Below the pieces are notes generated by a model. The model was not told the origin of the DNA and did no database searches. It worked only from the letters and a program-made list of their open reading frames with translations. A program made the position numbers and the translations under genes. Below are positions 1 to 64,000 of a stretch of DNA of 64,000 nucleotides, one piece after another. Numbering within the stretch: position 1 is the stretch's first letter; each line of letters opens with the position of its first letter. The stretch is taken from the NCBI RefSeq assembly GCF_024127895.1, contig NZ_JAMYBK010000008.1:62001-126000 (forward strand), read 5' to 3'. Origin of the DNA: Pseudomonas guariconensis (GTDB lineage: Bacteria > Pseudomonadota > Gammaproteobacteria > Pseudomonadales > Pseudomonadaceae).

Positions 1-280
1 GGAAGTATTGCGCGTACACGGCATTGACCGTTGCCAGGTAACTGCGGTCGGTGACGTAGATCAGTACCTGGGTCACGGCATCCAGCGAGCTGCCCGCAGC
101 CTCGAGGGTATGGCGCAGGTTGTCCAGCGTCTGGCGCGCCTGGGCTTCGATGCCGCCGGCGACCACCTGACCCTGGGCATCGATGGGGATCTGCGCGGTG
201 TAGAGCGTGCCGTTGCCGACGACGGCCCACTCCAGCGGGGCTTTGGACGCGAACAGGTCGGTCTTGATGGCGTATTTCAT
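1..280 (-). CDS. RidA/YjgF-family enamine/imine deaminase (3' end outside window)
   Basis: The visible N-terminal part (about 93 residues) reads as a RidA/YjgF/UK114 trimer-type protein, starting MKYAIKTDLF and running through a typical AQIPID and TLDNLRHTLEAAG stretch. RidA proteins hydrolyse reactive enamine/imine intermediates to ketones, a housekeeping role beside PLP or oxidase enzymes. The catalytic Arg region lies near the window edge, so activity cannot be confirmed. It follows the DUF3726 gene by 33 bases in the same direction and is probably the distal gene of the operon that begins with the aldehyde dehydrogenase. Family call firm, physiological substrate unknown. Confidence 0.88.
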   Translation of the reverse strand, partial: MKYAIKTDLFASKAPLEWAVVGNGTLYTAQIPIDAQGQVVAGGIEAQARQTLDNLRHTLEAAGSSLDAVTQVLIYVTDRSYLATVNAVYAQYF

Positions 281-313
281 GAGTGTGTTCCTGGGGGGAT
301 GGGAGGGGGCTTG

Positions 314-1003
314 TCAATCGGCGTCGCTGCCGCCTCCAGCACCGTGCCGGCGCGAGGCTTCGGTGCTTTCGACGAGGATGTGCCCGGCCAGTTGCTTGAG
401 CCGCTGCCAGGTGTGCTCGCTGACGCTGAAGCCTTGGTTGAGCGCGGCCTGCGCGCAGGCGACTCGCTGGGCGCAGTTGGCCGGGCGGCTGAAGGTGACG
501 GTGATGCTCTGTTCGATGCACTCGGCTGTCGACGGCAGCTCGTGCAGGTCAGGGTGGCTGTCGAGCGCGGCGAAGGTGGCGATGTGCAACTGACGGGCAT
601 CGCTCCAACGGGCCTGGACCTCCAGGCCGAGCTCGGCGGCCCGGCACAGGTAGCCAAGCAACAGCAGGCGGTTGTGGCAGTGGTGGATCCGCAGCACCGC
701 CTGGCCTGTGCGCAGCGCCTTGGCCAGGGCCAGCTCCACCACGGTCGCGGCGCAGCGCAGCACACTCTGGCCACGAGCATCGATCACCAGCAGGGCGCTG
801 TCTTCATAGCTCAGGGCAAAGGGCTGGTCGGCTTCGTTGCGCAGGTAGTCCAAGGCCTTTTCCAGCGTCGCGACGCCATCGAGCCCCTGCAATTGCAGCC
901 AGCCGACCATGTCGGCCGCGTCCTCGCAATCGCCGGCGGCAAAACCCATGCCTTCGAAGGCCTTGCGGCACATCACCTGGATTTCGTTGAGGGATACGCG
1001 CAT
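314..1003 (-). CDS. DUF3726 domain protein
   Basis: 229 residues starting MRVSLNEIQVMCRKAFEG, which fits the DUF3726 family of proteobacterial proteins with no assigned activity. No signal peptide, membrane segment or catalytic motif is visible; several Cys residues are spread along the chain. The ATG lies two bases after the stop of the upstream 564-residue gene, so the two are probably translated together. By context it belongs to the aldehyde dehydrogenase/dipeptidase/BCCT/RidA operon, where it could be an accessory or small-molecule-binding subunit, but nothing in the sequence proves this. Family assignment is from memory of the N-terminal pattern. Confidence 0.75.
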   Translation of the reverse strand: MRVSLNEIQVMCRKAFEGMGFAAGDCEDAADMVGWLQLQGLDGVATLEKALDYLRNEADQPFALSYEDSALLVIDARGQSVLRCAATVVELALAKALRTGQAVLRIHHCHNRLLLLGYLCRAAELGLEVQARWSDARQLHIATFAALDSHPDLHELPSTAECIEQSITVTFSRPANCAQRVACAQAALNQGFSVSEHTWQRLKQLAGHILVESTEASRRHGAGGGSDAD

Positions 1004-1005
1004 GG

Positions 1006-2700
1006 TCAGTGATCTCCGTCCGGCATGACCGCAAAGTTCCAGTCGTCTGCGAATGGCTGGCCGATTTCGCTCACCAGCGGCGCCCCCTGGAACAGCGTGA
1101 TGCGCACCCAGCGGCTCGACTTGGGGTCGAACTTGCCAGCACCGAAGAACGCCAGTTTGCAGCGCAGCAGGTGGATCGGCAGCATGTCGCGGGCCAGCAG
1201 GTTGGCGCGGATCTCGCCATAGCTGCGTAGCGCCATGCCCTGCAGGCGGCGTACCGTGCCCTTGAACGCCGGCTGGGCGATCAGAAAGTGCGCAGTCAGC
1301 GCATCGGGGTGGGCGTGCAGGTGATCGACCAGTGCGGCGTGGCACTGCTGGATGTTGCGGGCGATGCCCAGTTGCATTTCCTTCTCGGCGCCCGGTTCCT
1401 CGACGCGCATGCCCAGGCGGGGCTCTTCCTTGTCTGCGGAGCGGTACCAGAAGAAGTGCTCGGCGTCGGCATCGCTGAAGTCGTAGGCCAGCGCCCAGCC
1501 GTAGTGGCTTTCGATCAGCTTGCGCAGGTGCGCCAGGGGCATTTGTGCGTCCAGGCGCCAACCTTCGACCACGCCCATCTGCTCGGCCAGCGGTAGCACC
1601 TGCTCGGGGTACAGCTCCAGCAACAGGCTGACCAGCAACTCCTGGCAGCCGACGCTCGCGTGCGCTTCGCTCCAGGCCAGCAGGCGTGCCCAGAGGTCGT
1701 TGCCGGTGGGCTGGCGATCGAGCCACTCGGCCAGGGGCGCGAGGTCGGCCAGGGTCTGCTGGTCCTGCGCGTGCTGGCGCAGGTCTTCGGTATGGCTCTG
1801 CTGCAGGTGCAGGCGTGCCCGCGCCAGCAGGTCATGCAGACGCTGCATGTGGGCCGGGTCGGCTGCTTGCGCGAGCACCCGGGCCAGGGCGGTTTCCCGT
1901 GCCCAGACCCACTGGTCGACCAGTTGCGGGTGGTTGAGCAGAAATGGCGCCATGCCCAGCCCGGTGGAGTTGCCGACCCCCAGGTAGCGTTGCAGCGCCG
2001 GGGCCAGTCTCACCGCACGCCGTGGGTTGCGTGCCCGCGCCATGTGTTCGATCTGTTCGATGCTGAAGTGCCGCAGCAGGTACACGGTGAACATCTGTGC
2101 CGCGAAGGGCTGGCTGAAGTCCTCGTTGCCATGCAGGCAGCCGAAGTCGGCGATGCCGAACTTGCCGTTGCCATAGACGGCGGTGGTGCGATACAGGTAG
2201 CCGACTTCGGCCAGTTGCCGCGGGTCGGGCTGCTGGCCTTCGGCCAGGGCCGCGAGGAAGCGGTCGAAGTTGCGCAGGCTGCGGTTGGCGCGCGACAGCA
2301 CCAGCACACGGGCGTCGAAGCGGCCGGCTTCCTGCAGGGGGACGTTGCGCTGCAGGTCGGCCAGTTGCGCCTCGTCGACGTCCCCGGCCAGCAGCACGAA
2401 ACTCACGTCCCATTGGTCGGCGATCACCCGGTCGCTGCGTTTTTCCGGCGGCAGGTAGGCCGAGAAGATCACGCAGTGGTAGTGCGCATTCGGTGTGTCG
2501 ATGCGGTAGATGACGGTGCCGAAACCTTCGCCATCGAGGTCGAAACGGCTGCGCTGGATGCGCCAGCCTTGGTTCATCATCCGGCGCATGCTGCTGCGCA
2601 CGAAGCTCAAGGGGCTCTGGAAGTGGCTGCCCAGCCGGGCCAGGTCCATGACCTGGCTGGCGGGGCGCAGCGCGTGCGCTGCGAACAGGGTGTTGGACAT
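1006..2700 (-). CDS. Conserved hypothetical protein, 564 aa, in BCCT/dipeptidase operon
   Basis: I do not recognise this protein. It starts MSNTLFAAHALRPASQVMDL; AGGAA lies eight bases before this ATG, so I prefer it to an ATG 24 bases upstream. It has no signal peptide and no obvious membrane segment, and looks like a soluble, Leu/Ala/Arg-rich protein with many aromatic and acidic residues (for example HFFWYRS near residue 415 and LFFQGAP-like text near the C-terminus). No nucleotide-binding or metal motif is evident. It sits 26 bases after the BCCT transporter gene and two bases before the DUF3726 gene, so its job is presumably tied to the imported compound. Confidence 0.85.
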   Translation of the reverse strand: MSNTLFAAHALRPASQVMDLARLGSHFQSPLSFVRSSMRRMMNQGWRIQRSRFDLDGEGFGTVIYRIDTPNAHYHCVIFSAYLPPEKRSDRVIADQWDVSFVLLAGDVDEAQLADLQRNVPLQEAGRFDARVLVLSRANRSLRNFDRFLAALAEGQQPDPRQLAEVGYLYRTTAVYGNGKFGIADFGCLHGNEDFSQPFAAQMFTVYLLRHFSIEQIEHMARARNPRRAVRLAPALQRYLGVGNSTGLGMAPFLLNHPQLVDQWVWARETALARVLAQAADPAHMQRLHDLLARARLHLQQSHTEDLRQHAQDQQTLADLAPLAEWLDRQPTGNDLWARLLAWSEAHASVGCQELLVSLLLELYPEQVLPLAEQMGVVEGWRLDAQMPLAHLRKLIESHYGWALAYDFSDADAEHFFWYRSADKEEPRLGMRVEEPGAEKEMQLGIARNIQQCHAALVDHLHAHPDALTAHFLIAQPAFKGTVRRLQGMALRSYGEIRANLLARDMLPIHLLRCKLAFFGAGKFDPKSSRWVRITLFQGAPLVSEIGQPFADDWNFAVMPDGDH

Positions 2701-2726
2701 TGTTAGGGTTCCTGGATGCATCATGT

Positions 2727-4277
2727 TCAGAGGCCTTGTGCGTGGGCCATGTGCCGGGCGATGCGCACGGCATCCCACAGCGCCGGCAGGATCAGCAGCG
2801 ACACCGGCACCGCGGTGATGACGATGAAGGACTGCAGGGCCGTCACGCCGCCTGCGCCGATGGTGATCAGCACCACGGCCGCCAGGCCCATGCCGATGGC
2901 CCAGAAACCGCGCAGCCATTTCTTCGGCTTGTCGCTGCTGGACATCGCCAGTGCCACGGTGAAGGCCATGGCGTCGCCGTTGGTGGCCACCGAGATGAAA
3001 CTCAGGAACAGGAACAGCGCACTGACCAGGCCACCCAGGGGCAGGTTCTGCGTCACGCCCAGCAGCAGGTCTTCGGGCTGGCTGCCATGGGCGGTGACGA
3101 TACCCGGGGTCTGCAGCTCCAGGCCGATGCCGCTGCCGCCGACCACGGTGAACCAGAACATGGTCACCAGCGGGGCAACGATCGACAGCGTCATGATGAT
3201 CTCGCGGATGGTGCGGCCCCGGGAGATCCGCGCGACGTACAGCGCGACCATGGGGGCATAGCCGATGAACCAGCCCCAGAAGAACACCGTCCACCAATCC
3301 AGCCACTTGGGGTCGGCACGGAACAGGGTCATCGGCAGGAAGTGCTCCACGTGCAGGGCCAGGGCCGAGGGGAAGCTGCCGAGGATGAACAGGGTGGGGC
3401 CGAACGCTACCATGAACACCGCGAGCCCGAGCATCAGCCAGACGTTGATCTCGCTGACGAAACGGATGCCCTTGAGCCCCACCAGGCACGAGACGGTGTA
3501 CATCAGCGTCACCAGGACGATGGTGAGCGACTGGGTGAACAGGTCGTTGGGCAGGCCCCACGCCGCGTGCAGGGCGCTGCTGATTTGCAGGCCGAGGAAA
3601 CCGATCGGGCCGATGGTGCCGGCGACCACGGCGATGATCGAGGTGGCGTCGGCCAGGGTGCCGATCGGGCCCCTGAGGGCGCGCTCGCCGAACAGCGGGT
3701 AGAGCAGGGTGCGGGGCGCCAGCGGCAGGCCCTTGTCGTAGTGCAGGTGCATCAGCACGATCGCCAGCAGGCTGCCGAGCACCGCCCAGGCGAGGAAGCC
3801 CCAGTGCACGAAGGACTGTGCCAGCGCCGCCGTGGCCGCCGCCTCGCTGTGCGGCTGCACGCCGGCGAACAGGGGGGGCGGGCTGGCGAAGTGCATCAGC
3901 GGTTCGGCCGCAGCCCAGAAGGCGCCGCCGCCTGCCAGCAGTGCGCACATGATCACCGCGATCCAGTTGAAGGTGCTGATGTCCGGGCGTTGTTCGACGC
4001 CGCCCAGGCGCACGCGCCCATATTTCGAGAAACCGATGCCCAGGCTGACCACGAAGGTCACCAGCATCAGCACCTGCCAGTACAGGCCGAAGGCCTTGGT
4101 CGACCAGGCGAACAGGGTATCGACCAGTGCCGATACCGCGTCGATGTCGACCAGCGCCGCGACCAGGAACGCCGCGAGGAAACCGCCGCTGATCAAGAAC
4201 AGCGGCCAGTCGATATCCCGGGCGAGCGGCAGGCGCATGGCCTGGCCGTCCGCTGGCAGGGTGGTTGGGTTTTTCAT
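2727..4277 (-). CDS. BCCT-family (betaine/carnitine/choline) transporter
   Basis: 516 residues with about 12 hydrophobic segments and the BCCT hallmarks: an HWGFLAWAVLGSLLA segment (TM4 type) and WWTVFFWGWFIGYAP (TM8 type) followed by the ARISRGRTIREI loop. These carriers take up quaternary ammonium or related zwitterions by ion coupling or exchange across the inner membrane. Aligned by eye with BetP, the TM8 Trp box keeps the first Trp of the substrate site, but the next two aromatic positions are Phe and Tyr, hinting at a ligand other than glycine betaine. Start chosen at MKNPTT with GGAGG just upstream; the longer frame begins with a poly-Asn run and is unlikely. It lacks the long C-terminal osmosensory tail, pointing to nutrition rather than osmoprotection. 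Confidence 0.93.
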   Translation of the reverse strand: MKNPTTLPADGQAMRLPLARDIDWPLFLISGGFLAAFLVAALVDIDAVSALVDTLFAWSTKAFGLYWQVLMLVTFVVSLGIGFSKYGRVRLGGVEQRPDISTFNWIAVIMCALLAGGGAFWAAAEPLMHFASPPPLFAGVQPHSEAAATAALAQSFVHWGFLAWAVLGSLLAIVLMHLHYDKGLPLAPRTLLYPLFGERALRGPIGTLADATSIIAVVAGTIGPIGFLGLQISSALHAAWGLPNDLFTQSLTIVLVTLMYTVSCLVGLKGIRFVSEINVWLMLGLAVFMVAFGPTLFILGSFPSALALHVEHFLPMTLFRADPKWLDWWTVFFWGWFIGYAPMVALYVARISRGRTIREIIMTLSIVAPLVTMFWFTVVGGSGIGLELQTPGIVTAHGSQPEDLLLGVTQNLPLGGLVSALFLFLSFISVATNGDAMAFTVALAMSSSDKPKKWLRGFWAIGMGLAAVVLITIGAGGVTALQSFIVITAVPVSLLILPALWDAVRIARHMAHAQGL

Positions 4278-4332
4278 GAAGCCTCCGGAACCTGCGTTGT
4301 TGTTATTGTTCAAGCTGTCCGTGCGGGGAGAT

Positions 4333-5319
4333 TCAGGCCTGCGCCGTGGTGGCGGTTTCCAGCAGGCGCAACCAGTTCAGGCCCATGATCTGGCGCACCT
4401 CGTCCTCGGCGAAGCCTCGGGCGCGCAGGCCTTGGGCGATGTTGGGGAAGTCGCGGCTGTCACGGAACCACTGCAGCGGTGCCGGCCAGTTGGCGTTGTC
4501 CTTCGAGCCTTCGCCGTAGTCCTTTTCCTTGCTCCAGCGCCCGTTGCGCATCCATTCGAGCACCGACAGCGGTTGCGCCTGGCACAGGTCGGTGCCGATG
4601 CCGATGTGCTCGACCCCCATCAGGTCGGCGGTGCTGGCGATCATGTCGCAGAAGCTTTCCAGGCTGCAGGCCGAGGCGCCCTTGAGGTGGAAGGGGTAGG
4701 TGCTGAAGCCCAGCAGGCCACCGGACTCGGCGATACCGCGCAGCACCGCATCGGACTTGTTGCGCTTGGCGGCATGGAAGCTCGACGGGTTGGCGTGGGA
4801 GACGATCACCGGCCGGCTCGACAGCTCGATGGCTTCCAGGGTGCTGCGTTCGGCGCTGTGCGACATGTCGATCAGCATGCCGACCCGGTTCATCTCGGCG
4901 ATGACCTGGCGGCCGAAGCGGCTGATGCCGTTGTCTTCACGCTCGTAGCAACCACTGGCCAGCAGGCTCTGGTTGTTGTAGGTGAGCTGCATGACGAACA
5001 CCCCCAGCTGGCGGAAGATCTCCACCAGGGCGATGTCGTCCTCGATCGGCGAGCAGTTCTGGAAGCCGAAGAAGATCCCCACCCGGCCTTCTTCGTGGGC
5101 CAGGCGGATATCGCTGGCCGTGCGTACCGGGCGGATCAGCTGTGGCCAGGTTTCGAAGCGGCGGTTCCACTCGCCGAGGCGCGAGAGGGTTTCGCGAGCG
5201 TTCTCGTGGTAGGCGATGGTGGCGTGCACCGCGCTCAGGCCACCGGCTTGCATCTGCTGGAATATTTCCGGGCTCCAGTTGGAGTACTGCAGGCCGTCGA
5301 TCATCAGTAGGTCGTGCAT
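4333..5319 (-). CDS. Membrane-dipeptidase-like (M19 fold) hydrolase
   Basis: 328 residues of the renal-dipeptidase-like TIM barrel family. The pair of His-containing strands is present (DMSHSAERS and VIVSHANPS, about residues 155-190) and so is IGTDLC. The N-terminal His-x-Asp metal site expected after the first strand is replaced by IDGLQYSNW, and the usual bridging-Glu region reads GFQNCSPIED, so this is not a standard dinuclear zinc dipeptidase. As I recall, a close homologue lies near the glycine-betaine/dimethylglycine genes of P. aeruginosa (PA5396), which also has IDGL instead of the HxD. No signal peptide, so cytoplasmic. A strong AAGGAG precedes the ATG. It follows the aldehyde dehydrogenase by 13 bases. 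Confidence 0.88.
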   Translation of the reverse strand: MHDLLMIDGLQYSNWSPEIFQQMQAGGLSAVHATIAYHENARETLSRLGEWNRRFETWPQLIRPVRTASDIRLAHEEGRVGIFFGFQNCSPIEDDIALVEIFRQLGVFVMQLTYNNQSLLASGCYEREDNGISRFGRQVIAEMNRVGMLIDMSHSAERSTLEAIELSSRPVIVSHANPSSFHAAKRNKSDAVLRGIAESGGLLGFSTYPFHLKGASACSLESFCDMIASTADLMGVEHIGIGTDLCQAQPLSVLEWMRNGRWSKEKDYGEGSKDNANWPAPLQWFRDSRDFPNIAQGLRARGFAEDEVRQIMGLNWLRLLETATTAQA

Positions 5320-5332
5320 GGCGCGTGCTCCT

Positions 5333-6775
5333 TCAAGGCCGCAGGTAGGTGGTCTTGACCACGGTGTAGAAGTCGCGGGCGTACTGCCCCTGTTCGCGCG
5401 GGCCGAAGCTGGAGGCTTTGCGGCCGCCGAAGGGCACGTGGTAGTCGGTGCCGGCGGTGGGCAGGTTGACCATCACGCAGCCGGTCTGGGCGCGGCGGCG
5501 GAACTCGGTGGCGTGGCGCAACGACTGGGTGACGATGCCGGCGGTCAGGCCGTACGGGGTGTCGTTGAGCGTGGCCAGGGCGTCCTCGAAATCGCCCACG
5601 CGGATCACGCAGGCGATGGGGCCGAACACTTCCTCGCGGTTGATGCGCATGTCATTGCGGCTGTCAACGAATAGCGCCGGGCGCATGTAGTAGCCGTCGG
5701 TCTCCAGTTGCAGCCGTTCGCCGCCTTCGATCAGCGTGGCGCCTTCGGCCTGGGCCAGGCGCAGGTAGCCCAGGTTCTGCTCCAACTGGCGGGCGTCGGC
5801 CACCGGGCCGATCTGCACGCCGGCCTGCAGGGCGTGGCCGACCTTGAGCTGGCGCATGCGCAGGCGCAGGGCCTCGACGAAGCGGTCGTGGATACCCTCG
5901 CAGACGATCAGCCGCGAGGAGGCCGTGCATTTTTGTCCCGTGCCGAAGAACGCACCGTTGAGCGCGCACTCCACCGCCAGGTCGAGGTCGGCGTCGTCCA
6001 TCACCACCAGGGCATTCTTGCTGCCCATCTCCAGTTGGCAGCGCACCAGGTTGCCGGCGGTGGCGACCGCGACGCGGCGGCCGGTTTCCAGCGAGCCGGT
6101 GAAGGTCAGGGCGTCGATCTCCGGCGAGTTCACCAGGGTTTCGCCGACATTGGCGCCGCTGCCCATGATCAGGTTGAAGGTGCCGGCGGGCAGGCCCTGG
6201 CGGCTGATGATCTCGGTCAGCGCCCAGGCGCTGGCCGGTACCAGGTTGGCCGGCTTGAACACCACGGCGTTGCCGAAGGCCAGGGCCGGGGCGATCTTCC
6301 AGGCGGCGGTGGCCATGGGGAAGTTCCAGGGGGTGATGATGCCCACCACGCCTACCGGCTCGCGGTGCACCTCGATGTCGATACCGGTGCGCACGGAAGC
6401 GGCGGTCTCGCCCATCTGGCGCAGCACTTCGGCGGCGTAGTAGTGGAAGAACTGGCCGCTGCGGTTGACCTCGCCAATGCCTTCGGCCAGGGGCTTGCCC
6501 TCTTCACGGGAGAGCAGCTCGCCGAGTTCGTCCTTGCGGGCGATCAGTTCGTCGCCGATGGCCATCAGCACCTGCTGGCGGGCTTCGAGGCCGCTGGCGG
6601 CCCACTGCGGTTGCGCGGCGCGGGCGGCCTGGATGGCCTGGCGGGCCTGTTCGGCGCTGGCCTGGTGGTATTGGCCGATCAGGTCGCGGGTATCCGAAGG
6701 GCTGTGGTTGGCCAGCGTGGACTGGCCTTCGCACCATTGGCCATCGATGTAGTTCTTGTAGGGAGTGAGTGACAT
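5333..6775 (-). CDS. NAD(P)-dependent aldehyde dehydrogenase
   Basis: 480 residues, a normal length for the ALDH superfamily, with the catalytic Cys in GTGQKCTASSR, the general-base Glu in LEMGSKN, the cofactor-binding TPWNFP and FTGSLETGRR segments, and the EVFGPI motif. Closest in feel to alpha-ketoglutarate-semialdehyde or betaine-aldehyde type enzymes; the substrate cannot be fixed from sequence. It is the promoter-proximal gene of the leftward operon with the dipeptidase homologue, BCCT carrier, 564-aa protein, DUF3726 protein and RidA, so it probably oxidises an aldehyde released from the imported compound. Divergent from a LysR-type regulator across 93 bases. Confidence 0.93.
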   Translation of the reverse strand: MSLTPYKNYIDGQWCEGQSTLANHSPSDTRDLIGQYHQASAEQARQAIQAARAAQPQWAASGLEARQQVLMAIGDELIARKDELGELLSREEGKPLAEGIGEVNRSGQFFHYYAAEVLRQMGETAASVRTGIDIEVHREPVGVVGIITPWNFPMATAAWKIAPALAFGNAVVFKPANLVPASAWALTEIISRQGLPAGTFNLIMGSGANVGETLVNSPEIDALTFTGSLETGRRVAVATAGNLVRCQLEMGSKNALVVMDDADLDLAVECALNGAFFGTGQKCTASSRLIVCEGIHDRFVEALRLRMRQLKVGHALQAGVQIGPVADARQLEQNLGYLRLAQAEGATLIEGGERLQLETDGYYMRPALFVDSRNDMRINREEVFGPIACVIRVGDFEDALATLNDTPYGLTAGIVTQSLRHATEFRRRAQTGCVMVNLPTAGTDYHVPFGGRKASSFGPREQGQYARDFYTVVKTTYLRP

Positions 6776-6805
6776 TGAGAAGCCTCCGTTTGCCTGGCTC
6801 TCATC

Positions 6806-6825
6806 TTGCGAGCAATATGGCGCAA
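6806..6825. promoter_or_regulatory. Candidate LysR operator (TTGCG-N10-CGCAA) between divergent genes
   Basis: The 93-base spacer between the aldehyde dehydrogenase and the LysR gene holds an interrupted dyad TTGCG, ten bases, CGCAA, of the T-N11-A size range that LysR-type regulators bind. It is followed by an AT-rich tract (6826-6855) that could serve both promoters. The dyad is seen directly; its function is inferred from location. Confidence 0.5.
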
Positions 6826-6868
6826 ATAAAAATTAATAAAAAAAATGATTCGATAAGGAACGCTAACC

Positions 6869-7762
6869 ATGTTGCCCGAGCTGAAGATCGCCCAGTTGCG
6901 CTATTTCCTGTGGGTCGCGGAGCTCAAGAGCTTCCACGCTGCCGCCCGCCAGGCCTACCGCACCCAGCCGGCGGTATCGCTGGCGGTGCGCGAGCTGGAG
7001 CAGAAGCTGGGCCAGGCGCTGGTCGAGAAGGGCGGCGGGCGGGTCGAGCTGACGCCTTTTGGCGAGCATTGCCTGCCGTTGTTCCGTGGCCTGGTCGAGC
7101 ACCACGACCGCATCGCTCGCGAGGCCACCTTGCTGGCTCGGCACGAGATCGGCCAGGTGAGCATCGCCACCGTGCCTTCGGTGGCCAGCCGGCTGCTGCC
7201 GGGGCCCCTGGGGCGCTTCGTGGCCGAGCACCCGAACGTGCAGGTGAGCATCCAGGACGGCAGCGCCGACAGCGTGCAGCAACTGCTGGCCCAGGGGCAG
7301 GTGGACTTCGTCATCAGCAGCATGTGGATGGCCGATGAGCAGGTCGAGTTCGTGCCGATCCTCAACGACCAGGTGGGGGTGGTGTGCCGCAGCGACCATC
7401 CCCTGGTGCAGGGCGGCGGGACGTTGCACTGGTCGCAGTTGCAGGGGGTGCCGATCATCCGCAACGGCACCTCGCGGCTGCTGGAGGGCACCGAGGCCGA
7501 GTGCCTGCTGGCGCACAGCCGGTTGTTCGTCTCCAACATGATTTCGCTGATCGCGATGCTGGAGGAGGGCGTGGGGATCAGCACGCTGCCGTACCTGGCG
7601 TTCCCGCTGGAGAACGAAAAGCTCGCCTTCCTGCCGCTGGCCGAGCCGAAGGTGGAGCGCCAGATCGGCATGCTGACGCGCAAGGGGCGCAGCCTGTCGC
7701 CTGCGGCCGAGGCGTTGATGACGTTCTTGCGGGCGCAGTTGCCCAAGGCGGGGGATCGGTAG
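6869..7762 (+). CDS. LysR-family transcriptional regulator
   Basis: 297 residues. The N-terminal winged helix-turn-helix (LRYFLWVAELKSFHAAARQ through SLAVRELEQKLG, residues 7-50) and a C-terminal periplasmic-binding-like effector domain are typical of LysR regulators. ATAAGGAA lies about ten bases before the ATG. It is divergent from the aldehyde dehydrogenase/dipeptidase/BCCT operon, so by the usual LysR arrangement it most likely controls that operon and represses itself, responding to the substrate or a pathway intermediate. Confidence 0.92.
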   Translation: MLPELKIAQLRYFLWVAELKSFHAAARQAYRTQPAVSLAVRELEQKLGQALVEKGGGRVELTPFGEHCLPLFRGLVEHHDRIAREATLLARHEIGQVSIATVPSVASRLLPGPLGRFVAEHPNVQVSIQDGSADSVQQLLAQGQVDFVISSMWMADEQVEFVPILNDQVGVVCRSDHPLVQGGGTLHWSQLQGVPIIRNGTSRLLEGTEAECLLAHSRLFVSNMISLIAMLEEGVGISTLPYLAFPLENEKLAFLPLAEPKVERQIGMLTRKGRSLSPAAEALMTFLRAQLPKAGDR

Positions 7763-7870
7763 GGGCGGTTCATTCATGGGGGCCAGGAGTCCCGCTTTTG
7801 GCACATGTGCAGCCTTGCGGGTGGGTTATAGTCCGGCGATGTGAACCCTTCCCCCGCTGGAGTACCGCCC

Positions 7871-8683
7871 GTGACCGAATACACCGCGTTCAAGGTCGAA
7901 CTGACCGACAACATTGCCCATGTGCAGATCAACCGCCCGGAGAAGATCAATGCGATGAACGCGGCCTTCTGGGAGGAGATCGTCGCCATCTTCCAGTGGA
8001 TCGACGACACCGATGCGGTGCGCGCGGTGGTGCTCAGCGGCGCTGGCAAGCACTTCTCCTCGGGCATCGACCTGATGATGCTGGCCTCGCTGGCGGGCCA
8101 GATGGGCAAGGATGTCGGCCGCAACGCCCGCCTGTTGCGCCGTACCATCCTGCGCCTGCAGGCGTCGTTCAATGCCGTGGACAATTGCCGCAAGCCGGTG
8201 CTGGCGGCGATCCAGGGCTATTGCATCGGTGGCGCCATCGACCTGGTGTCGGCCTGCGACATGCGCTATTGCAGCGCGGACGCGCAGTTCTCGATCAAGG
8301 AGATCGACATGGGCATGGCCGCCGATGTCGGCACCTTGCAGCGTTTGCCGCGCATCATCGGTGACGGCATGCTGCGCGAACTGGCCTTCACCGGACGCAC
8401 GATCGATGCCCAGGAGGCCCTGCGCATCGGCCTGGTCAATCGGGTCCATGACGACCAGGCGGCGCTGCTCGATGCAGTCTTTGCCATCGCCAGGGAAATT
8501 GCAGGAAAATCCCCCATTGCCGTGGCCGGCACCAAGGAGATGCTCAGCTACATGCGCGACCATCGCATCGACGATGGCCTGGAGTACATCGCCACCTGGA
8601 ATGCCGCCATGCTGCAGTCCGAGGACCTGCGGGTCGCCGTGGCGGCCCACATGAGCAAACAGAAACCGACGTTCGCTGACTGA
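7871..8683 (+). CDS. Crotonase family, delta3,5-delta2,4-dienoyl-CoA isomerase-like
   Basis: 270 residues from a GTG start with GGAG eight bases upstream; an earlier GTG at 7841 in the same frame lacks such a site. The crotonase oxyanion-hole segments HFSSGIDL and GYCIGGAIDL are present. The active-site region IKEIDMGMAADVGTLQRLP has the Glu and Asp pair and the DVGTLQRLP block that characterise ECH1-type dienoyl-CoA isomerases, which reposition double bonds during beta-oxidation of unsaturated fatty acids. No other beta-oxidation gene is adjacent; nudC follows after 33 bases in the same direction. Confidence 0.88.
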   Translation: MTEYTAFKVELTDNIAHVQINRPEKINAMNAAFWEEIVAIFQWIDDTDAVRAVVLSGAGKHFSSGIDLMMLASLAGQMGKDVGRNARLLRRTILRLQASFNAVDNCRKPVLAAIQGYCIGGAIDLVSACDMRYCSADAQFSIKEIDMGMAADVGTLQRLPRIIGDGMLRELAFTGRTIDAQEALRIGLVNRVHDDQAALLDAVFAIAREIAGKSPIAVAGTKEMLSYMRDHRIDDGLEYIATWNAAMLQSEDLRVAVAAHMSKQKPTFAD

Positions 8684-8716
8684 CCTGGCCAGCGGGCGCC
8701 AGCAAGGAACCCGAAC

Positions 8717-9547
8717 ATGTCAGCACGCTGGACTACCGCAGTACTCGACCCGCAGATCGTCGGAGGCTGGGCCGTGGCCCGCAGCCCGCAGGGGTTCCTG
8801 GTGGACGCCAACGGTGCGCTGTTCCCCCGTGACTGGCTGGCGCGCCAGGACTTGGACGTGCTCTGCGAGCATGGCATCGGCCACTTCGATGGCCAGCCGG
8901 TGTTCCTCCTCGAGCTGCGCGCCGCCACCGACCTGCCGGGCTGCAGTTGGCGCGGCCTGCGCCAGTTCATGCTGGAGGGCGACGCCGACACCTACAGGGT
9001 CCTCGGCTACGCGGCGCAGATTGGTACCTGGGCCCGCGAACACCGCTTCTGTGGCAGTTGCGGCCAGCCCATGGCGCAGATCCGCTGGGAGCGCGCCATG
9101 TATTGCCAGGCCTGCGACCTGCGCAGCTACCCGCGCATCTCGCCGAGCATGATCGCGCTGATCACCCGCGGCGACGAAATCCTCCTGGCCCGCTCGCCGC
9201 GCTTCGTCACCGGCGTCTACAGCACCCTGGCGGGCTTTGCCGAGCCGGGCGAGTCGGCCGAGCAGTGCCTGGTGCGCGAAGTGCTGGAGGAAGTGGCGGT
9301 GCAGGTGAAGAACATCCAGTACGTGGGCAGCCAGTGCTGGCCGTTCCCGCACTCGATGATGCTGGGCTTCCATGCCGAGTACGCCAGTGGCGAGATCGTC
9401 ATGCAGCCGGACGAGATCGAGGATGCCAAGTGGTTCAGCGTGCATGACTTGCCGCCACTGCCGGCCGGGCGTTCCATCGCCCGCTACCTGATCGACCTCT
9501 ATGTGGCGCGTCGATTGGGCCAGCAGGAGCCGGCATTCCCGGCCTAG
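8717..9547 (+). CDS. nudC: NADH pyrophosphatase / NAD-cap decapping enzyme NudC
   Basis: 276 residues. An N-terminal regulatory half is followed by a zinc ribbon made of CGSCGQPM and [10 protein letters not shown] (about residues 112-137), then a Nudix box ([11 protein letters not shown] to REVLEEVAV) and the NudC signature SQCWPFPHS. NudC cleaves NADH and other dinucleotides and removes NAD caps from RNA. The signature has Cys where SQPWPFP is usual, a conservative-looking change. It follows the crotonase gene and is convergent with the TSUP permease. Confidence 0.95.
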
Positions 9548-9595
9548 GTCCGTAGCAAATGCCGCGAAGCACTCCAACGCTGCGCAAACACTGCG

Positions 9596-10369
9596 CTATC
9601 CGACCCAGTGCTGCCATACCAGGCGCACGGTCAGCGCCAGCACCACGGCGATGAACACCGGGCGGATGAACTTGCTGCCCCCGCTGATCGCCGTGCGTGC
9701 GCCAAAAAAGGCACCGACCATCACCGACAGGCCCATGGCCAGGCCAACGATATAGTCCACCTGCCCGGACAGGATGAACACCGTCAGCGCCGCGATGTTG
9801 CTGACGAAGTTCATGCTGCGCGCCACGCCGCTGGCGCGCACCAAGTCGATGGGGTAGAGCAGCAGCGTGCTCACCGTCCAGAACGCCCCGGTGCCGGGGC
9901 CGGCCACGCCGTCGTAGAAGCCCAGGCTCAAGCCCTGGGGGAACTGCCAGGTCTTCTTGATCGGTACATCGGCATCCAGCGGTGCCTTGGGCGTGCCGCC
10001 GAACAGCAGGTAGATGCCACAGGCGAACACGATCACCGGGAGCATCTTGTTCAGCCAGTCGGCGGGCATGATGTGCGCGACCACCGCACCGAGCAACGCA
10101 CCGACCAGGGTCCCCAGCAGCGCCGGGCGCCATTGGGCCGGGTGGAACAACTTGCGCCGGTAGTAGGTGAAGCCGGCCGTGGCCGAGCCGAAGGTGGAAC
10201 TGAGCTTGTTGGTGCCCAGCACCAGATGGGGCGGCATGCCGGCGGTGAGCAGCGCCGGGGTGGTGAGCAGGCCGCCACCGCCGGCGATGGCGTCGATGAA
10301 ACCGGCGACGAAGGCGACTGCGGCGAGGATCAGCAGGGTAAGGGGTTCTACGGTGAGTTCGAAGGGCAT
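9596..10369 (-). CDS. TSUP (TauE/SafE) family permease
   Basis: 257 residues with about eight hydrophobic segments in two halves, each carrying a Gly-rich motif (AGFIDAIAGGGGLLTTPAL near the start, GARTAISGGSKFIRP near the end). This is the sulfite/sulfonate exporter TauE/SafE (TSUP) family of inner-membrane anion transporters. The transported anion cannot be read from sequence. The gene is convergent with nudC and is separated from the polyamine operon by a palindromic repeat, so it is probably an independent unit. Confidence 0.9.
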   Translation of the reverse strand: MPFELTVEPLTLLILAAVAFVAGFIDAIAGGGGLLTTPALLTAGMPPHLVLGTNKLSSTFGSATAGFTYYRRKLFHPAQWRPALLGTLVGALLGAVVAHIMPADWLNKMLPVIVFACGIYLLFGGTPKAPLDADVPIKKTWQFPQGLSLGFYDGVAGPGTGAFWTVSTLLLYPIDLVRASGVARSMNFVSNIAALTVFILSGQVDYIVGLAMGLSVMVGAFFGARTAISGGSKFIRPVFIAVVLALTVRLVWQHWVG

Positions 10370-10483
10370 GGGGCTTTGGCAGGCTGGGAGGCGGGGTGCG
10401 GCAAACGGCCGCGCTAGAGGCCGTACATGGTAATCCTCGGGAGGAGGGGTTGCCAGTCATGCCTTTGGGTTATGTGCCGGCGG

Positions 10484-10534
10484 TGTCCGGCCCTTTCGCG
10501 GGCTTGCCGTAACGCCGGACCGGCGCGAAAGGGG
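10484..10534. repeat. REP-like palindromic element
   Basis: CCCTTTCGCG (10491-10500) pairs with CGCGAAAGGG (10524-10533), and GTCCGG (10484-10489) pairs with CCGGAC (10515-10520). The GGGCTTGCC core resembles the Pseudomonas REP elements elsewhere in the window. It lies just past the end of the glutamine-synthetase-like gene. Confidence 0.6.
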
Positions 10535-10544
10535 CGAGCGGGCA

Positions 10545-11897
10545 TCAGAGGAACCAGCGATACTCCCGCGCACTGACCTCGTGCATGAACGCCAGGTGAT
10601 CCTGGCGCTTGTTCTCGCAATACACCATCACGAACTCTTCCCCAAGCCCCTCGTTCACCGCCGGATGCCCGCGCATTGCCGCCACCGCGCCGAGCATGTC
10701 CCGGGGAAAATCGATCCCGCTGCCGCGATCCTCGTTGAGCGGCGCGATCGGTTCCTGCGCGGCCTGCAGCCCATGCTCCATGCCGCAGAGGATCGCCGCC
10801 AGCACCAGGTACGGGTTGGCATCGGCCCCCGCCAGGCGGTGCTCGATGCGCAGGTTGCGCGTATCCGACTCGGGAATGCGGATGCACGCATCGCGGTCTT
10901 CGAAGCCCCAGCTGGCGCGGCTGGCGGCATTGACCATGGCGCCGTAGCGGCGAAAAGCATTGTGGTTGGCGGCGAACACCGGCATGCAGTGCGGCAGCAG
11001 CGCCAGGCAGCCGGCCACCGCATGGCGCAGCGGGCGCTGCGCGTCGGCGGCCAGCAGGTTGTTGCCGGCGTTGTCGTAGAGGCTGACGTGCACGTGCATG
11101 CCGCTGCCGGGCGCGTCCAGGTAGGGCTTGCTCATGAACGAGGCGCGCAGCCCATGCTTGAGCGCCACGCCGCGGGTGCTGCGGCAGAACAGGGCGGCCC
11201 AGTCGGCGGCGCGCAGGCCGTCGTCGCAATGGCCGAAGTTGATCTCGAACTGCCCCGGGCCCAGCTCGGCGGTGATCACGTTGGCGTCCACGCCTTGCGC
11301 GTTGGCGGTCTCGACCATGTCCCGCAGCACGTCGCAGAAGCGCGAGAGGCGCTCGATATGCATGTTGGGCTGGTCGTCGGCATCGCCGCTGAGCGGATCG
11401 CGAGGGAAGCAGGGTAGGCCCTCCTTGAGCGCGCGGTCGAACAGGTAGAACTCCAGCTCGAACGCCACCACCGGGCGGATACCGCGCCGTTCGAGGCGTT
11501 GCAGCACGCGGGCGAGCACTTCCCGTGGCTCGAACTCGATGGGCGTGGCGGTACCGTCGGAGGTGACCAGCATCTGCCCCAGCGGCTCGCGCTCCCAGGT
11601 CACCGGCTTGAGCGTACCCGGCACCAGGCGCCGCAGGGCGTCCGGGTCGCCATCATTGAAGCAGTAGTCGCCGATGGGGAACAGCCCGCCCTGGACGCCC
11701 AGCAGCACGCAGTTCTGCGGCAGTTTCAGGGGGCTGCCGGCGGCGACCTTCTCGAGCATGTCCACAGGGTAGCGCTTGCCATAGAAGTGCCCGGGGATGT
11801 CCAGGCTGATCAGGTCCACATGGCGCACCTGTGGATGGCGGGCGCGGAAGGCGCGAACTTCGCTGAGCAGGTCGGGAAAGCTTGTTGTCGTTGTCAT
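10545..11897 (-). CDS. Gamma-glutamylpolyamine synthetase (PuuA/SpuI type, glutamine synthetase family)
   Basis: 450 residues. The glutamine-synthetase catalytic segments are visible: ELEFYLFD (Glu metal ligands), GPGQFEINF, GMHVHVSLYD and the ANHNAFRRYG loop. The length and the absence of an adenylylation-type C-terminus fit the subgroup that ligates glutamate to putrescine or other polyamines. The product would be oxidised by the PuuB-like enzyme encoded at the start of the same operon. It starts nine bases past the stop of the XRE-cupin gene. Pseudomonas has several such paralogues, so the exact amine preference (putrescine, spermidine, cadaverine) is not resolved. Confidence 0.88.
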   Translation of the reverse strand: MTTTTSFPDLLSEVRAFRARHPQVRHVDLISLDIPGHFYGKRYPVDMLEKVAAGSPLKLPQNCVLLGVQGGLFPIGDYCFNDGDPDALRRLVPGTLKPVTWEREPLGQMLVTSDGTATPIEFEPREVLARVLQRLERRGIRPVVAFELEFYLFDRALKEGLPCFPRDPLSGDADDQPNMHIERLSRFCDVLRDMVETANAQGVDANVITAELGPGQFEINFGHCDDGLRAADWAALFCRSTRGVALKHGLRASFMSKPYLDAPGSGMHVHVSLYDNAGNNLLAADAQRPLRHAVAGCLALLPHCMPVFAANHNAFRRYGAMVNAASRASWGFEDRDACIRIPESDTRNLRIEHRLAGADANPYLVLAAILCGMEHGLQAAQEPIAPLNEDRGSGIDFPRDMLGAVAAMRGHPAVNEGLGEEFVMVYCENKRQDHLAFMHEVSAREYRWFL

Positions 11898-11906
11898 GCT
11901 GTGCTC

Positions 11907-12479
11907 TCAACGGAATACCCAGAGGACGCGGGTCGTCTGGTCGGTCAGGTTGGCGTAGCGGAACTGGCTGTGCGGCGGGAGCTGGAAGCTGTCGTTGGGG
12001 CCGAGGGTGACGGGGGCGTCATGCCCTTCGAGCCACAGGGTCAGTTGGCCTTCCAGGATGAAACCGCCTTGTTCGGCGCTGTCGTCCAGATGGCCCTCGC
12101 CGCTGCTGGCGCCGGGCGCCAGGTGGCTTTCGAGCATGGCGAAGCTGCCGGTGAGGCTGGGCGAGACCAGGACGTCGGTCACGCCCTGGGCGTAGTACAG
12201 CGTGCGTCGTTCGCCGGGGCGCGTCACCCAGCCCAGCGCCCGCGGCTTGCTGGGTTGGTAGAAGTAGGTGGTCGGTACGTGCAGGGCTTCGCTGATGGCC
12301 GTGAGGTCGGCCACGGTGGGCCTCGACAGACCACGCTCGACCTGCGAGAGAAACCCCAGCGAACGGTTGACCCGGCCGGCCAGCTCGCCCAAGGTCAGGC
12401 CGCGGTGCTTGCGCAGGTCGCGGATCAGCAGCGCCAGGCCCTGGATGTCGTCGTCGGTGTGCAGGGGCGTCTCAGACAT
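11907..12479 (-). CDS. XRE-cupin transcriptional regulator (PuuR/PauR type)
   Basis: 190 residues: an N-terminal XRE helix-turn-helix (about 12-70, containing LTLGELAGRVNRSLGFLSQVERG) and a C-terminal cupin sensor domain (about 105-188). This architecture is that of PuuR/PauR, which represses polyamine gamma-glutamylation genes and is relieved by polyamines. The start codon overlaps the end of the oxidoreductase gene by eight bases, so regulator and enzyme are translated together. Autoregulation through the large inverted repeat upstream of the operon is the simplest model. Confidence 0.9.
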   Translation of the reverse strand: MSETPLHTDDDIQGLALLIRDLRKHRGLTLGELAGRVNRSLGFLSQVERGLSRPTVADLTAISEALHVPTTYFYQPSKPRALGWVTRPGERRTLYYAQGVTDVLVSPSLTGSFAMLESHLAPGASSGEGHLDDSAEQGGFILEGQLTLWLEGHDAPVTLGPNDSFQLPPHSQFRYANLTDQTTRVLWVFR

Positions 12480-13761
12480 GGTCGCGCAACCTGTACCAGG
12501 CCTTGGCCGCGGCCTCCAACGGCGCGGCCATCAGGTCGCCGCCGGGGAAACGGCCGTTGTCGATGCCGGCGTACAACGCCAACAGCTCGTCGTCGCCGAG
12601 GATCGCGTCGCTGACCGCCCGTGCGCCGGCCAGGGTCGGCAGCACACCATGGCCAGAGAAACCTTGCAGCCAGTAGCGTTGGCCCTGGCGGCCGATGTCC
12701 GGCGTGCGGTGCAGGCTGCAGTCGATGTGCCCACCCCAGGCGTAGTCGATGGCCACGCCGGCCAACTGCGGGAACACCCGCTCCAGGTAGGGACGGGTGG
12801 CAGCGGCCACGTCCTTGGGAATGCCGCCCAGGTAGGTGCAGCCACCGCCGAACAACAGGCGATGGTCCGGAGTCAGGCGGAAGTAGTCGGGGACGAACTG
12901 GTTGTCGATCACGCAGCTGTTGCGTGGCAGCAGCGACTGGGCCAGCGCCGCCTCCAGGGGCGCGGTGGCCACCTGGTAGGAGCCCACCGGCAGGAGCCGG
13001 CGCGAGAGGGTGCGGTCGAGGCGGTCGATGTAGGCGTTGCAGGCCAGTACCAGTACCTGGCTGCGCACTTCGCCCTGGTCGGTGCGGGCGACGAAGCCGC
13101 TGGCGCTCTCGTGGTAGTCGCGCACCTGGCTTTGCTCGAAGATTTGCCCGCCTGCCGCCTCGATCGCGCTGGCCAGGCCCTGGGCCAGTTTCAGCGGGTT
13201 GAGGTGGGCGCCGTTGGGGTCGTACAGGGCGGCCTGGTAGCGTGGGCTGTCGACCCATTCGGGCAGCTCGTCGCGGCCGATCAGGCGCAGGCAGTCGTAG
13301 CCCCATTTCTCCCGGGCTTCGTGCTGCGCCTGTTCGAGCATCTTCACGCGCCGGGCCAGCACGGCGGTCCACAGGCTGCCGACCCGGTAATCCACCTCGA
13401 AGCCGTGACGCTGGGGCAGTTCGCGCATCTCCTCGGCGGCCCAATACATGCTGTCCCACAGCCGGCGCGCCCGCTCCAGGCCCAGGGCCTTCTCCAGGGG
13501 CGGCATGTCGCAGGACCAACCCAGCAGTGCCTGGCCACCATTGCGCCCGGACGCCGCCCAGGCCACCCGACTGGCTTCCAGCAAGACCACGCGCTTGCCG
13601 GCCAGGGCCAGGCGCAGCGCGGTGTGCAGGCCGCTGAAGCCGGCGCCGACGATCAGCACGTCGGTGTCCAGAGGGCCTTGCAGGGTGGGGCGCAGGGGGA
13701 TGGTCGTGGGGTAGGTCCGGGCGTAGTAGCTGGCGACGTGTTGGGCGGATTGCTTGAACAT
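12472..13761 (-). CDS. puuB: FAD-dependent gamma-glutamylputrescine oxidoreductase (PuuB type)
   Basis: 429 residues, DAO/GlcD-type FAD oxidoreductase. The dinucleotide motif VGAGFSGLHTALRLALAG lies at about residues 36-53, followed by SGRNGGQ, the usual FAD-binding turn of this family; HTPDIGRQG and GFSGHGV near the C-terminus complete the FAD fold. PuuB-type enzymes oxidise gamma-glutamylputrescine to the aldehyde plus peroxide. Start chosen at MFKQSAQHVASYYA, typical of the family; the longer frame upstream crosses the operator region. First gene of the puuB-regulator-puuA-like operon. Confidence 0.9.
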   Translation of the reverse strand: MFKQSAQHVASYYARTYPTTIPLRPTLQGPLDTDVLIVGAGFSGLHTALRLALAGKRVVLLEASRVAWAASGRNGGQALLGWSCDMPPLEKALGLERARRLWDSMYWAAEEMRELPQRHGFEVDYRVGSLWTAVLARRVKMLEQAQHEAREKWGYDCLRLIGRDELPEWVDSPRYQAALYDPNGAHLNPLKLAQGLASAIEAAGGQIFEQSQVRDYHESASGFVARTDQGEVRSQVLVLACNAYIDRLDRTLSRRLLPVGSYQVATAPLEAALAQSLLPRNSCVIDNQFVPDYFRLTPDHRLLFGGGCTYLGGIPKDVAAATRPYLERVFPQLAGVAIDYAWGGHIDCSLHRTPDIGRQGQRYWLQGFSGHGVLPTLAGARAVSDAILGDDELLALYAGIDNGRFPGGDLMAAPLEAAAKAWYRLRDHV

Positions 13762-13770
13762 GCGGGCCTC

Positions 13771-13820
13771 GTGAAATTTATTGTTGTTTATTTCATGAAA
13801 AAATAGCAGATAAATTTCAC
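13771..13820. promoter_or_regulatory. Large inverted repeat upstream of puuB: candidate PuuR/PauR operator and promoter
   Basis: GTGAAATTTAT (13771-13781) is repeated inverted and perfectly as ATAAATTTCAC (13810-13820), and a perfect ten-base palindrome TTTCATGAAA lies between at 13791-13800. The DNA is strongly AT-rich against its surroundings and starts nine bases upstream of the puuB start, so it overlaps the likely promoter. The XRE-cupin protein of this operon is the obvious candidate ligand; the neighbouring divergent LysR protein is the alternative. Confidence 0.65.
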
Positions 13821-13918
13821 AGCGCCAGTGGGGCCGGTGCAGCGGCAAAAGACTTAACGGCTCCTCGAAATAGCCCGATATGATTCGGCTCCGACTGCCA
13901 TCCAGAAGGGAACCCCTC

Positions 13919-14806
13919 ATGCGCCGCCTGCCTTCCCTGACCGCCCTGCGCACCTTCGAGTGTGCCGCCCGCCACGGCCACTTCGGCCGGGCCGCCGCCG
14001 AGCTGTGCGTGACCGACAGCGCCGTCAGCCACCAGATCCGCCAACTGGAGGATCAACTGGGCGTCGCCCTGTTCGAGCGGGTGGGCCGCCAGGTGCGCCC
14101 CAGTGCCGAGGCCGAGCGTCTGCTGCACCACCTGCAGCAGGCCTTCGAGCTGATCGGCAAGGCCTGCGACGAGCTGCGCGATCCGGCTTCCCAGGCGGTG
14201 TTGCGGGTGGCGGTCACGGCGGAGCTGGCGCAGAAATGGCTGGTGGCCCGGCTGGCCGACTTCAGCAGCCGCTACCCGCACATCACCCTGCACCTGCACG
14301 AGCAGCCGATCGACGCCGGCGCCCCGGCGATGGAGGTCGATGTCGCCATCACCTACGGCACCAGCGCCCTGGACGCCAGCACCCACTTCGTCCGGCCCTT
14401 GCCGCTGCTGCAGTTCTTCCCGGTGTGCAGCCCGGGGCTGTTCAACCAGGGCGGGCTCAAGCGTCCGCGCGACCTGGTGCGCCACTGTCTGCTGCACGAC
14501 GACCAGGATGGCCGCACCTGGACCACCTGGCTGGCCACCCACGCCGACGACGCCTTGCCCACCCGCCAGTTGTACTTCCCCCATGCGGCGCTGGCCCTGG
14601 AGGCGGCGGCGCTGGGGCAGGGCGTGGCCATGGGCGACAACCTGACCTGCCAGGCCGACCTGCAGAGCGGCCGCCTGGTGCGCCCGTTCAACGCCAGCGT
14701 GACGGCCCAGGGGCAGTACGCGCTGGTCTGCGAGCGCTTGCGCCTGGAGCGCGGCGCGGTGGCCGAATTCATCGAATGGTTCATCGAACAGATCGCCGAG
14801 CCCTGA
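13919..14806 (+). CDS. LysR-family regulator (GcvA-like)
   Basis: 295 residues from an ATG preceded by AGAAGGGAA; an upstream in-frame start at 13880 is less likely. It opens with RRLPSLTALRTFECAARHGHF and AVSHQIRQLE, the pattern of the GcvA/AmpR branch of LysR regulators, followed by an effector domain with ITYGTSALDA and ALGQGVAMGD. It sits between the divergent puuB operon and the agmatine deiminase/solute-binding pair, 94 bases upstream of the latter in the same direction. It may control either; no binding site could be assigned with confidence. Confidence 0.9.
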   Translation: MRRLPSLTALRTFECAARHGHFGRAAAELCVTDSAVSHQIRQLEDQLGVALFERVGRQVRPSAEAERLLHHLQQAFELIGKACDELRDPASQAVLRVAVTAELAQKWLVARLADFSSRYPHITLHLHEQPIDAGAPAMEVDVAITYGTSALDASTHFVRPLPLLQFFPVCSPGLFNQGGLKRPRDLVRHCLLHDDQDGRTWTTWLATHADDALPTRQLYFPHAALALEAAALGQGVAMGDNLTCQADLQSGRLVRPFNASVTAQGQYALVCERLRLERGAVAEFIEWFIEQIAEP

Positions 14807-14900
14807 ATTCAATTCAACTATCGCTGAGTTTTCATCGTTGGAAGCCCGGCGCCCGGCGGCGTAGCGTGCAGTCATCACTCACCGATGACGAGGTTGACCC

Positions 14901-16013
14901 ATGGCACGTTCGCTCACCACCACCCCGAAGGCCGATGGTTTCCGCCTGCCTGGCGAATTCGAGCGCAAGGCCGGTTGCTGGCTCGGCTGGCCGGAGCGCC
15001 CGGATGTCTGGCGCAACGGCGGCAAGCCGGCGCAGAAGGTCTGGGTCGAGATCGTCACGGCCATCGCCTCCAGCGAGCCGGTGACCGTCTGCGCCTCCGC
15101 TGCCCAGTACGCCAATGCCCGGCGCCTGCTGCCGGCCCATGTACGGGTGGTCGAGATGACCTGCAACGACACCTGGTTCCGCGACAGCGGCCCGTGCTTC
15201 GTGGTCAACGACGACAGCGGCGAGGTGCGCGGCGTGGACTTCGAGTTCAATGCCTACGGCGGCCTGGACGGTGGTCTCTACTACCCCTGGGACAAGGACG
15301 ACCAGATCGCCCGCAAGATCCTCGAGATCGAGAACCTGGACCACTACCGCGCGCCGCTGATCGCTGAGCTGGGCGGTATCCAGAGCGATGGCCAGGGCAG
15401 CCTGCTGACCACCGAGCAGTGCCTGCTCAACCGCAACCGTAACGCGCACCTGGGCAAGGACGAGGTGACCCGCCGGCTACAGGACTACCTGGGCGCCGAA
15501 CAGGTGATCTGGCTGCCGCGTGGCTGCAAGTTCGACGAGACCGACGGCCATGTCGACGACCTGGCTTGTTTCGTGCGCCCCGGCGAAGTGGTGCTGCAAT
15601 GGACCGACGATCGCAACGACCCGCAGTGGGAGATCTACCAGCAAGCCTATGACATCCTGCGCAGCACCCGCGACAGCCGTGGCCGGGCCCTCAAGGTGCA
15701 TAAGCTGCCGCAGCCGCAGGTGCTGGAATGGACGGCGGAGGAAGCCGCAGGCCTGGACCAGGTCGACGGTACCCACCTGCGCCAGGCGGGTACGCGCATC
15801 TGCGCCTCGTACATCAATTACTACGCGGGCAACTCGGCCATCGTCGTGCCGCTGTTCGGCGACCGCAACGACGCCGTGGCCCAGGCTACCCTGGCGGAAC
15901 TGTTCCCCGACCATCGCATCCTCGGTATCGAGCACTCCCGGGAGATCCTGCTGGGCGGTGGCAACGTCGCCTGTATCACCATGCCGCAATACGCTGGAGG
16001 CCGCCGCCCATGA
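14901..16013 (+). CDS. aguA: Agmatine deiminase
   Basis: 370 residues, the normal length of bacterial agmatine deiminase. NDTWFRDSGP, FNAYGG, DETDGHVDD and the C-terminal GGGNVACIT carry the guanidine-binding acidic residues, the catalytic His and the nucleophilic Cys of the peptidyl-arginine-deiminase fold. The enzyme turns agmatine into N-carbamoylputrescine, feeding putrescine formation and thus the gamma-glutamylation genes just upstream. The residue before the catalytic Cys is Ala where His is common, and the usual partner gene aguB is not adjacent. The stop overlaps the start of the solute-binding protein gene as ATGA. Confidence 0.93.
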   Translation: MARSLTTTPKADGFRLPGEFERKAGCWLGWPERPDVWRNGGKPAQKVWVEIVTAIASSEPVTVCASAAQYANARRLLPAHVRVVEMTCNDTWFRDSGPCFVVNDDSGEVRGVDFEFNAYGGLDGGLYYPWDKDDQIARKILEIENLDHYRAPLIAELGGIQSDGQGSLLTTEQCLLNRNRNAHLGKDEVTRRLQDYLGAEQVIWLPRGCKFDETDGHVDDLACFVRPGEVVLQWTDDRNDPQWEIYQQAYDILRSTRDSRGRALKVHKLPQPQVLEWTAEEAAGLDQVDGTHLRQAGTRICASYINYYAGNSAIVVPLFGDRNDAVAQATLAELFPDHRILGIEHSREILLGGGNVACITMPQYAGGRRP

Positions 16014-17107
16014 AACTGCGCAACCTGACCCTGGCGCTCGCCCTGGGCTGCACGGTGGCGGTGGCCCAGGCAGCCGACGCACAACAGCCGACCGTCAACC
16101 TGTACATCTGGGGCGAGTACCTTGCCCCGGACACCTTGGCCAACTTCGAGAAGCAGACGGGCATCCGCGTGGTCGCCGACCACTTCGACTCCCTGGAGAC
16201 GGCCGAAACCAAGCTGCTGACCGGCCGTAGCGGCTACGACGTGGTGCTCAGCGCCGGCCAGCACCTGAGCCGGGCGATCGCCAGCGGTGCCCTGCAACCG
16301 CTGGACAAGAGCAAGGTGCCGCACCTGGCGGGTATCGGCGAGGAGTTCCGTCAGCACATGGCGGTGTTCGATCCGGGCAATCGCTATGCTGGCACCTATG
16401 CCTGGGGCACCACGGGGGTGGGCTTCCAGCAGGAGGCGGTGGCGGCACGCTTGCCGGATGCACCGCGTGACAGCTGGGCGATGCTGTTCGATCCGCAGGT
16501 GGCGGCGAAATTCGCCGATTGTGGGGTGAGCCTGCTCAACGACCCCAACGAGGTGTTCGCCGCGGCGATGCGCTACCTGGGGCTGGACATCAACCAGCAG
16601 CGCGTGGAGGATCTGCGGGCGGCCGAGGCGCACCTGCGCAAGATCCGCCCCTATATCCGTTATTTCGACAACGATCGCAACATCAACGACCTGGCCAACG
16701 GCGAGACGTGCGTGGCGATGTCGTGGAACGGCAACGTGGCCATCGCCCAGACGCAGGCGCAGCAGGCTGGCAAGGCCTTCAGCCTGGACTACCGCATTCC
16801 CAGCGAGGGAACGCTGATCTGGCTCGATGCGTTGGTGGTGCCCAAGGATGCGCCGCATCCCGAGGCGGCCTGGCAACTGGTCGATTACCTGATGCGGCCC
16901 GAGGTGATCGCGCCGATCACCGACACCATCCACTACGCCAATGCGATCACGGCTGCCGACGAGTTGGTGGACCCTGGGATCCGCAATGCGCCGGGGACCT
17001 ACCCGCCGGCCGAGGTGCGGGCGCGGTTGTATACCAAGAACGACAATGGCAAGGCCTTCAACCGGGAGTTGACCCGGGCGTTCAGTCGGTTGAAGAGCGG
17101 GACCTAG
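16010..17107 (+). CDS. Polyamine ABC transporter substrate-binding protein (PotF/SpuD-like), orphan
   Basis: 365 residues with a Sec signal peptide (MKLRNLTLALALGCTVAVAQAADA) and the PotD/PotF fold landmarks LYIWGEYLAPDTLANFEKQTG, GYDVVLSAG and the NDPNEVFAAAMRYLG stretch. It is a periplasmic binder for putrescine, spermidine or agmatine. The start overlaps the aguA stop (ATGA), so the two are coupled. No ATPase or permease genes follow; the next gene is convergent topB. It must borrow a transporter encoded elsewhere or serve as a sensor. Confidence 0.9.
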   Translation: MKLRNLTLALALGCTVAVAQAADAQQPTVNLYIWGEYLAPDTLANFEKQTGIRVVADHFDSLETAETKLLTGRSGYDVVLSAGQHLSRAIASGALQPLDKSKVPHLAGIGEEFRQHMAVFDPGNRYAGTYAWGTTGVGFQQEAVAARLPDAPRDSWAMLFDPQVAAKFADCGVSLLNDPNEVFAAAMRYLGLDINQQRVEDLRAAEAHLRKIRPYIRYFDNDRNINDLANGETCVAMSWNGNVAIAQTQAQQAGKAFSLDYRIPSEGTLIWLDALVVPKDAPHPEAAWQLVDYLMRPEVIAPITDTIHYANAITAADELVDPGIRNAPGTYPPAEVRARLYTKNDNGKAFNRELTRAFSRLKSGT

Positions 17108-17144
17108 GCTGGGGGAATGACCTGAACTGCCTGGGTGCCTGTAC

Positions 17145-17180
17145 GGGCCCATTCGCGGGCAAGCCCGCTCCCACAGGGGC
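17145..17180. repeat. REP element
   Basis: GCGGGC (17155-17160), AA, GCCCGC (17163-17168) followed by TCCCACAGG: the standard Pseudomonas REP core. It lies between convergent genes, where it may also help to end transcription. Confidence 0.85.
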
Positions 17181-17245
17181 CTGCAAAACCGCATCACTTG
17201 TGATCGACGCGGCCCCAGGATTACCCAGGCCGGCGCATCTGCGGT

Positions 17246-19219
17246 TCAGGTCGCCGCCTTGCGCCGCCCTGACCTCGGTTTGCCGCTGACGGCCTTGGCC
17301 GAACTTCCCGCTGCCTTGCCCTTGCCAGCGCTCCTGCGCTTCTTCTTCCAGGGCGCCCCCTTGCCCCCGGCCGGTACCGCCGGGCCATTGATGGTCAGGC
17401 GCATGCCGGAGCAGCGCTGCACCAGCTTGCCCATCCACGCCGATTGCCGGGCGACGAATTCGTCCAGGCTCATCTCACCGCTCTGCACCATGTCCAGGGC
17501 TTGTTCCCAGATCGCCGTGGTGCCTGGGTCGGCGATGGCGCGGGGGACGGCGTCGATCAGGCTGAAGGCCGCCGGGGTAGCGCTCAGCGCCTTGCCGTTC
17601 TTGACCAGGTAACCGCGCTCGATCAGGCCCTGGATGATGCTGGCGCGGGTGGCCTCGGTGCCGATGCCGGTGGTTTCCTTGAGCTTCTGCTTGAGCAGTG
17701 GGTCGTCCACCAGTTTGGCGACGTTCTTCATCGCCTTGATCAGGTCGCCTTCGGTGAACGGCTTGGGGGGCTGGGTCCACAGGTCCTTGAGTTGCAGGCC
17801 GTGAACGGCGCAGTCCAGGCCTTCGTGCAGGGGGGGCAGCACCTGGGGCGGTGGCGCCTCGCGGCCTTTGGCGGGTGTCAGGGCCTCGGGCAGGGCGCGG
17901 CGCCAACCCGGCTCGACGATCTGCTTGCCCACCGCACGCAAGGCATGGCTGGCGCAGTCGAATTCGGCCTGGGTGCGGTCGTACTCGTGGTTGGGCAGGA
18001 ACTGCGCCAGGTAGCGAGCACGGACCAGGGTATAGACGGCCCGGTACTTGGGTGGCAGGCGCGCAGGGTCGCTGGCGGCGGCGGTGGGGATGATGCCGTG
18101 GTGGGCGCTTATCTTGGCGTCGTTCCAGGCCCGCGAGCGGCGTTGTGGCTCGAGATGGGGCTGCAACGGGGCGAGGCTGGCGTCGGCGCGCTGCAGGGCG
18201 GCGAGGATCGCTGGCGCCTCGCCATGCTGGCTGAGCGGCAGGTAGCCGCAGTCGCTGCGCGGGTAGGTGATCAGCTTGTGGGTTTCGTACAGGGCCTGGG
18301 CGATGTCGAGGGTTTCCTGGGCACCGAGGCCAAGCTTCTTCGAACACACTTCCTGCAGGGTGCCCAGGTCGAAGGGCAGGGGGGCCGCTTCGCGCACGCG
18401 CTCGGTGGCCACCTTGAGCACCCGCGCGCTGCCGGCCGCGTCGATGTCGGCGGCCGCTCGCTGTGCCAGGGCCTGCTTGAGGCAGCGGCCCTGGTCGTCG
18501 CAGGCGTCCTCCGGGGCGCGCCATTGGGCGTTGAAGACACTGCCGGCGTGCTCCAGCTGCACGTCGATGGCCCAGTAGGGGACTGGCACGAAGTCGGCGA
18601 TGCTACGGTCGCGGTCCACCACCAGGCGCAGGGTCGGGGTCTGCACCCGTCCTACCGGTAGTACGCCCTGGTAGCCGGACTGGCGGCCGAGCAGGGTGAA
18701 CAGGCGGCTCATGTTCATGCCGATCAGCCAGTCGGCGCGGGAGCGGCCCAGGGCCGAGTGGTACAGGTTGAAGGTCTGGTGGCCGGGCAGCAGGCGTGCC
18801 AGGGCCTTGCGGATCGAGGCGTCGTCCAGCGCCGACAGCCACAGGCGCTGGATCGGCCCACGGTAGCGGCAATGTTCGACCAGTTCGCGGGCGATCATCT
18901 CGCCTTCGCGGTCGGCGTCGGTGGCGATCACCAGCTCGCGGGCTTCGCCGAGCAGGCGCTTGACCGCCTTGAACTGGCTGGCGGTCTTGGGCTTGACCAG
19001 CATCTTCCACTGCTGCGGGATGATCGGCAGGTCGGCCAGGACCCAGCGCTTGTAGCGCTCGTCGTAGCGGTCCGGTGGTGCGGTCTCGAGCAGGTGGCCG
19101 ATGCACCAGGTCACGCAGACATCGGTACCGTGCCAGCAGCCGTCGCCCTTGCGGGTGGCGCCGAGGACCTTGGCGATGTCCTTGGCCTGGGAGGGTTTTT
19201 CGCAGAGAAAGAGGCGCAT
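17246..19219 (-). CDS. topB: DNA topoisomerase III
   Basis: 657 residues, as in other TopB proteins. Domains: Toprim at the N-terminus (LFLCEKPSQAKDIA, ATDADREGEM), then the type IA core with the active-site Tyr in ITYPRSDCGYLP (about residue 327) and GRVQTPTLRLVVDRD. The C-terminus (about 600-657) is a Lys/Arg/Gly/Ser-rich basic tail likely to bind DNA. Type IA enzyme for decatenation and processing of recombination or replication intermediates. Start set at MRLFLCEKP, four codons inside the longest frame, because the fold begins there. No operon partner; REP elements flank it on both sides. Confidence 0.97.
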   Translation of the reverse strand: MRLFLCEKPSQAKDIAKVLGATRKGDGCWHGTDVCVTWCIGHLLETAPPDRYDERYKRWVLADLPIIPQQWKMLVKPKTASQFKAVKRLLGEARELVIATDADREGEMIARELVEHCRYRGPIQRLWLSALDDASIRKALARLLPGHQTFNLYHSALGRSRADWLIGMNMSRLFTLLGRQSGYQGVLPVGRVQTPTLRLVVDRDRSIADFVPVPYWAIDVQLEHAGSVFNAQWRAPEDACDDQGRCLKQALAQRAAADIDAAGSARVLKVATERVREAAPLPFDLGTLQEVCSKKLGLGAQETLDIAQALYETHKLITYPRSDCGYLPLSQHGEAPAILAALQRADASLAPLQPHLEPQRRSRAWNDAKISAHHGIIPTAAASDPARLPPKYRAVYTLVRARYLAQFLPNHEYDRTQAEFDCASHALRAVGKQIVEPGWRRALPEALTPAKGREAPPPQVLPPLHEGLDCAVHGLQLKDLWTQPPKPFTEGDLIKAMKNVAKLVDDPLLKQKLKETTGIGTEATRASIIQGLIERGYLVKNGKALSATPAAFSLIDAVPRAIADPGTTAIWEQALDMVQSGEMSLDEFVARQSAWMGKLVQRCSGMRLTINGPAVPAGGKGAPWKKKRRSAGKGKAAGSSAKAVSGKPRSGRRKAAT

Positions 19220-19389
19220 GGCCGGAAACACTTCATGGTGACGATGGCGTCAGGATGCGCAAAACGAGGCGGGCAGGCAAGAATTATCTGTATGGGTGTA
19301 CAGTGTTCTTGCAAGCGGGTTTTTCGAGGGGCGGGAAACTGGGGCCCTTGCAGGGGCCTGTAGGAGCAACTGTCTTGTGTGGGCTGTGC

Positions 19390-19450
19390 CGGCCCTATCG
19401 CCGGCAAGCCGGCTCCCACAGGTTCTCTGCTGGGCCCTGTGGGAGCACTT
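19390..19450. repeat. REP element pair
   Basis: GCCGGC-AA-GCCGGC (19400-19413) followed by TCCCACAGG is a REP variant. A degenerate second copy (GGGCCCTGTGGGAGCAC) lies at 19432-19448. The 267-base spacer between topB and the GNAT gene is otherwise without visible genes. Confidence 0.75.
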
Positions 19451-19486
19451 TGCGTCGCGATGGTCGGCAGGGCCGGCCCTGGGGGA

Positions 19487-19921
19487 TCAGGCCAGTTCGC
19501 GGGAATCGCGCACCATGTCGACATGGGGAATGCCGGCCTCGAGGAATTCCTCGCTGACCACCCGGAACCCCAGGCGCTCGTAGAACGGTGTGGCATGCAC
19601 CTGGGCACTGAGCATCTGCTGCTTGAGGTCGCGGTTCTGCGCCTCGACGATCACCGCGCGCATCAGTGCATCGCCCACCTTCAGGCCACGCCAGTCCTTG
19701 AGCACCGAGACCCGGCCGATGGTGCCATCGGGCAGCAGGCGTGCGGTGCCGATCGGGTAGTCGCCTTCCAGGGCCAGGAAGTGCACGGCGCTCGGGTCTT
19801 CGGCGTCGAACTCCAGCTCCGGCGGCACGTGTTGCTCGGCGACGAACACCGCGCTGCGGATGCGGTGGATATCGGCGTTGTCTTTGTGCCAGTCGGCGAG
19901 GCGAACGCTGATCTTATTCAT
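19487..19921 (-). CDS. GNAT-family N-acetyltransferase (ElaA-like)
   Basis: 144 residues. The acetyl-CoA-binding motif A is seen in GRVSVLKDWRGLKVGDALM, followed by ATPFYERLGF, the usual GNAT C-terminal strand. The N-terminal IHRIRSAVFVAEQ resembles the ElaA subgroup, whose substrates are unknown. Its ATG overlaps the end of roxA by eight bases, so it is the last gene of the nudJ-mnmA-hflD-purB-roxA direction. Confidence 0.9.
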   Translation of the reverse strand: MNKISVRLADWHKDNADIHRIRSAVFVAEQHVPPELEFDAEDPSAVHFLALEGDYPIGTARLLPDGTIGRVSVLKDWRGLKVGDALMRAVIVEAQNRDLKQQMLSAQVHATPFYERLGFRVVSEEFLEAGIPHVDMVRDSRELA

Positions 19922-21080
19922 TGGCAAATCCCAGGCTTCCTTGTTTGACCAGCTGGCATACCAGCGTCAGGCCATCTTCGTCTTCCAGCCACTGTACAAG
20001 GTTTTCGATGTGCAGTGCGTCGGCGGCGCAGATCAGTTTCAGCAGCTCGCGCAGGTGGCCCGGGAGCAGGCGGCTCTGGCCGCTGGCGAACAGCAGCAGG
20101 TTGTCGTCGACTTCCGACCAGGCCAGGCGCGCGCTGGGGTTGCGGACCAGGATCGCGCCTTGTTCGAGGCTGTCGATCAGCTCTTCCTCGCTCAGTTCTT
20201 CGCCGGACACCAGCTCCGGGTAGCGCGGCTCGGTCATGAACTGGCCGAACCAGGTCAGCAGCAGACGTTCATCGCCCATGTGCTCGGCCAGCAGGGTCTT
20301 GAGGCGCTCGAGGGCATCGTGCTGGATCTGGTGCGGGTCGCTGGCAGGCTCTGCGTCTGCGTCGCTGTAGCGCTCTTCGTCCGGCAGGAACTGGCTGAGG
20401 AAGTCGGTGAAGTGGGTCAGCACTTCGGCCGCGCTCGGCGCGCGGAAGCCCACCGAGTAGGTCAGGCAGTCGTCTTCGGCCACGCCGTAGTGGGCCAGGC
20501 GCGGCGGTAGGTAGAGCATGTCGCCGGGTTCCAGGGTCCATTCGTCCTGCTGCTCGAAATCGGCGAGGATGCGCAGGTCGGCGTGGTCCAGCAGCGGGCT
20601 GTCGCTGTCGCACATCTGGCCGATCTTCCAGTTGCGCTTGCCGTGGCCCTGGAGCAGGAACACGTCGTAGTTGTCGAAGTGCGGGCCAACGCTGCCGCCG
20701 GGAGCGGCGAAGCTGATCATCACATCGTCGATACGCCAGCTGGGCAGGAAGCGGAAGTGCTCCAGCAGCTCGGCCACTTCCGGGACGAACTGGTCGACCG
20801 CCTGCACCAGCAGGGTCCAGTCACGCTCCGGCAGGGTGGCGAAGGTGTCCTCGGCGAACGGGCCGCGACGCAACTCCCAGGGGCGTTCGCCGTGCTCGAG
20901 CACCAGGCGCGACTCGACTTCTTCTTCCAGGGCCAGGCCGGCCAGCTCGTCGGGGTCGATCGGGCTTTGGAAGTCCGGGAAGGCCTGGCGCACCAGCAGG
21001 GGCTTCTTCTGCCAGTAGTCGCGCAGGAATTCGCGGGCCGTAAGGCCACCCAGCAGCTGCAGTGGAGTATCAGGATTCAT
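19914..21080 (-). CDS. roxA: Ribosomal protein uL16 arginine 3-hydroxylase (cupin/JmjC type)
   Basis: 388 residues. The Fe(II) ligands of the 2-oxoglutarate oxygenase core appear in GPHFDNYDVF (HxD) and the distal His of LAHYGV, inside a cupin domain at about 90-210. The C-terminal portion forms the dimerisation and winged-helix domain of the RoxA/YcfD family. It hydroxylates an Arg of ribosomal protein uL16. The ATG at MNPDTPLQ was chosen over a TTG two codons earlier. It follows purB after an intrinsic terminator, so it probably also has its own promoter in the 81-base spacer. Confidence 0.93.
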   Translation of the reverse strand: MNPDTPLQLLGGLTAREFLRDYWQKKPLLVRQAFPDFQSPIDPDELAGLALEEEVESRLVLEHGERPWELRRGPFAEDTFATLPERDWTLLVQAVDQFVPEVAELLEHFRFLPSWRIDDVMISFAAPGGSVGPHFDNYDVFLLQGHGKRNWKIGQMCDSDSPLLDHADLRILADFEQQDEWTLEPGDMLYLPPRLAHYGVAEDDCLTYSVGFRAPSAAEVLTHFTDFLSQFLPDEERYSDADAEPASDPHQIQHDALERLKTLLAEHMGDERLLLTWFGQFMTEPRYPELVSGEELSEEELIDSLEQGAILVRNPSARLAWSEVDDNLLLFASGQSRLLPGHLRELLKLICAADALHIENLVQWLEDEDGLTLVCQLVKQGSLGFANE

Positions 21081-21118
21081 GTTCAACCTATTGAAAAAAC
21101 GTAATTTTCGTCCGGGAA

Positions 21119-21144
21119 TAAAAACGCCCGGCCAGGCCGGGCGT
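21119..21144 (-). terminator. Intrinsic terminator after purB
   Basis: On the minus strand ACGCCCGGCC and GGCCGGGCGT form a near-perfect hairpin followed by a run of T. It lies 17 bases past the purB stop. Confidence 0.9.
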
Positions 21145-21161
21145 CGAACGCGGAGGCTGGC

Positions 21162-22660
<1,499 letters not shown>

Positions 22661-23281
22661 TTACCCCCGCATCATGTCGTACAGCTCGTTGAGCAACTTG
22701 CGCCGGCTGAACACCAGTTGCCAGCGGTGCCCGCCCAGTTGGCGCCACAGGCGCGCGGCACGGATACCGGCGAGCAGCAGGGCGCGGATCTTCGACGCAT
22801 TGCTGGCCTGCTGCAGGAAGCGCATGTCGCCATGCACCTGGATACGCTGGCGCAGGGTGCTCAGGGTGTCCTGGTACAAGGCTCCACTGGAAGCGATGAC
22901 ATTTTCGTGAACCAGGCCGAAATGGTCGGCCTGGGCCTGGATCTGCGGCAGGCGTTGGCCGATGGTGTCGAGCATGTCGCCGCGCTTGGCCAACTGGCGC
23001 TCCAGGCCCAGCATCGACAGGGCATAGCGCAGGGGTTCGCGCTGCAGGCTGCTGGGGTCGCGCTCCAGGGCGCCGACCAGGGCACGGTAGCCGTCGCGCA
23101 GGTTGAGGTCGTCGCCACCGAACACCTCCAGGGTGTCCTTGGGGTCGCGCACCAGCAGGCTGCCGAGCATGCAGCCGATGTCGGCCTCGCTGGCCTGGCC
23201 GGTACGGGCGATGCGGTCGACCAGCACCGCGGCCTGGAACACACCACCGAGGGCGACCAGTTGCTCTTGGGTACCATTCAT
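22661..23281 (-). CDS. hflD: High-frequency lysogenisation protein HflD homologue
   Basis: 206 residues, helical, without catalytic motifs; the conserved stretch [18 protein letters not shown] near the start and the position between mnmA and purB identify HflD. In E. coli it is a peripheral membrane protein that affects lambda CII; in Pseudomonas its normal role is unclear. The start overlaps the mnmA stop as ATGA, so they are translationally coupled. Confidence 0.93.
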
Positions 23282-24402
23282 GCGCGTGGGCTCCAGGGCT
23301 CGGCGGTTTCGATCACACCGCCACCCAGGCACACCTCGCCGTCGTAGAACACCACCGACTGGCCCGGGGTCACGGCCCGTTGCGGCTCGTCGAACACGGC
23401 CCGGTAGCCGCTCGCGGTGCGCTCGAGCACGCAGGCCTGGTCGCCCTGGCGGTAGCGCACCTTGGCGGCGAGGCGGCGCGGGGCGGACAGGTCGACCGGG
23501 TTGACCCAGTAGATCTCCGAGGCCAGCAGGGCGCGGGAGAACAACCAGGGGTGTTCGTTGCCCTGGCCGACGACCAGCACGTTGCGCGACAGGTCCTTCT
23601 CCAGCACGTACCACGGCTCGTCGCCGGCGTCCTTCATGCCGCCGATGCCCAGGCCCTGGCGCTGGCCGATGGTGTGGTACATCAGGCCGTGGTGGCGGCC
23701 GATCACTTCGCCTTCGGTGGTCTCGATGTTGCCGGGCTGGGCCGGCAGGTACTGCTTGAGGAAGTCGCTGAAGCGGCGCTCGCCGATGAAGCAGATGCCG
23801 GTGGAGTCCTTTTTCTTGGCCGTGGCCAGGCCGTGTTTCTCGGCGATGGCGCGTACCTCGGGCTTTTCCAGTTCGCCGACCGGGAACAGGGTGCGAGCGA
23901 TTTCCTTGCCGCCGACGGCATGCAGGAAGTAGCTCTGGTCCTTGTTCGGGTCCAGGCCCTTGAGCAGTTCGGTGAGCTCGCCGGTGTCGCGGCGACGCAC
24001 GTAGTGGCCGGTGGCGATCAGGTCGGCGCCGAGCGACAGGGCGTAGTCGAGGAAGGCCTTGAACTTGATCTCGCGGTTGCAGAGGATGTCCGGGTTCGGC
24101 GTGCGGCCGGCCTTGTATTCCGCGAGGAAGTGCTCGAACACGTTGTCCCAGTATTCGGCGGCGAAGTTGGCGGTGTGCAGCGTGATGCCGATGCGGTCGC
24201 ACACGGCCTGGGCATCGGCCAGGTCTTCGCGGGCGGTGCAATATTCGGTGCCATCGTCCTCTTCCCAGTTCTTCATGAACAGACCTTCCACCTGGTAGCC
24301 CTGCTCCATGAGCAGAAGGGCGGAGACGGAAGAGTCCACGCCGCCGGACATGCCGACGATGACGCGGGTCTTGGCGGGGTCTTTGAGTGCTGGGCTGGTC
24401 AT
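23278..24402 (-). CDS. mnmA: tRNA-specific 2-thiouridylase MnmA
   Basis: 374 residues. The PP-loop [10 protein letters not shown] near residue 17 activates the uridine; the catalytic Cys residues sit in [12 protein letters not shown] and [10 protein letters not shown]. MnmA puts sulfur on U34 of Glu, Gln and Lys tRNAs, receiving it from TusE. The TusBCD and TusE genes are also in this window (56686-58067), so both ends of the relay are visible. Part of the nudJ-mnmA-hflD run. Confidence 0.98.
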
Positions 24403-24457
24403 GGCTACCGGTTGTATCTGGGAAAAAGGCCGATTCTATCAGGCCGGGCCTCGCGCG

Positions 24458-24898
24458 TCAGTCGCGCAGCAGGTCGAGGCTGTGCAAGGGGCCTGCCAGG
24501 TAGTCGTCGATGCAGCGCGGCACCAGTTCGCTGCGCCAGCGCGTGGGGTCGGCCAGCAGCTCGTCGCGGGTCAGCCAGACGGCGCGTACGATGTCGCTGT
24601 CCAGGGCCAGCTCCGGGCGTTGGCGCACGGGGCGGGCGGCGAAGCAGATGCGCTGGTAGGTCACGCCGTTGCTCGGCGCGGTGTACAGGTAGATGCCGAC
24701 CACGCCGGTGAGCTCGACTTCCCAGGCGGTTTCCTCGAGGGTTTCGCGCAGGGCGGCCTGGGGCAGGGTCTCGTTGGCTTCCAGGTGCCCGGCGGGCTGG
24801 TTGAAGACGTGCTGGCCGGCCTTGAATTCCTCGACCATGAGGAAGCGGCCCTGGTCTTCGACGATGGTGGCGACGGTGATGTGGGGTTGCCAGGACAT
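24458..24898 (-). CDS. nudJ: Nudix phosphohydrolase NudJ
   Basis: 146 residues with a complete Nudix box: GHLEANETLPQAALRETLEETAW. Position directly upstream of mnmA is that of E. coli nudJ (ymfB), which hydrolyses thiamine pyrophosphate intermediates and nucleoside phosphates. Start at MSWQPHITVAT; the longer frames run into the palindromic repeat. No strong Shine-Dalgarno sequence is visible. Confidence 0.93.
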   Translation of the reverse strand: MSWQPHITVATIVEDQGRFLMVEEFKAGQHVFNQPAGHLEANETLPQAALRETLEETAWEVELTGVVGIYLYTAPSNGVTYQRICFAARPVRQRPELALDSDIVRAVWLTRDELLADPTRWRSELVPRCIDDYLAGPLHSLDLLRD

Positions 24899-24925
24899 GC
24901 TCGGTTTTTTCCAAAGTGGCGAGCG

Positions 24926-24989
24926 TCGAGCTGCAAGCGGCAAGAAAAAGCGGCTCGCAGGCTGCTCTCTCTTGCCGCTTGCAGCTCGA
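24926..24989. repeat. Palindromic repeat, GCAAGCGGCAAG family
   Basis: A perfect 19-base inverted repeat, arms TCGAGCTGCAAGCGGCAAG (24926-24944) and its complement (24971-24989), surrounds 26 bases starting AAAAAGCGGCTCGCAGG. It lies between nudJ and the idh terminator. The same arm sequence recurs at 27631-27773. Confidence 0.9.
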
Positions 24990-25010
24990 AACTCGAAGCT
25001 GAAAAAGCAC

Positions 25011-25035
25011 AAACCCCGGTGCGTGGCCGGGGTTT
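25011..25035 (-). terminator. Intrinsic terminator after idh
   Basis: AAACCCCGG, seven bases, CCGGGGTTT forms a perfect hairpin; on the minus strand a T-rich stretch follows. It ends the monomeric isocitrate dehydrogenase transcript. Confidence 0.85.
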
Positions 25036-25057
25036 GCGCTGTTACGTCAAGCGAACC

Positions 25058-27418
<2,361 letters not shown>

Positions 27419-27630
27419 TCAAACGGCTGGGTCGCGGTAACGGCCCAGGCTTTTTGGCCGTTGATGGCCGAGGGCGAGCCGCGTTTTTCCAAGGGTTCGC
27501 CCCAATGACCCTGCGGTCAGCGCCGGAGTATACCAAACCCTTCGGCCTAATCAGCAAGGCGAAGTGATATCGATTCACTTATAAGACCAAAGGCGTAGGA
27601 GCAATGTGGCGTGATGCCGCAGGCTCGAGG

Positions 27631-27773
27631 GGCTGCAAGCTTCAAGCTGCAAGCGGCAAGAAAAAGCGGCTATGCGGTGTGGCTGAGCTTGCGGTCGGCG
27701 CGGTTTTGGAGGCGTGCCCGTCATTGAATCCAGCGCCGATCAGCTTGCCGCTTGCAGCTTGAAGCTTGCAGCC
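27631..27773. repeat. Perfect 30-base inverted repeat (same palindromic family) in the idh/icd spacer
   Basis: The arm 27631-27660 (GGCTGCAAGCTTCAAGCTGC then AAGCGGCAAG) is repeated exactly as its reverse complement at 27744-27773, 83 bases away. The left arm is followed by AAAAAGCGGCT, as in the copy at 24926. The 560-base spacer 27284-27843 otherwise holds the two divergent promoters, for which I see no unambiguous -35/-10. Confidence 0.92.
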
Positions 27774-27843
27774 CGGAAAAGCTGGTTTAGGCTCAATGGA
27801 TCGCAGGATGTCCAATCACACTTGGCAAGCGGAGTAGTGCAGC

Positions 27844-29100
27844 ATGGGATACCAGAAAATCAAGGTTCCGGCAGAAGGCACCAAGATCACCGTCAATGCA
27901 GACCATTCGCTCAACGTTCCAGACAACCCCATCATCCCCTACATCGAGGGCGACGGCATTGGCATCGATGTCACGCCGGTGATGATCAAGGTGGTGGATG
28001 CCGCCGTGCAGAAGGCCTACGGCGGCAAGCGCAAGATCGCCTGGATGGAGGTGTATGCCGGCGAAAAAGCCACTCAGGTCTATGACCAGGACACCTGGCT
28101 GCCCCAGGAAACCCTCGACGCGGTGCGCGAGTACGTGGTGTCGATCAAGGGGCCGCTGACCACCCCGGTGGGCGGCGGCATTCGCTCGCTCAACGTGGCC
28201 CTGCGCCAGCAACTGGACTTGTATGTCTGCCTGCGTCCGGTGCTGTGGTTCCAGGGCGTGCCCAGCCCAGTGAAGAAGCCTGGCGACGTCGACATGGTGA
28301 TCTTCCGCGAGAACTCCGAGGACATCTATGCCGGCATCGAGTGGAAGGCCGGCTCGCCCGAGGCGAACAAGGTGATCAAGTTCCTCAAGGAGGAAATGGG
28401 CGTCACCAAGATCCGCTTCGACCAGAACTGCGGCATCGGCGTCAAGCCAGTCTCCGAGGAGGGCACCAAGCGCCTGGTGCGCAAGGCGTTGCAGTACGCC
28501 GTGGACAACGACCGCGAGTCGGTGACCCTGGTGCACAAGGGCAATATCATGAAGTTCACCGAAGGCGCCTTCAAGGACTGGGGCTACGAGGTGGCGCGCG
28601 ACGAGTTCAAGGCCGAGTTGCTCGATGGCGGCCCCTGGATGACGTTCAAGAACCCCAGGACTGGCCGCGACATCGTGGTCAAGGACGCCATCGCCGATGC
28701 CATGCTCCAGCAGATCCTGCTGCGCCCGGCCGAGTATGACGTGATCGCCACCCTCAACCTCAACGGCGACTACCTCTCCGACGCCCTGGCGGCGGAGGTG
28801 GGCGGCATCGGCATCGCGCCGGGGGCCAACCTGTCCGACACCGTGGCCATGTTCGAGGCGACCCATGGCACCGCGCCCAAGTACGCCGGGCAGGACAAGG
28901 TCAACCCAGGCTCGGTGATCCTCTCGGCGGAGATGATGTTGCGGCACATGGGCTGGACCGAGGCGGCCGACCTGATCATCAAGGGAACCAATGGCGCCAT
29001 CGCGGCCAAGACCGTTACCTATGACTTCGAACGCCTGATGGACGGGGCCACGCTGGTCGGCAGCTCGGGCTTCGGTGACGAGATGATCAAGCACATGTGA
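27844..29100 (+). CDS. icd: Isocitrate dehydrogenase, NADP-dependent, dimeric type
   Basis: 418 residues, E. coli Icd-like. The phosphorylation-loop Ser lies in [13 protein letters not shown] (the AceK target in enteric bacteria), substrate Arg residues and the [14 protein letters not shown] strand are present, and NLNGDYLSD and [13 protein letters not shown] near the C-terminus complete the cofactor site. TCA-cycle enzyme, cytoplasmic. The conserved Ser implies control by reversible phosphorylation if AceK is encoded elsewhere. Single-gene unit, divergent from idh. Confidence 0.98.
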
Positions 29101-29109
29101 AGGCGCGGG

Positions 29110-29166
29110 TCGTTGGGGCTGCGTTGCAGCCCTTTCGCGACACAAGGCCGCTCCCACAGGGGCGCC
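29110..29166. repeat. Degenerate REP element
   Basis: CCCTTTCGCGACACAAGGCCGCTCCCACAGGGGC carries the usual REP flanks with a decayed core. It lies between the convergent ends of icd and cspD. Confidence 0.6.
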
Positions 29167-29214
29167 CCTAAAAACACTGGGTCAGGTTTCGTTCTAATTT
29201 AGGCAACAAATGAA

Positions 29215-29245
29215 AACCGGCCAGCCCTGCGAGGGCTGGCCGGTT
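29215..29245 (-). terminator. Intrinsic terminator after cspD
   Basis: AACCGGCCAGCCCT, GCG, AGGGCTGGCCGGTT: a perfect 14-base-pair stem; on the minus strand it is followed by TTCATTTGTT. It can act in both directions and so also close icd. Confidence 0.9.
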
Positions 29246-29274
29246 CCCGATGTGCCTGCAGAAGGCTGTGTGGA

Positions 29275-29532
29275 TCAGGCCTGGACGGTATTCGCCACAG
29301 GCTGGGCTTCGGCCTTCGCGGCCGTGGCGCCGGCACCGCAGATATTCACCGCGTGCAGGCCCTTGGGGCCCTGGACGATATCGAAGGTCACGGGCTGGCC
29401 GGCCTTGAGCGTCTTGTAGCCGTCCATCTGGATATGCGAATAGTGGGCGAACAGGTCTTCGCTCTTGCCCTCCTCATTGACGAATCCATAGCCCTTGGCA
29501 TTGTTGAACCACTTGACTTTACCGCTCGCCAT
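29275..29532 (-). CDS. cspD: Cold-shock-domain protein CspD
   Basis: 85 residues. The cold-shock domain occupies about 1-66 with RNP1 KGYGFV and RNP2 DLFAHY. A further Ala-rich tail of about 18 residues is longer than in CspA. Position divergent from clpS-clpA is that of cspD in gamma-proteobacteria. It should bind single-stranded nucleic acid; E. coli CspD inhibits replication in stationary phase. Start at MASGKVKWF; two earlier in-frame starts would add six residues that are not part of the fold. Confidence 0.93.
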   Translation of the reverse strand: MASGKVKWFNNAKGYGFVNEEGKSEDLFAHYSHIQMDGYKTLKAGQPVTFDIVQGPKGLHAVNICGAGATAAKAEAQPVANTVQA

Positions 29533-29762
29533 CCTCATGTCCCTCTGCAAAGGACTCCATCACTGGAGTATCATCCACGTCATCCGCATACGAACCATGC
29601 GAAAAAATCTGGTTGACTGCGCGGATCTTTATCGACCACGGTGGGTTCTTATTGGTTGTAACACCGTTTTGCCGATAGTCAAGGTCAGACGGCGCCCGCG
29701 CCGGGCGCGGCCTTCGCGGTCAACCCACTACCTTAACCTGTCGATATGATGAAATTCTTTCC

Positions 29763-30125
29763 ATGCATCCACTCAGCCAGATTCGACTAACATTCAATCA
29801 GGATCGCCCGCAATCTAACGAGGACGACGGCTCCGGTCTGGCGGTACAGGAAGCCAAGCCGATCCTGCAGGCGCCACCGATGTACAAGGTGGTTTTGTTC
29901 AACGATGACTACACACCGATGGATTTCGTCGTCGAAGTGCTCGAGACGTTCTTCAATCTGAACCGCGAGCTGGCGACCAAGATCATGCTGACCGTCCACA
30001 CCGAAGGGCGGGCAGTGTGCGGATTGTTTACCCGCGACATCGCCGAGACCAAGGCCATGCAGGTCAACCAATACGCCAGGGAAAGCCAGCATCCGCTACT
30101 CTGTGAAATCGAGAAGGACGGTTAA
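29763..30125 (+). CDS. clpS: ATP-dependent Clp protease adaptor ClpS
   Basis: 120 residues. The N-degron binding fold is marked by [21 protein letters not shown] and [20 protein letters not shown]. ClpS delivers proteins with N-terminal Leu, Phe, Trp or Tyr to ClpAP. The first 38 residues are a flexible leader, as usual. clpA begins 30 bases on. The start codon has only a weak Shine-Dalgarno match. A small GC hairpin (GCGCCCG CGC CGGGCGC, 29693-29709) lies in the leader. Confidence 0.97.
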
Positions 30126-30155
30126 TCGCCGACCACTTGGGTATGAGGTGAAGCT

Positions 30156-32426
30156 ATGTTAAACCGCGAGCTCGAAGTCACCCTCAATCTGGCCTTCAAG
30201 GAGGCCCGTTCGAAGCGTCATGAATTCATGACCGTCGAGCATCTGCTGCTGGCACTCCTTGACAACGAGGCCGCCGCGACCGTTCTGCGCGCCTGTGGCG
30301 CCAATCTCGACAAGCTCAAGCACGACCTGCAGGAGTTCATCGATTCCACCACGCCGCTGATCCCCGTGCATGACGAGGACCGCGAGACCCAGCCGACCCT
30401 GGGCTTCCAGCGTGTACTGCAGCGTGCCGTGTTCCATGTGCAGAGCTCCGGCAAGCGCGAAGTCACCGGCGCCAACGTGCTGGTGGCGATCTTCAGCGAA
30501 CAGGAAAGCCAGGCCGTGTTCCTGCTCAAGCAGCAGAGCGTGGCCCGCATCGACGTGGTCAACTACATCGCCCATGGCATCTCCAAGGTGCCGGGTCATG
30601 GGCCGCACAGCGAAGGCGACCAGGACATGCAGGACGAGGAGGGCGGCGAGGCCGCGTCCTCGGGCAATCCGCTGGACGCCTATGCCAGCAACCTGAACGA
30701 ACTGGCCCGTCTGGGCCGCATCGACCCACTGGTGGGGCGCGAGCAGGAAGTCGAGCGGGTCGCCCAGATCCTCGCCCGCCGGCGCAAGAACAACCCGCTG
30801 CTGGTCGGCGAGGCCGGGGTGGGCAAGACCGCCATCGCCGAAGGCCTGGCCAAGCGCATCGTCGATGGCCAGGTCCCGGACCTGCTGGCCCAGAGCGTGG
30901 TGTACTCCCTCGACCTGGGTGCCCTGCTGGCTGGCACCAAGTACCGGGGCGATTTCGAAAAGCGCTTCAAGGCTTTGCTTGGCGAACTGCGCAAGCGCCC
31001 GCAGGCGATCCTGTTCATCGACGAGATCCACACCATCATCGGTGCCGGCGCGGCGTCGGGAGGGGTGATGGATGCGTCCAACCTGCTCAAGCCGTTGCTG
31101 TCGTCCGGTGACATCCGCTGCATCGGTTCGACCACCTTCCAGGAGTTCCGTGGCATCTTCGAGAAGGACCGTGCCTTGGCGCGGCGTTTCCAGAAGGTCG
31201 ACGTCACCGAGCCGTCGGTGGAAGACACCGTGGGTATCCTGCGTGGCCTGAAAGGCCGCTTCGAGAGCCACCACAACATCGAGTACAGCGACGAGGCCCT
31301 GCGTGCCGCGGCGGAACTGGCCGCACGCTACATCAATGACCGGCACATGCCGGACAAGGCCATCGACGTGATCGACGAGGCCGGCGCCTATCAGCGCCTG
31401 CAGCCGGAGGACAGCCGCGTCAAGCGCATCGACGTGCCGCAGGTCGAGGACATCGTCGCCAAGATCGCGCGGATTCCACCGAAGCATGTCACCAGCTCCG
31501 ACAAGGAGCTGCTGCGCAACCTCGAGCGTGACCTCAAGCTCACGGTGTTCGGCCAGGACGCGGCGATCGACTCGCTGGCCACGGCGATCAAGCTCTCGCG
31601 TGCCGGGCTCAAGGCGCCCGACAAGCCGGTCGGTTCGTTCCTCTTCGCCGGCCCTACCGGCGTGGGCAAGACCGAGGTGGCGCGCCAGTTGGCCAAAGCC
31701 CTGGGTGTCGAGCTGGTGCGCTTCGACATGTCCGAGTACATGGAGCGGCATACCGTGTCGCGTCTGATCGGTGCGCCGCCCGGCTACGTCGGGTTCGACC
31801 AGGGCGGTCTGCTGACCGAGGCGATCACCAAGCAGCCGCATTGCGTGTTGTTGCTCGACGAGATCGAGAAGGCCCACCCGGAAGTCTTCAACCTGCTGCT
31901 GCAGGTGATGGACCACGGCACCCTGACCGACAACAACGGGCGCAAGGCGGATTTTCGCAACGTGATCCTGATCATGACCACCAACGCCGGCGCCGAGACC
32001 GCCGCGCGGGCCTCGATCGGCTTCACCCAGCAGGACCATACCTCCGACGCCATGGAAGTCATCCGCAAGAGCTTCACGCCGGAGTTCCGCAACCGCCTGG
32101 ACACCATCATCCAGTTCGGCCGCCTGAGCCACGAGACGATCAAGAGCATCGTCGACAAGTTCCTCATCGAACTGCAGGCGCAGCTGGAAGACAAGCGTGT
32201 ACTGCTGGAAGTCAGCGACGATGCCCGCGGCTGGCTGGCGACCACCGGTTACGACGTGCAGATGGGCGCGCGGCCGATGGCACGGCTCATCCAGGACAAG
32301 ATCAAGCGGCCGCTGGCCGAGGAGATCCTGTTCGGCGAGCTGGCCGAGCACGGCGGGGTGGTGCACATCGACCTGCGCGATGGCGAGCTGGTGTTCGACT
32401 TCGAGACCACGGCCGAGGTGGCGTGA
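30156..32426 (+). CDS. clpA: ATP-dependent Clp protease ATPase ClpA
   Basis: 756 residues: N domain (about 1-145) that docks ClpS, D1 ATPase with Walker A GEAGVGKT near residue 216 and LFIDEIHT, D2 ATPase with GPTGVGKT near residue 497 and LLLDEIEKAHPEVFN, then the small C-terminal domain. It unfolds substrates for ClpP. Downstream of clpS in one operon, closed by an intrinsic terminator. No missing ATPase residue was noticed. Confidence 0.98.
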   Translation: MLNRELEVTLNLAFKEARSKRHEFMTVEHLLLALLDNEAAATVLRACGANLDKLKHDLQEFIDSTTPLIPVHDEDRETQPTLGFQRVLQRAVFHVQSSGKREVTGANVLVAIFSEQESQAVFLLKQQSVARIDVVNYIAHGISKVPGHGPHSEGDQDMQDEEGGEAASSGNPLDAYASNLNELARLGRIDPLVGREQEVERVAQILARRRKNNPLLVGEAGVGKTAIAEGLAKRIVDGQVPDLLAQSVVYSLDLGALLAGTKYRGDFEKRFKALLGELRKRPQAILFIDEIHTIIGAGAASGGVMDASNLLKPLLSSGDIRCIGSTTFQEFRGIFEKDRALARRFQKVDVTEPSVEDTVGILRGLKGRFESHHNIEYSDEALRAAAELAARYINDRHMPDKAIDVIDEAGAYQRLQPEDSRVKRIDVPQVEDIVAKIARIPPKHVTSSDKELLRNLERDLKLTVFGQDAAIDSLATAIKLSRAGLKAPDKPVGSFLFAGPTGVGKTEVARQLAKALGVELVRFDMSEYMERHTVSRLIGAPPGYVGFDQGGLLTEAITKQPHCVLLLDEIEKAHPEVFNLLLQVMDHGTLTDNNGRKADFRNVILIMTTNAGAETAARASIGFTQQDHTSDAMEVIRKSFTPEFRNRLDTIIQFGRLSHETIKSIVDKFLIELQAQLEDKRVLLEVSDDARGWLATTGYDVQMGARPMARLIQDKIKRPLAEEILFGELAEHGGVVHIDLRDGELVFDFETTAEVA

Positions 32427-32435
32427 CCGTAGTAA

Positions 32436-32460
32436 CGGGGCCGCTTTGCGGCCCCGGTTT
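32436..32460 (+). terminator. Intrinsic terminator after clpA
   Basis: CGGGGCCGC, TTT, GCGGCCCCG with GGTTTCTC after it, starting ten bases past the clpA stop. Confidence 0.88.
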
Positions 32461-32474
32461 CTCGTAATCCATGA

Positions 32475-32501
32475 AAAAGCCCGGCACATGGCCGGGCTTT
32501 T
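32475..32501. terminator. Bidirectional intrinsic terminator between clpA and infA
   Basis: AAAAGCCCGGC, five bases, GCCGGGCTTTT: perfect stem with A-run and T-run on opposite flanks, so it can stop both clpA read-through and the infA transcript. Confidence 0.9.
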
Positions 32502-32514
32502 CATTGGCTTGAGC

Positions 32515-32733
32515 TTAGCGCGCGCGGTAGGTGATGCGGCCCTTGCTCAGGTCGTACGGCGTCAGTTCGACGCGGACCTTGTCGCCAGTGAGAATGCGGA
32601 TGTAGTTCTTGCGCATCTTGCCGGAGATGTGCGCGGTTACGACGTGCCCGTTTTCCAACTCCACGCGGAACATGGTGTTGGGCAGGGTGTCGACGACAGT
32701 ACCTTCCATTTCGAAGCTGTCTTCTTTCGACAT
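32515..32733 (-). CDS. infA: Translation initiation factor IF-1
   Basis: 72 residues, the canonical length. An S1-like OB fold with [22 protein letters not shown] and [14 protein letters not shown] is diagnostic. IF-1 binds the 30S A site and assists IF-2 and IF-3. It ends at a bidirectional terminator shared with clpA and lies 103 bases downstream of bpt. Confidence 0.99.
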
Positions 32734-32836
32734 GCAGTAAAGCCCTCGGTATCCAGTGACGGCCCGACGCACCACTGCATCGGGCAAAAAAAGTGGCGTG
32801 GATTATGCCCGAAAACTGTGTTTCAAGCCAATGCTT

Positions 32837-33544
32837 TCAATTGAGGGTGACCCAGCGCTGGTTGATCAGCAGTTCGATGGGGCGGTACTGGGTCTTGTAG
32901 TTCATTTTCTTGCAGTTCTTGATCCAGTAGCCGAGGTAGACCGCGTCGAGGTTCTGCCGCAGCGCCTCGGTGATCTGCCAGAGGATGGCGTAGCGGCCCA
33001 GGCTGCGGCGTTCTTCCTCGGGCTCGTAGAAGGTGTAGACCGCCGACAGGCCGTTGGGCAGCAGGTCGCACACCGCCACTGCCATCAGCCTGCCTTCCAG
33101 GCGGAACTCGTAGAACCAGCAGAACGGCAGGTCGCGCACCAGGAAGGTGGAGAACTGGTCGCGGCTTGGCGGGTACATGTCACCGTCGGCATGGCGCTGC
33201 TCGATATAGCGCCGGTACAGGTCGAAATACTCTTCCTTGAACGCCGGGCGTGCGGCGCTGACGGTGAGGTCGGCGTTGCGCTTGAGGATACGCCGTTGCT
33301 GGCGGTTGGGGATGAAGCGCGCGGCCGGGATGCGCGCTGGCACGCAGGCATTGCAGTGCTGGCAATGGGGGCGATACAGGTGGTCGCCACTGCGGCGAAA
33401 GCCCATTTCCGACAGGTCGGCGTACACATGCACGTCCATCGGTTGGCTGGGATCGAGGAACAGGGTAGTGGCCTGCTCGTCCGGGAGGTAGCTGCAGGAG
33501 TGGGGCTGAGTGGCATAGAACTTCAACCGCGCCAACTCTGTCAT
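32837..33544 (-). CDS. bpt: Aspartate/glutamate leucyltransferase (N-degron)
   Basis: 235 residues. The N-terminal Cys cluster [13 protein letters not shown] and [13 protein letters not shown] and the GNAT-like C-terminal region ([22 protein letters not shown]) identify the bacterial Bpt/Ate family, which transfers Leu from leucyl-tRNA to proteins with N-terminal Asp or Glu. Products are ClpS substrates, matching the clpS-clpA genes next door. It follows aat by 55 bases. Confidence 0.95.
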
Positions 33545-33599
33545 GATCGACCCCTCGGCAAGACTTTGCCTTAAGTGTAAGCCAGCTGGCAGAACTCGC

Positions 33600-34280
33600 C
33601 TAGCGCACCCAGGTGGCGCCGCTGGGTTGGTCCAGGTAGCGCGCCAGGTGGTCGGCGAAGCTGGCGCGGCTGATGGCGCGGGCGCCGAAGCTGTGCAGGT
33701 GGTTGGTCGGCATCTGGCAGTCGATCAGCACGAAGCCGGCCTGCCGCAGGTGCTCGACCAGCGTCGCGAAGCCCACCTTGGAGGCATTGTCGGCGCGGCT
33801 GAACATCGATTCGCCGAAGAATAGCCGGCCCATGGCCAGGCCATACAGGCCGCCGACCAGCTCGCTCTCCTGGCGTACCTCCACCGAGTGGGCGATGCCG
33901 CGCCGATGCAGCTCGCAATAGGCGGCGCGCATGTTGTCGGTGATCCAGGTGCCGTCGGCATAGTCGCGGGGGGCGGCGCAGGCGGCGATCACCGCCGGGA
34001 AGTCGGTGTCGAAGGTGACCTGGTAGCGGCCTTGGCGCATCAGTTTGGCCAGTGAGCGAGACACGTGCAGCTCGTCCGGGAACAGCACGGTGCGTGGGTC
34101 GGGTGACCACCAGAGGATCGGTTGGCCGTCTTGGTACCAGGGGAAGCAACCATGGCGATAGGCCTGCACCAATCGCTCCGGGCTCAGGTCGCCGCCGGCG
34201 GCGAGCAGGCCGTTGGGCTCGTGCAGGGCTTTTTCCAGGGGCGGGAAGGTGAGCGAGTCACGGGTCAACCAGGTGAGCAT
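33600..34280 (-). CDS. aat: Leucyl/phenylalanyl-tRNA-protein transferase
   Basis: 226 residues. [33 protein letters not shown] and [19 protein letters not shown] are the conserved blocks. It adds Leu or Phe to proteins with N-terminal Lys or Arg, making ClpS degrons. Start at [14 protein letters not shown], the family N-terminus; the longer frame extends 41 residues into non-conserved sequence. Probably transcribed with bpt. Confidence 0.97.
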
Positions 34281-34466
34281 TGTCTTTCGGCGGTGGGGGA
34301 GGGGAGGGTGAAGAGCATGGCGCGGCGGTGGTTGCAGGTCAATGCATGGTCTTGTAAGAGCGTGTGGCAGGGGGGCGGCACCGATTGACGCTTGCTCATG
34401 CATGCAATGGAAGATTTCCTACACAATCGCCCGCCATCCGGCACCAACCCGGACATTTGCTGTCAT

Positions 34467-34486
34467 ACCTGTGCAAAAACACAGCA
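34467..34486. promoter_or_regulatory. Candidate LexA (SOS) box upstream of ftsK
   Basis: ACCTGTGCAAAAACACAGCA keeps the CTGT-N8-ACAG core of the LexA consensus. It lies about 190 bases before the ftsK start in the 392-base spacer. In E. coli the ftsK promoter is LexA-controlled (dinH), which makes the match plausible. The same spacer also holds a perfect 14-base palindrome GCCGCCATGGCGGC at 34567-34580. I see no gene in it. Confidence 0.55.
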
Positions 34487-34672
34487 TAAGCCTTTGTCAC
34501 GAAAGAAAATGCGTGCTCAAATTGCAGGCATAGGAAATTGGCCCCCGTTCACGCCCCGTATGGCGTGCCGCCATGGCGGCTGGCGGGCAGTAATGTTAAA
34601 AGTAGTGGTTCGTCGACCGGTCACCGGGTCGATCACTACTGGACGCGCAGCAAGCGCAGGAATAGACGCGTT

Positions 34673-37087
<2,415 letters not shown>

Positions 37088-37149
37088 TGATCACCTTGCC
37101 GGGCGCCGAAGGCGGCGCCCGGCCCATTCACTGTTCGACGAGGATTCCC

Positions 37150-37773
37150 ATGCGCGCGATTCGCATGCTGTTGGTTTCTGCCCTGGCCCTGGGCGCCGTG
37201 TCGGCCCATGCCGACGAGAAGGACGTGGCGCGCCTGACCCAATTGCTGGAAAAGTCGCAGACCATCACTGCCCGTTTCTCCCAGCTGACCCTGGATGCCA
37301 GTGGCACCAGCCTGCAGGAGACCAGCGGCGAGATGGCGGTCAAGCGCCCAGGCCTGTTCTACTGGCACACCGATGCGCCCCAGGAACAGGTGGTGGTGTC
37401 CGATGGCCAGAAGGTCACCCTGTGGGACCCGGACCTGGAGCAGGCCACCGTCAAGAAGCTCGACGAGCGCCTGAACCAGACCCCGGCGCTGCTGCTGTCC
37501 GGTGACGTGTCGAAGATCAGCCAGAGCTTCGACATCACCTCCAAGGAGCAGGGCGAGGTCCTGGACTTCACCCTCAAGCCCAAGACCCGGGACACCCTGT
37601 TCGACTCGCTGCGGGTGTCGTTCCGCCGTGGGCTGATCAACGACATGCAACTGATCGACAGCGTCGGGCAGCGCACCAATATCCTGTTCAACGGGGTCAA
37701 GGCCAACGAGGCGGTCCCGGCGAGCAAGTTCCAGTTCAAGATCCCGGAAGGCGCCGACGTCATCCAGGAGTAA
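37150..37773 (+). CDS. lolA: Outer-membrane lipoprotein carrier protein LolA
   Basis: 207 residues with a Sec signal peptide ([21 protein letters not shown]) and the LolA core ([35 protein letters not shown]). It shuttles lipoproteins across the periplasm. Start at 37150 rather than 37084, because the signal peptide begins there. It lies 62 bases past ftsK, the conserved order, and 12 bases before rarA. Confidence 0.97.
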
Positions 37774-37785
37774 CGAGAGCGCATC

Positions 37786-39107
37786 ATGGACCTGTTTCGA
37801 AGCGAACCTGTCGCCCAGCCCCTGGCCGCCCGCCTGCGTCCGTCCAACCTGGACGAGTACGTCGGCCAGGAGCACCTGCTGGCACGCGGCAAGCCGCTGC
37901 GCGAGGCGCTGGAGCAGGGCGCGCTGCATTCGATGATCTTCTGGGGGCCACCCGGGGTCGGCAAGACCACCCTGGCGCGGCTGCTGGCGCAGTTCTGCGA
38001 TGCGCATTTCGAGACCGTCTCGGCGGTGCTGGCCGGGGTCAAGGAGATCCGCCAGGCGGTCGAGGTGGCCAAGCAGCAGGCTGGCCAGTACGGCCGTCGG
38101 ACCATCCTGTTCGTCGACGAGGTGCACCGCTTCAACAAGTCCCAGCAGGATGCCTTCCTGCCCTATGTGGAAGACGGCACGCTGATCTTCATCGGCGCCA
38201 CCACCGAGAACCCCTCGTTCGAGCTGAACAACGCGCTGCTGTCGCGGGCCCGGGTCTATGTGCTCAAGAGCCTGGACGAAGCCGCCCTGCGCAAGCTGGT
38301 CAACCGCGCCCTGACCGAGGAGCGCGGCCTGGGCGAGCGTCGGCTGCAGGTCGGTGACGAAGCCTTTCAGATGCTCATGGCCGCCGCCGACGGCGATGGC
38401 CGGCGCATGCTCAACCTGCTGGAGAACGCCTCGGACCTGGCCGAGGACGGTGGCGAGATCGGCGTCGACCTGCTGCAGAGCCTGCTCGGTGACAGCCGCC
38501 GCCGCTTCGACAAGGGCGGCGAGGCCTTCTACGATCAGATCTCGGCGCTGCACAAGTCGGTGCGCGGCTCCAACCCGGACGCCGCCCTGTACTGGTATGC
38601 GCGCATGCTCGATGGGGGCTGCGACCCGCTGTACATCGCCCGCCGCGTGGTACGCATGGCCAGCGAGGATATCGGCAACGCCGACCCCCGTGCCCTGAGC
38701 CTGTGCCTGGCGGCCTGGGACGTGCAGGAGCGCCTGGGCAGCCCGGAAGGCGAACTGGCGGTGGCCCAGGCCATCACCTACATCGCCTGTGCGCCGAAGA
38801 GCAACGCGGTGTACATGGGCTTCAAGGCGGCCATGCGCGAGGCGGCCGAGCACGGCTCGCTGGAGGTGCCGTTGCACCTGCGCAATGCCCCGACCAAGTT
38901 GATGAAGCAACTGGGCTACGGCGAGGAGTACCGCTACGCCCACGACGAGCCCGATGCCTACGCCGCCGGCGAGGACTACTTCCCCGAGCAGCTCGAGCCG
39001 CGCCAGTACTACCAACCGGTACCCCGGGGCCTGGAACTGAAGATCGGCGAAAAGCTGCGCCACCTGGCCGAGCTCGACCGCAACAGCCCCCGCCAACGGA
39101 GAAAACC

Positions 39108-39111
<4 letters not shown>
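37786..39111 (+). CDS. rarA: Replication-associated recombination protein A (AAA+ ATPase)
   Basis: 441 residues. Walker [12 protein letters not shown] near residue 54, Walker [19 protein letters not shown] near 110, sensor [12 protein letters not shown], and the C-terminal tetramerisation domain with [19 protein letters not shown] are typical of RarA/MgsA (WRNIP1 family), which acts at stalled forks. Its TGA overlaps the crcB GTG start. Confidence 0.96.
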
Positions 39112-40791
<1,680 letters not shown>

Positions 40792-42186
40792 ATGGATTTC
40801 CTGCCGCTGTTCCACAAGCTGCAGGGCGGCCGCGTGCTGGTCGTCGGCGGCGGCGAGATCGCCTTGCGCAAGGCGCGTCTGCTGGCCGATGCCGGCGCCG
40901 CGCTGCGGGTGGTCGCGCCGCAGGTCGACAGCCAGCTGGCGGCGTTGGCCCAGGAGGGGGGCGGCGAGGTCCTGGTGCGTGGCTACCAGGTCGGCGACCT
41001 GGAAGGCTGCCGGCTGGTGATCGCGGCCACCGACGACCCGACGCTCAATGCCCAGGTGTCGGCGGACGCACAAGGCCGCTGCCTGCCGGTCAACGTGGTG
41101 GATGCCCCGGCGCTGTGCACGGTGATCTTCCCGGCCATCGTCGACCGTTCGCCCCTGGTGGTGGCGGTGTCCAGCGGTGGCGACGCACCGGTGCTGGCGC
41201 GGTTGATCCGTGCCAGGCTGGAGGCCTGGATCCCGGCCGCCTATGGCGAACTGGCCGGGCTGGCGGCGCGTTTTCGCGACAAGGTCAAGGCCCTGTACCC
41301 AGACGTCAACCAGCGTCGCGGTTTCTGGGAGGAGGTCTTTCAGGGGCCGATCGCCGAGCGCCAGCTGGCCGGGCAGGGCAGCGAGGCCGAGCGCCTGTTG
41401 CAGGCCAAGGTCGATGGCGCGGCGGTGCAGCAAGGCGGCGAGGTGTACTTGGTCGGTGCCGGGCCGGGCGATCCGGACCTCCTGACCTTCCGTGCCCTGC
41501 GCCTGATGCAGCAGGCCGACGTGGTGCTCTACGACCGCCTGGTGGCGCCGGCCATCATCGAGATGTGCCGGCGCGATGCCGAGCGGATCTATGTGGGCAA
41601 GCGCCGCGCCGACCATGCCGTGCCCCAGGAGCAGATCAACCGCCTGCTGGTCGACCTGGCCCGCCAGGGCAAGCGCGTGTTGCGGCTCAAGGGCGGCGAT
41701 CCGTTCATCTTCGGTCGTGGTGGCGAGGAGATCGAGGAGTTGGCTGGGGAGGGCATCCCGTTCCAGGTGGTGCCGGGCATCACCGCGGCCAGCGGCTGCT
41801 CCGCCTATGGCGGGATCCCGCTGACCCACCGGGACTATGCCCAATCGGTGCGTTTCGTCACCGGTCACCTGAAGGATGGCACCAGCAACCTGCCGTGGCA
41901 TGACCTAGTAGCGCCGGCCCAGACCCTGGTGTTCTACATGGGCCTGGTGGGGCTGCCGACCATCTGTGCCGAGTTGATCCGCCATGGCCGTGCGGCCAGT
42001 ACCCCGGCAGCGTTGGTGCAGCAAGGGACGACACGCAACCAGCGGGTGTTCACTGGCACCCTGGCCGACCTGCCGGAGCTGGTGGCACGGCATGAGGTGC
42101 ATGCGCCGACCTTGGTGATCGTCGGGGAGGTGGTGCAGTTGCGTGACAAGCTGGCCTGGTTCGAGGGCGCGCAGCACACTTCCTGA
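40792..42186 (+). CDS. cysG: Siroheme synthase CysG (methyltransferase/dehydrogenase/ferrochelatase)
   Basis: 464 residues, the full trifunctional form. The N-terminal CysG(B) half has [15 protein letters not shown] (NAD site, near 15) and [14 protein letters not shown]. The C-terminal SUMT half has [12 protein letters not shown] (near 221) and [16 protein letters not shown], the SAM-binding region. It makes siroheme from uroporphyrinogen III for sulfite and nitrite reductases. Start immediately after the serS stop. Confidence 0.97.
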
Positions 42187-42202
42187 TCGGAGTAGATGAC
42201 CT

Positions 42203-42230
42203 CGCAGGAGCGGGCAAGCCCGCTCCTGCG
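42203..42230. repeat. REP element, perfect 13-base-pair palindrome
   Basis: CGCAGGAGCGGGC, AA, GCCCGCTCCTGCG. It lies between the convergent ends of cysG and the porin gene and may act as their terminator. It also marks the left edge of the probable accessory block 42239-54595. Confidence 0.9.
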
Positions 42231-42238
42231 GTTCAGGC

Positions 42239-43567
42239 TCACAGCAACGGTAGTGAGTAGCTCACCATCACCCGGTTTTGGTCCTGGTTCCATTCGCTCG
42301 GCACGCCGCTGCGCAGCATGCCATTGCGCCAGCTGAACGCCAGCCCCTTGAGCGTTCCGTCTTGCACCACGTAATCCAGGGCGATGTCGCGTTCCCATTC
42401 CTGCTCGTCGCCACCCGATGCCATGCGGATGTGGCTGCCCTTCAGATAGGCCACCGAGGCAGTCAGCCCCGGCACCCCCAGCGCCGCGAAGTTGTAGGCA
42501 TACTGGCCGAAGGTGGTGCGCTCGCCGGCCCGGGTGAAACTGGTCACCAGGCGATCGGTGAACAGATAGATACTGGCACCCGCCGCCCCTTCGCCGGTAT
42601 TGCCCTGGTTGAGTTGCACGAAGTTGCCGCTGTTAGATACCCGCTGATGGCCCAGCAGCAACGCATGACCACCGAGTGCATAGGTGAACATCGCGCTCCA
42701 GGTGTCGTTGTCGATCTTGCCCGGCGTATCGGCCAAGCCGCTCACCTGATAACCTGCTGCACGTCCAGAGGCCGAATCGTTGCGCCCGTCGGCATCGGTC
42801 TTGAAGTAACGCAGGTCGGTGGTCAGCGACTGGTTGTCGGCCAGCGTCCAGACGTGTACCAGGCCGCCGAAGTGCTGCACGTAGTAGTCCTCGAGCTTGG
42901 CGGCGTAGTACTGCAGCTTGAGTGCTTCGCTCAATTGATAGTCGGCGCCGGCGAAGAGGAACGCGTTGCTCTCTTGGGTGCCCCCCGCGACAGCCAGGCC
43001 GGAGCGGTTGCTCGAGCCACGTCCGGTGGTGTGCTCCAGGCGCCCTCCGGTCAGCGTCAGGCCATCGAACTCCTGGGAGGTGATCATGCCGCCCTCGAAG
43101 GTCTGCGGTAGCACGCGACCGTCGTTGGTCACCAGGATCGGCAATTTCGGTTGCAAGGTGCCGTAGCGCGCCTCGGTCCTGGAGAAGCGCAGTTTGCCGG
43201 TCAGCCCCAGTCGACTCCACTGGTCGACGGCGCTGCCGTCGCTGTCGTCGGGAATCATCGAGCTGCCACGGTGGTTGCCGCCGCCGCCGTCCAGGCGCAC
43301 CCCCAGCATGCCGAGGGCGTCGACGCCAACGCCGACGGTGCCGTCGGTGAAACCGGACTTGTAGTCGAGCAGAAAGCCCTGGGCCCATTCGGCGGTCTTG
43401 CTCTGCCCTGCGGCACTGGGGCGGTCGCGAAAGTCATTGTTGAAGTAGTAGTTGCGCAAGGTCAGGGCGGCTTTGCCATCTTCGACGAAGGCTGCCTGGG
43501 CGGGGGGAGCGAGCAGGGCGCTGGTGGCGGTCAGCAGGGAAAGGTGCATGAAGGGCTTTCTTGTCAT
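42239..43567 (-). CDS. OprD-family outer-membrane porin
   Basis: 442 residues with a Sec signal peptide (cleavage likely after PPAQA) and the OprD-family mature start (FVEDGKAALTLRNYYFNNDF, then EWAQGFLLDYKSGFTDGTVGVGVDALGMLG). Alternating beta-strand character and a C-terminal aromatic-poor VSYSLPLL end fit an 18-stranded substrate-specific channel. It follows the PPC/ligase/thiolase unit in the same direction past a terminator. Likely the outer-membrane entry route for the TRAP substrate. The two N-terminal Met codons leave a small doubt about the exact start. Confidence 0.93.
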   Translation of the reverse strand: MTRKPFMHLSLLTATSALLAPPAQAAFVEDGKAALTLRNYYFNNDFRDRPSAAGQSKTAEWAQGFLLDYKSGFTDGTVGVGVDALGMLGVRLDGGGGNHRGSSMIPDDSDGSAVDQWSRLGLTGKLRFSRTEARYGTLQPKLPILVTNDGRVLPQTFEGGMITSQEFDGLTLTGGRLEHTTGRGSSNRSGLAVAGGTQESNAFLFAGADYQLSEALKLQYYAAKLEDYYVQHFGGLVHVWTLADNQSLTTDLRYFKTDADGRNDSASGRAAGYQVSGLADTPGKIDNDTWSAMFTYALGGHALLLGHQRVSNSGNFVQLNQGNTGEGAAGASIYLFTDRLVTSFTRAGERTTFGQYAYNFAALGVPGLTASVAYLKGSHIRMASGGDEQEWERDIALDYVVQDGTLKGLAFSWRNGMLRSGVPSEWNQDQNRVMVSYSLPLL

Positions 43568-43584
43568 TGTTGTTTTCCTGATGC

Positions 43585-43609
43585 AAAAAAGCGCCCGTAC
43601 GCCGGGCGC
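43585..43609 (-). terminator. Intrinsic terminator after the PPC/ligase/thiolase unit
   Basis: GCGCCCG, five bases, CGGGCGC with a run of six A on the left, read as T on the minus strand. It separates the unit from the porin gene, which thus needs its own promoter or read-through. Confidence 0.85.
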
Positions 43610-43656
43610 AAGGGGGCTGGACGCGCTGGCGCCCAGGGTGTGACGTTGGGTAGGGG

Positions 43657-44055
43657 TCAGTCAGGCAGCCATTCCTGAAGGGTCAGTTCGACGGTGATGA
43701 ACGATAGGTTGCGGCCTCTTTGCAGCCGGCCGGCGAAGATATTGCCATCGGCATCGGCAACCACCGCCTGCAGGCGGCTTTCACCGGCTGCGATCTCGCC
43801 GCTGAGGCTGAGGATTTCCACCCCCGGCCCAGGCACATGGATAGCCTGCATGCCGTTGTGGCCCAGGTAGTGCAACTGGGCGTCGATCAGGCTGCCCAGG
43901 CCGCCGCGGACCACGGCCAGGCGGATGCCGTGGCTTGCGCACAGGGCTTCGGCACTGTCGATGATGTCTTCGTTGGGCTTGAGTCGGGCCACCACCAGGC
44001 GGCCCAGGCGGCCGCTCTGTACCTGGGACTCGGTTTGGCTCGCTGCAAGGTTCAT
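43657..44055 (-). CDS. PPC/DUF296-domain protein without the histidine triad
   Basis: 132 residues forming a single PPC (DUF296) domain: residues 17-130 run from RLGRLVVARLKPNEDIIDSAEALC to VELTLQEW. At the site where the family usually has HxH and a following GGH, this protein reads RLQAVVADADGNIFAGRL, so the putative metal ligands are gone. No AT-hook, so not the plant-type DNA-binding form. Its ATG overlaps the stop of the second PPC gene (ATGA) with a strong AGGAGG in front. I infer a regulatory or structural partner of the His-bearing paralogue. Function unknown. Confidence 0.85.
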   Translation of the reverse strand: MNLAASQTESQVQSGRLGRLVVARLKPNEDIIDSAEALCASHGIRLAVVRGGLGSLIDAQLHYLGHNGMQAIHVPGPGVEILSLSGEIAAGESRLQAVVADADGNIFAGRLQRGRNLSFITVELTLQEWLPD

Positions 44056-44603
44056 GAGGCCTCCTGGAACACCGGGTGGAGCAGGTTGAAGTGGGTTTCC
44101 GCGTCGGGCTGTACCTGGTAGGCGACCTGCTCGAACAGGCACAGGCGCAGCACCAGGGGGTCGCTGCCGACCACCAGCCGGTCGAGCACCAAATGGCCGC
44201 CGTGTTGCTGGCCGTGGCGGTCGATGAAGCCGGCGTGGCAGTGCAGCAAGGGGGCGCCGCGGGCATCTCGACCCACGGTCAGTGCACCGCTGATGAAGGT
44301 GATGCAGCCGTCCAGCTCCACCGGGCGGCCATAATCGTACGGGCGTTGTGTGTCGCGGGTAGTGACCATGCGGTGATAGCTCAACCGCGCCGCGGTACCA
44401 CACAGGATGCGCCCCACCGCGCTGCGGTAGCTGTGCCCGCTGAGGGCCTCGAGCAAGGCCGAGGCGACGTTGCAGGCCTGTGGCAGGACGATGCGCAGTT
44501 CCTCGCAATCGGCCACTTCGCAGTCCAGCAAGCGCGGCTGCTTGGGTTGGCCGCTGTGAATGAAATGGCGCACGCCGGCGTGCTGTTCGAAGTGCGGGGT
44601 CAT
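44052..44603 (-). CDS. PPC/DUF296-domain protein with intact histidine motif
   Basis: 183 residues: about 75 N-terminal residues of unclear fold, though perhaps a degenerate half-domain, then a PPC core (about 95-180). It keeps the family pattern LHCHAGFIDRHGQQHGGHLV, with three His placed as expected for a metal or substrate site. Its start overlaps the ligase stop (ATGA), and its own stop overlaps the start of the short PPC protein. With the thiolase and ligase it forms a fully coupled four-gene unit. Enzymatic role unknown; see findings. Confidence 0.85.
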   Translation of the reverse strand: MTPHFEQHAGVRHFIHSGQPKQPRLLDCEVADCEELRIVLPQACNVASALLEALSGHSYRSAVGRILCGTAARLSYHRMVTTRDTQRPYDYGRPVELDGCITFISGALTVGRDARGAPLLHCHAGFIDRHGQQHGGHLVLDRLVVGSDPLVLRLCLFEQVAYQVQPDAETHFNLLHPVFQEAS

Positions 44604-46180
44604 AGGGCAGGCTCCTCGCAGGCATCGAGCAGGGCGCGGATCTGCTTCTTGACGATCTTGCCGTAGCCCGATTTGGGCATGGTTTTCCAGCGCACGAAGC
44701 GCTTGGGCCATTTGTAGCGGGCCAGGCGCGGCTCCAGGTGAGCCAGCAACTGTTCGTCACTGACCTGCTCGGTGGTGACGATCACCGCGCAACCGCACTC
44801 GCCCCATTTTTCGTCCGGCAGGCCGAGCACCGCCACTTCGTTGACCGCCGGATGGGTCAGCAGTGCTTCCTCGATCTCGCGTGGGTAGACGTTCGAGCCG
44901 CCGGAGATGTACATGTCCGAGGCGCGCCCGGTGATGAACAGGTAACCCTGCTCGTCGACATGGCCCAGGTCGCCGGTGTGGAACCAACCATGGCGAAAGC
45001 AGGCGGCGTTGGCCTGCGGGTTGTCGTAGTAGCCGGCGAACACCGCCGGGCCGCGCACGCAGATCTCGCCATCGCTGCCAGTGGGCAGTTCGTTGCCCTG
45101 CTCGTCGAGGATCGCCACCTGCATACCGGTGCGCGGGTAACCGCAGGAGCCGACCTTGGCCCATGGGCTGTCCTCGGCATCGTGGCAGTCGGCGGGCAGC
45201 ACGGTGATATTGCCCGTCACCTCGCCCAGCCCGTAGTACTGCACCAGCACCTTGCCCAAGGTGCGCAGGGCGTGGCACTGGTCGGCGCGGTACATGGGCG
45301 CGCCAGCGTAGATGACATAGCGCAGGCTGCTGTGATCATGGCGAGCGACCGCTTCATCCTCGGTGAGCATCTTGACGATGGTCGGCACGGTGAACAGGTT
45401 GTCGACCTTGTGTCGTTCCACCAGCCGCCAGGCCTCGTCGCAGTCCAGCCGGTCGCTGGAAGGCAGGATGCAGGCAGCGCCGCGGGCGACGTTGACCAGC
45501 GCGTGGATACCGGCGCCATGCGACAGCGGTGCCAGCACCAGCGAGCGGGATCGCTGGGTGAGGCCCGGCATGAGGTCGGCGAGGTGGTTGTTGACCACGA
45601 ATGCCATCTGCCCGTGGGTCAGCACGCCAGCCTTGGGGTGGCCCGTGGTGCCTGAGGTGTAGAAGAACCACAGTGGGTCGTGATAGAGCACCTCGGCCGG
45701 GCGGAAGCTGGGCTGCAGCGCTGCGCCCTGGTCGAGCAGTTGGTCGTAGCCCAGCTCACCCGTGCGCGGCGTGCCGATGGCGATCACCAGGCGCAACGCC
45801 GCCGAGGCTTCGCGAACGGCGTCCACGTAGTGGGCGAAGCCTTCGTCGTAGAGCATCGCCACCGCGCCGCTGGAACTGCCCAGGTAGGCCGCCTCGGGCG
45901 GTGTGATGCGCACATTGGTCGGTACCCAGACCATGCCCAGGCGGAAGGCGACCCAGGCGCTCTCGAACAATTGCAGGTTGTTGCGCGAATGCACCAGCAG
46001 GCGGTCGCCCTTGCCCAGCCCCTTGGCGCGCAGCGCAGCGGCCACGCTGTCGACACGGTTGAGCAATTGGCGCCAGCTGTAGCGTTGGTGGCCGCGAATG
46101 AACCCCGGTTCGTCGGGTAGCCGGCGGGCAGTTTGCGCCAGCAGTTCACCGAGGTTCATGACGTTGTCGATACCGGTCAT
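44600..46180 (-). CDS. AMP-forming acyl-CoA synthetase/ligase
   Basis: 526 residues of the adenylate-forming (ANL) superfamily. P-loop YTSGTTGHPKAGV near residue 178, YYGLGEVTGN, the hinge-region ITGRASDMYISGGSNVYP, and the C-terminal catalytic Lys in PKSGYGKIVKK are present. It would activate a carboxylic acid, aromatic or medium-chain, as a CoA thioester. The start and the thiolase stop share TGATG. Substrate not predictable; by context it is the compound brought in by the TRAP carrier. Confidence 0.93.
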   Translation of the reverse strand: MTGIDNVMNLGELLAQTARRLPDEPGFIRGHQRYSWRQLLNRVDSVAAALRAKGLGKGDRLLVHSRNNLQLFESAWVAFRLGMVWVPTNVRITPPEAAYLGSSSGAVAMLYDEGFAHYVDAVREASAALRLVIAIGTPRTGELGYDQLLDQGAALQPSFRPAEVLYHDPLWFFYTSGTTGHPKAGVLTHGQMAFVVNNHLADLMPGLTQRSRSLVLAPLSHGAGIHALVNVARGAACILPSSDRLDCDEAWRLVERHKVDNLFTVPTIVKMLTEDEAVARHDHSSLRYVIYAGAPMYRADQCHALRTLGKVLVQYYGLGEVTGNITVLPADCHDAEDSPWAKVGSCGYPRTGMQVAILDEQGNELPTGSDGEICVRGPAVFAGYYDNPQANAACFRHGWFHTGDLGHVDEQGYLFITGRASDMYISGGSNVYPREIEEALLTHPAVNEVAVLGLPDEKWGECGCAVIVTTEQVSDEQLLAHLEPRLARYKWPKRFVRWKTMPKSGYGKIVKKQIRALLDACEEPAL

Positions 46181-47346
46181 CACACAGCCTCCAGAATGCT
46201 CACGTAGTTGGTGACAGCAGCGCCGCCCATGTTGAACACACCAGCACGGTCGGCACGGGACAGTTGCATATCGCCGGCTTGGCCGCTGAGCTGCATGGCG
46301 GCCATCACGTGCATCGACACGCCGGTGGCCCCGATCGGGTGGCCCTTGGACTTGAGCCCGCCCGACGGGTTGATCGGCAGGCGGCCGTCCTTGTGGCTGA
46401 TACCTTCCTTGATCACCCGCGCACCCTGGCCAGGCTCGGCCAGGCCCATGGCCTCGTACTCGAGCAGCTCGGCGATGGTGAAGCAATCGTGGGTCTCCAC
46501 CAGCGACAGGTCGGCCAGGGTCATCCCGGCCTGGGCCAGGGCTTGCCGCCAGGCGCGTGCGGCGCCCTCGAACACGGTAGGGTCGCGGCGCGACAGCGGC
46601 AGGTAGTCGTTGACTTGCACCGCGGCCCGGAAGCGCACGGTGTTGCGCTGGCTATCGCCCAGGTCGGCACGGCTGACCACCAGCGCCGCAGCGCCGTCGG
46701 TGATCAGCGAGCAGTCGCTGCGCTTGAGTGGGCCGGCGACGAAGGGGTTTTTCTCCGAGGGTGTGCGGCAAAAGTCGAAGCCCAAGTCGCGGCGCATGTG
46801 GGCGAAGGCATTGAGTGCGCCATTGGCGTGGTTTTTCGCCGCGATCATGGCCAGGGCGTCGGACTGGTCGCCATGGCGGGCGAAATAGGCGCTGGCGATG
46901 TTGCCGAACACGCCGGCGAAGCCGTTTTCGATCTGCGCTTCTTCGCGCGCATAGCAGCACTTGAGGAGGATGCGACCGACCTCCGCAGTCGGCAGGCCGT
47001 TCATCTTCTCGAAGCCCACCACCAGGGCATGCCGGGAGTGGCCGCTGAGCACCGCCTGCAGCGCCGAATGGATCGCCGCCGAACCTGTGGAACAGGCGTT
47101 CTCCAGGCGTACCGACGGGGTGAAACGCAGCGCTGGCAGGTGATTGGCCAGCAGTGCGGAGGGGAAGTCCTGGTAGAGCAGGCCGGCGTTGAAGTGGCCG
47201 ACGTGGACCGAGTCGATCTGCTCGGCCTCGAGCCCCGCATGGCTGAGCGCGCCGATGGCGGCGTCGGCCATCATCTGCTCGGGGTCGATCTCGGGGAACT
47301 TGCCGAAGGGGGAGTGGTACCAGCCGCGGATGACGGGCGAATCCAT
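46180..47346 (-). CDS. SCP-x-like thiolase (acetyl-CoA acetyltransferase family)
   Basis: 388 residues. The acylation Cys lies in ENACSTGSAAIH near residue 90, HDCFTIAE supplies the His of the SCP-x branch, and the C-terminal GGLKSKGHPIGATG the second His loop (a Cys-x-Gly of ordinary thiolases is replaced by NMGGAAV). This branch includes lipid-transfer-protein thiolases and retro-aldolases, which commonly work with a DUF35 partner; no DUF35 gene is here, but two PPC genes are. Start at MDSPVIRGW, 28 bases after the predicted sigma-54 transcription start. First gene of the leftward unit. Confidence 0.92.
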   Translation of the reverse strand: MDSPVIRGWYHSPFGKFPEIDPEQMMADAAIGALSHAGLEAEQIDSVHVGHFNAGLLYQDFPSALLANHLPALRFTPSVRLENACSTGSAAIHSALQAVLSGHSRHALVVGFEKMNGLPTAEVGRILLKCCYAREEAQIENGFAGVFGNIASAYFARHGDQSDALAMIAAKNHANGALNAFAHMRRDLGFDFCRTPSEKNPFVAGPLKRSDCSLITDGAAALVVSRADLGDSQRNTVRFRAAVQVNDYLPLSRRDPTVFEGAARAWRQALAQAGMTLADLSLVETHDCFTIAELLEYEAMGLAEPGQGARVIKEGISHKDGRLPINPSGGLKSKGHPIGATGVSMHVMAAMQLSGQAGDMQLSRADRAGVFNMGGAAVTNYVSILEAV

Positions 47347-47384
47347 GAGGTGCGTCCTCGCTTGATGTGGTTTGCGAGGTCGAT

Positions 47385-47400
47385 AGCAAGGGCGGTGCCA
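47385..47400 (-). promoter_or_regulatory. Sigma-54 (-24/-12) promoter for the thiolase unit
   Basis: On the minus strand TGGCAC, five bases, TTGCT: exact -24 and -12 elements with correct spacing. The -12 end lies about 40 bases before the thiolase start, leaving a short leader. Confidence 0.88.
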
Positions 47401-47472
47401 AGGTCCGGGCAGGCCTCTGGCGTGCGGCTTTGCCGCCAACCCAGGGGTTCGCACGGTAGCCCTGGGCATCGA

Positions 47473-47520
47473 ACAGGTGTCGCCTTTGCCGAGCAGGCGA
47501 CAGTTCAGGGAGACACCTGT
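47473..47520. promoter_or_regulatory. Nested inverted repeats: candidate upstream activator sites
   Basis: TGTCGCCT (47478-47485) pairs with AGGCGACA (47495-47502), and ACAGGTGTC (47473-47481) pairs with GACACCTGT (47512-47520). A further GGTGTC half-site is at 47541-47546. The cluster lies about 75-120 bases behind the left promoter and 140-190 behind the right one, suitable distances for enhancer-binding proteins acting on both. No gene is seen in the 397-base spacer 47347-47743. Confidence 0.7.
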
Positions 47521-47658
47521 CACTTCCCGTCGGCACATCGGGTGTCAAGCCAGCGGTGCGCTCGCCAGCCGCAGATAAATAAATTCTTTCGTCAAAACAT
47601 AGGCTTGAATGAATCCTGGCATATTCGGCGACAGGCATGGCCGCACCTTGCAAAGGGG

Positions 47659-47674
47659 TGGCACTCGTATTGCT
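47659..47674 (+). promoter_or_regulatory. Sigma-54 (-24/-12) promoter for the TRAP transporter unit
   Basis: TGGCACTCGTATTGCT matches TGGCAC-N5-TTGCW exactly. It lies 70 bases before the dctP start and faces away from the matching promoter of the thiolase unit. Confidence 0.9.
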
Positions 47675-47743
47675 AACAACAACGTCACCGTCGCCGTATT
47701 CCAGCAACTCGATCAATAAGAACAACTAGGTCAGGAGAGCTTC

Positions 47744-48775
47744 ATGAGCGATTTCACCCGCCGTTCCTTCATCAAGACGGCCTCCATGGCATCGGCCGCC
47801 GTCGCTGCCGCCGGTCTGGGCCTGTACAGCGGCAGCAGCCGCGCCGCGGACTTCAAGTTGAAGTTCGCCAACAACCTGCCGATCAGCCACCCGATGAACA
47901 TCCGCGCCCGGGAGATGGCCAAGGCCATCAAGGAAGAAACCAACGGCGCCCTCAGCGTGCAGGTGTTTCCCAGCAGCCAGTTGGGCAGCGACACCGACAC
48001 CCTGGCCCAGGTGCGTTCCGGCGCGGTCGACCTGTTCTCGCTGTCGCCAGTGATTCTTGGCACGTTGGTGCCTTCGGTACAGATCAGCGCGGTGGGTTTT
48101 GCCTTCAAGGACTATTCACAGGTGTGGAGCGCCATGGACGGCGCGCTGGGCGCCCATGTGCGCAATGAAATCGCCAAGACCGGCACGCTGTTCGCCTACG
48201 AACGCATGTGGGACAACGGCTTCCGGGTCACCACTACCAGTACCCGGCCGGTGGCCACCCCCGACGACCTGCGTGCGATGAAGCTGCGCGTGCCGCCCAG
48301 CCCGATCATCATGTCGATTTTCCGTGCCCTGGACGCCGCGCCGACCAGCATCAACTTCGCTGAAGTCTACTCGGCCTTGCAGACGCGCATCGTCGAGGGG
48401 CAGGAAAACCCGTTGACCCTGGTGGCTTCGGCCAAGCTCTACGAAGTGCAGAAGTACTGTTCGTTGACCAACCATGTCTGGGACGGTTTCTGGATGCTTG
48501 GCAACAGCGCCTCCATCGGCCGCCTGCCGGCCGAGCTCCAGGCGGTGCTGCGCAAGCACATCGACGCGGCGGTGCTGGCCCAGCGCGAAGACCTCGCCAA
48601 GCTCGAAGGCAGCACCCGCGATACCCTCAAGGCACAAGGCCTGGAGCTGGTCGAAGCACCAGCCGAACCGTTCCGCGAGAAGTTGCGCAACGGTAACTAC
48701 TACGCGCACTGGCACGAAAAGTTCGGCGATGAAGCCTGGGCCATTCTCGAGCAGTTCTCCGGGAAGCTGGCATGA
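47744..48775 (+). CDS. TRAP transporter solute-binding protein (DctP type)
   Basis: 343 residues. The N-terminus has a twin-arginine signal (TRRSFIKTASMASAAVAAAGLGL), so it is likely exported folded by Tat. The DctP core shows LKFANNLPISHPMNIRAREMA, FPSSQLGSD and the substrate-clamping Arg region MKLRVPPSPI. It captures an organic anion in the periplasm. The stop overlaps the permease start (ATGATG). Strong AGGAGAG lies before the ATG; a sigma-54 promoter lies 70 bases upstream. Confidence 0.95.
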   Translation: MSDFTRRSFIKTASMASAAVAAAGLGLYSGSSRAADFKLKFANNLPISHPMNIRAREMAKAIKEETNGALSVQVFPSSQLGSDTDTLAQVRSGAVDLFSLSPVILGTLVPSVQISAVGFAFKDYSQVWSAMDGALGAHVRNEIAKTGTLFAYERMWDNGFRVTTTSTRPVATPDDLRAMKLRVPPSPIIMSIFRALDAAPTSINFAEVYSALQTRIVEGQENPLTLVASAKLYEVQKYCSLTNHVWDGFWMLGNSASIGRLPAELQAVLRKHIDAAVLAQREDLAKLEGSTRDTLKAQGLELVEAPAEPFREKLRNGNYYAHWHEKFGDEAWAILEQFSGKLA

Positions 48776-50655
48776 TGAGCGCCCCAGCGGTCACGGCCTC
48801 CAACCTTCCACAGCGCCTGCCGGCCCGGGTGCTGATCCGCTTGAACACCTGGACCATGCGCGTGGTCGGGGTGATCGCCGTCGCCTTGATGGTGATAGAG
48901 ACCTTGGTGCTGCTGGCGGGTGTTATCGCGCGCTATGTGCTGCACAGCCCGTTGATCTGGTCCGATGAGCTGGCGTCGTCGCTGTTCATCTGGTTGTCGA
49001 TGTTCGGCGCGGTGCTGGCGCTGGACCGCGGCGAGCACATGCGTATGTCGGCGGTGGTCAACAAGCTGCCCGCTGCCTGGCGCGGCTTCAGTGAAACTTT
49101 GTCGGCGCTGATCGTCTGTCTGTTCGTGGCGCTGATCATCTCGCCCGCCATGCAGCATTCCCATGAACAGATGTGGATCACCACGCCGGCCTTGGGCATT
49201 CCCGATGGCGTGCGCGCGGCGGCGCTGCCGGTGGGCGCGGTGCTCATGCTGCTGGCGGCGGTGGCGCGCATGGCGCGTTACTCGACCGTGCGCCAGTTCA
49301 TGGCCGGGTTGGGCGTGGTGGCGGTGGTGGCAGGCGTGCTGTGGTTGGCACAGCCGCTGCTGGAGCAGATGGGCAACTACAACCTGGTGGTGTTCTTCCT
49401 GGTGCTGCTGGGCGCTTGCGTGTTCGGCGGCATCCCCATCGCCTTCGCCTTTGGCACCGCGACCATGGCCTACTTGGCCTTGGCGACCCATGCGCCATTG
49501 TCGATCGTGGTCGGACGCATGGATGAAGGCATGTCGCACATGGTGCTGTTGGCGGTACCGCTGTTCGTGCTGCTGGGCGTGGTGCTGCAGCTCTCCGGCA
49601 TGGCGCGTACCCTGATCGACTTCATGGCCTCGCTGCTCGGGCATGTGCGCGGTGGCCTGCAGTATGTGTTGCTGGGTGCGATGTTCCTGGTCTCCGGTAT
49701 TTCTGGTTCCAAGGTGGCCGACATGGCGGCTGTGGCGCCAGCGTTGTTCCCGGAGATGAAACGCCGCGGGTCCAAGCCCGAGGAACTGGCGGCGCTACTG
49801 TCGGCTACCGGGGCGATGACCGAGACCATTCCGCCGAGCCTGGTGCTGATCACCATTGGTGCGGTCTGCAGTGTGTCGATCACCGCGCTGTTCATCGGTG
49901 GGTTGATGCCGGCGGTGGTCGCCACCGTGGCCATCGCGGTGGTGTGTTGGTGGCGCTCGCGCAAGGAGCAGGGGCCCAGGATCGAACGCGCGCCGCTGTC
50001 GCGTGTGGGCAAGACTTTCCTGATCGCCTTGCCGGCGCTGGCCCTGCCATTGCTGATTCGCGTCGCTGTGCTGGAGGGCGCGGCCACCGCCACCGAGGTA
50101 TCGACCATCGGCGTGGCCTACGTGGTACTGGTCGGCCTGGCGATGCACCTGTTCATGCGCCATATCGAGTGGCGCAGGCTGTACCCGATGCTGCTCGAGG
50201 CTGCGGCGTTGTCCGGGGCCATCCTGCTGATCATCGGCATGGCCTCGGCCATGGCCTGGGCGCTGACCCAGTCGGGCTTCTCCAATTCGCTGGTCGAGCT
50301 GATCGAGGAGATCCCTGGCGGCACCTTGGGCTTCATGTTCGTCACCATCATTGTGTTCCTGGTGCTGGGCAGTGTGCTCGAAGGCATCCCGGCCATCGTG
50401 CTGTTCGGCCCGTTGATGTTCCCGCTGGCCGAAATGCTCGGCATCCACCCGGTGCACTACGCCATGGTGGTGATCCTGGCCATGGGTGTGGGGCTGTTCG
50501 CACCACCGCTGGGGGTGGGCTTCTATGCCGCTTGCGCCATCAGCAAGACATCGTCCGATCATGTCATTCGCAGGGTCTGGGGCTATCTGGGGGCCTTGCT
50601 GGTGGCCCTGGTGATCGTCGCCTGTTTCCCGTGGATTTCCATTGGTTTCCTCTAA
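48772..50655 (+). CDS. Fused TRAP permease (DctQ-DctM)
   Basis: 627 residues. About 20-180 is the four-helix DctQ domain (RYVLHSPLIWSDELASSLFIWLSMFGA), and about 195-625 the DctM domain (GIPIAFAFGTATMAYLAL, SGISGSKVADMAAVAPALFPEM, TETIPPSLVLITIG, GVGLFAPPLGVGFYAACA). The two subunits are one polypeptide here. Sodium-driven uptake across the inner membrane with the DctP protein encoded immediately upstream. The SDR gene follows 12 bases on. Confidence 0.95.
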   Translation: MMSAPAVTASNLPQRLPARVLIRLNTWTMRVVGVIAVALMVIETLVLLAGVIARYVLHSPLIWSDELASSLFIWLSMFGAVLALDRGEHMRMSAVVNKLPAAWRGFSETLSALIVCLFVALIISPAMQHSHEQMWITTPALGIPDGVRAAALPVGAVLMLLAAVARMARYSTVRQFMAGLGVVAVVAGVLWLAQPLLEQMGNYNLVVFFLVLLGACVFGGIPIAFAFGTATMAYLALATHAPLSIVVGRMDEGMSHMVLLAVPLFVLLGVVLQLSGMARTLIDFMASLLGHVRGGLQYVLLGAMFLVSGISGSKVADMAAVAPALFPEMKRRGSKPEELAALLSATGAMTETIPPSLVLITIGAVCSVSITALFIGGLMPAVVATVAIAVVCWWRSRKEQGPRIERAPLSRVGKTFLIALPALALPLLIRVAVLEGAATATEVSTIGVAYVVLVGLAMHLFMRHIEWRRLYPMLLEAAALSGAILLIIGMASAMAWALTQSGFSNSLVELIEEIPGGTLGFMFVTIIVFLVLGSVLEGIPAIVLFGPLMFPLAEMLGIHPVHYAMVVILAMGVGLFAPPLGVGFYAACAISKTSSDHVIRRVWGYLGALLVALVIVACFPWISIGFL

Positions 50656-50667
50656 GAGAGTCCTATC

Positions 50668-51459
50668 ATGAGCCAAGCTGCGACAACCACAATCAACTGG
50701 CCGGCCGAGGGCCGGGTAGCCCTGGTGACCGGGGCGGCGATGGGCATCGGCGCGGCCATCGCCGAGCGCCTGGGGCACGATGGCCACACCGTGGTAGTGG
50801 CCGATATCAACCTGGCGGCAGCCGAAGAAACGGCGGCGGGGCTGCAGGCCCAGGGCATCGATGCCCTGGCCATGGTCATCGACATCGGTGACCCGCAATC
50901 CATCGCTGTGTTGTTCGACACCCTGCGTACGCGCTGCGGGCGTTGCGATGTACTGGTCAACAATGCCGGTGTCGCCCGCACCCAGGCGTTTCTGGAGACC
51001 GACCTGGAGGGCTGGCAGCGGGTGATGAACATCAACCTGACCGGCACCTTGTTGTGCAGCCAGCAGGCGGCCCTGCTGATGCGCGAGCAAGGCTGGGGGA
51101 GGGTGATCAATGTCGCCTCGATCAGTGGCATGCGCGCGAGCATGGGGCGTACCGCCTACGGCACGTCCAAGGCGGCGGTGATCGGCCTGACCCGGCAGAT
51201 GGCCATCGAATTGGCCGAGCATGGCATCACCGTCAATGGCATTGCTCCAGGGCCGGTGGATACGCCGCTGACCCGAACCCTGCATTCGGCGGCCACGCGC
51301 GAGTCTTACGCCCGGGCGGTGCCGCTGCGCCGTTACGGAACGCCGGCGGAGATGGCGGGGGCGGTGGCCTTCCTGGCGTCGGAAGATGCCTCGTATATCA
51401 GCGGGCACGTGATCCCGGTGGATGGCGGGTTCATGGCTTCGGGGATCCTGGAGATCTGA
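50668..51459 (+). CDS. Short-chain dehydrogenase/reductase
   Basis: 263 residues, classical SDR: cofactor motif TGAAMGIGAA near residue 22, NNAGVA, catalytic Ser in NVASISGM and YGTSK (Tyr/Lys), and the C-terminal GHVIPVDGGF. Acidic residue after the second strand (VVVADINL) favours NAD. It is the last gene of the sigma-54-driven TRAP unit, so it probably oxidises or reduces the imported compound or a CoA intermediate. Confidence 0.93.
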   Translation: MSQAATTTINWPAEGRVALVTGAAMGIGAAIAERLGHDGHTVVVADINLAAAEETAAGLQAQGIDALAMVIDIGDPQSIAVLFDTLRTRCGRCDVLVNNAGVARTQAFLETDLEGWQRVMNINLTGTLLCSQQAALLMREQGWGRVINVASISGMRASMGRTAYGTSKAAVIGLTRQMAIELAEHGITVNGIAPGPVDTPLTRTLHSAATRESYARAVPLRRYGTPAEMAGAVAFLASEDASYISGHVIPVDGGFMASGILEI

Positions 51460-51469
51460 GCTGAGCCAC

Positions 51470-51548
51470 TGTAGGAGATTGCCCAGCCCTTTCGGTCCCT
51501 GTCCTCTGCGCGACAGCGTAGCCCGAAGGGCTGGGTGATCTCCCACAG
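51470..51548. repeat. Palindromic element between convergent genes
   Basis: GAGATTGCCCAGCCCTTTCGG (51475-51495, one of 21) pairs imperfectly with CCGAAGGGCTGGGTGATCTC (51523-51542), with TGTAGGA and TCCCACA on the outside. It resembles a REP unit with a different core and lies between the SDR and LysR stops. Confidence 0.7.
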
Positions 51549-51599
51549 GAACCGTTGCGACGATAGTTTTTTCTAAGAATCCCTATTGCCCACTCACGG

Positions 51600-52523
51600 T
51601 CAATGTTCGAGCGCCCGCCGTGCGTCGTCCTCCTGTGTCGCCTGCTCCCCAGCCTGCCGCGCCGTTTCCACGAATGTGGCAATGCACGGGTTGTGGTTAT
51701 CCGCCTTCCACACCGCCACCACTTCGATCACCGGCGCATCACGCAGTGGCCGGAAGGTCGTGCTGGCCAGGCGCATGTTGCGCATCGAGCGCGGCACTAT
51801 CGCCACCCCCAGGCCTTCGCCCACCAGGTTGACGATGGTCTGCTGCATGTTGATCTCCATGCCGATGTTCGGCGTCACGCCGTGCTGCAGGCAGTAACCG
51901 CAGATCATGTCGTGCAGGGCCGGGGCGATGCGCCGAGGAACGATGATGAAGCTCTCGCCCGCCAGGTCACGGGGCTCGACCATCGCCCGCTGGGCCAGGC
52001 GATGGGCCGGTGGCAAGACCAGGGTCATTTCCTCGCGGTACAGGGTCATGGTCTCCAGCCCCGAACAGTCCTGGGGGCGGTACATGATCGCGACGTCCTT
52101 GTTGCCACTGCTGATGTCCTGGGCCAGGTCCAGCGGCAGGGTTTCGGTCAGTTTCAGGTCGACCTGCGGATACAGCGCCGCGTAGCGCCGGGTGATGGCC
52201 GGGGTGATGCTGTAGGCGGTGGACATCATGAAACCGACCGACAGAGCCCCGGCCGCACCGCGGGCTGCGGCGAGGGCGTTGCGTTTGGCCTGCTCGAAGG
52301 CGGCGAACACCGTGCCGGTGTCCAGGTAGAAGCGCTGCCCGGCTTCGGTCAGTTCCACGCGCCGGCGCGAACGATCGAACAGCTTGACCCCAAGCTCCTC
52401 TTCCAGCAGGGCGATCTGCCGCGACAGCGGTGGCTGGGAAATGTGCAGGCGTTCTGCGGCACGGCCGAAGTGCAGGGTCTCGGCCAGGGTACGGAAGTAC
52501 TGCAGGTGGCGGAGTTCGATCAT
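51600..52523 (-). CDS. LysR-family regulator (CatR/BenM-like N-terminus)
   Basis: 307 residues. MIELRHLQYFRTLAETLHFGRAAERLHISQPPLSRQI is the pattern of the CatR/BenM/CbnR branch that controls aromatic-acid and related pathways; the effector domain follows from about residue 90. Start chosen at MIELRH; the longer frame reads through the AT-rich spacer. It is divergent from the sigma-54 activator gene, 158 bases apart, and may regulate it, adding a second control layer to the catabolic block. Confidence 0.92.
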   Translation of the reverse strand: MIELRHLQYFRTLAETLHFGRAAERLHISQPPLSRQIALLEEELGVKLFDRSRRRVELTEAGQRFYLDTGTVFAAFEQAKRNALAAARGAAGALSVGFMMSTAYSITPAITRRYAALYPQVDLKLTETLPLDLAQDISSGNKDVAIMYRPQDCSGLETMTLYREEMTLVLPPAHRLAQRAMVEPRDLAGESFIIVPRRIAPALHDMICGYCLQHGVTPNIGMEINMQQTIVNLVGEGLGVAIVPRSMRNMRLASTTFRPLRDAPVIEVVAVWKADNHNPCIATFVETARQAGEQATQEDDARRALEH

Positions 52524-52554
52524 GATGCTCGCAAAGGTATCAATGGATGCTTGA

Positions 52555-52574
52555 TTATGTATTGGAAAATATAA
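52555..52574. promoter_or_regulatory. AT-rich dyad, candidate LysR site
   Basis: TTATGTATTGGAAAATATAA has TTAT and ATAA at its ends and lies 32 bases upstream of the LysR start in an otherwise GC-rich region. Weak evidence by itself. Confidence 0.3.
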
Positions 52575-52616
52575 GTGAGCCTCCCTAATGTGCAAGTGCA
52601 ACACCCCATCGGCTTC

Positions 52617-52637
52617 GGCAACGCCATAAGCGTTGCC
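52617..52637. promoter_or_regulatory. Perfect inverted repeat before the sigma-54 activator gene
   Basis: GGCAACGC, CATAA, GCGTTGCC: eight-base perfect arms, 45 bases before the activator start. It may be an operator or a hairpin in the leader RNA. Confidence 0.55.
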
Positions 52638-52681
52638 CGTCGACATAGTCACGAGCTATAGAACAACAAAAGGTGACGCTG

Positions 52682-53728
52682 ATGCCCTCGCTGACCGAAC
52701 CTGCTGTGCTTGCTCCCACCCCCGTAGTGCCCGAAACCGATATTGCCCATGACAGCGACCCTCAGGTACGCCAGGCCTTTCGCCGTGCGCTGCGCCTGAT
52801 GGAGCGCGGCATCGCCGTGTTGATCCGCGGCGAAACTGGCACCGGCAAGGAAATTCTTGCCCGCGCCCTGCATGCCCACAGCCAGCGCCGTGCCGCGCAA
52901 CTGGTGGCGCTCAACTGTGCGTCGATCCCGCAAACCCTGATCGAGAGCGAGCTGTTCGGCTATACCCGCGGCGCTTTCTCCGGGGCGCTGCCTGGCGGCA
53001 AGAAGGGCAAGGTGCAACAGGCCGACGGCGGTACGCTGTTTCTCGATGAGATCGGTGACATGCCCTACGAGCAGCAGACCCGCCTGCTGCGGGTGATCGC
53101 CGAGCGCGAGGTCACCCCGTTGGGCGGCGAGCGCAGCCTGCCGGTGAACTTCGCGCTGGTCTGTGCGACTCACCAGGACCTTGCGGCCCGGGTCGCCGAT
53201 GGCAGCTTCCGCGAGGACCTGTTCTATCGTATCGCCACCGGCGTCGTGCACTTGCCGCCGTTGCGCGAGCGCAGCGACCGTGGCGAGTTGTTGTGCAACA
53301 TGGTCGCCCACGAGTTGCCCGGCCGCGATCCACGCCAGGTGATCAGCGCTGAAGCATGGTCGTTGCTGTTGAGCCATGCCTGGCCCGGCAACCTGCGGCA
53401 GATGCGCGCCGTGGTGCGCTACGCCTGCGCGGTGATGGAAGGCACGCGAATCCAGCGTGGCGACCTGCCGGTAGATTTCCTGGCGCAACTGGGCGGCACT
53501 GCCATCGTGCCCCGGCCAGCGCTGCCGAACGTCACGCCAATCCGCCCGCAGCGCTCGGGCGACGAGCGTGCCAGCGTGCTCGAGGTGCTGCAGGCCTGTC
53601 GTTGGAACATGTCTGCCGCGGCCCGTGAGCTGGGTATCTGCCGGCCGTCGTTATATCGGGTATTGCGACGCCTGGATATCCCGCCGCTCAAGGAGCAATT
53701 GGCACTCGGTGCCTGCCGCAGCGCCTGA
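52682..53728 (+). CDS. Sigma-54-dependent activator without sensor domain (AcoR-like AAA+)
   Basis: 348 residues. Only about 25 residues precede the AAA+ domain, so no receiver, GAF or PAS domain is present. Walker A GETGTGKE (50-57), the sigma-54 contact loop GAFSGA (97-102, Ser for the usual Thr), Walker B GGTLFLDEIGDM, and FREDLFYRI with the Arg finger are intact. The C-terminus has a Fis-type helix-turn-helix (MSAAARELGICRPSLYRVLRRL). ATG at 52682 follows AAGGTG; a GTG three codons earlier is possible. It most likely drives the two divergent sigma-54 promoters of this block. Confidence 0.93.
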   Translation: MPSLTEPAVLAPTPVVPETDIAHDSDPQVRQAFRRALRLMERGIAVLIRGETGTGKEILARALHAHSQRRAAQLVALNCASIPQTLIESELFGYTRGAFSGALPGGKKGKVQQADGGTLFLDEIGDMPYEQQTRLLRVIAEREVTPLGGERSLPVNFALVCATHQDLAARVADGSFREDLFYRIATGVVHLPPLRERSDRGELLCNMVAHELPGRDPRQVISAEAWSLLLSHAWPGNLRQMRAVVRYACAVMEGTRIQRGDLPVDFLAQLGGTAIVPRPALPNVTPIRPQRSGDERASVLEVLQACRWNMSAAARELGICRPSLYRVLRRLDIPPLKEQLALGACRSA

Positions 53729-53758
53729 TCCATCGTTATCGCTGTTTTTACATCATGC

Positions 53759-53777
53759 CCCCTGGGATGCAGGGGGT
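53759..53777 (+). other. Stem-loop without T-run
   Basis: CCCCCTG, about five bases, CAGGGGG, located between the activator and the second SDR gene. There is no T-run after it, so it is not a convincing terminator. Confidence 0.35.
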
Positions 53778-53812
53778 GGGCCTGGCTTCGTCCACATCAA
53801 GGGAAAACAACT

Positions 53813-54595
53813 ATGAATGCCCCTGTTGTCTATGCACCTCTGAACTTCACCTTGGCCAACCGCACCGCGCTGGTCACTGGTGCTGCGCGCGGCATCGGCT
53901 ACGCCATCGCCGTGGCGCTTGGCCACTGCGGTGCGCGGGTGGCCCTGGCCGACCTCGACCCGGAAGCCGTCGAGCGTGCCGCCGGCCTATTGCGTGAACA
54001 AGGTATCCAGGCGCTTGGATTGGGTGTGGATGTGGCCGACGAGGAGCAGGTGCGGGCCATGGTCGATCAGGTCGAGCGGCGCTTGGGCGGGGTCGATATC
54101 CTGGTCAACAACGCCGGCATCGTTTCCACTGCACCGCTGCTGGAGTTGACGACCGAGGAGTGGAACCGGGTCATGGCGATTGATCTCAATAGCGTGTTCT
54201 TCTGCGTCAAGGCGGTGCTGCCGGGGATGATGGCACGACGCGGCGGGCGCATCATCAACATTGCCTCGGTTGCCGGCAAGCGTGGCGGCGGGTTGTTGGG
54301 CAACAGCTGCTACGCGGCGGCCAAGGGCGCGGTGATTGCGCTGACCAAGGGCCTGGCGCGTGAGGCCGGGCCCTTCGATGTGACCGTCAATGCGGTTTCG
54401 CCAGCATTGACGGACACCGAGATGACCAGCGTGCTGGCGCCCCAGGCCCGGGCCCAGGTGCTGGCCCAGATGCCGCTGGGGCGCGCCGGCACGCCGCGAG
54501 ACATTGCGGCGGCGGTGTGTTTCCTGTCATCGGCGGAGGCGGGATTCGTCACCGGCGAGATCATGGATGTGGATGGCGGCTTCATGCGCGATTGA
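53813..54595 (+). CDS. Short-chain dehydrogenase/reductase (FabG-like)
   Basis: 260 residues, classical SDR: TGAARGIGYAIAVALG near residue 22, NNAGIVST, NIASVAGK, catalytic YAAAKGAV, and GEIMDVDGGF. The Asp-Leu pair after strand two (VALADLDPEA) indicates NAD. Clear GGGAAAA upstream. It follows the sigma-54 activator by 84 bases and is probably a further enzyme of the block, for instance a hydroxyacyl or diol oxidation. No sigma-54 promoter is seen in front of it. Confidence 0.92.
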   Translation: MNAPVVYAPLNFTLANRTALVTGAARGIGYAIAVALGHCGARVALADLDPEAVERAAGLLREQGIQALGLGVDVADEEQVRAMVDQVERRLGGVDILVNNAGIVSTAPLLELTTEEWNRVMAIDLNSVFFCVKAVLPGMMARRGGRIINIASVAGKRGGGLLGNSCYAAAKGAVIALTKGLAREAGPFDVTVNAVSPALTDTEMTSVLAPQARAQVLAQMPLGRAGTPRDIAAAVCFLSSAEAGFVTGEIMDVDGGFMRD

Positions 54596-54628
54596 CGCGC
54601 GACAAGTCCTTCGGCCAGAACAGAAATT

Positions 54629-55591
54629 TCAACGACCCTGCCAGATACCACGGCCTGGCAGGCGCTCGCGGTCATGCGCCAGGTTGAAATCCTGCAGCGG
54701 CCCCTTGGGCACGATGCCGTTCGGGTTGATGGTCTTGTGGCTCATGTAGTAGTGCTTCTGGATATGCGCCATGTTCACCGTTGCCGCCACCCCTGGCCAC
54801 TGATACAGCTCGCGCAACCAGTTGGACAGGTTCGGGTGGTCGGCGAGCCGGCGCAGGTTGCACTTGAAGTGGCCGTGGTACACCGCGTCGAAGCGCACCA
54901 GGGTGGTGAACAGGCGTACATCGGCCTCGGTCAGGTACTCGCCAGCCAGGTAACGCTGGCGGCTTAGCAGCTGTTCCAGATGATCCAACTCGTTGAACAC
55001 GTCGTCGAACGCGGCCTCGTAGGCCTCCTGTGTCGTGGCGAAGCCCGCACGGTAGACGCCGTTGTTCACCGCCGGGTAGATACGTTCGTTGAGCGTATCG
55101 ATGGTCGCACGCAGCGGCTCGGGGTAGAGGTCCAGGCGGTTGCCGGTCAGTTCGTCGAAGGCACTGTTGAAGATGCGGATGATCTCGGCCGACTCGTTGT
55201 TGACGATACGCTGTTCCTGCTTGTCCCACAGCACCGGTACGGTCACGCGCCCGGTATAGTGCGGGTCGTCCTGGGTATAGCGCTGGTGCAGGTACTGGAG
55301 GTCGTCCAGCTGATCGCCCGTGGAGCCCTGTTGCTGGTCGAAGGTCCAGCCTTGCTCGCCCATCAACCAACTGACCACCGACACGTCGATCAGCGGCTCC
55401 AGGCCCTTGAGGGCGCGAAAGATCAGGGTGCGGTGCGCCCAGGGGCAGGCCAGCGACACATACAGGTGGTAGCGCCCGGCTTCGGCGGCGGGCAGCGGGT
55501 TGCGGCGCTGGGCATTCTCGCGCTGGAAGGCGCCGTCCTTGCTGTTCTGGTACCACTGGTCATGCCAGCGGCCGTCGATCAAAAGGCCCAT
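54629..55591 (-). CDS. Glutathionyl-hydroquinone reductase (Xi-class GST, YqjG type)
   Basis: 320 residues. The catalytic Cys lies in SLACPWAHRTLI (about residue 51), the Xi-class CPWAHR signature, with an N-terminal thioredoxin-like domain and a C-terminal helical domain ending in HYYMSHKTINPNGIVPKGP. It reduces S-glutathionyl-hydroquinones with glutathione. Start at MGLLIDGRWHDQW; upstream in-frame residues are not conserved. Single gene, convergent with the second SDR. Confidence 0.93.
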   Translation of the reverse strand: MGLLIDGRWHDQWYQNSKDGAFQRENAQRRNPLPAAEAGRYHLYVSLACPWAHRTLIFRALKGLEPLIDVSVVSWLMGEQGWTFDQQQGSTGDQLDDLQYLHQRYTQDDPHYTGRVTVPVLWDKQEQRIVNNESAEIIRIFNSAFDELTGNRLDLYPEPLRATIDTLNERIYPAVNNGVYRAGFATTQEAYEAAFDDVFNELDHLEQLLSRQRYLAGEYLTEADVRLFTTLVRFDAVYHGHFKCNLRRLADHPNLSNWLRELYQWPGVAATVNMAHIQKHYYMSHKTINPNGIVPKGPLQDFNLAHDRERLPGRGIWQGR

Positions 55592-55687
55592 GGTGAGCTC
55601 CTCGGAACACAATCGTTGGTCGTTGGAGCCCAGTCTAGGCAAAAGCGTTCGAATGAATAGCGCAAAGACTGCACTGATCGGATCGAA

Positions 55688-56689
55688 TTATTCGATGTTC
55701 TTGCGACCCGCCCAGTAGCCGCGAGCCGTCTCGAAGGCCGTTTCACGCTCCTGGCCAAGCCCGCGCAGGGCCAGGGCCATGGTCGCCACCACGGCCAACT
55801 CGCCGTAGCTGTCCCCGGCCTCGCCGCGCCATACCGTCAGCAGGTGCTCCGGCTGCAGGCTGGCCGGCTTGACATGCCGCTGGGCGCTCAGCGCTGGCCA
55901 TTCCTCATCCCAGGCTTCGCCGCCCGTGGTGCCATAGAGATGACTGGCCACGTCCGGGTTGATCTCGATTTCGCCACCATCGCCCTTGATGACTACGCTA
56001 TGGTCGCCGAGCAGGCGGCTGGCTTCGCGGTGCACCGCCTGGTAGCCAGGGTGGAAGATGCTCTGCAGGCCGCAGCGCGCATTCAGCGGGTTGAGCACCC
56101 GGGCCAGGGAGTGGATCGGCGAGCGCAGGCCGAGGGTGTTGCGCAGGTCGATCATCCGTTGCAGCGGCGGGGCCCAGTCCTGCAATGGAGCGAACGCCAG
56201 GCGGCGCTCGTCCAGGGCATTGGCCACCGACGGCCAGTCGCGGCACAGGGGGATCTCCAGCAGGGCCAGCAACTGCTCGGTGTACAGCCGCCCGGCGGTA
56301 TGCGCGCCACCGCCGTGAAGGAGGATACGCACGCCGTTGCCGGCCAGGCACTTGGCCGCCAGCAGGTACCAGGGCAGGTGGCGCTTCTTGCCGGCGTAGC
56401 TGGGCCAGTCCAGGTCCACGGCGATATTCGGGGCTTGCAGCTGGGCACGCAGGGCCTCGGTGAAGCCGGCCAGCTCTTCGGCGCTTTCTTCCTTGTGCCG
56501 CAGGAGCATGAGGAAGGCGCCGAGCTGGGTATCCTCGACCTTGCCCTCCAGCAGCAGGGTCATGGCTGCGCGGGCTTCTTCACGGGTCAGGCCGCGGGCA
56601 CCACGCTTGCCTTTGCCGAGGATGCGCACGAATTCGGCGAAGGGGTGCTCGGCCGGGGTTTCCAGGGTCAGCGGTCGGGGTTCGGTCAT
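55688..56689 (-). CDS. ybiB: YbiB/TrpD2-type glycosyltransferase family 3-like protein
   Basis: 333 residues, related to anthranilate phosphoribosyltransferase: an N-terminal helical domain (LTREEARAAMTLLLEGKVEDTQLGAFLMLLRHK) and a catalytic fold with HGGGAHTAGRLYTEQLL. The TrpD PRPP-binding GTGGD is not preserved; YbiB proteins are reported to bind nucleic acids instead. The start overlaps the tusE stop by four bases, placing it in the tus transcript. Confidence 0.9.
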   Translation of the reverse strand: MTEPRPLTLETPAEHPFAEFVRILGKGKRGARGLTREEARAAMTLLLEGKVEDTQLGAFLMLLRHKEESAEELAGFTEALRAQLQAPNIAVDLDWPSYAGKKRHLPWYLLAAKCLAGNGVRILLHGGGAHTAGRLYTEQLLALLEIPLCRDWPSVANALDERRLAFAPLQDWAPPLQRMIDLRNTLGLRSPIHSLARVLNPLNARCGLQSIFHPGYQAVHREASRLLGDHSVVIKGDGGEIEINPDVASHLYGTTGGEAWDEEWPALSAQRHVKPASLQPEHLLTVWRGEAGDSYGELAVVATMALALRGLGQERETAFETARGYWAGRKNIE

Positions 56690-57021
56690 ATGCAATTGGT
56701 CGGCTTGGGCAGGCCCGCCAGTTTGGCGGCGAGTTTGGCGGGCGTGCCGTTGAACAGGCGGTTCAGGTGTGGGCTGTTACCTTTCTCCGGGCCCAGCTTG
56801 AGCGCGGTGTACTTGATCAGCGGGCGGGTGGCCGGCGACAGCTGGTATTCCTCGTAGAACTGGCGCAGCAGCTCGAGGATTTCCCAGTGGGCCTCGGTCA
56901 GCGGGATATCTTCGCGCGCGGCCAGGGCCTCGGCGACATCGCGGGACCAGTCTTGCAGGTCGACCAGGAAGCCGTCCTTGTCCAGGGCGATCTGCCGATC
57001 GCCGACAGTCAGGGTGCTCAT
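56686..57021 (-). CDS. tusE: Sulfur-relay protein TusE (DsrC family)
   Basis: 111 residues. The DsrC/TusE fold ends with the sulfur-carrying Cys one residue before the C-terminus (PKPTNCI). It takes persulfide from TusBCD and passes it to MnmA. Overlaps tusB by four bases and ybiB by four. Confidence 0.97.
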   Translation of the reverse strand: MSTLTVGDRQIALDKDGFLVDLQDWSRDVAEALAAREDIPLTEAHWEILELLRQFYEEYQLSPATRPLIKYTALKLGPEKGNSPHLNRLFNGTPAKLAAKLAGLPKPTNCI

Positions 57022-57314
57022 AGCCAGGTATTGACCTTGTCGTAGTGCAGTGACAACGCGACGAAGGCCGGGTAGTCCACGGCCTTGGCAAGTTCGCCGG
57101 TGAGGGCGCGAGCCTGCAGGTCCTCGTCGAGGGCGAACAGACGCTGGCCCAGGCCGGCCGCTTGCAGCCGACGATACGGCTCGCTGCCGGCACGCAGGGC
57201 GTACACGGCATCACCGCATAGCAACAGGGCGTCATCGACGCCAAGCAGGCGCAGGCAACTGGCCAGGCGATCATCGCCGAAGGGCGAGTGGCTGATTACA
57301 TGAAGGGTCGTCAT
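57018..57314 (-). CDS. tusB: Sulfur-relay protein TusB (DsrH family)
   Basis: 98 residues, starting TTLHVISHSPFGDDRLASCLRL, with DDALLLCGDAVYAL, as in TusB/DsrH. Subunit of the TusBCD hexamer. It shares one base with the tusC gene and overlaps tusE by four bases. Confidence 0.94.
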   Translation of the reverse strand: MTTLHVISHSPFGDDRLASCLRLLGVDDALLLCGDAVYALRAGSEPYRRLQAAGLGQRLFALDEDLQARALTGELAKAVDYPAFVALSLHYDKVNTWL

Positions 57315-57673
57315 CAGAGCGTCACCACCTGGTCGAAACGGGCAATCAAGGCCGACAGGGCCGCATCGTCCAGCACCTGCACCGGCAGCTCCAGGGCGCC
57401 GGCGTCCAGGCCGCGCTCGGCCAGGCTGTGGCCACAGGCGAACAGCTCCTCGACGCCGAACATCGGCAGCGCCTGGAGGTTGGCGGCGAGGTTCTTCTGT
57501 TGCAGCGCGGCGGGTTGCTGGCCGGCGGCGAGCTGGAACACGCCATCATCGAGGAACAGCATGCCCAGGGGCAGGTCGAAGGCGCCGCCGGCCAGGGCGA
57601 TATCCAGCGCCTCGCGGGCGCACGGGCCATTCCAAGGCGCCTGGCGGCTGATGATCAGCAGGGACTTGGCCAT
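57314..57673 (-). CDS. tusC: Sulfur-relay protein TusC (DsrF family)
   Basis: 119 residues. KSLLIISRQAPWNGPCAREALDIALAGGAFDLPLGMLFLDDGVFQL is the DsrE/F fold. TusBCD subunit. One base separates it from tusD. Confidence 0.95.
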   Translation of the reverse strand: MAKSLLIISRQAPWNGPCAREALDIALAGGAFDLPLGMLFLDDGVFQLAAGQQPAALQQKNLAANLQALPMFGVEELFACGHSLAERGLDAGALELPVQVLDDAALSALIARFDQVVTL

Positions 57674-57674
57674 C

Positions 57675-58067
57675 TCAATCGCCTCCGAAGCAGACCAGGC
57701 GGTCGGCGACCTGCGCCGCCTCGTGCAGTTGACCCAGGCCGGACAGCTCCCACGGTGCCGGCAGGTTCACCGCCGGACGCTGGTAGCGGTTGGCCTCGGC
57801 TTCGTCGAGCACGCCCCGGCGCAGGGCCGCGGCGATGCACACCACGGCGTCGAGCTGGTGGGCACTGATGAAGGTGCGCCATTGGGCCGCCACGTCCAGT
57901 TCGTCCTGGGGGGCGACGATGTTGGCCGAGGCGCTGTGCACCCCGTCCTGGTAGAAGAACAGGCGGGCAATCTCGTGCCCGCCGGCCAGCGCCGCCTCGG
58001 CGAAGCGCAGGGCGCGCCGCGAAGAGGGCGCATGGGCTGGGGAAAAGACCGCGATGGCGAATTTCAT
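57675..58067 (-). CDS. tusD: Sulfur-relay protein TusD (DsrE family)
   Basis: 130 residues. The DsrE fold carries the active Cys in DAVVCIAAALRRGV (about residue 77), which receives sulfur from TusA. HEIARLFFYQDGVHSA is the conserved first half. Start at MKFAIAVFSP, the family N-terminus. First gene of tusDCBE-ybiB. Confidence 0.96.
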   Translation of the reverse strand: MKFAIAVFSPAHAPSSRRALRFAEAALAGGHEIARLFFYQDGVHSASANIVAPQDELDVAAQWRTFISAHQLDAVVCIAAALRRGVLDEAEANRYQRPAVNLPAPWELSGLGQLHEAAQVADRLVCFGGD

Positions 58068-58104
58068 GGGAAGCTCGTGCAAAGGAATGCGGCCATGATA
58101 AAGC

Positions 58105-58137
58105 AAAAAAGCCCGCACCTGTGTGGGCGCGGGCTTT
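58105..58137 (-). terminator. Intrinsic terminator after the nucleobase permease
   Basis: GCCCGC (58111-58116) and GCGGGC (58129-58134) with six A to the left, read as T on the minus strand. It lies between the permease and tusD and isolates the two units. Confidence 0.85.
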
Positions 58138-58158
58138 GCAGGCCAGGCGAGGGGACGA

Positions 58159-59538
58159 TCAGGCCGCTTCCTTGCCCTCGGGCAGGAACCAGTTCAGCAC
58201 CAGCGCGCAGATGCCGCCAGTGGCCACGCCCGACTCCAGCACATTGCGCAGGGCGGCCGGCATGTGTGCGAGGAATTCCGGCACCTGCGCGACACCCAGG
58301 CCCAGGGCCAGGGAAACGGCGATGATCAATAGCGCCCGGCGATCGAGGCGGGTGCTGGCCAGGATATTGATGCCCGAGGCCGCCACCGCGCCGAACATCA
58401 CCATGGCCGCGCCGCCGAGCACCGGCTCGGGCACCGCCTGGATCACCCCGGCGACGCTGGGGAACAGGCCCAGCAGCACCAGCATGACAGCGATCCAGAT
58501 ACCGATGTGGCGGCTGGCGATGCCGGTCAGCTGGATGACGCCGTTGTTCTGGGCGAAGATCGAACTGGGGAAGGTATTGAACAACCCGGCCAGCAGCGAG
58601 TTGGCACCGTTGACCAGCACGCCGCCCTTGATCCGCTGCATCCACAGCGGGCCTTCGACTGGCTGGCGCGAGACCTTGCTGGTGGCCGTGACGTCGCCGA
58701 TGGCCTCCAGCGACGTCACCAGGTAGATCACCAGCATCGGGATGAACAGCGCCCAAGAGAAGCCCAGGCCGAAGTGCAGCGGCACCGGCACCTGGAACAG
58801 CGCGGCCTCGTGCATGCCAGTGAAGTCCAGACGGCCCAGGTAGCCCGCCAGCGCGTAGCCCACGGCCAGGGCGATGACGATGGCACAGCTGCGCATCCAC
58901 ACCACCGGGATACGGTTGAGCACCACGATGATCGCCAGTACCACGCCCGACAGCAGCAGGTTCTCGCCGTTGGCGAAGGTGCCGTTGCCCATGGCGGCGA
59001 AGCCACCGCCCATGCTGATCAGGCCGACCTTGATCAGGGTCAGGCCGATCATCAGCACGACGATGCCGGTGACCAGCGGGGTGATCAGCCGCTTGATGAA
59101 CGGCAGGATGCGCGAGACGCCCATTTCCACGAAGGAGCCCGCGATCACCACGCCGAAGATCGCCGCCATCACGCTTTCCACCGGCGTACCCTGCTTGACC
59201 ATCAGCGCGCCACCGGCGATCAGCGGCCCGACGAAGTTGAAGCTGGTGCCCTGGACGATCAGCAGCCCCGCCCCGAACGGCCCGAAGCGCTTGCACTGGA
59301 CGAAGGTGGCGATACCGGAGATCACCAGCGACATGGACACGATCAGGTTGGTGTCCCGTGGCGACACGCCCAGGGCCTGGCAGATCAGCAGGCCCGGCGT
59401 GACGATCGGCACGATGATCGCCAGCAGGTGCTGCAGCGCCGCCAGCAGCCCGATCAGCGGCCGCGGCTTGTCCTCCAGGCCAAGGACCAGTTCATTGGCA
59501 GGCGCCGCCGCGCCCGGCACGTGTTCGATGGAACTCAT
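58159..59538 (-). CDS. Nucleobase:cation symporter-2 (xanthine/uracil permease family)
   Basis: 459 residues, about 12-14 membrane segments. The NCS2 landmarks are QHLLAIIVPIVTPGLL in TM1, the QGTSFNFVGPLIAGGAL stretch with the conserved Phe/Asn, SLEAIGDVTATSKVS, and the FAQNNGVIQLTGIASRHIG motif (QNxGxxxxT). Substrate likely xanthine, uric acid or a related purine; the family signature does not decide. Start at MSSIEHVPGAA. Ends at an intrinsic terminator. Confidence 0.93.
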   Translation of the reverse strand: MSSIEHVPGAAAPANELVLGLEDKPRPLIGLLAALQHLLAIIVPIVTPGLLICQALGVSPRDTNLIVSMSLVISGIATFVQCKRFGPFGAGLLIVQGTSFNFVGPLIAGGALMVKQGTPVESVMAAIFGVVIAGSFVEMGVSRILPFIKRLITPLVTGIVVLMIGLTLIKVGLISMGGGFAAMGNGTFANGENLLLSGVVLAIIVVLNRIPVVWMRSCAIVIALAVGYALAGYLGRLDFTGMHEAALFQVPVPLHFGLGFSWALFIPMLVIYLVTSLEAIGDVTATSKVSRQPVEGPLWMQRIKGGVLVNGANSLLAGLFNTFPSSIFAQNNGVIQLTGIASRHIGIWIAVMLVLLGLFPSVAGVIQAVPEPVLGGAAMVMFGAVAASGINILASTRLDRRALLIIAVSLALGLGVAQVPEFLAHMPAALRNVLESGVATGGICALVLNWFLPEGKEAA

Positions 59539-59700
59539 GGGAAAGCTGCCCCGGATGAAAAAAGGAGCGCATTCTACGGGGCTTGGAAGGTTAGGGGTAG
59601 AGGTACCCCGCTGCTGCGGGCAAGGACGCGATGGTTGGGGCCACCGCCAAGCAGACGGACCCCCGCTTAACTGTCCGCCCCGTGATGTGGTTTGCGGGAA

Positions 59701-59745
59701 CCCTGTGGGAGCGGGCTTGCCCGCGATGGGCTGCAAAGCAGCCCC
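59701..59745. repeat. REP element
   Basis: TGTGGGAGCGGGCTTGCCCGCGATGGGCTGC holds the perfect core GCGGGC-TT-GCCCGC (59711-59724), followed by a second short hairpin GGGCTGCAAAGCAGCCC. Confidence 0.9.
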
Positions 59746-59773
59746 AGTGGGTTACAGCGCTTGGCCACTGACG

Positions 59774-59798
59774 AAAAAGCCCGCCGAAGCGGGCTTTT
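59774..59798 (-). terminator. Intrinsic terminator after the YccA-type gene
   Basis: AAAAGCCCGC, CGAA, GCGGGCTTTT: perfect stem with a stable tetraloop; on the minus strand followed by T-rich DNA. It ends 17 bases after the stop. Confidence 0.92.
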
Positions 59799-59815
59799 CT
59801 CGACAAGAACCGCGA

Positions 59816-60487
59816 TCAGTCGTCGCGCCCCATGATGCCGAACAGCTGCAGCAGGCTGACGAACAGGTTGTAGATCGACACGTACAGGCTGATGGTCGCC
59901 ATGATGTAGTTGCGTTCCCCGCCATGGATGATGGCGCTGGTCTGGAACAGGATGCACACCGACGAGAACAGCACGAAGCCGGCGCTGATCGCCAGTTGCA
60001 GGCCGCTGATCTGGAAGAAGAAGCTGGCCAGCACGGCACCCAGCAAAACGAAGAAGCCCGCGGTGATGAAGCCGCTGAGGAAGCTCATGTCCTTGCGGGT
60101 GATCAGCACGTAGGCCGACAGGCCGCCGAACACCAGGGCGGTCATGGCGAACGCCGAGCTGACCACTTCGGCACCGCCGCTCATGCCCAGGTAGCGGTTG
60201 AGGATAGGCCCGAGGATGAAGCCCATGAAGCCGGTGAGGGCGAAGGTGGAGAGCAGGCCCCAGGCCGAATCACGCAGCTTGGCGGTGAGGAAGAACAGTC
60301 CGTAGAAACCGATCAGCACGACGAAGATGTTCGGGTAGCCGACCCGCATCTGCTGGGCGATGAAGGCCATGACACCGCTGAAGGCGAGGGTGAGCGCCAG
60401 CAGGCTGTATGTGTTGCGCAGGACGCGGCTGACCTCCTGCTGCTCGACCTGCTGGCCGTGTTGTACGGCATAATCCTGTTCGCGCAT
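59816..60487 (-). CDS. yccA: Bax inhibitor-1/YccA-family membrane protein
   Basis: 223 residues with seven hydrophobic segments; NTYSLLALTLAFSGVMAFI, PILNRYLGMSGG, and the C-terminal YVSIYNLFVSLLQLFGIMGRDD are typical of YccA/YbhL. E. coli YccA modulates FtsH proteolysis and Sec protection. Start at MREQDYAVQHGQ with AGGAGTG in front. Divergent from tRNA-Ser. Confidence 0.95.
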   Translation of the reverse strand: MREQDYAVQHGQQVEQQEVSRVLRNTYSLLALTLAFSGVMAFIAQQMRVGYPNIFVVLIGFYGLFFLTAKLRDSAWGLLSTFALTGFMGFILGPILNRYLGMSGGAEVVSSAFAMTALVFGGLSAYVLITRKDMSFLSGFITAGFFVLLGAVLASFFFQISGLQLAISAGFVLFSSVCILFQTSAIIHGGERNYIMATISLYVSIYNLFVSLLQLFGIMGRDD

Positions 60488-60611
60488 GGCGACACTCCTG
60501 TGGTTTGAAACGTATGGTTGCAAGGAGCATATCAGAGCCGTCGTGGCCCGCGACACAGAGAGTTTGACAGCTTGTTTCATTACGGTATGATTGCGGCCGC
60601 AAAATCGTTCT

Positions 60612-60699
60612 GGAAGCGTGGCCGAGTGGTTTAAGGCAACGGTCTTGAAAACCGTCGATGGGCAACTATCCTAGAGTTCGAATCTCTACGCTTCCGCCA
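60612..60699 (+). tRNA. tRNA-Ser(UGA)
   Basis: 88 nucleotides including an encoded CCA. The acceptor GGAAGCG pairs with CGCTTCC; the anticodon loop CTTGAAA has anticodon TGA; a long class II variable arm (GATGGGCAACTATC) and GTTCGAATC T-loop are visible. It is followed by an intrinsic terminator and is the probable integration site of the adjacent element. Confidence 0.98.
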
Positions 60700-60702
60700 C
60701 TT
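60640..60702. other. Probable attachment site in the 3' half of tRNA-Ser
   Basis: A tyrosine integrase gene ends 112 bases beyond the tRNA with no chromosomal gene between. Such integrases usually recombine at the anticodon or T-loop end of a tRNA gene, leaving the tRNA whole. The second att copy would be outside the window, so the core cannot be delimited. Confidence 0.5.
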
Positions 60703-60704
60703 CT

Positions 60705-60730
60705 AAAGCCCTGATTATTCAGGGCTTTTT
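60705..60730 (+). terminator. Intrinsic terminator after tRNA-Ser
   Basis: AAAGCCCTGA, TTAT, TCAGGGCTTT followed by TT: perfect ten-base-pair stem. It can also stop the integrase transcript coming from the other side. Confidence 0.9.
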
Positions 60731-60810
60731 GCGTTTTTGAGGCATAGAAAACCTACCCATACGAATGGGGTTTGTAATGGTTTGATTTGTCAGCGCTGAC
60801 AATACTTTGG

Positions 60811-61872
60811 CTATTTGGTGGGTTTCGCCAAGGCTCCAACTCGGCGATATACCCGCTCGGTGATGTCGCCTTTGGTGTGGCCCAGCAGAAGACTGGCGTG
60901 GTCGACGTCGGTGATTTCCGAAGCTGCTTTTGGGCGGATGTCGCGGAACTGGAACTGGCTGATTCGGCCTGCCAGCACCTGGTCGCCGGCAGCGACTGCC
61001 TCCTTAACCGCTTCCTCCCTGGCGTCGTCCCAGCGGCGGCGAAGCATCGGCGCCGTTACCCGTTTTCCGTTTTCGGTTAGGAGTAGGTACGGCGAGCTAT
61101 GCGGCCTGTTCCGCTCCAGTATCTTCCTGATGAGCGCGCCCAGGCTGCTCTCCACGCCATCCACCTCGAGCATGATCCGCAGCTTCTTGTGGGTCTTCTT
61201 CTGTTTCACGCCAAGGGCATTGCCCTCGATGTCATCCCTCCTCATTACCAGCACGTCCGCCGGCCGCTGGCCTGTCAAATACGCCAAGTCCATGGCGTCC
61301 TTCAATTCGTCCACCGCTTTGGCATACACCGCGTTCCAGATCGCGTCATTGGCGTAGAAGTCCCGCGGCACCTCTTTGTTCTTGCGCACACCCTGACACG
61401 GGTTCTCGTTGGTGGTAAGCCCCCATTCCCGGGCGATGTTGAAAATGTGCGACAGGGTGGCGATCTCGCGATTCGCCCTGACCGGCGCTGTCCTGGCGTC
61501 GCGGTACTTCGCCACATGCGCAGGCGTAATCCCGTCGATTGGCGCCTTTTCGAAGTAATTGCGCAGCTGGCGTATCTCGGCCAGGTTGTCCTTCTGGGTG
61601 CGCGCCGCCTTCTTCGGGATGATGTCGCGCTCGTAGCGGTCGAAGATCGCACCCATGGTAACCAGGTCCTTCGGCTTTTCCTTCGCCTCCAGCTCGGCCC
61701 ACTTCAGTCTCGCCAGGCTCAGGTCGGTGCCCAGCGGCACCGGTTTCCCTGACTTGTCGAGGTAGAAGTAGCTGATCCACTCCTTGCCAGGGTTTTTCTT
61801 GCTCTTGCTGGTGCGCTTGCGCCGGTACATGCCCGGCGGCAAGCCCCGATTCTCGGTCTTCCTTGGGCGCAT
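60811..61872 (-). CDS. Phage-type tyrosine recombinase (integrase)
   Basis: 353 residues. A core-binding domain (about 75-155, NLAEIRQLRNYFEKAPIDGITPAHV) precedes the catalytic domain: Arg I in LTGQRPADVLVM, FRDIRPKAASE with the second Arg, LGHTKG with the His, and the nucleophile Tyr in ITERVYRR. The usual HxxR box His is Arg here (RDIR), a variant I have seen in Pseudomonas phage integrases. The gene points at the tRNA and is the last of a leftward run of small genes. The ATG follows AAGGTGAGGTGA. Confidence 0.95.
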   Translation of the reverse strand: MRPRKTENRGLPPGMYRRKRTSKSKKNPGKEWISYFYLDKSGKPVPLGTDLSLARLKWAELEAKEKPKDLVTMGAIFDRYERDIIPKKAARTQKDNLAEIRQLRNYFEKAPIDGITPAHVAKYRDARTAPVRANREIATLSHIFNIAREWGLTTNENPCQGVRKNKEVPRDFYANDAIWNAVYAKAVDELKDAMDLAYLTGQRPADVLVMRRDDIEGNALGVKQKKTHKKLRIMLEVDGVESSLGALIRKILERNRPHSSPYLLLTENGKRVTAPMLRRRWDDAREEAVKEAVAAGDQVLAGRISQFQFRDIRPKAASEITDVDHASLLLGHTKGDITERVYRRVGALAKPTK

Positions 61873-61873
61873 T

Positions 61874-62116
61874 TCACCTCACCTTCGAAATGTCTGGTGT
61901 CCACGTTGGGGCGGCTGGCAGCGGTGGCTTCATCGGCACCACTTCAAGAGCCACGCCCAGCTTCATGCGAACGTAGTGGCGACCAACCAGTGGGCGCCCG
62001 CTTCGGGTTTCAACGAATACCCAGCCACGTTCTTCGAGCCAGCGGCGCTGGTAGCCCCTGGCCTTGTAGCCGGTCAGTTCGGCCAGCTCTTCGTCCGAAA
62101 GGATCTCGGTTTCCAT
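61874..62116 (-). CDS. DUF4224 protein, possible excisionase
   Basis: 80 residues. The N-terminal LSDEELAELTGYKARGYQRRWLEERGW and a following GRPLVGRHYVR match the short DUF4224 phage family, which commonly lies beside integrase genes. The size, basic character and position one base before the integrase suggest a recombination directionality factor, but that is an inference. Confidence 0.8.
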   Translation of the reverse strand: METEILSDEELAELTGYKARGYQRRWLEERGWVFVETRSGRPLVGRHYVRMKLGVALEVVPMKPPLPAAPTWTPDISKVR

Positions 62117-62155
62117 GGGATGGTCTCCACGCCGCCGGTGGCGGCAGGTTGGTGG

Positions 62156-62479
62156 TCAGTCCAGTTGGTAGTAGACGTAGCAGTCGACGCCCTGGTCCTT
62201 GAGCGACCGGTACATGGCCTGCACGCCGACGTACCGACGGTTGCCGATTCCTGCGAACGGCACTGACAGGTGCAGGCCTCGCGGGTGATAGGTGCTGGCC
62301 GGGTAGACCTCGCCAGGCAGGCCTTTGATCTGGCTGGCGCGCAGACCGCGCAGGGGGATGACAACCCGGTCCAGGTTGGCGCTGCCCCCATCATCGGTGC
62401 ACGCAGCGGCTGCGGCCTTGCCTGCCTCAGTCGCGATCCGGATCTTTGCAGGCAGGCTGGCAAGCTCTTCTTTCGTCAT
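62156..62479 (-). CDS. Phage-like hypothetical protein, 107 aa
   Basis: Begins MTKEELASLPAKIRIATEAGKAAAAA; the rest (VVIPLRGLRASQIKGLPGEVYPASTYHPRGLHLSVPF) has no motif known to me. A GGAGAGC lies before the ATG. Soluble, slightly basic, between the methyltransferase and DUF4224 genes with 39- and 58-base gaps. Function unknown. Confidence 0.7.
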   Translation of the reverse strand: MTKEELASLPAKIRIATEAGKAAAAACTDDGGSANLDRVVIPLRGLRASQIKGLPGEVYPASTYHPRGLHLSVPFAGIGNRRYVGVQAMYRSLKDQGVDCYVYYQLD

Positions 62480-62537
62480 GGCAATAGCTCTCCATGCCCG
62501 TGCATGTATGCGGCGGGCTTGAGTAGTAGGGGAAGGG

Positions 62538-63017
62538 TTAAGCTGGGCGCTTCATGAAGGTGATCCAGTGCGTCTTTTCGCGCTTACCGGACTTGTGGCC
62601 AAACAGGGGCTTTTCGGGGGTGAGGGCCAGCAACTCACTCACCAGCACCTGGGTTTCGTTCCACTTGAAGATCAAGATTCCTTCGGGCTCCAGAACGCGG
62701 AAGCACTCAGCAAAGCCCTGGCGGATGTCCTCTCGCCAGTCGCTTGTGAGCACGCCGTACTTGGCCCGCATCCAGCTATCTACACCGGCTCGAGTCAGGT
62801 GCGGTGGGTCAAACACGACCAGGCGGAAGCTTGAGGCCTCGAAGGGCAATTGGCGGAAGTCCATCAGCACGTCAGGCTCTACCTTCAGCACCCGGCCATC
62901 GCAGAGCAGGTGCTCCTCGTCACGGATGTCGCCGAAGAGGGCGCGCTGGTCCTGCTTGTCGAACCACATCATGCGGCTGGCGCTGCAGGGGTCGAGTACC
63001 TTGGCTGTCGCGCTCAT
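62538..63017 (-). CDS. Phage-type class I SAM-dependent methyltransferase
   Basis: 159 residues. VLDPCSASRMMWFDKQD supplies an atypical SAM-binding start, and LVVFDPPHLTRAG the catalytic (N/D)PP(Y/H) motif, as DPPH; FRVLEPEGILIFKW follows the Rossmann pattern. Such short proteins are frequent in Pseudomonas phages and may methylate DNA. ATG chosen at 63017 after AGGTGG; a GTG nine bases earlier is possible. Its ATG overlaps the microORF stop (TGATG). Confidence 0.85.
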   Translation of the reverse strand: MSATAKVLDPCSASRMMWFDKQDQRALFGDIRDEEHLLCDGRVLKVEPDVLMDFRQLPFEASSFRLVVFDPPHLTRAGVDSWMRAKYGVLTSDWREDIRQGFAECFRVLEPEGILIFKWNETQVLVSELLALTPEKPLFGHKSGKREKTHWITFMKRPA

Positions 63018-63067
63018 CACGGCCACCTGTAGATCATATAGGCCATGTACATCAGGGGCAGGATCAT
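63017..63067 (-). CDS. 16-residue hydrophobic microprotein
   Basis: The reading frame MILPLMYMAYMIYRWP is open between two coupling sites: its ATG overlaps the previous stop (ATGA) with AAGGAG in front, and its TGA overlaps the methyltransferase ATG (TGATG). The peptide is almost all hydrophobic or aromatic with a single Arg near its end, as for a tiny membrane peptide. Alternatively it is only a translation-coupling leader. No homologue can be named. Confidence 0.55.
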   Translation of the reverse strand: MILPLMYMAYMIYRWP

Positions 63068-63165
63068 GGCTGCTTCTCCTTCGGCGGATGAACCGGGCAA
63101 GGCCAGCGCAGCGAGCCGTCGCCGGATGGGCAGGTGCAGGTCTTCACTTCGATCAGGTCGGTCAT
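63064..63165 (-). CDS. Small phage protein, 33 aa, with Cys pairs
   Basis: MTDLIEVKTCTCPSGDG then SLRWPCPVHPPKEKQP. The spacing C-x-C ... C-x-x-H could hold a zinc ion. ATG overlaps the preceding stop (ATGA), with GGAG nine bases before. Function unknown. Confidence 0.65.
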   Translation of the reverse strand: MTDLIEVKTCTCPSGDGSLRWPCPVHPPKEKQP

Positions 63166-63362
63166 GGGCGGCGCTCCAATGTCAGTCCGAAGGGGCGGTA
63201 GTTGGGCGTTTTTCGCGCCCACTTGTAACGACCGCCGCCAGTCCACCCAGCCTTGCCAGGTATCAGGATCGGCATCGACTCCCACCAGAACCATTCGCCG
63301 TCGCTGTCCTGGGCAAGCCATTCGGCCCACTCTGGCGCGTCGATCCAATGCGGTTTGCTCAC
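63162..63362 (-). CDS. Small phage protein, 66 aa, Trp-rich
   Basis: GTG start (SKPHWIDAPEWAEWLAQDSDGEWFWWESMP) overlapping the preceding stop as GTGA. The first half has seven Trp and is acidic; the second half is basic. This pattern is common among small phage proteins of unknown use. Confidence 0.75.
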   Translation of the reverse strand: MSKPHWIDAPEWAEWLAQDSDGEWFWWESMPILIPGKAGWTGGGRYKWARKTPNYRPFGLTLERRP

Positions 63363-63628
63363 AGCTGATACCTCTCATCAATCCAGCGCCCAGGCGCCAG
63401 AGCGGGTGTAGGTTCGGGTTGGGTTTCGTGCGGGGAGAGCTGTCGCTCGTTGCCGGCCTGGAGCTGGCTGTCGGGGATGCAGCTGATTCCGCCCTTGTAG
63501 ATGTTCTCGCTGTAAATCCAGCAGGTTACGGAACGCTTCTGATCTCGGATCACCTCAACGCTCCAGGTCAATTGTTCTGCGCTGGCGCCGGTGGCCAGCA
63601 GCAGGAGGCAGAGGGCGAGGCGGGTCAT
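63359..63628 (-). CDS. Small secreted phage protein, 89 aa
   Basis: A Sec signal peptide (MTRLALCLLLLATGASA) with cleavage before EQLTW is clear; the mature part has two Cys (SVTCWIYS and GISCIPDS) that may form a disulfide in the periplasm. ATG overlaps the preceding stop as ATGA. Function unknown; exported proteins next to integrase may be moron-like. Confidence 0.75.
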   Translation of the reverse strand: MTRLALCLLLLATGASAEQLTWSVEVIRDQKRSVTCWIYSENIYKGGISCIPDSQLQAGNERQLSPHETQPEPTPALAPGRWIDERYQL

Positions 63629-64000
63629 GTGGTGAGCTCCAGTTGTGGGGCGGCCTTGGCAGCCAGTTCAGCGACGACGATGGCGTAGGCCTCGGGGTGT
63701 TGCTTATCGAATGGCGGCATGTTCTCGGTTTCGATCCAGGTTCCACGCACTGACCCGCGATCAAGCCAGCCAGGTTCGATGCCCCTTGGTCGCGTCCAGG
63801 CGGTCGGACTGATGCCGAGTTCCTGAATCTGCTTGGCCGCGATGTGACCCTGCGATCGCAGCAAGGCGATCACCCGCAGCGCTGCTTCCTTCCAGGGTGT
63901 GAGGCTGACCGGGGAGGGGACGCCGGCCTGGTGTGCACCAACCGCCATTGGCACCCGGCATCGCTCTGCCGGGTTCCAGTCGAACAGGTGCAGGTACTCT
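63625..64000 (-). CDS. Phage-like hypothetical protein, N-terminus outside window
   Basis: The frame is open from the window edge; the visible part begins EYLHLFDWNPAERCRV. An internal GTG at 63954 would give 109 residues, but the upstream part looks coding. SLTPWKEAALRVIALLRSQGHIAAKQIQELGISPTAW resembles a winged-helix-like stretch, so it may bind DNA. It overlaps the secreted protein gene as ATGA. Confidence 0.7.
   Translation of the reverse strand, partial: EYLHLFDWNPAERCRVPMAVGAHQAGVPSPVSLTPWKEAALRVIALLRSQGHIAAKQIQELGISPTAWTRPRGIEPGWLDRGSVRGTWIETENMPPFDKQHPEAYAIVVAELAAKAAPQLELTT

Follow-up and report, generated by a model that had tools for sequence, protein, structure and literature searches.

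A recurrent pair of PPC/DUF296 proteins linked to an AMP-forming CoA ligase: candidate subunits of one heteromeric enzyme

Two overlapping genes for PPC/DUF296 proteins, one with and one without a characteristic histidine motif, are coupled to a thiolase and a CoA ligase in Pseudomonas guariconensis, which raises the question of what such a pair does and with which enzyme it works. The window analysed here is a stretch of 64,000 nucleotides, and the genome searched along with it comprises 5.34 Mb in 87 contigs. Four genes on the reverse strand form the locus: an SCP-x-type thiolase (46180..47346; 388 amino acids; motifs ENACSTGSA, HDCF and GHPIGATG), which belongs to this type by its NCBIfam match (NF005704, 629.3 bits, cut-off 412); an AMP-forming acyl-CoA ligase (44600..46180; 526 amino acids; PF00501, 252 bits; NCBIfam NF005676, 845 bits, cut-off 774); PPC1 (P0001; 44052..44603; 183 amino acids), which carries the HCH...GGH histidines and a C-terminal DxET motif; and PPC2 (P0002; 43657..44055; 132 amino acids), which is without the histidines. 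Consecutive genes overlap by TGATG or ATGA, exactly as first described: thiolase and ligase have TGATG in common at 46180, ligase and PPC1 share ATGA at 44600–44603, and PPC1 and PPC2 share ATGA at 44052–44055.

PPC2 is adjoined by an OprD-family porin (42239..43567, reverse strand; PF03573, 459 bits). On the other side, divergent from the thiolase operon and on the forward strand, lie a TRAP solute-binding protein (DctP, 47744..48775; PF03480; 418 bits to 4oan), a fused TRAP permease (DctQM, 48772..50655; PF06808 and PF04290) and an SDR oxidoreductase (50668..51459; PF13561). A LysR-type regulator of uncertain start (51600..52535, reverse strand; PF00126 and PF03466), a sigma-54 enhancer-binding regulator (52673..53728, forward strand; PF00158) and a second SDR oxidoreductase (53813..54595, forward strand; NCBIfam SDR models) follow. 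SDRs related to the first recur at other loci with this gene module, and relatives of the second are found at some of them.

The sequences bear out the predicted pairing of one PPC protein with and one without the histidine motif. PPC1 reads LHCHAGF...HGGHLV where PPC2 has SRLQAVV...FAGRLQ, and the coordinates of both agree. PPC2 matches the PPC family PF03479 with 66.9 bits, above the gathering cut-off of 25, and PPC1 with 21.9 bits, just under it; that PPC1 is named a diverged PPC protein follows from the fold of a relative, the motif and the tree (see below) and not from the Pfam cut-off. The two are the sole PF03479 matches in the whole genome (E up to 0.001), and PCC is the only Pfam match of either at E values up to 0.1. 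PPC proteins are labelled “DUF296”, “hypothetical” or “DNA-binding” in the plasmid records examined, some of which say “DNA-binding protein” or “PPC domain-containing DNA-binding protein”. Together with the plant AHL proteins, which bind DNA and carry an AT-hook (RGRP core) beside the PPC domain, these annotations would make the pair DNA-binding regulators. This reading is highly improbable: neither PPC1 nor PPC2 contains the RGRP core or a Pfam domain besides PPC, relatives are fused to an enzyme, and the clusters have separate regulators of the LysR, IclR, Lrp or sigma-54 type.

The pair is not a chance arrangement, for it recurs in alpha-, beta- and gammaproteobacteria. We scanned genome contigs with a thiolase alignment and took the best 80 of 569 relatives as loci. 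PPC1 was present at 44 of these 80 and at 34 of the 49 among them whose flanks each reach 8 kb or more. Within the 44 PPC1-containing loci, PPC2 was detected in 42, a ligase scoring above 500 bits in 42 and a binding protein in 37. At L084 and L087 the PPC2 half is visible in the alignment alone; the two loci short of this ligase score are L037, which is cut by a contig end, and L062, where the ligase reaches 123 bits and where PPC1 has GGR in place of GGH. A search of plasmids with the PPC1 protein matched 23 records. Six regions were examined. In those from Variovorax, Agrobacterium, Roseomonas and Bartonella, the PPC2 gene comes after PPC1, and ligase, thiolase and TRAP genes lie close by; those from Alloyangia and Phyllobacterium have a fused protein (see below). 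Identity to the window's thiolase is 61–66% for five module thiolases encoded on plasmids. In Roseomonas (L005, 10660–12201), a gene annotated as acetolactate synthase large subunit lies about 2 kb beyond the module, possibly by coincidence.

The nearest named relatives at the locus are the Pseudomonas loci L013–L015, with thiolases 83–85% identical to that of the window. In a genus sample, PPC1 was found in only 4 of 199 genomes, the window's own included, and the other three (L118–L120) have ligase, thiolase, TRAP and SDR genes alongside. The OprD porin is also present at L013–L015, L119 and L120 and absent at L118. The patchy distribution of PPC1 within the genus suggests horizontal spread.

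The pair takes three forms: two genes, one fused protein, or a fusion behind the ligase, the last in Neorhizobium and relatives. Altogether, 15 fused PPC1-PPC2 proteins were found (13 plus those of L084 and L087). An Alloyangia plasmid encodes a single fused PPC protein of about 276 amino acids with the same neighbours as the unfused pairs. On a Phyllobacterium plasmid, one fused PPC protein is encoded close to a ligase; the gene table of that stretch, which is incomplete, lists neither a thiolase nor a TRAP gene. Ligase, PPC1 and PPC2 form one open frame at L065, L069, L071, L076 and L081 (Neorhizobium and other Rhizobiales; 843–936 amino acids from stop to stop) and again in genome G458 (L109; 865 amino acids). 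Five loci of Agrobacterium and Rhodoferax (L004, L041, L072, L074 and L089) have the PPC pair as separate genes and, at most a few kb away, a fused PPC1-PPC2 gene as well. Fused PPC genes at L143, L148 and L151 are without an adjacent ligase and lie near SDR genes and genes that by eye resemble acyl-CoA dehydrogenases, again a CoA setting.

Which of the neighbours is the partner of the pair was assessed in a phylum sample of 398 genomes, with strong PPC1 matches defined by E below 1e-20, the ligase by E up to 1e-130 and the thiolase by E up to 1e-110 (per genome, eight candidates were scored for PPC1, five for the binding protein, three for the ligase and four for the thiolase). Strong PPC1 was found in 25 genomes at 26 places, the 26th (L102) being a second PPC copy of genome G363 without ligase. 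The ligase was found in exactly these 25 genomes, the other 373 having none at this threshold (Fisher p 3e-40, kinship ignored). The 25 genomes span 14 genera, nine of them coming from one genus. Leaving the window's own genome aside, the ligase shares the strand of PPC1 in all 24; the gap between the two is at most 100 nt in 22 of these and 344 and 2499 nt in the remaining two. The TRAP binding protein follows PPC1 more loosely (17 of the 25 genomes vs 6 of the 373 others). At the ligase-PPC loci of the nine f48/g109 genomes no further pathway gene was seen among the neighbours listed, which are chromosomal genes, e.g. uvrA-like by eye. As a negative control, five loci of weakly scoring ordinary PPC proteins (L121–L125) showed no ligase, thiolase or binding-protein match nearby.

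The linkage of ligase and PPC is common and not universal: at 14 of the 80 thiolase loci, including six full-flank ones, a ligase above 600 bits comes with no PPC in the stretch covered. PPC1 is encoded elsewhere in 10 of these 14 genomes (L038, L045, L048, L050, L059, L063, L067, L080, L083 and L085); in the other four, an isolate (L066) and three metagenome bins (L044, L058 and L068), it was not found genome-wide. In total, 14 of the 26 genomes searched genome-wide have PPC1, including those of two known PPC-containing loci (L037 and L062). Among the PPC genes examined that lie far from a thiolase locus, most are fused genes that no ligase adjoins. Co-occurrence, adjacency and natural fusion, all read from genome sequences, identify the CoA ligase as the pair's closest partner in the genomes. 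The genomes also show the pair tied, more loosely, to the thiolase, the SDRs and the TRAP importer.

The thiolase stood at the centre of the original prediction, in which the PPC pair was a new kind of partner for an SCP-x thiolase lacking its usual DUF35 protein. That no DUF35 partner is present was confirmed for the genome searched: zf-ChsH2 (PF12172) had no match there, with 150 of 242 candidates scored, and OB_ChsH2_C (PF01796) had none among all 19 candidates scored. A scan for CxxC zinc-ribbon motifs gave no convincing DUF35 near the thiolase at loci with or without PPC. The conserved co-occurrence with thiolases on which that prediction had staked itself was also found, with PPC1 at 34 of the 49 full-flank loci and the thiolase in 24 of the 25 genomes with strong PPC1. 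Set against this, the thiolase occurs in 44 of the 398 genomes, of which 24 have strong PPC1 and 20 do not, and just 9 of the 25 PPC1 genomes have it linked to PPC. On these counts the thiolase was rejected as an obligate partner and is not supported as the specific one. The tie to CoA metabolism thus stands and the specificity for the thiolase does not, the ligase tracking PPC1 more closely (25 of 25 genomes, 0 of 373). No frame joining thiolase and PPC was seen among the multi-domain frames listed.

The further step of placing the pair in the position of DUF35 is not supported by L060, a thiolase genome where searches found no PPC1 and no DUF35 either, nor by the distribution of zf-ChsH2, which occurs somewhere in 16 of 28 genomes, with and without PPC alike; PF01796 was found in none of 11 genomes picked from those without zf-ChsH2. 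Taken together, that the pair is an accessory partner replacing DUF35 is very unlikely, despite the shared operon. Thiolase loci unlinked to PPC or without strong PPC1 have varied neighbours (eight regions). At two of them without strong PPC1, L158 and L159, the same thiolase subfamily lies near a gene that by eye resembles an amidohydrolase (dihydroorotase/hydantoinase).

What the two PPC proteins contribute was read from an alignment of five canonical single PPC proteins, 25 PPC1 rows and 25 PPC2 rows. The canonical proteins (L121–L125) were chosen from 13 places where the phylum sample gave a weak PPC match (E from 4e-12 to 7e-7), and the PPC1 and PPC2 rows each comprise 12 of the 15 fused proteins (L004, L006 and L074 left out), 12 of 35 unfused proteins and the window's own. 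All five canonical proteins have an Arg, an Asp (GxD), a Glu (LEI), HxH, GGH and a DxxT tail. PPC1 rows keep the three histidines (25, 25 and 24 of 25) and the DxxT tail (25 of 25) and have mostly lost Arg (2 of 25), Asp (1 of 25) and Glu (3 of 25). PPC2 rows are the complement, with 0, 1 and 0 of 25 for the histidines, no DxxT tail, and Arg in 21, Asp in 24 and Glu in 25 of the 25; in the window's PPC2 these are Arg, the Asp of PNED and the Glu of VEIL.

In the tree, PPC1 forms one group (support 100/98) and PPC2 another (100/99), and the fused rows group together within each (99/98 and 97/95); the inner branching of PPC1 and PPC2 is similar by eye. Long branches meet where the three groups join, which makes their order unsure. 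An hhalign comparison of PPC1 with PPC2 was not significant (probability 0.5%). Alignment and tree show PPC1 and PPC2 to be related to ordinary PPC proteins, co-inherited and, at the level of sequence, to divide the canonical residues between them. Such complementary loss is the pattern expected if two chains now build one active site.

Since the pair is conserved, co-inherited, naturally fused and tied to CoA metabolism, a single heteromer is likely, as had been proposed. The accompanying division into a catalytic and a regulatory subunit is too simple, because PPC2 retains canonical residues that PPC1 lost. Alternatively, the entire pair might be non-catalytic and serve the CoA ligase as a subunit that regulates it or senses its substrate, given that ligase adjacency, co-occurrence and fusion show partnership and not catalysis. 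We regard this as unlikely, for all three histidines persist in 24 of the 25 PPC1 rows although the relatives are 23–29% identical to the window's PPC1, as expected of a metal site, the Glu is present in every PPC2 row, and fused PPC genes lie away from the ligase in several genomes.

A composite active site raises the question of its fold, for which we used the predicted model of a fused Agrobacterium relative (301 amino acids; pLDDT 93.4, pTM 0.91). Its PPC1 half matches PPC structures (2h6l AF0104, 2dt4 PH0802, 3htn, 3hwu, 2p6y, 2hx0 and 2nmu) with Z scores of 10.9–13.2 and hence has the PPC fold. Three of these, 2dt4, 2h6l and 2hx0, have HxH and GGH in the alignments, as PPC1 does, and 2h6l is titled as metal-containing. 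The same half resembles alpha-acetolactate decarboxylase (ALDC; 4bt2, 4bt3, 5yho, 6j92; PF03306): nine ALDC or ALDC-like entries align over 111–124 residues with Z 6.8–9.7, five of them above 8, including 4bt2 (Z 9.7, rmsd 3.5 Å, 114 residues) and 4bt3 with bound 2,3-dihydroxy-2-methylbutanoate (Z 9.5), and the next unrelated row below the ALDC entries has Z 3.9. A first pass with Foldseek placed ALDC 25th (E 0.17). By eye, the ALDC motif GyHxHFI...GGH(L/V)L resembles HCHAGF...GGHLV of PPC1, with a spacing three residues off that of 4bt2; in ALDC the HxH...GGH histidines ligate zinc. Homology by sequence is not supported, with an hhalign probability of 0.7% for PPC1 against ALDC and no match of PF03306 to PPC1 or PPC2 at E up to 0.1.

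A hint at the substrate comes from the TRAP binding protein. The closest solved structure to the window's DctP is 4oan, RPB_2686 of Rhodopseudomonas palustris HaA2 (model vs 4oan Z 42.0, 57% identity), which we take to carry density modelled as 2-acetolactate. A review (PMC5812351) lists 2-acetolactate among the ligands that Vetting et al (2015) identified for TRAP proteins; RPB_2686 is not named in the passages concerned. Because 4oan-like binding proteins also occur in 6 of the 373 genomes without strong PPC1, their ligands may differ, and we do not claim a substrate. At L134, a stretch free of PPC genes, a 4oan-like binding protein lies near a gene the start of which looks, by eye, like that of a four-carbon acid kinase; this group of binding proteins may thus serve several small acids. 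Fold and binding protein point weakly to a short 2-hydroxy-3-oxo acid, e.g. 2-acetolactate.

The same two observations, the ALDC-like fold of the relative's PPC1 half and the 4oan-like importer with its presumed ligand, would fit an enzyme of the acetolactate decarboxylase kind whose substrate is a free 2-hydroxy-3-oxo acid, converted ahead of the ligase step on a route to or from an acetoin-like compound. ALDC itself acts on a free acid; we know of no ALDC with an attached ligase, and fusion to a CoA ligase suggests that the acid is kept and activated. The possible diversity of the importer's ligands speaks against this reading too, and we judge it quite unlikely.

We favour, at a probability of roughly 0.55, the reading that PPC1 and PPC2 together make up one heteromeric enzyme, probably dependent on zinc, whose active site would be composite and which would act on the substrate or product of the ligase in a catabolic CoA pathway. 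Under this proposal, the ligase would activate an imported acid. The PPC1 histidines would bind zinc, as in acetolactate decarboxylase, given the similar fold and the similar HxH...GGH arrangement, and PPC2 would complete the active site across the subunit interface by supplying acid/base and anchoring residues. The pair may use as its substrate either the acid destined for activation by the ligase or the acyl-CoA that the ligase makes, in each case ahead of the thiolase; an SDR could make a 3-oxo group, and the thiolase could cleave the resulting 3-oxoacyl-CoA. The likeliest chemistry is a guess that we hold with low confidence, namely that zinc assists a rearrangement or a C-C bond cleavage, the substrate being a short branched acid of the 2-hydroxy-3-oxo or 2,3-dihydroxy type, free or as CoA ester. 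Somewhat likelier, if still tentative, is the idea that the pair is a heteromeric metalloenzyme with its catalytic residues distributed between two PPC genes, and that it forms a channelled two-step unit with the CoA ligase, which Neorhizobium and relatives make as a single polypeptide.

Prokaryotic PPC/DUF296 proteins are widespread, and to our knowledge they have no assigned enzymatic function. If the proposal is right, the superfamily gains such a function in CoA metabolism together with a biochemical link to the acetolactate decarboxylase fold, and the pair would be a clean case of an active site split over two duplicated genes. A composite zinc site, if found, would also suggest a role for the histidines in ordinary single PPC proteins. 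In practical terms, the ligase-fused, co-inherited pair offers a concrete partner, an assay and point mutants. In the literature searched, mostly outside subscription journals, DUF296 never appeared together with a thiolase, a TRAP transporter or acetolactate decarboxylase, nor did titles and abstract openings mention a ligase-PPC unit.

The single parts of the locus are ordinary; what is unusual is how the PPC residues are split and that a CoA ligase can be fused to the pair. Catabolic operons for hydroxy or aryl acids (phd-like) combine a ligase, an SDR and an SCP-x-type thiolase in one cluster, as the present locus does, and are not known to us to include a PPC pair. The DUF35/ChsH2-type partners of SCP-x thiolases (ChsH2, BbsA and archaeal DUF35) are, like the PPC pair, small proteins beside an SCP-x-type thiolase, but they differ from it in fold, and the PPC pair tracks the ligase more than the thiolase. 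Known PPC/DUF296 structures, finally, are single-chain proteins, whereas here two paralogues with ties to a CoA ligase share out the canonical residues between them.
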